A stretch of 10,933 nucleotides of DNA from Deltaproteobacteria bacterium (GTDB lineage Bacteria; Desulfobacterota; DAOWOC01): contig DAOWOC010000010.1 of NCBI GenBank assembly GCA_030642225.1, positions 1 through 10,933 on the forward strand. The letters run 5' to 3'. The notes under the pieces were generated by a model. The model did no database searches. It had not been told where the DNA came from and worked only from the letters and a program-made list of their open reading frames with translations. A program made the translations under genes and the position numbers. Of this stretch, positions 1 through 10,933 are shown in pieces. Every line of letters starts with the position of its first letter. Position 1 is the stretch's first letter.

Positions 1-477
1 AATATCGACAATTTTATGCAGCATTATATCGTATTTCTGAATTCCTGATTTTTCCGATTCATGCCATTGTTGCATTATACTGTGTAAAGAAATATATCCT
101 TTAAGTTCCATGGTAACAAGAATTGCACGACGCGACCCTTTATTTTCATGTTTACCAAAAAAAAGTACATCTAACGATGGGATACCTTTTTCACGAAGAA
201 ATTGTAAATTTTGAAATTCCCGTTCAAGCGTTAAAATACCGTTTAAAGGATGTCTCCATGTCCGCGTAGTGTGATTTTCCTGTCGTTTTACAAATATGCT
301 GAAATTGTTATTGCTGTCAGGTCTTTTAAGATCTATGCGAAAGACTCCGCTCCATCCTCCTCTGCGTTCATTCGGAGCTTCAAACCATTCTGCTTTCAGG
401 TTCCAGAAATCTTCAAAAGTATTAAGATTGTTATACTGAAATACAGGGATGACTTTTTCTAATATAAAATCATTCAT
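1..477 (-). CDS. Lipopolysaccharide kinase, WaaP/InaA-type (partial, N-terminal part)
   Basis: The frame is fully open from an ATG at 477 to the window edge, giving 159 residues of the N-terminal half. I read it as a member of the Kdo/WaaP/InaA family, small protein-kinase-like enzymes that phosphorylate sugars of the LPS inner core at the cytoplasmic face of the inner membrane. The pattern seen is GGWSGVFR (residues 40-47), then FVKRQENH (62-69) with K64 as the likely ATP-binding lysine, then an RTWRHP stretch, LEREF (84-88) with a candidate alphaC glutamate, and GIPSLDVLFFG (98-108). The catalytic-loop half lies outside the window. The start is 7 nt after the methyltransferase stop, without a strong Shine-Dalgarno, so translation is probably coupled. 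The true sugar substrate cannot be read from this fragment. Confidence 0.8.
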   Translation of the reverse strand, partial: MNDFILEKVIPVFQYNNLNTFEDFWNLKAEWFEAPNERRGGWSGVFRIDLKRPDSNNNFSIFVKRQENHTTRTWRHPLNGILTLEREFQNLQFLREKGIPSLDVLFFGKHENKGSRRAILVTMELKGYISLHSIMQQWHESEKSGIQKYDIMLHKIVDI

Positions 478-484
478 TATAAAT

Positions 485-1180
485 TTAAAGAGAGCCGATC
501 AATCCTTTTTTAAGAATATATATCCGCCACATGGAAAAAAATTTAAAAAAATCAATATGTTTTACAATTAAGAGACCTGCCTCAAAAAATTCTTCTTCTA
601 TTATTTTTCTTGGATGACAAAGTCTGTTCTGATAGCGTCTTTTTGCGCGTCGTTTTTCAAGTGAAGCGCGCTGCATTGCCTTTATATTTCCATCAACCCA
701 TAAAGAAATGATTACATAATCAGATGAAACCCTCGCCATTTCTTGCAAAAAAATTTTACGGTCTTTTATATCACTTATATGATGCAGAAGGCGCATACAA
801 AAGATACATTCCACGGCATTATCTCTCAAGGGAATTGCAAAGGCTGATGACTGAAACGGCCGCACTTGTTTGCTGATTTCATCCTGTCTAAGTTTAAGAC
901 CATTCTTAAGCATATCAATACTGTAATCGCTCGCAAAAATAGTTTTCACATTATCTGTTGTCAAAATTTCCCAAAAACGCCCGGTACCGCAAGGCATGTC
1001 AAGAAGAGTCTTGAAATTGCCAATATATTGCAGGGCATTTTGTGCTATTTTAAGCTCTCGCCAGTTGGATAATCTCCGCATGAAATTTTTTTCATGTTTT
1101 TCAAAATAATGAACTGAGTGCCTGGCATCATATTTTTTTGAAAAATCAAAATCAGGGATCTGAACTTTTTTAGAATCCAT
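485..1180 (-). CDS. Class I SAM-dependent methyltransferase
   Basis: This 231-residue protein has a Rossmann-type methyltransferase core. Motif I is LLDMPCGTGRF (59-69), the acidic residue after beta-2 is D85 in FASDYS, and a post-motif LLHHI lies at 131-135, typical of Methyltransf_11/25-type small-molecule or lipid methylases. An unusually basic stretch, KRRAKRRYQNR (176-186), follows and could contact an acidic lipid or nucleic acid. The substrate cannot be identified. The gene sits 7 nt upstream of a WaaP/InaA-type LPS kinase gene, so a role in core or cell-surface saccharide modification is a reasonable inference. No clear Shine-Dalgarno is visible before the ATG; upstream is only AT-rich sequence and a strong hairpin (1226-1257). 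Its product SAH would be cleared by AhcY, encoded immediately upstream. Confidence 0.85.
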   Translation of the reverse strand: MDSKKVQIPDFDFSKKYDARHSVHYFEKHEKNFMRRLSNWRELKIAQNALQYIGNFKTLLDMPCGTGRFWEILTTDNVKTIFASDYSIDMLKNGLKLRQDEISKQVRPFQSSAFAIPLRDNAVECIFCMRLLHHISDIKDRKIFLQEMARVSSDYVIISLWVDGNIKAMQRASLEKRRAKRRYQNRLCHPRKIIEEEFFEAGLLIVKHIDFFKFFSMWRIYILKKGLIGSL

Positions 1181-1225
1181 ATTTATTTATATTTAAGAAT
1201 TTATAAGATTTTTTTTGATGGATTT

Positions 1226-1264
1226 TAGCACAGGAAATATTTTTATTTCCTGTGCTATTTTTTT
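1226..1264 (+). terminator. Perfect 14-bp hairpin with T7 tract, plus-strand orientation
   Basis: Positions 1226-1239 (TAGCACAGGAAATA) and 1244-1257 are exact reverse complements around a TTTT loop, and 1258-1264 is a run of seven T. It therefore has the form of an intrinsic terminator for plus-strand transcription. It lies between ahcY and the methyltransferase gene, both on the minus strand. Read on the minus strand the hairpin is followed by AAAATCC with no U-tract, so it would be at best a weak terminator or 3'-end stabiliser for the pan-metK-ahcY transcript. Confidence 0.75.
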
Positions 1265-1274
1265 ATAAAAATAA

Positions 1275-2546
<1,272 letters not shown>

Positions 2547-2592
2547 TTATCATATAACAGTTTATTATCAATTTTTTTAAAATTTATAAGTC

Positions 2593-3753
2593 TTATATAA
2601 ACGATTTTAACTTATCAGCCATATTTGTTTTTTCCCATGGAAAGCCTTCTTTGTCATCTCTGCCAAAATGACCGTATGCTGACGTCATCCTGTATATTGG
2701 TCTTAACAGATCAAGGTATTTAATAATGGGTCTTGGCCTGAGGTCAAAAACCTCCTGAATGATTTCGGAAATTCTGTCATCATTTAGAACACCTGTGCCA
2801 AATGTCTGAGTCATCACAGAAACAGGCCTGGCAACGCCGATTGCATAGGCTAACTGAAGCTCACATTTCTTTGCGAGACCTGCTGCAACTACATTTTTTG
2901 CTATATGCCGCGCCATATAGGATGCGCTTCTATCTACTTTTGAAGGATCTTTCCCTGAAAAACAGCCGCCGCCATGGCTCCCCTGACCACCATAAGTGTC
3001 TACAATAATCTTGCGTCCCGTAAGACCGCAATCGCCCTGTGGTCCACCTACTACAAAACGGCCTGTGGGATTTATAAAAAATTTTGTATTATTATCAAGC
3101 AAATCAGCAGGAAGCACCTTTTTTATAATTTCTTCAAACACCCCTTCATGTATTTTTTTATTAGATACCTCAGGCGTATGCTGTGTTGAAATCACAATGG
3201 CTTCTATCCGTTTGGGACAATTATCTTCATATTCTATAGTGACCTGACTTTTTCCATCAGGACGCAAAAAATCAAGCACACCATCCTTTCTGCACTTAGT
3301 AAGCCCTTTAGTAAGCTTATGGGCAAAAGAGATGGGCATTGGCATCATTTCCGAGGTTTCATCTGTTGCAAAACCAAACATCAGTCCCTGATCTCCGGCA
3401 CCCTGCTCATCTTCTATCTCACGATCAACGCCCTGGGCAATATCCGGGGATTGTTTATCAATAGTAGTAATCACTGCGCAAGTATGATGGTCAAACCCCA
3501 TCCTTGCATCTGTGTACCCTATCTCTTTTATGGTTTCACGAACAACACTTTGCATGTCAACATAGCATTCTGTTGTAATTTCACCGGCAATGAGTGCAAG
3601 CCCTGTTGTAACAAGGGTTTCGCATGCAACCCTTGCTTTTTTATCATTTTTAATTATTTCATCAAGTATTGCATCTGATATGGAATCAGCGATTTTATCG
3701 GGATGACCTTCTGTTACAGATTCTGATGTAAATAAATAGTTGCTTTTACCCAT
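2593..3753 (-). CDS. metK: S-adenosylmethionine synthetase (methionine adenosyltransferase)
   Basis: The enzyme makes SAM from ATP and methionine in the cytoplasm, working as a tetramer. Family signatures are present in order: [20 protein letters not shown] near the N-terminus with HPDK at 17-20, GAGDQG (118-123), and the glycine-rich loop [19 protein letters not shown] beginning at about 261. Length is 386 residues, normal for the family. I chose ATG 3753 because it begins [12 protein letters not shown], matching the usual N-terminus, and has AAGGA six bases upstream; an in-frame ATG at 3768 would add five residues with no better signal. It starts 17 nt after the DUF502 stop, so it is expressed as part of the pan operon. 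No separate SAM-responsive riboswitch fits in that gap. Confidence 0.97.
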
Positions 3754-3770
3754 TTTTATTCCTTTCATAC

Positions 3771-4394
3771 TTATTCATTGTTAGACATAGGCGTAAATAT
3801 GCCACCTGACATTATTATCTTAAAAGCATCTTCTACCCTAATATCAAGGTCAATCACATCCTTTTCAGGAACAAGCAGATAAAACCCTGACGTTGGATTT
3901 GGGGTAGTCGGCACAAAAACATTCAACATATTTTCTAAGCTTTCATGTTTTAACAAACCCCTTACCTTACCAGTCACAAAACCCAAAGTATATATCCCTT
4001 TTCTCGGATATTCAAGAAGTATTACACGATTAAAATTTTGCCCTCTGCTGGTAAAAATAGCCTCAACCAATTGTTTTATTCCCTGATAAACAGTGTTTAC
4101 AAGTGGAATATATCCTACGATCAATTCTCCATATAGAACCAGTTTATGGCCAATGTAATTTTTAACCATTATCCCTGTAAAAAGGGTAATGATTAAGATA
4201 AGAATTATTCCAAGACCTGGGATATGAATATGCAAAATAGTTTCAGGTCTTAAAAAATGAGGGAGGAGTTTAATGGTTTTGTCCATCAGTGAGATAAGAA
4301 AATGTATTACATAAAGAGTGACACCTAATGGAATCAGCACTAATAGACCAGCCAGAAAATAACCTTTAATTCTGTTCTTAAATTTGTTAATCAA
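3771..4394 (-). CDS. DUF502 family inner-membrane protein
   Basis: This 207-residue protein matches the DUF502 (COG2928) family, whose biochemical role is unknown to me. After a basic N-terminus ([12 protein letters not shown]) there is a membrane segment at about 12-36 and a second at about 60-78, preceded by the family's IPGLG motif. A conserved [15 protein letters not shown] stretch follows (97-111). The C-terminal part (about 120-200) is a soluble beta-rich domain with [15 protein letters not shown] and [12 protein letters not shown]. The start is TTG at 4394: a TAG stop lies four codons upstream in the same frame and there is no ATG before the first membrane segment. The ribosome site is weak, with AGGA about 18 bases away inside the panD stop region, so coupling to panD (15 nt gap) is likely. 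It is embedded in the pan-metK operon. Confidence 0.9.
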
Positions 4395-4409
4395 TATACA
4401 CCATGGCTA

Positions 4410-4778
4410 TTATCCTGCAAGGGCAGTCAAGTTTTTTTGCCTGTTATTTTCATCCATATATATAAGTGAAGGTTTATGGGTGTTAATCTTATTTTCTTCA
4501 ATCATTGCAAAAGTAGCGATGATTACGATATCACCCTTTTTTGCTTTGTGGGCAGCAGCTCCATTTGTAGAAATAACCCCGCTTCCTCTCGCACCTTCTA
4601 TGGCATATGTGGAAAAACGCTCTCCATTTGTCACATTCCAGACATCTATTTTTTCATAAGGAAGAATATTGGCTGCTTCCAAAAGATTTTTATCAATGCT
4701 CAGACTACCTTCATAATGAAGATCAGCGCTTGTTACAGTTGCTCGATGTATCTTTGATTTAAGCATTATTCTTTGCAT
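4410..4778 (-). CDS. panD: Aspartate 1-decarboxylase (precursor)
   Basis: PanD decarboxylates L-aspartate to beta-alanine, the amine half of pantothenate. It is a pyruvoyl enzyme made as a proenzyme that cleaves itself between Gly24 and Ser25. That site is present exactly as in E. coli (DLHYEGS, residues 19-25). Also visible are K9 and H11 in KSKIHR, the [10 protein letters not shown] segment, and [12 protein letters not shown] with the tetramer-forming core. Length is 122 residues (family about 115-140). The ATG at 4778 has a good AGGGAGA site six bases upstream. It lies 12 nt after panC and 15 nt before the DUF502 start, so it is cotranscribed. Ser25 becomes the pyruvoyl group. Confidence 0.97.
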
Positions 4779-4790
4779 TTCAATCTCCCT

Positions 4791-5648
4791 TTATACCCCA
4801 AAATCAAGTATGCAATTATCTATGAGCCTTGTTGACCCTATAAAAACCGCAAGAGCGAGCAGTGTTTTCTGTTTTATCTTTTCCACCGGCTCAAGTGTTT
4901 CCGTGTCACACAACTGCACATAATCTATCTTAATACATGATTTTGAAAGCAGTTCATTTTTTACAGCATGAATAATTTTTTTACAATCATTTTCATTCAT
5001 GGAAACCATTCTTTTTGCTAACTCAATACTTTTTTTCAGACCAAGCGCAGCTTTTCTTTCCTCAACGCTTAAATAAATATTTCTGGAACTCATGGCAAGA
5101 CCGTCCGTCTCTCTTACTATTGGCCTGCCTATAACCGTTACTGACATATTTAGATCTGTTACCATCTGTTTAATAGTGACGAGCTGTTGAAAATCCTTTT
5201 CACCAAAAACAGCAATGTCGGGTTTTACAATATTGAAAAGTTTGGAAACAATTGTTGTTACTCCATTAAAATGGCCCGGTCTGCTGGCCCCGCAAAGATA
5301 TTTTGTAACCTTTCCGACACTTACTCCTGTTTGAAAATTATCAGGATACATATCTTTGTGTTCAGGATTAAAGACAATATCAACCCCTGCCTGCTTTACA
5401 AATTTTAAATCACGATCAATATCCCTTGGATATTTTTGAAAATCCTCATTTGGCCCGAATTGAATAGCATTGACAAAAATACTAACAATAACCAGATCGC
5501 ACCTGTTTCGCACATATTTCATTAATTCAATATGCCCGTCATGGAAATACCCCATGGTTGGAACAAAACCGATCGACTTGCCATGCTGTCTTATCTCAAG
5601 AGACCGCTTCTGCATAAGTTTTATGTCTCTAATGTGTTGAATAACCAT
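4791..5648 (-). CDS. panC: Pantothenate synthetase (pantoate--beta-alanine ligase)
   Basis: PanC condenses pantoate with beta-alanine using ATP, via a pantoyl-adenylate, in the cytoplasm. Nucleotidyl-transferase motifs are clear: GFVPTMGYFHDGH (HIGH-like, residues 27-39), VSIFVNAIQFGPNEDF, GEKDFQQL, and RETDGLAMSSRNIYL (KMSKS-like). The usual VNPxQF is VNAIQF here, so a normally conserved Pro is Ala next to the substrate-contacting Gln. I prefer ATG 5648 (285 residues), which puts 26 residues before GFVPTMG as in relatives and follows GAGAGGG, although the spacing is only 1-2 nt. An in-frame ATG at 5681 would give 296 residues, but it has no Shine-Dalgarno and sits at the base of a small hairpin (5681-5696). 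It is the first gene of the operon; panB is not in the window. Confidence 0.96.
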   Translation of the reverse strand: MVIQHIRDIKLMQKRSLEIRQHGKSIGFVPTMGYFHDGHIELMKYVRNRCDLVIVSIFVNAIQFGPNEDFQKYPRDIDRDLKFVKQAGVDIVFNPEHKDMYPDNFQTGVSVGKVTKYLCGASRPGHFNGVTTIVSKLFNIVKPDIAVFGEKDFQQLVTIKQMVTDLNMSVTVIGRPIVRETDGLAMSSRNIYLSVEERKAALGLKKSIELAKRMVSMNENDCKKIIHAVKNELLSKSCIKIDYVQLCDTETLEPVEKIKQKTLLALAVFIGSTRLIDNCILDFGV

Positions 5649-5695
5649 TCCCTCTCTGACAAATAAAAAAGGCCTTTCCATGAGCCATAAAGCTC

Positions 5696-5759
5696 AAAAA
5701 AAGACCAGTCACACAACCTTAAAATCATTTTAAAATATATTTTATGTTGAGTCCCGGTC
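5696..5759 (-). terminator. Intrinsic terminator (attenuator) in the panC leader
   Basis: In the leader RNA, GACCGGGACUCAAC (5759-5746) can pair with GUUGUGUGACUGGUC (5717-5703). This gives 12 pairs in blocks of 6, 2 and 4, interrupted by a 1x2 and a 1x1 internal loop. An inner U-AAAAU/AUUUU-A stem (5744-5739 with 25-20 of the same hundred) extends it. Seven U (5702-5696) follow at once. The 5' arm is shared with the bulged-A hairpin at 5750-5777, so the two structures exclude each other. It lies about 48 nt before the preferred panC start. Pairing was found by eye; folding energy was not computed. Confidence 0.6.
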
Positions 5760-5777
5760 CTCATGAGGATCCAGGCT
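5750..5777 (-). promoter_or_regulatory. Candidate pan-motif leader RNA (bulged-A hairpin upstream of panC)
   Basis: The leader RNA forms a hairpin with a CAUG loop (5765-5762), stem UCCU/AGGA, a single bulged A (5770) on the 5' side, then CCUGG/CCGGG with one G-U pair, a second bulged A (5752) on the 3' side, and a closing GA/CU. From memory, the published pan RNA motif is a stem with two conserved bulged adenosines, found only upstream of pantothenate synthesis genes and including deltaproteobacteria, so position and shape both fit. It begins about 14 nt after the predicted transcription start. Its 3' arm is the 5' arm of the downstream terminator. The ligand or protein partner of the motif is not known to me. 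Confidence 0.6.
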
Positions 5778-5797
5778 GCATATCTTAATATAAAATA

Positions 5798-5826
5798 ATT
5801 ATATTACATTAACAAGGAAATGTCAA
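5798..5826 (-). promoter_or_regulatory. Consensus sigma-70 promoter of the panC-panD-DUF502-metK-ahcY operon
   Basis: Read on the minus strand, TTGACA (5826-5821) and TATAAT (5803-5798) are exact consensus hexamers with a 17-bp spacer. Transcription would start near 5791, only about 14 nt before the bulged-A hairpin. The -35 box lies 7 bp beyond the stop of the CoA-transferase gene. Such a strong promoter fits a constitutive start whose output is then set by the leader attenuator. Confidence 0.85.
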
Positions 5827-5833
5827 TAAATTT

Positions 5834-7069
5834 TTATATTATCATATCCTTTCTCAATTGTTCAATCTCCTGTTTATTATAACCGATTTCCTCAAGCACT
5901 TCATCAGTATGCTGCCCCAAAGTAGGGGCAGCTATGGTCGTGCGTGCAGGTGTCTTACTGAAATGGACAGGATAACCCGGCATCTTTATTGTCCCGAAGT
6001 CAGGATGCTCAAAATCAACTATATAATCATTATCCAGGGCCTGTTTATCTTTTAAAACATCTTTAAATCTCTGGATAGGACTGAACATTAGAAAATTTTT
6101 CCTGAAGATTTCCATCCATTCGTCAAGTGTTTTAGTTGCAAAGACTTCATCAAAAAGACCAACCAGTTCGGGACAATTCCTTGTCCTTTGCTCTTCATCA
6201 CAAAACCTGGGATCATTTATCAGATGTTCCATCCCTGTTGCCTTGCATAATGTTTCCCAATATTTTTCAGGGGGGTGATGTACCCCGATAAACCATTTAC
6301 CGTCTTTACTGCAAAAATTATTGCGAAGCGGCGTATTATGAAATCTATCCCATGGAATGACAGCATCAACGCCCTTCTGGCTTGTAGCCATAATATTTGC
6401 ATACATGAGCCATAGGGCTGTACTGTAAAGGGAAGCATGAATCTCCTGACCTATGCCATGTCTTTCCCTTACGAGAAGCGCTGTTAATATGGCGTGGCTT
6501 GCAGCAATTGCTGTTGCCTGATCAAGTACTGCAAGGTGTATAAGAGATGGTTCTTTTGTCCCTGCAATAAACATCATGCCTGATCTTGCCTGACCAAGCG
6601 GATCAAATGCGCCGATATCCGCAAATGGTCCATCAGGACCATATCCTGAGACATTTGCATGGATCAGTTTTGGATATTTTTTTGAGAGAGTTTCATAATC
6701 AATACCAAGCCTTGTCTTTGTGGTTTTTCTTAAATTTGTCATAAAGACGTCTGCATTTTTTAAAAGTTTATGAAATATTTCCTTACCCCTGTCTGTTTTT
6801 ATATCAAGGGTGATTCCCCTTTTGCTCCGGTTGGATATATCATACATAAGACTTCTATCATGAGGCAGTTTAAAATCAAATGCCCCTATATTCGTCCATA
6901 TACGTTCAGGATCGCCTTCTTTTGTCTCAATCTTTATTACTTCTGCGCCCAAGTCACCCAATATTGCAGTAGCACCGGGACCGGCATGAAATATTCCATA
7001 TTCCAGGATACGAATCCCTTCAAGAGGTTTATGTCCATTCACTGTTTCATCAGTACCTACATTTCCCAT
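5834..7069 (-). CDS. CaiB/BaiF (family III) CoA-transferase
   Basis: This 411-residue protein is a family III CoA-transferase, which moves CoA between carboxylic acids through a covalent aspartyl-CoA intermediate. Seen in order: KPLEGIRILEYG at the start, FHAGPGATAILGDLGAEVIKIE (27-48), a KRGITLDIKTDRGKEIF segment (83-99), DVFMTNLRKTTKTRLGIDYETL, and NVSGYGPDGPFADIGAFDPLGQA (139-161). HLAVLDQATAIAASHAIL follows, with D183 as the probable catalytic aspartate, and near the C-terminus the typical APTLGQHTDEVL. The CoA donor and acceptor cannot be told from sequence; anaerobes use such enzymes for aromatic, succinyl, carnitine or oxalyl substrates. The ATG at 7069 has GGGAGAG about six bases upstream. 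It is a single gene, divergent from the transglutaminase-like gene, with no strong terminator before the pan promoter. Confidence 0.93.
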   Translation of the reverse strand: MGNVGTDETVNGHKPLEGIRILEYGIFHAGPGATAILGDLGAEVIKIETKEGDPERIWTNIGAFDFKLPHDRSLMYDISNRSKRGITLDIKTDRGKEIFHKLLKNADVFMTNLRKTTKTRLGIDYETLSKKYPKLIHANVSGYGPDGPFADIGAFDPLGQARSGMMFIAGTKEPSLIHLAVLDQATAIAASHAILTALLVRERHGIGQEIHASLYSTALWLMYANIMATSQKGVDAVIPWDRFHNTPLRNNFCSKDGKWFIGVHHPPEKYWETLCKATGMEHLINDPRFCDEEQRTRNCPELVGLFDEVFATKTLDEWMEIFRKNFLMFSPIQRFKDVLKDKQALDNDYIVDFEHPDFGTIKMPGYPVHFSKTPARTTIAAPTLGQHTDEVLEEIGYNKQEIEQLRKDMII

Positions 7070-7152
7070 TGTTTCTCTCCCTGTTTTTATGAAAAAAATT
7101 AAATTGTAGCATTTATAATTATATACATTCAGGATAATATAAATTTTTAATG

Positions 7153-7168
7153 TTTTCTTTTAAGAAAA
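7153..7168. repeat. Inverted repeat TTTTCTT-TT-AAGAAAA
   Basis: Seven-base arms (7153-7159 and 7162-7168) are exact reverse complements around two bases. It lies in the divergent intergenic region, about 85 bp upstream of the CoA-transferase start. It could be a regulator site, but in such AT-rich DNA chance is plausible. Confidence 0.35.
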
Positions 7169-7196
7169 TAAGAGTTAGATTTCTCGTGGACATTTT

Positions 7197-7212
7197 TTGA
7201 TTATATAATCAA
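7197..7212. repeat. Perfect 16-bp palindrome TTGATTATATAATCAA, candidate operator
   Basis: Both halves (TTGATTAT / ATAATCAA) are exact reverse complements with no spacer. It sits 78 bp upstream of the transglutaminase-like gene and 128 bp upstream of the divergent CoA-transferase, a usual place for a dimeric repressor or activator site. No regulator gene is adjacent, so the binder is unknown. Confidence 0.45.
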
Positions 7213-7289
7213 TCTTTTTATCATTATTTTATATATTATTCAATCATAAGTTAAAAAAAATATATTTTATAATATTATCAGGGAGGATT

Positions 7290-7970
7290 ATGAGTATGGA
7301 TATTGAATTACAAAAATATTTAGAGCCTGCGAAATTTGTTGATTCTGATTCAAAAGAAGTAATGAAATTTGCAAAAATTTCTATTGGAAATACCAAAAAA
7401 CCCATAGAACAGGCGATAAAGCTTTATTACAATGTGAGAGACGGGATAAAATATGACCCCTATCATCTAAGCTTTGAACCTGATACGCTCAAGGCAAGCT
7501 CTGTAATATCAAGAAGATACGGTTTTTGCGTTGAAAAAGCTATCACCCTTGCTGCTCTGGCACGGGCAGTTGGCATACCAAGCCGGATCGGTTTTGCAAA
7601 TGTCAGGAATCATCTTACAACAAACCGTTTAAAGGAGATAATGAGAACAGATATCTTTGTGTTTCATGGTTATGCTGAACTTTTTCTTGAAGATAAATGG
7701 GTTAAGGCGACACCGGCCTTTAATGCCTCTATTTGTAAATTGTTTAAAGTCAGTCCCCTGGAATTTAACGGCATGAATGATTCTCTTTTTCAACCTTACA
7801 ACAGCAATGGCAACCTTTTTATGGAGTATGTCAAGGATCATGGCCAGTTTAATGACCTGCCTTATGAAACAATGGTAGATGAATTTAAGATCCACTATCC
7901 TCACTTTTTTTCAGAGGAAATATCAGATATTAAAGATGATTTTGAAGAAGATATATTAACGGCTTCCTGA
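7290..7970 (+). CDS. Transglutaminase-like domain protein
   Basis: This 226-residue soluble protein, with no signal peptide or membrane segment, has a transglutaminase/protease-like core. RRYGFCVEKAITLAALARAVGIPSRIGFANV (75-105) carries the nucleophile C80 at the start of the core helix, as in TGc domains, and FVFHGYAELFL (123-133) carries H126. The third position, where the family normally has Asp in W-x-x-x-D-P, reads WVKATPAFN (137-145), so Thr141 stands in the Asp place. Bacterial relatives with an ATPAFN segment are familiar to me, so this is probably a subfamily trait. The substrate is unknown. GGGAGG is 3 nt before ATG 7290 and 9 nt before an in-frame ATG at 7296, so the start could be two codons later. 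It is the only plus-strand gene and is monocistronic here. Confidence 0.87.
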   Translation: MSMDIELQKYLEPAKFVDSDSKEVMKFAKISIGNTKKPIEQAIKLYYNVRDGIKYDPYHLSFEPDTLKASSVISRRYGFCVEKAITLAALARAVGIPSRIGFANVRNHLTTNRLKEIMRTDIFVFHGYAELFLEDKWVKATPAFNASICKLFKVSPLEFNGMNDSLFQPYNSNGNLFMEYVKDHGQFNDLPYETMVDEFKIHYPHFFSEEISDIKDDFEEDILTAS

Positions 7971-8239
7971 AAAACAAATTCTGTTTCAAAGGGCAGAACT
8001 TCTCAGGGAGCAGTCTGAAGACTTATAATAAAAACATAAAAATATTTAAATATTCTATCAATTCATTAATCCTTCTCTTTTTCCTTTATTTTGTTTTTTT
8101 TGGTATGATGCAGCCCAAAGACCTTATCATTTCAAGCAAATCCAATATGTGTCAATTGGTATATCAAATTCACTATTAATAACGACCTTGACAGGAGCTT
8201 TAAACCGACTTTTTTGTATATCTACACCGACTTTAAGCC
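7971..8239. other. Convergent intergenic region without a recognisable gene
   Basis: These 269 bp lie between the 3' ends of the transglutaminase-like gene and the large membrane-protein gene. I see no coding frame of note. There is only a weak hairpin (AGTC-TGAA-GACT near 8012-8023) followed by AT-rich sequence, a 14-bp AT palindrome (8041-8054), T-rich runs near 8080-8101, and a short direct repeat ACCGACTTT at 8204-8212 and 8226-8234. No strong intrinsic terminator is evident for either gene. Confidence 0.6.
8041..8054. repeat. 14-bp palindrome AATATTTAAATATT
   Basis: The sequence is its own reverse complement. It is composed only of A and T in an AT-rich convergent region about 70 bp after the transglutaminase-like gene, so it may be a weak 3'-end structure or chance. 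Confidence 0.3.
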
Positions 8240-8590
8240 TTATTCCCCTTTCATATTTTTTTTAGGTTTAATTTTTCTCGGCGGTGCATCCCTCCATAAT
8301 CCTTCAGTTTTAAAGGACTCCCATGCAAATTTCAGCCACTTTATAAGTGATGCCGCAAGCCAGAGCGCCCATGCAAGCATCATTATCCTGTATGCAATAA
8401 GAGGCAGAGAAAGAGTAAACGGCCTTGGCATAACAGGGCCTGATTTGTCTATATACCATTTCAACATGCTGCTTGTTGACATATTACCGGCAATATGCAT
8501 GTCAGGGAGATTCAACAGCCCGGATTCAACCGCTGCATAAAGACATACCAGAAGATTATCCCCCAGATTACAAGGCCCGACTGCATACAA
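8240..8590 (-). pseudogene. Frame-displaced C-terminal end of the large membrane protein
   Basis: This frame is open from just after a TAA (8591-8593) to the stop at 8240. The part that reads as protein starts about at YAAVESGLLNLPDMHIAGN and continues through a KWYIDKSG segment, a strongly hydrophobic helix (LSLPLIAYRIMMLAWALWLA) and a basic tail. It looks like the natural end of the protein encoded at 8512-10933: the upstream frame stops abruptly with QRLNPGC just where this one becomes protein-like, and relatives I recall have the LPDMxIAGN and WYxDxSG segments in one chain with the preceding helices. It is not likely to be a separate gene: the only possible start is TTG at 8590, inside the other frame, without a ribosome site. 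Confidence 0.7.
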
Positions 8591-10933
8591 TTAAATGTAA
8601 ACCAGTTTTCAGGCGGTTTTTTCTCTTGTCTCAAGCCAAGCGCAATAAGCCATCCGACAATGATTATTGAAAAAATGATATGCACCTGTGTCATGCCTAT
8701 AAGGAGCAGGAACCAGTGCAGTGTTTTAAGAGGTGTCAGACGTATGCGGCCAAGGCCAAATGATATTATAAAAATTGCCATGACCTCGCCCCAGAATAAT
8801 ACAGCAGGCCCCATGAGTGGACCGTGGGTAAAAAGAGTCCATCTACTGCGGGGCATTTGTATTTTCATCTCGATATTTACCGCCTGTTCTCCAATATCAA
8901 TCAAAGGTGGCCTTGTGATAAAACGTAATGATCTATTCTGATTCCATTTGATCATAACCTTTTGTATGCCCGGTTCAACAGGGATTATTGCTTTTTTATC
9001 CTGAAGCGTGATGGGGAGTGATCTTTTATTTATTGTTATTGATTGGAGCTCAGCGCCTTCAGGCAGGGTAATAACCTGCTCGCCCCCACGGCTTGCCTTA
9101 ACATTCATTTCAAGGGTGGAACCGATGAGGCGTTTCCCTGGTATGGATATAATTTTAACACTGTCTATTGTAATCCATTTTCCGGGTATGGGTTCAAGCC
9201 TTTTAACATTAATCTCAATATTTTCTCCGGGCCATGGACGCCATTTGGGTCTCCATAATCCTTGTTCATCTTGCTGACGTACAGCGGATATCCCTTTGAT
9301 ATCGCAATGCCAGGCAGTATTTGCATCAAGCACCCATTCCTCAATAAAATCAGTTGTCATAGGCGCTGTCAGTTTTAATAAAGGCGTTTGTTTTAAAGTG
9401 GATACAAAGGTAAAACCATCCCTCCACGGCTCAATATTAATTATAGCCTTACCATCCTTTATTCTCACAGAAGAGGTGTTTACCGATTCACCTTGCAGCA
9501 GGGGAATACTTAATATTATTGGCGTTCCTTTTGGCGAAAGCCTTTTGACCCTTGTTGTCACATGCCATGAATAACCGAGTCTTAATATACGTGTTACCTT
9601 TGAAAACGCAGTGAGATTTTTATCCAATACTGCGGTTCCATCTGATTTTTTAACAGGTTCTCTTGCAGTCAGTCTTATATTGGCACCCGGCAAACCATCA
9701 TCCTGCAAACCCTCAATATCCCATGTTTTAGAACTGTATTTAAATTGATGCGGCTTTATATGAATATGCAGATTAATAAGATCACTTTCCCCTGCCGGGC
9801 CGTTAAGGATAACATTATGTATCCCCTTGCTGATCCTCAACCATAATATGCCGTTATTATCATAAAACACTGCTCCGTTTGAACCATCTACAAGAATGCT
9901 TGAAGGGAGCCATGATTCACGTGAACCCGGCAAAGGTATGCCGGTTGTCTGCATTGCATGGACTTTCATGTTAATCATAAGTTTTTTATCAATAATTATG
10001 GACATGGTCTCAATATCCGCACACCATGGGATACAATCCGGTTTTTGTATAAGCCTGTCTTTAAGGTTGTTTAAAAGTTCAGGTGATGGATATTGAGCAG
10101 ATGCATAAACAGGTATAAGGAGAAAAATAATAAAACCGACTGAAATCAGGCCATTTAATCCAGGGACAATCTTAATGCTTTTAAATCCTGATATCTTTAA
10201 AATAAACAAAGCTGTAAGTATAACCTTAATAAAAGATAAAAACAGGTTGGCAAAAGGTGGTATAAGCCACAGTTTAATATCCTGATCCTTATCAACCGGT
10301 CCATTCCAACTCATCTGGATACTTTTCCATTGCCATGAAGGGAGTCCAGGGCCGGTCTGTACAACCGCCCTGCCCTTAACATCCATATTATCAGGGTAGG
10401 TATATCGTTGAACAGCGCCTGACAAAATACTCTTTGATAATCTTCCAGACTTATACCCCCTTTTTTGTTTATCAAGATTCCTTTTTTCATCATAAGACAT
10501 TGCAGTATCTTGTTCCTGAACTCTTCCAGCATGCTGAATCATGGAGCCACGCTCATATTGATATTCATGCCCTTTTAGTTGTGGATAAATACCTGTTTTT
10601 AATAAATAGATCATAAAAGGAACGGCTATTATCAATAATACGACAATCCCTCCACCCTTTAAAAAACCGGCTATTTTTTTAATTTTTCCATCAGGCAGAA
10701 CCTTTTGAAGAGCGATTATGGCGATGATAAATAACCATACAAATTTTGGAGCCCCCGGGTCAGGATTGGTAATGACAAGGGTAAAAAAAGCAACAATGGA
10801 CCATTTGTATGACCAGAGTTTGTATACTGCAATTGTTGTTATGAGTACGAAAAATATATCAAGAAGCGACCATCCGCCAACCCATGTTCTTGATACCTTG
10901 TCACAGCCTGATGCAGTAAAAAGTGACCACCCC
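8512..10933 (-). CDS. Large multi-spanning membrane protein of unknown function (5' end outside window, 3' end frameshifted)
   Basis: The frame is open from the right window edge (codons from 10932) to a TGA at 8512, 806 residues here, with no stop. A TTG at 10635 is an internal codon, not the start. Residues 1-120 hold about four hydrophobic segments, beginning at the edge with GGWSLLDIFFV. A polar stretch follows, then membrane segments at about 222-248 and 258-278, the second ending in a signal-peptide-like VYASAQYPS. The next ~350 residues form a beta-rich, presumably periplasmic domain with a CIPWC pair (300-304) near its start. Further hydrophobic helices follow from about residue 690. 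It resembles long hypothetical membrane proteins of Proteobacteria that I cannot name more precisely. The last helix and tail lie in another frame (8240-8590), so the gene has a frameshift or a sequence error. Confidence 0.75.
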   Translation of the reverse strand, partial: GWSLFTASGCDKVSRTWVGGWSLLDIFFVLITTIAVYKLWSYKWSIVAFFTLVITNPDPGAPKFVWLFIIAIIALQKVLPDGKIKKIAGFLKGGGIVVLLIIAVPFMIYLLKTGIYPQLKGHEYQYERGSMIQHAGRVQEQDTAMSYDEKRNLDKQKRGYKSGRLSKSILSGAVQRYTYPDNMDVKGRAVVQTGPGLPSWQWKSIQMSWNGPVDKDQDIKLWLIPPFANLFLSFIKVILTALFILKISGFKSIKIVPGLNGLISVGFIIFLLIPVYASAQYPSPELLNNLKDRLIQKPDCIPWCADIETMSIIIDKKLMINMKVHAMQTTGIPLPGSRESWLPSSILVDGSNGAVFYDNNGILWLRISKGIHNVILNGPAGESDLINLHIHIKPHQFKYSSKTWDIEGLQDDGLPGANIRLTAREPVKKSDGTAVLDKNLTAFSKVTRILRLGYSWHVTTRVKRLSPKGTPIILSIPLLQGESVNTSSVRIKDGKAIINIEPWRDGFTFVSTLKQTPLLKLTAPMTTDFIEEWVLDANTAWHCDIKGISAVRQQDEQGLWRPKWRPWPGENIEINVKRLEPIPGKWITIDSVKIISIPGKRLIGSTLEMNVKASRGGEQVITLPEGAELQSITINKRSLPITLQDKKAIIPVEPGIQKVMIKWNQNRSLRFITRPPLIDIGEQAVNIEMKIQMPRSRWTLFTHGPLMGPAVLFWGEVMAIFIISFGLGRIRLTPLKTLHWFLLLIGMTQVHIIFSIIIVGWLIALGLRQEKKPPENWFTFNCMQSGLVIWGIIFWYVFMQRLNPGC

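Follow-up and report, generated by a model that had tools for sequence, protein, structure and literature searches.

The leader of the panC-panD genes in the analysed DNA is, with good probability, a transcription attenuator of OFF polarity that is built on a single pan hairpin. The window, meaning the whole stretch analysed, comprises 10,933 nt of Deltaproteobacteria bacterium DNA (contig DAOWOC010000010.1). The leader is located on its minus strand between a CoA-transferase family III gene and panC-panD (Table 1), and panC-panD downstream of a pan element is the gene context in which the pan RNA was described by Weinberg et al. in 2010. Transcription probably starts near 5791, as placed from the position of the promoter. 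From there the leader runs through the pan hairpin, an AU-rich stretch, the segment CUGGUC, a run of seven uridines (U7), a strong stem-loop and the tract UUUUUUAUUU to panC. The most likely start codon of panC is the ATG at 5648, judging by the likeness of the encoded N-terminus to the PanC proteins of relatives; the start given in the list of open reading frames, ATG 5681, falls inside the terminator.

Table 1. Features of the panC leader and its surroundings; positions are those of the window.
Feature	Position	Strand	Evidence or remark
CoA-transferase family III gene	end 5834	-	same strand as the leader
Promoter TTGACA (5826-5821), 17 nt, TATAAT (5803-5798)	5798..5826	-	12/12 consensus bases
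Single pan hairpin, bulged A5770 and A5752	5749..5778	-	RF01749 27.9 bits; R2 26.1 bits; covariation
Proposed antiterminator, 5′ strand	5746..5761	-	pairs with 5717-5701; overlaps the pan 3′ arm
Proposed antiterminator, 3′ strand	5701..5717	-	overlaps the terminator 5′ arm at 5706-5701
Intrinsic terminator stem-loop	5671..5706	-	-18.8 kcal/mol, z -5.2, 0/200 shuffles
Terminator U-tract UUUUUUAUUU	5661..5670	-	sequence
panC	4791..5648	-	PF02569, E 2.8e-105
panD, aspartate decarboxylase	4410..4778	-	PF02261, E 1.1e-50

The accessible text of Weinberg et al. (2010, PMC2864571) describes the pan RNA (Rfam RF01749) as a stem interrupted by two highly conserved bulged adenosines, which sits upstream of panB, panC or the aspartate decarboxylase gene and occurs in tandem in most, not all, cases. 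The window element shares the two bulged adenosines in the stem and the position upstream of panC-panD. On the minus strand, positions 5778-5749 read CAG CCUGG A UCC UCAU GA GGA CCGGG A CUC. Pairs are formed between 5775-5771 and 5757-5753 and between 5769-5767 and 5760-5758, leaving A5770 and A5752 as bulges. The outermost basal pair would be a C.C, so that just two of the three basal pairs are able to form. No Rfam match was obtained in the window at the gathering cut-off. A relaxed search with RF01749, a tandem model of 92 positions, gave 27.9 bits against a cut-off of 36.2 (E 0.0044 for 251 nt). Between the window and the second hairpin of the model the alignment is almost base for base. 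The first hairpin of the model lands on the promoter, which is spurious, and the window pan is therefore taken to be a single hairpin. A tandem pan was rejected on this ground and on the single match in this region to the phylum-specific model R2 described below. Other low Rfam matches in the leader (greA, DdR10, 6S-Flavo, PyrR and others) lie far below their cut-offs and were disregarded.

At E ≤ 1, RF01749 matched in 25 of 59 genomes of the window's phylum, with three above the cut-off. The pan model also gives a match in the genome of Bacillus subtilis 168, which has a panB leader. Covariation was assessed in an alignment of 25 single hairpins, one of them that of the window. In this alignment 98.5% of the cells are paired and six pairs are changed on both sides, and either value was reached in none of 500 shuffles; the further pair types were equalled by 17 of the 500. 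The covariance model R2, made from the 24 others with the window left out, finds the window hairpin at 26.1 bits (E 2e-5), the next best match reaching 8.9 bits. In the window's own genome, which is about 66% complete, the hairpin is the sole R2 match up to E 10 (E 0.003). Of 395 genomes from the phylum, 198 have a match at E ≤ 0.1 to the model R1, in which the window is included. Named records in which this element precedes panB or panC include Syntrophobacterales, 'Deltaproteobacteria' and Deferribacteraceae. The original prediction of a pan-type hairpin with bulged A5770 and A5752 is thus borne out by the R2 score and the stem covariation. Checks had been proposed with it. The Rfam pan model does score here, although under the curated cut-off; compensatory changes occur on both sides of the pan stem, and in the relatives changes in the antiterminator strand go along with those in pan. 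By its sequence, the window element counts as a pan RNA as Weinberg described it, with one hairpin; it is a somewhat divergent member that lies below the cut-off of the tandem model.

The 3′ arm of pan can enter a competing pairing with a segment further downstream, consisting of the pairs 5759-5754/5708-5703, 5752-5751/5712-5711 and 5749-5746/5717-5714. This stem (5759-5746 with 5717-5703) has an energy of -15.3 kcal/mol (z -3.5, equalled by none of 200 shuffles), has a long AU-rich interior and is directly followed by U7 (5702-5696). U7 is itself located within the 5′ arm of the next stem-loop, 5706-5671, a 15-pair stem with one mismatch. As expected of an intrinsic terminator, 5706-5661 is a G+C-bearing stem-loop with a U-tract between promoter and gene; a simple consensus terminator scan reported neither this structure nor the terminator of the original prediction. 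Since both contain 5706-5703, the competing stem excludes the terminator and is antiterminator-like. In its full extent (5761-5746 with 5717-5701) the proposed antiterminator overlaps both pan and terminator and is mutually exclusive with each of them, the statistics for this being carried by the relatives. In the window, the duplex that the pan 3′ arm makes with the remaining leader stands out only modestly from shuffled sequence (93 of 2000 leader shuffles and 287 of 2000 pan-arm shuffles were as good), and the pan basal triplet is not used in it, unlike in most relatives. The putative attenuator is accordingly argued from the comparison with relatives, the window's own short duplex being weak evidence.

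For this comparison, 203 finder hits were reduced to 142 leaders: those that have panB, panC or panD no more than 700 nt away, together with nine listed loci, duplicates being removed. Outside the 142 are the loci L229, L232, L235 and L237, L218, L238, L246 and L275, L014 and L018, and L019, L027 and L243, the last three of which are probably not pan. Among the R1 matches listed, 30 were loci, 100 more were retrieved, 15 were already included and 5 were left out. The leader sample is biased to high-scoring matches. A pattern scan of the genome contigs returned at least 119 stretches; in just six of those listed, a pan-like hairpin closely precedes panB or panC.

A terminator of -8 kcal/mol or better is present downstream of pan in 128 of the 142 leaders, compared with 113 of 426 shuffles. 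At -12 kcal/mol the numbers are 120/142 and 62/426, and at -15 kcal/mol 93/142 and 34/426. The 14 leaders without a terminator at the -8 kcal/mol threshold include the second hits in L209 and L263, which resemble finder false positives and were counted as lacking one. The 5′ half of the terminator pairs with the 3′ strand and tail of its own pan at a mean of -15.5 kcal/mol, compared with -13.6 kcal/mol (sd 0.23) after permutation among leaders; none of 2000 permutations, which ignore kinship, reached the mean of the true pairs. In the control, the pan 5′ half against the terminator 5′ half, the mean was -8.5 kcal/mol. Sequence conservation keeps the ranks of individual leaders moderate (median 0.31, 13% in the best 5%; median z against shuffled terminators -1.6). 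The duplex takes at least 3 nt of the pan 3′ arm and at least 3 nt of the terminator 5′ arm in 125 of 128 leaders. Covariation links the pan basal triplet with its partner and with the terminator segment, as in TCG/CGA/TCG, TGG/CCA/TGG, GAG/CTC/GAG and CTG/CAG/CTG. Among the leaders with a triplet other than CGG, 12 of 17 pair fully with their own terminator, compared with 24% of 1020 swaps (mean energies -17.1 and -13.4). The three predicted structures, their mutual exclusivity and the same covarying arrangement in the relatives are established at the level of sequence and comparison. In five loci (L229, L232, L235, L237 and L252) pan nearly touches the panC start with no terminator between them, as if it covered the ribosome site.

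Equilibrium folding of growing transcripts gives first pan, then the antiterminator (0.95-1.00 at 3′ ends 5690-5674) and then pan together with the terminator. When pan is given a stabilising bonus of 3 kcal/mol, the antiterminator still reaches up to 0.88; with 6 kcal/mol it falls to 0.05 or less. At equilibrium the finished leader contains pan and the terminator (1.00), whether or not the bonus is applied. Since the end state is identical without a bonus, at 3 and at 6 kcal/mol, any switch must be kinetic. We propose that RNA polymerase would produce pan first. On emerging, GUUG and CUGGUCUU (within 5717-5701) would invade the pan 3′ arm (5761-5746) to form the antiterminator, which would occupy the base of the terminator 5706-5671 and allow transcription of panC-panD. 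Binding that stabilises pan would make the invasion fail, so that the terminator would form and transcription would stop near 5661. Stabilised pan would thereby free the terminator and turn panC OFF, as end-product feedback would need. In cells, such a leader would terminate transcription when a ligand stabilises pan, and pan would report sufficient pantothenate or CoA.

In OFF-type attenuators and riboswitches, a bound sensor structure prevents the antiterminator and allows termination. TRAP-trp in Bacillus subtilis is, in the accounts available, an OFF-type transcription attenuator. The proposed mechanism resembles it in that a stabilised sensor blocks the antiterminator and differs in that the sensor in the window is a small pan hairpin. 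In PyrR-binding attenuators, a small protein-bound hairpin prevents the antiterminator; there the RNA and the genes are different, and the PyrR Rfam model reaches 16.1 of 54 bits in the leader.

The original prediction had also described mutually exclusive structures and an apparent transcription attenuator upstream of panC, with the roles reversed: pan was the antiterminator, the 5759-5703 stem with U7 was the terminator, and stabilised pan would turn panC ON. The exclusivity holds, as pan and the 5759-5703 pairing share the pan 3′ arm, and the attenuator is supported by the terminator in 128 of 142 related leaders. The pairing exists as well, it is stable and U7 follows it directly in the window. 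Its role as a terminator is not supported. Its interior is long and AU-rich, and a U-tract after the equivalent pairing was found in 1 of 128 leaders, the window alone, the other 127 relatives having none. In all 128, the 3′ strand of that pairing stops short of the end of the downstream terminator hairpin. Formation of pan, moreover, leaves the stronger terminator 5706-5671, which the original prediction had overlooked, free to act, so a stop would be expected in both states of that scheme. Pan is hence unlikely to be the antiterminator, ON polarity falls with the reversed roles and is improbable, and the 5759-5703 pairing is most likely the antiterminator. With this change the polarity that had seemed odd for end-product feedback is no longer so. 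The stem-loop 5706-5671 might instead serve only as the terminator of the upstream CoA-transferase gene, which ends at 5834 on the same strand, pan acting in some other way. This is very improbable in view of the perfect promoter between that gene and the leader and the order of pan and then terminator in 128 of 142 leaders. A short frame starting at ATG 5781, with six codons through pan, would allow ribosome-mediated attenuation by a leader peptide. The chance of this is minimal, as no good ribosome site is visible and the hairpins of most relatives start CCGCTTGGATCC, without that ATG. ON polarity, the upstream-gene terminator and the leader peptide were all rejected on this evidence.

A different matter is what stabilises pan. 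The same OFF attenuator could use pan as the site of a regulatory protein rather than as a metabolite aptamer, and we give this nearly even chances. The hairpin is small, about 30 nt with two bulged adenosines, and the accessible text of Weinberg et al. (2010, PMC2864571) suggests a dimeric protein site from the tandem arrangement. Against it, no such protein is known and the elements modelled in the window's phylum are single hairpins. Binding by a protein is compatible with the OFF mechanism, in which the sensor alone would differ.

A second group of pan loci was seeded from Anaerovorax sp. IOR16 (L062, in G397). RF01749 at E ≤ 0.001 matched in 24 of 148 genomes from its class and in 152 of 398 from its phylum, and among the matches listed the whole tandem model was spanned. 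The first gene downstream, assigned by tblastn in 133 loci, encodes a DUF2520 protein in 65, PanC in 24, PanB in 19, an ECF transporter S component in 16, a type II pantothenate kinase in two and PanD in one, with none found in six; some of these six are artefacts, since loci lying at the edges of contigs, L305, L306 and L421 at least, were mis-registered. In this group a terminator is present in 97 of 102 biosynthetic leaders (first gene panB, panC, panD or DUF2520 within 420 nt, duplicates removed). Their own duplexes have a mean of -15.1 kcal/mol, compared with -12.5 kcal/mol (sd 0.27) after permutation; none of 2000 permutations, again ignoring kinship, reached the mean of the true pairs. 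The DUF2520/Rossmann dehydrogenase gene, the commonest first gene of these tandem leaders (65/133), often stands before panB and is a candidate for a ketopantoate reductase gene. PF10728 was confirmed in L293 and L295, and L218, L238, L246 and L275 of the window's phylum, where a DUF2520-like gene comes first and a U-tailed stem is visible by eye, look similar.

In 11 loci of the second group, an ECF S-component gene starts at most about 26 nt from pan. All six of these genes that were scanned match PF12822. At 10 of the 11 loci GGAG(G) lies in or directly against the basal 3′ strand of pan, which reads as an OFF switch in which the formed hairpin would block the Shine-Dalgarno sequence. A pantothenate kinase gene follows in 5 of the 11, four of type III and one of type II, three of them confirmed with NCBIfam; in four further loci, L363, L379, L413 and L421, the ECF S gene and a type III kinase gene are both located 0.8-1.6 kb downstream. 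NCBIfam gave no pantothenate-transporter name for four ECF S genes scanned and sub-threshold folate or thiamine matches in two. From the neighbouring kinases, the S component may well carry pantothenate. Some of these frames lack ATG at the expected place: L391, L393 and L416 show ATA 8 nt past the pan match, and L388 shows ATT; L307, L308 and L310 have ATG where these four show rare start codons beside the switch.

That synthesis, uptake and kinase would share one control element points to a signal beyond the pantothenate kinase step, for which CoA is the simplest choice; the second group thus hints at a signal downstream of pantothenate. Tentatively, and at less than even odds, pan may act in general to switch off the supply of coenzyme A. 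It would act by terminator release at pantothenate synthesis and by covering the ribosome site at the ECF transporter (probably for pantothenate) and pantothenate kinase, with CoA or a late precursor as the signal, sensed by the RNA or by a CoA-responsive protein. A 2022 review, in the part accessible (PMC9971707), names CoA as a ligand conspicuously missing from the riboswitches.

The window element differs from the described motif in being single and below the Rfam cut-off and in being tied to a terminator and an antiterminator, which are absent from the accessible description in PMC2864571. Two transcriptome papers, in their accessible portions, merely list pan before panB (PMC5670726, PMC4342826). 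The searchable literature (including PMC11487621, PMC12570885 and PMC13273304) names no mechanism or ligand of pan; Weinberg's motif notes may mention a terminator. Term look-ups in PMC3766115, PMC2965389 and PMC11109978 gave no hit. The pan class has been catalogued since 2010, and to the extent of the searchable literature both the polarity and the broader set of genes are new. The comparison offers a definite, testable polarity, pan formed being OFF, and two outputs, which are the release of a terminator and the blocking of a Shine-Dalgarno sequence. The DUF2520 dehydrogenases, ECF S components and pantothenate kinases steer the search for the ligand to the end of the CoA pathway.

Further gene arrangements were seen in the pan loci. 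In L279 (also L278, L280, L281, L285, L286 and L014) pan lies upstream of a SIS-domain gene (hexuloisomerase-like), as it also does in L018. In loci of the L279 type, an OMP-decarboxylase/HUMPS domain fused to an RraA-like aldolase domain comes next (Pfam on L279 only), and in L279 the ketopantoate reductase (PanE) gene follows. These loci may belong to a side pathway in ketopantoate or formaldehyde metabolism that is tied to pantothenate synthesis. In L282 and L283, pan is followed by an aldehyde:ferredoxin oxidoreductase gene and then panB (Pfam for the L282 oxidoreductase and the L283 PanB), and in L284 by a small gene that looks like MoaD/ThiS by eye and then panB. In the window, a 707-residue frame at 8512-10635 (minus strand) is without Pfam match. 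Genes for a DUF502 protein, S-adenosylmethionine synthetase and adenosylhomocysteinase trail panC-panD (window 1275-4394, minus strand). As they lie downstream on the same strand, the methyl-cycle genes among them may also be under the attenuator if they are cotranscribed.
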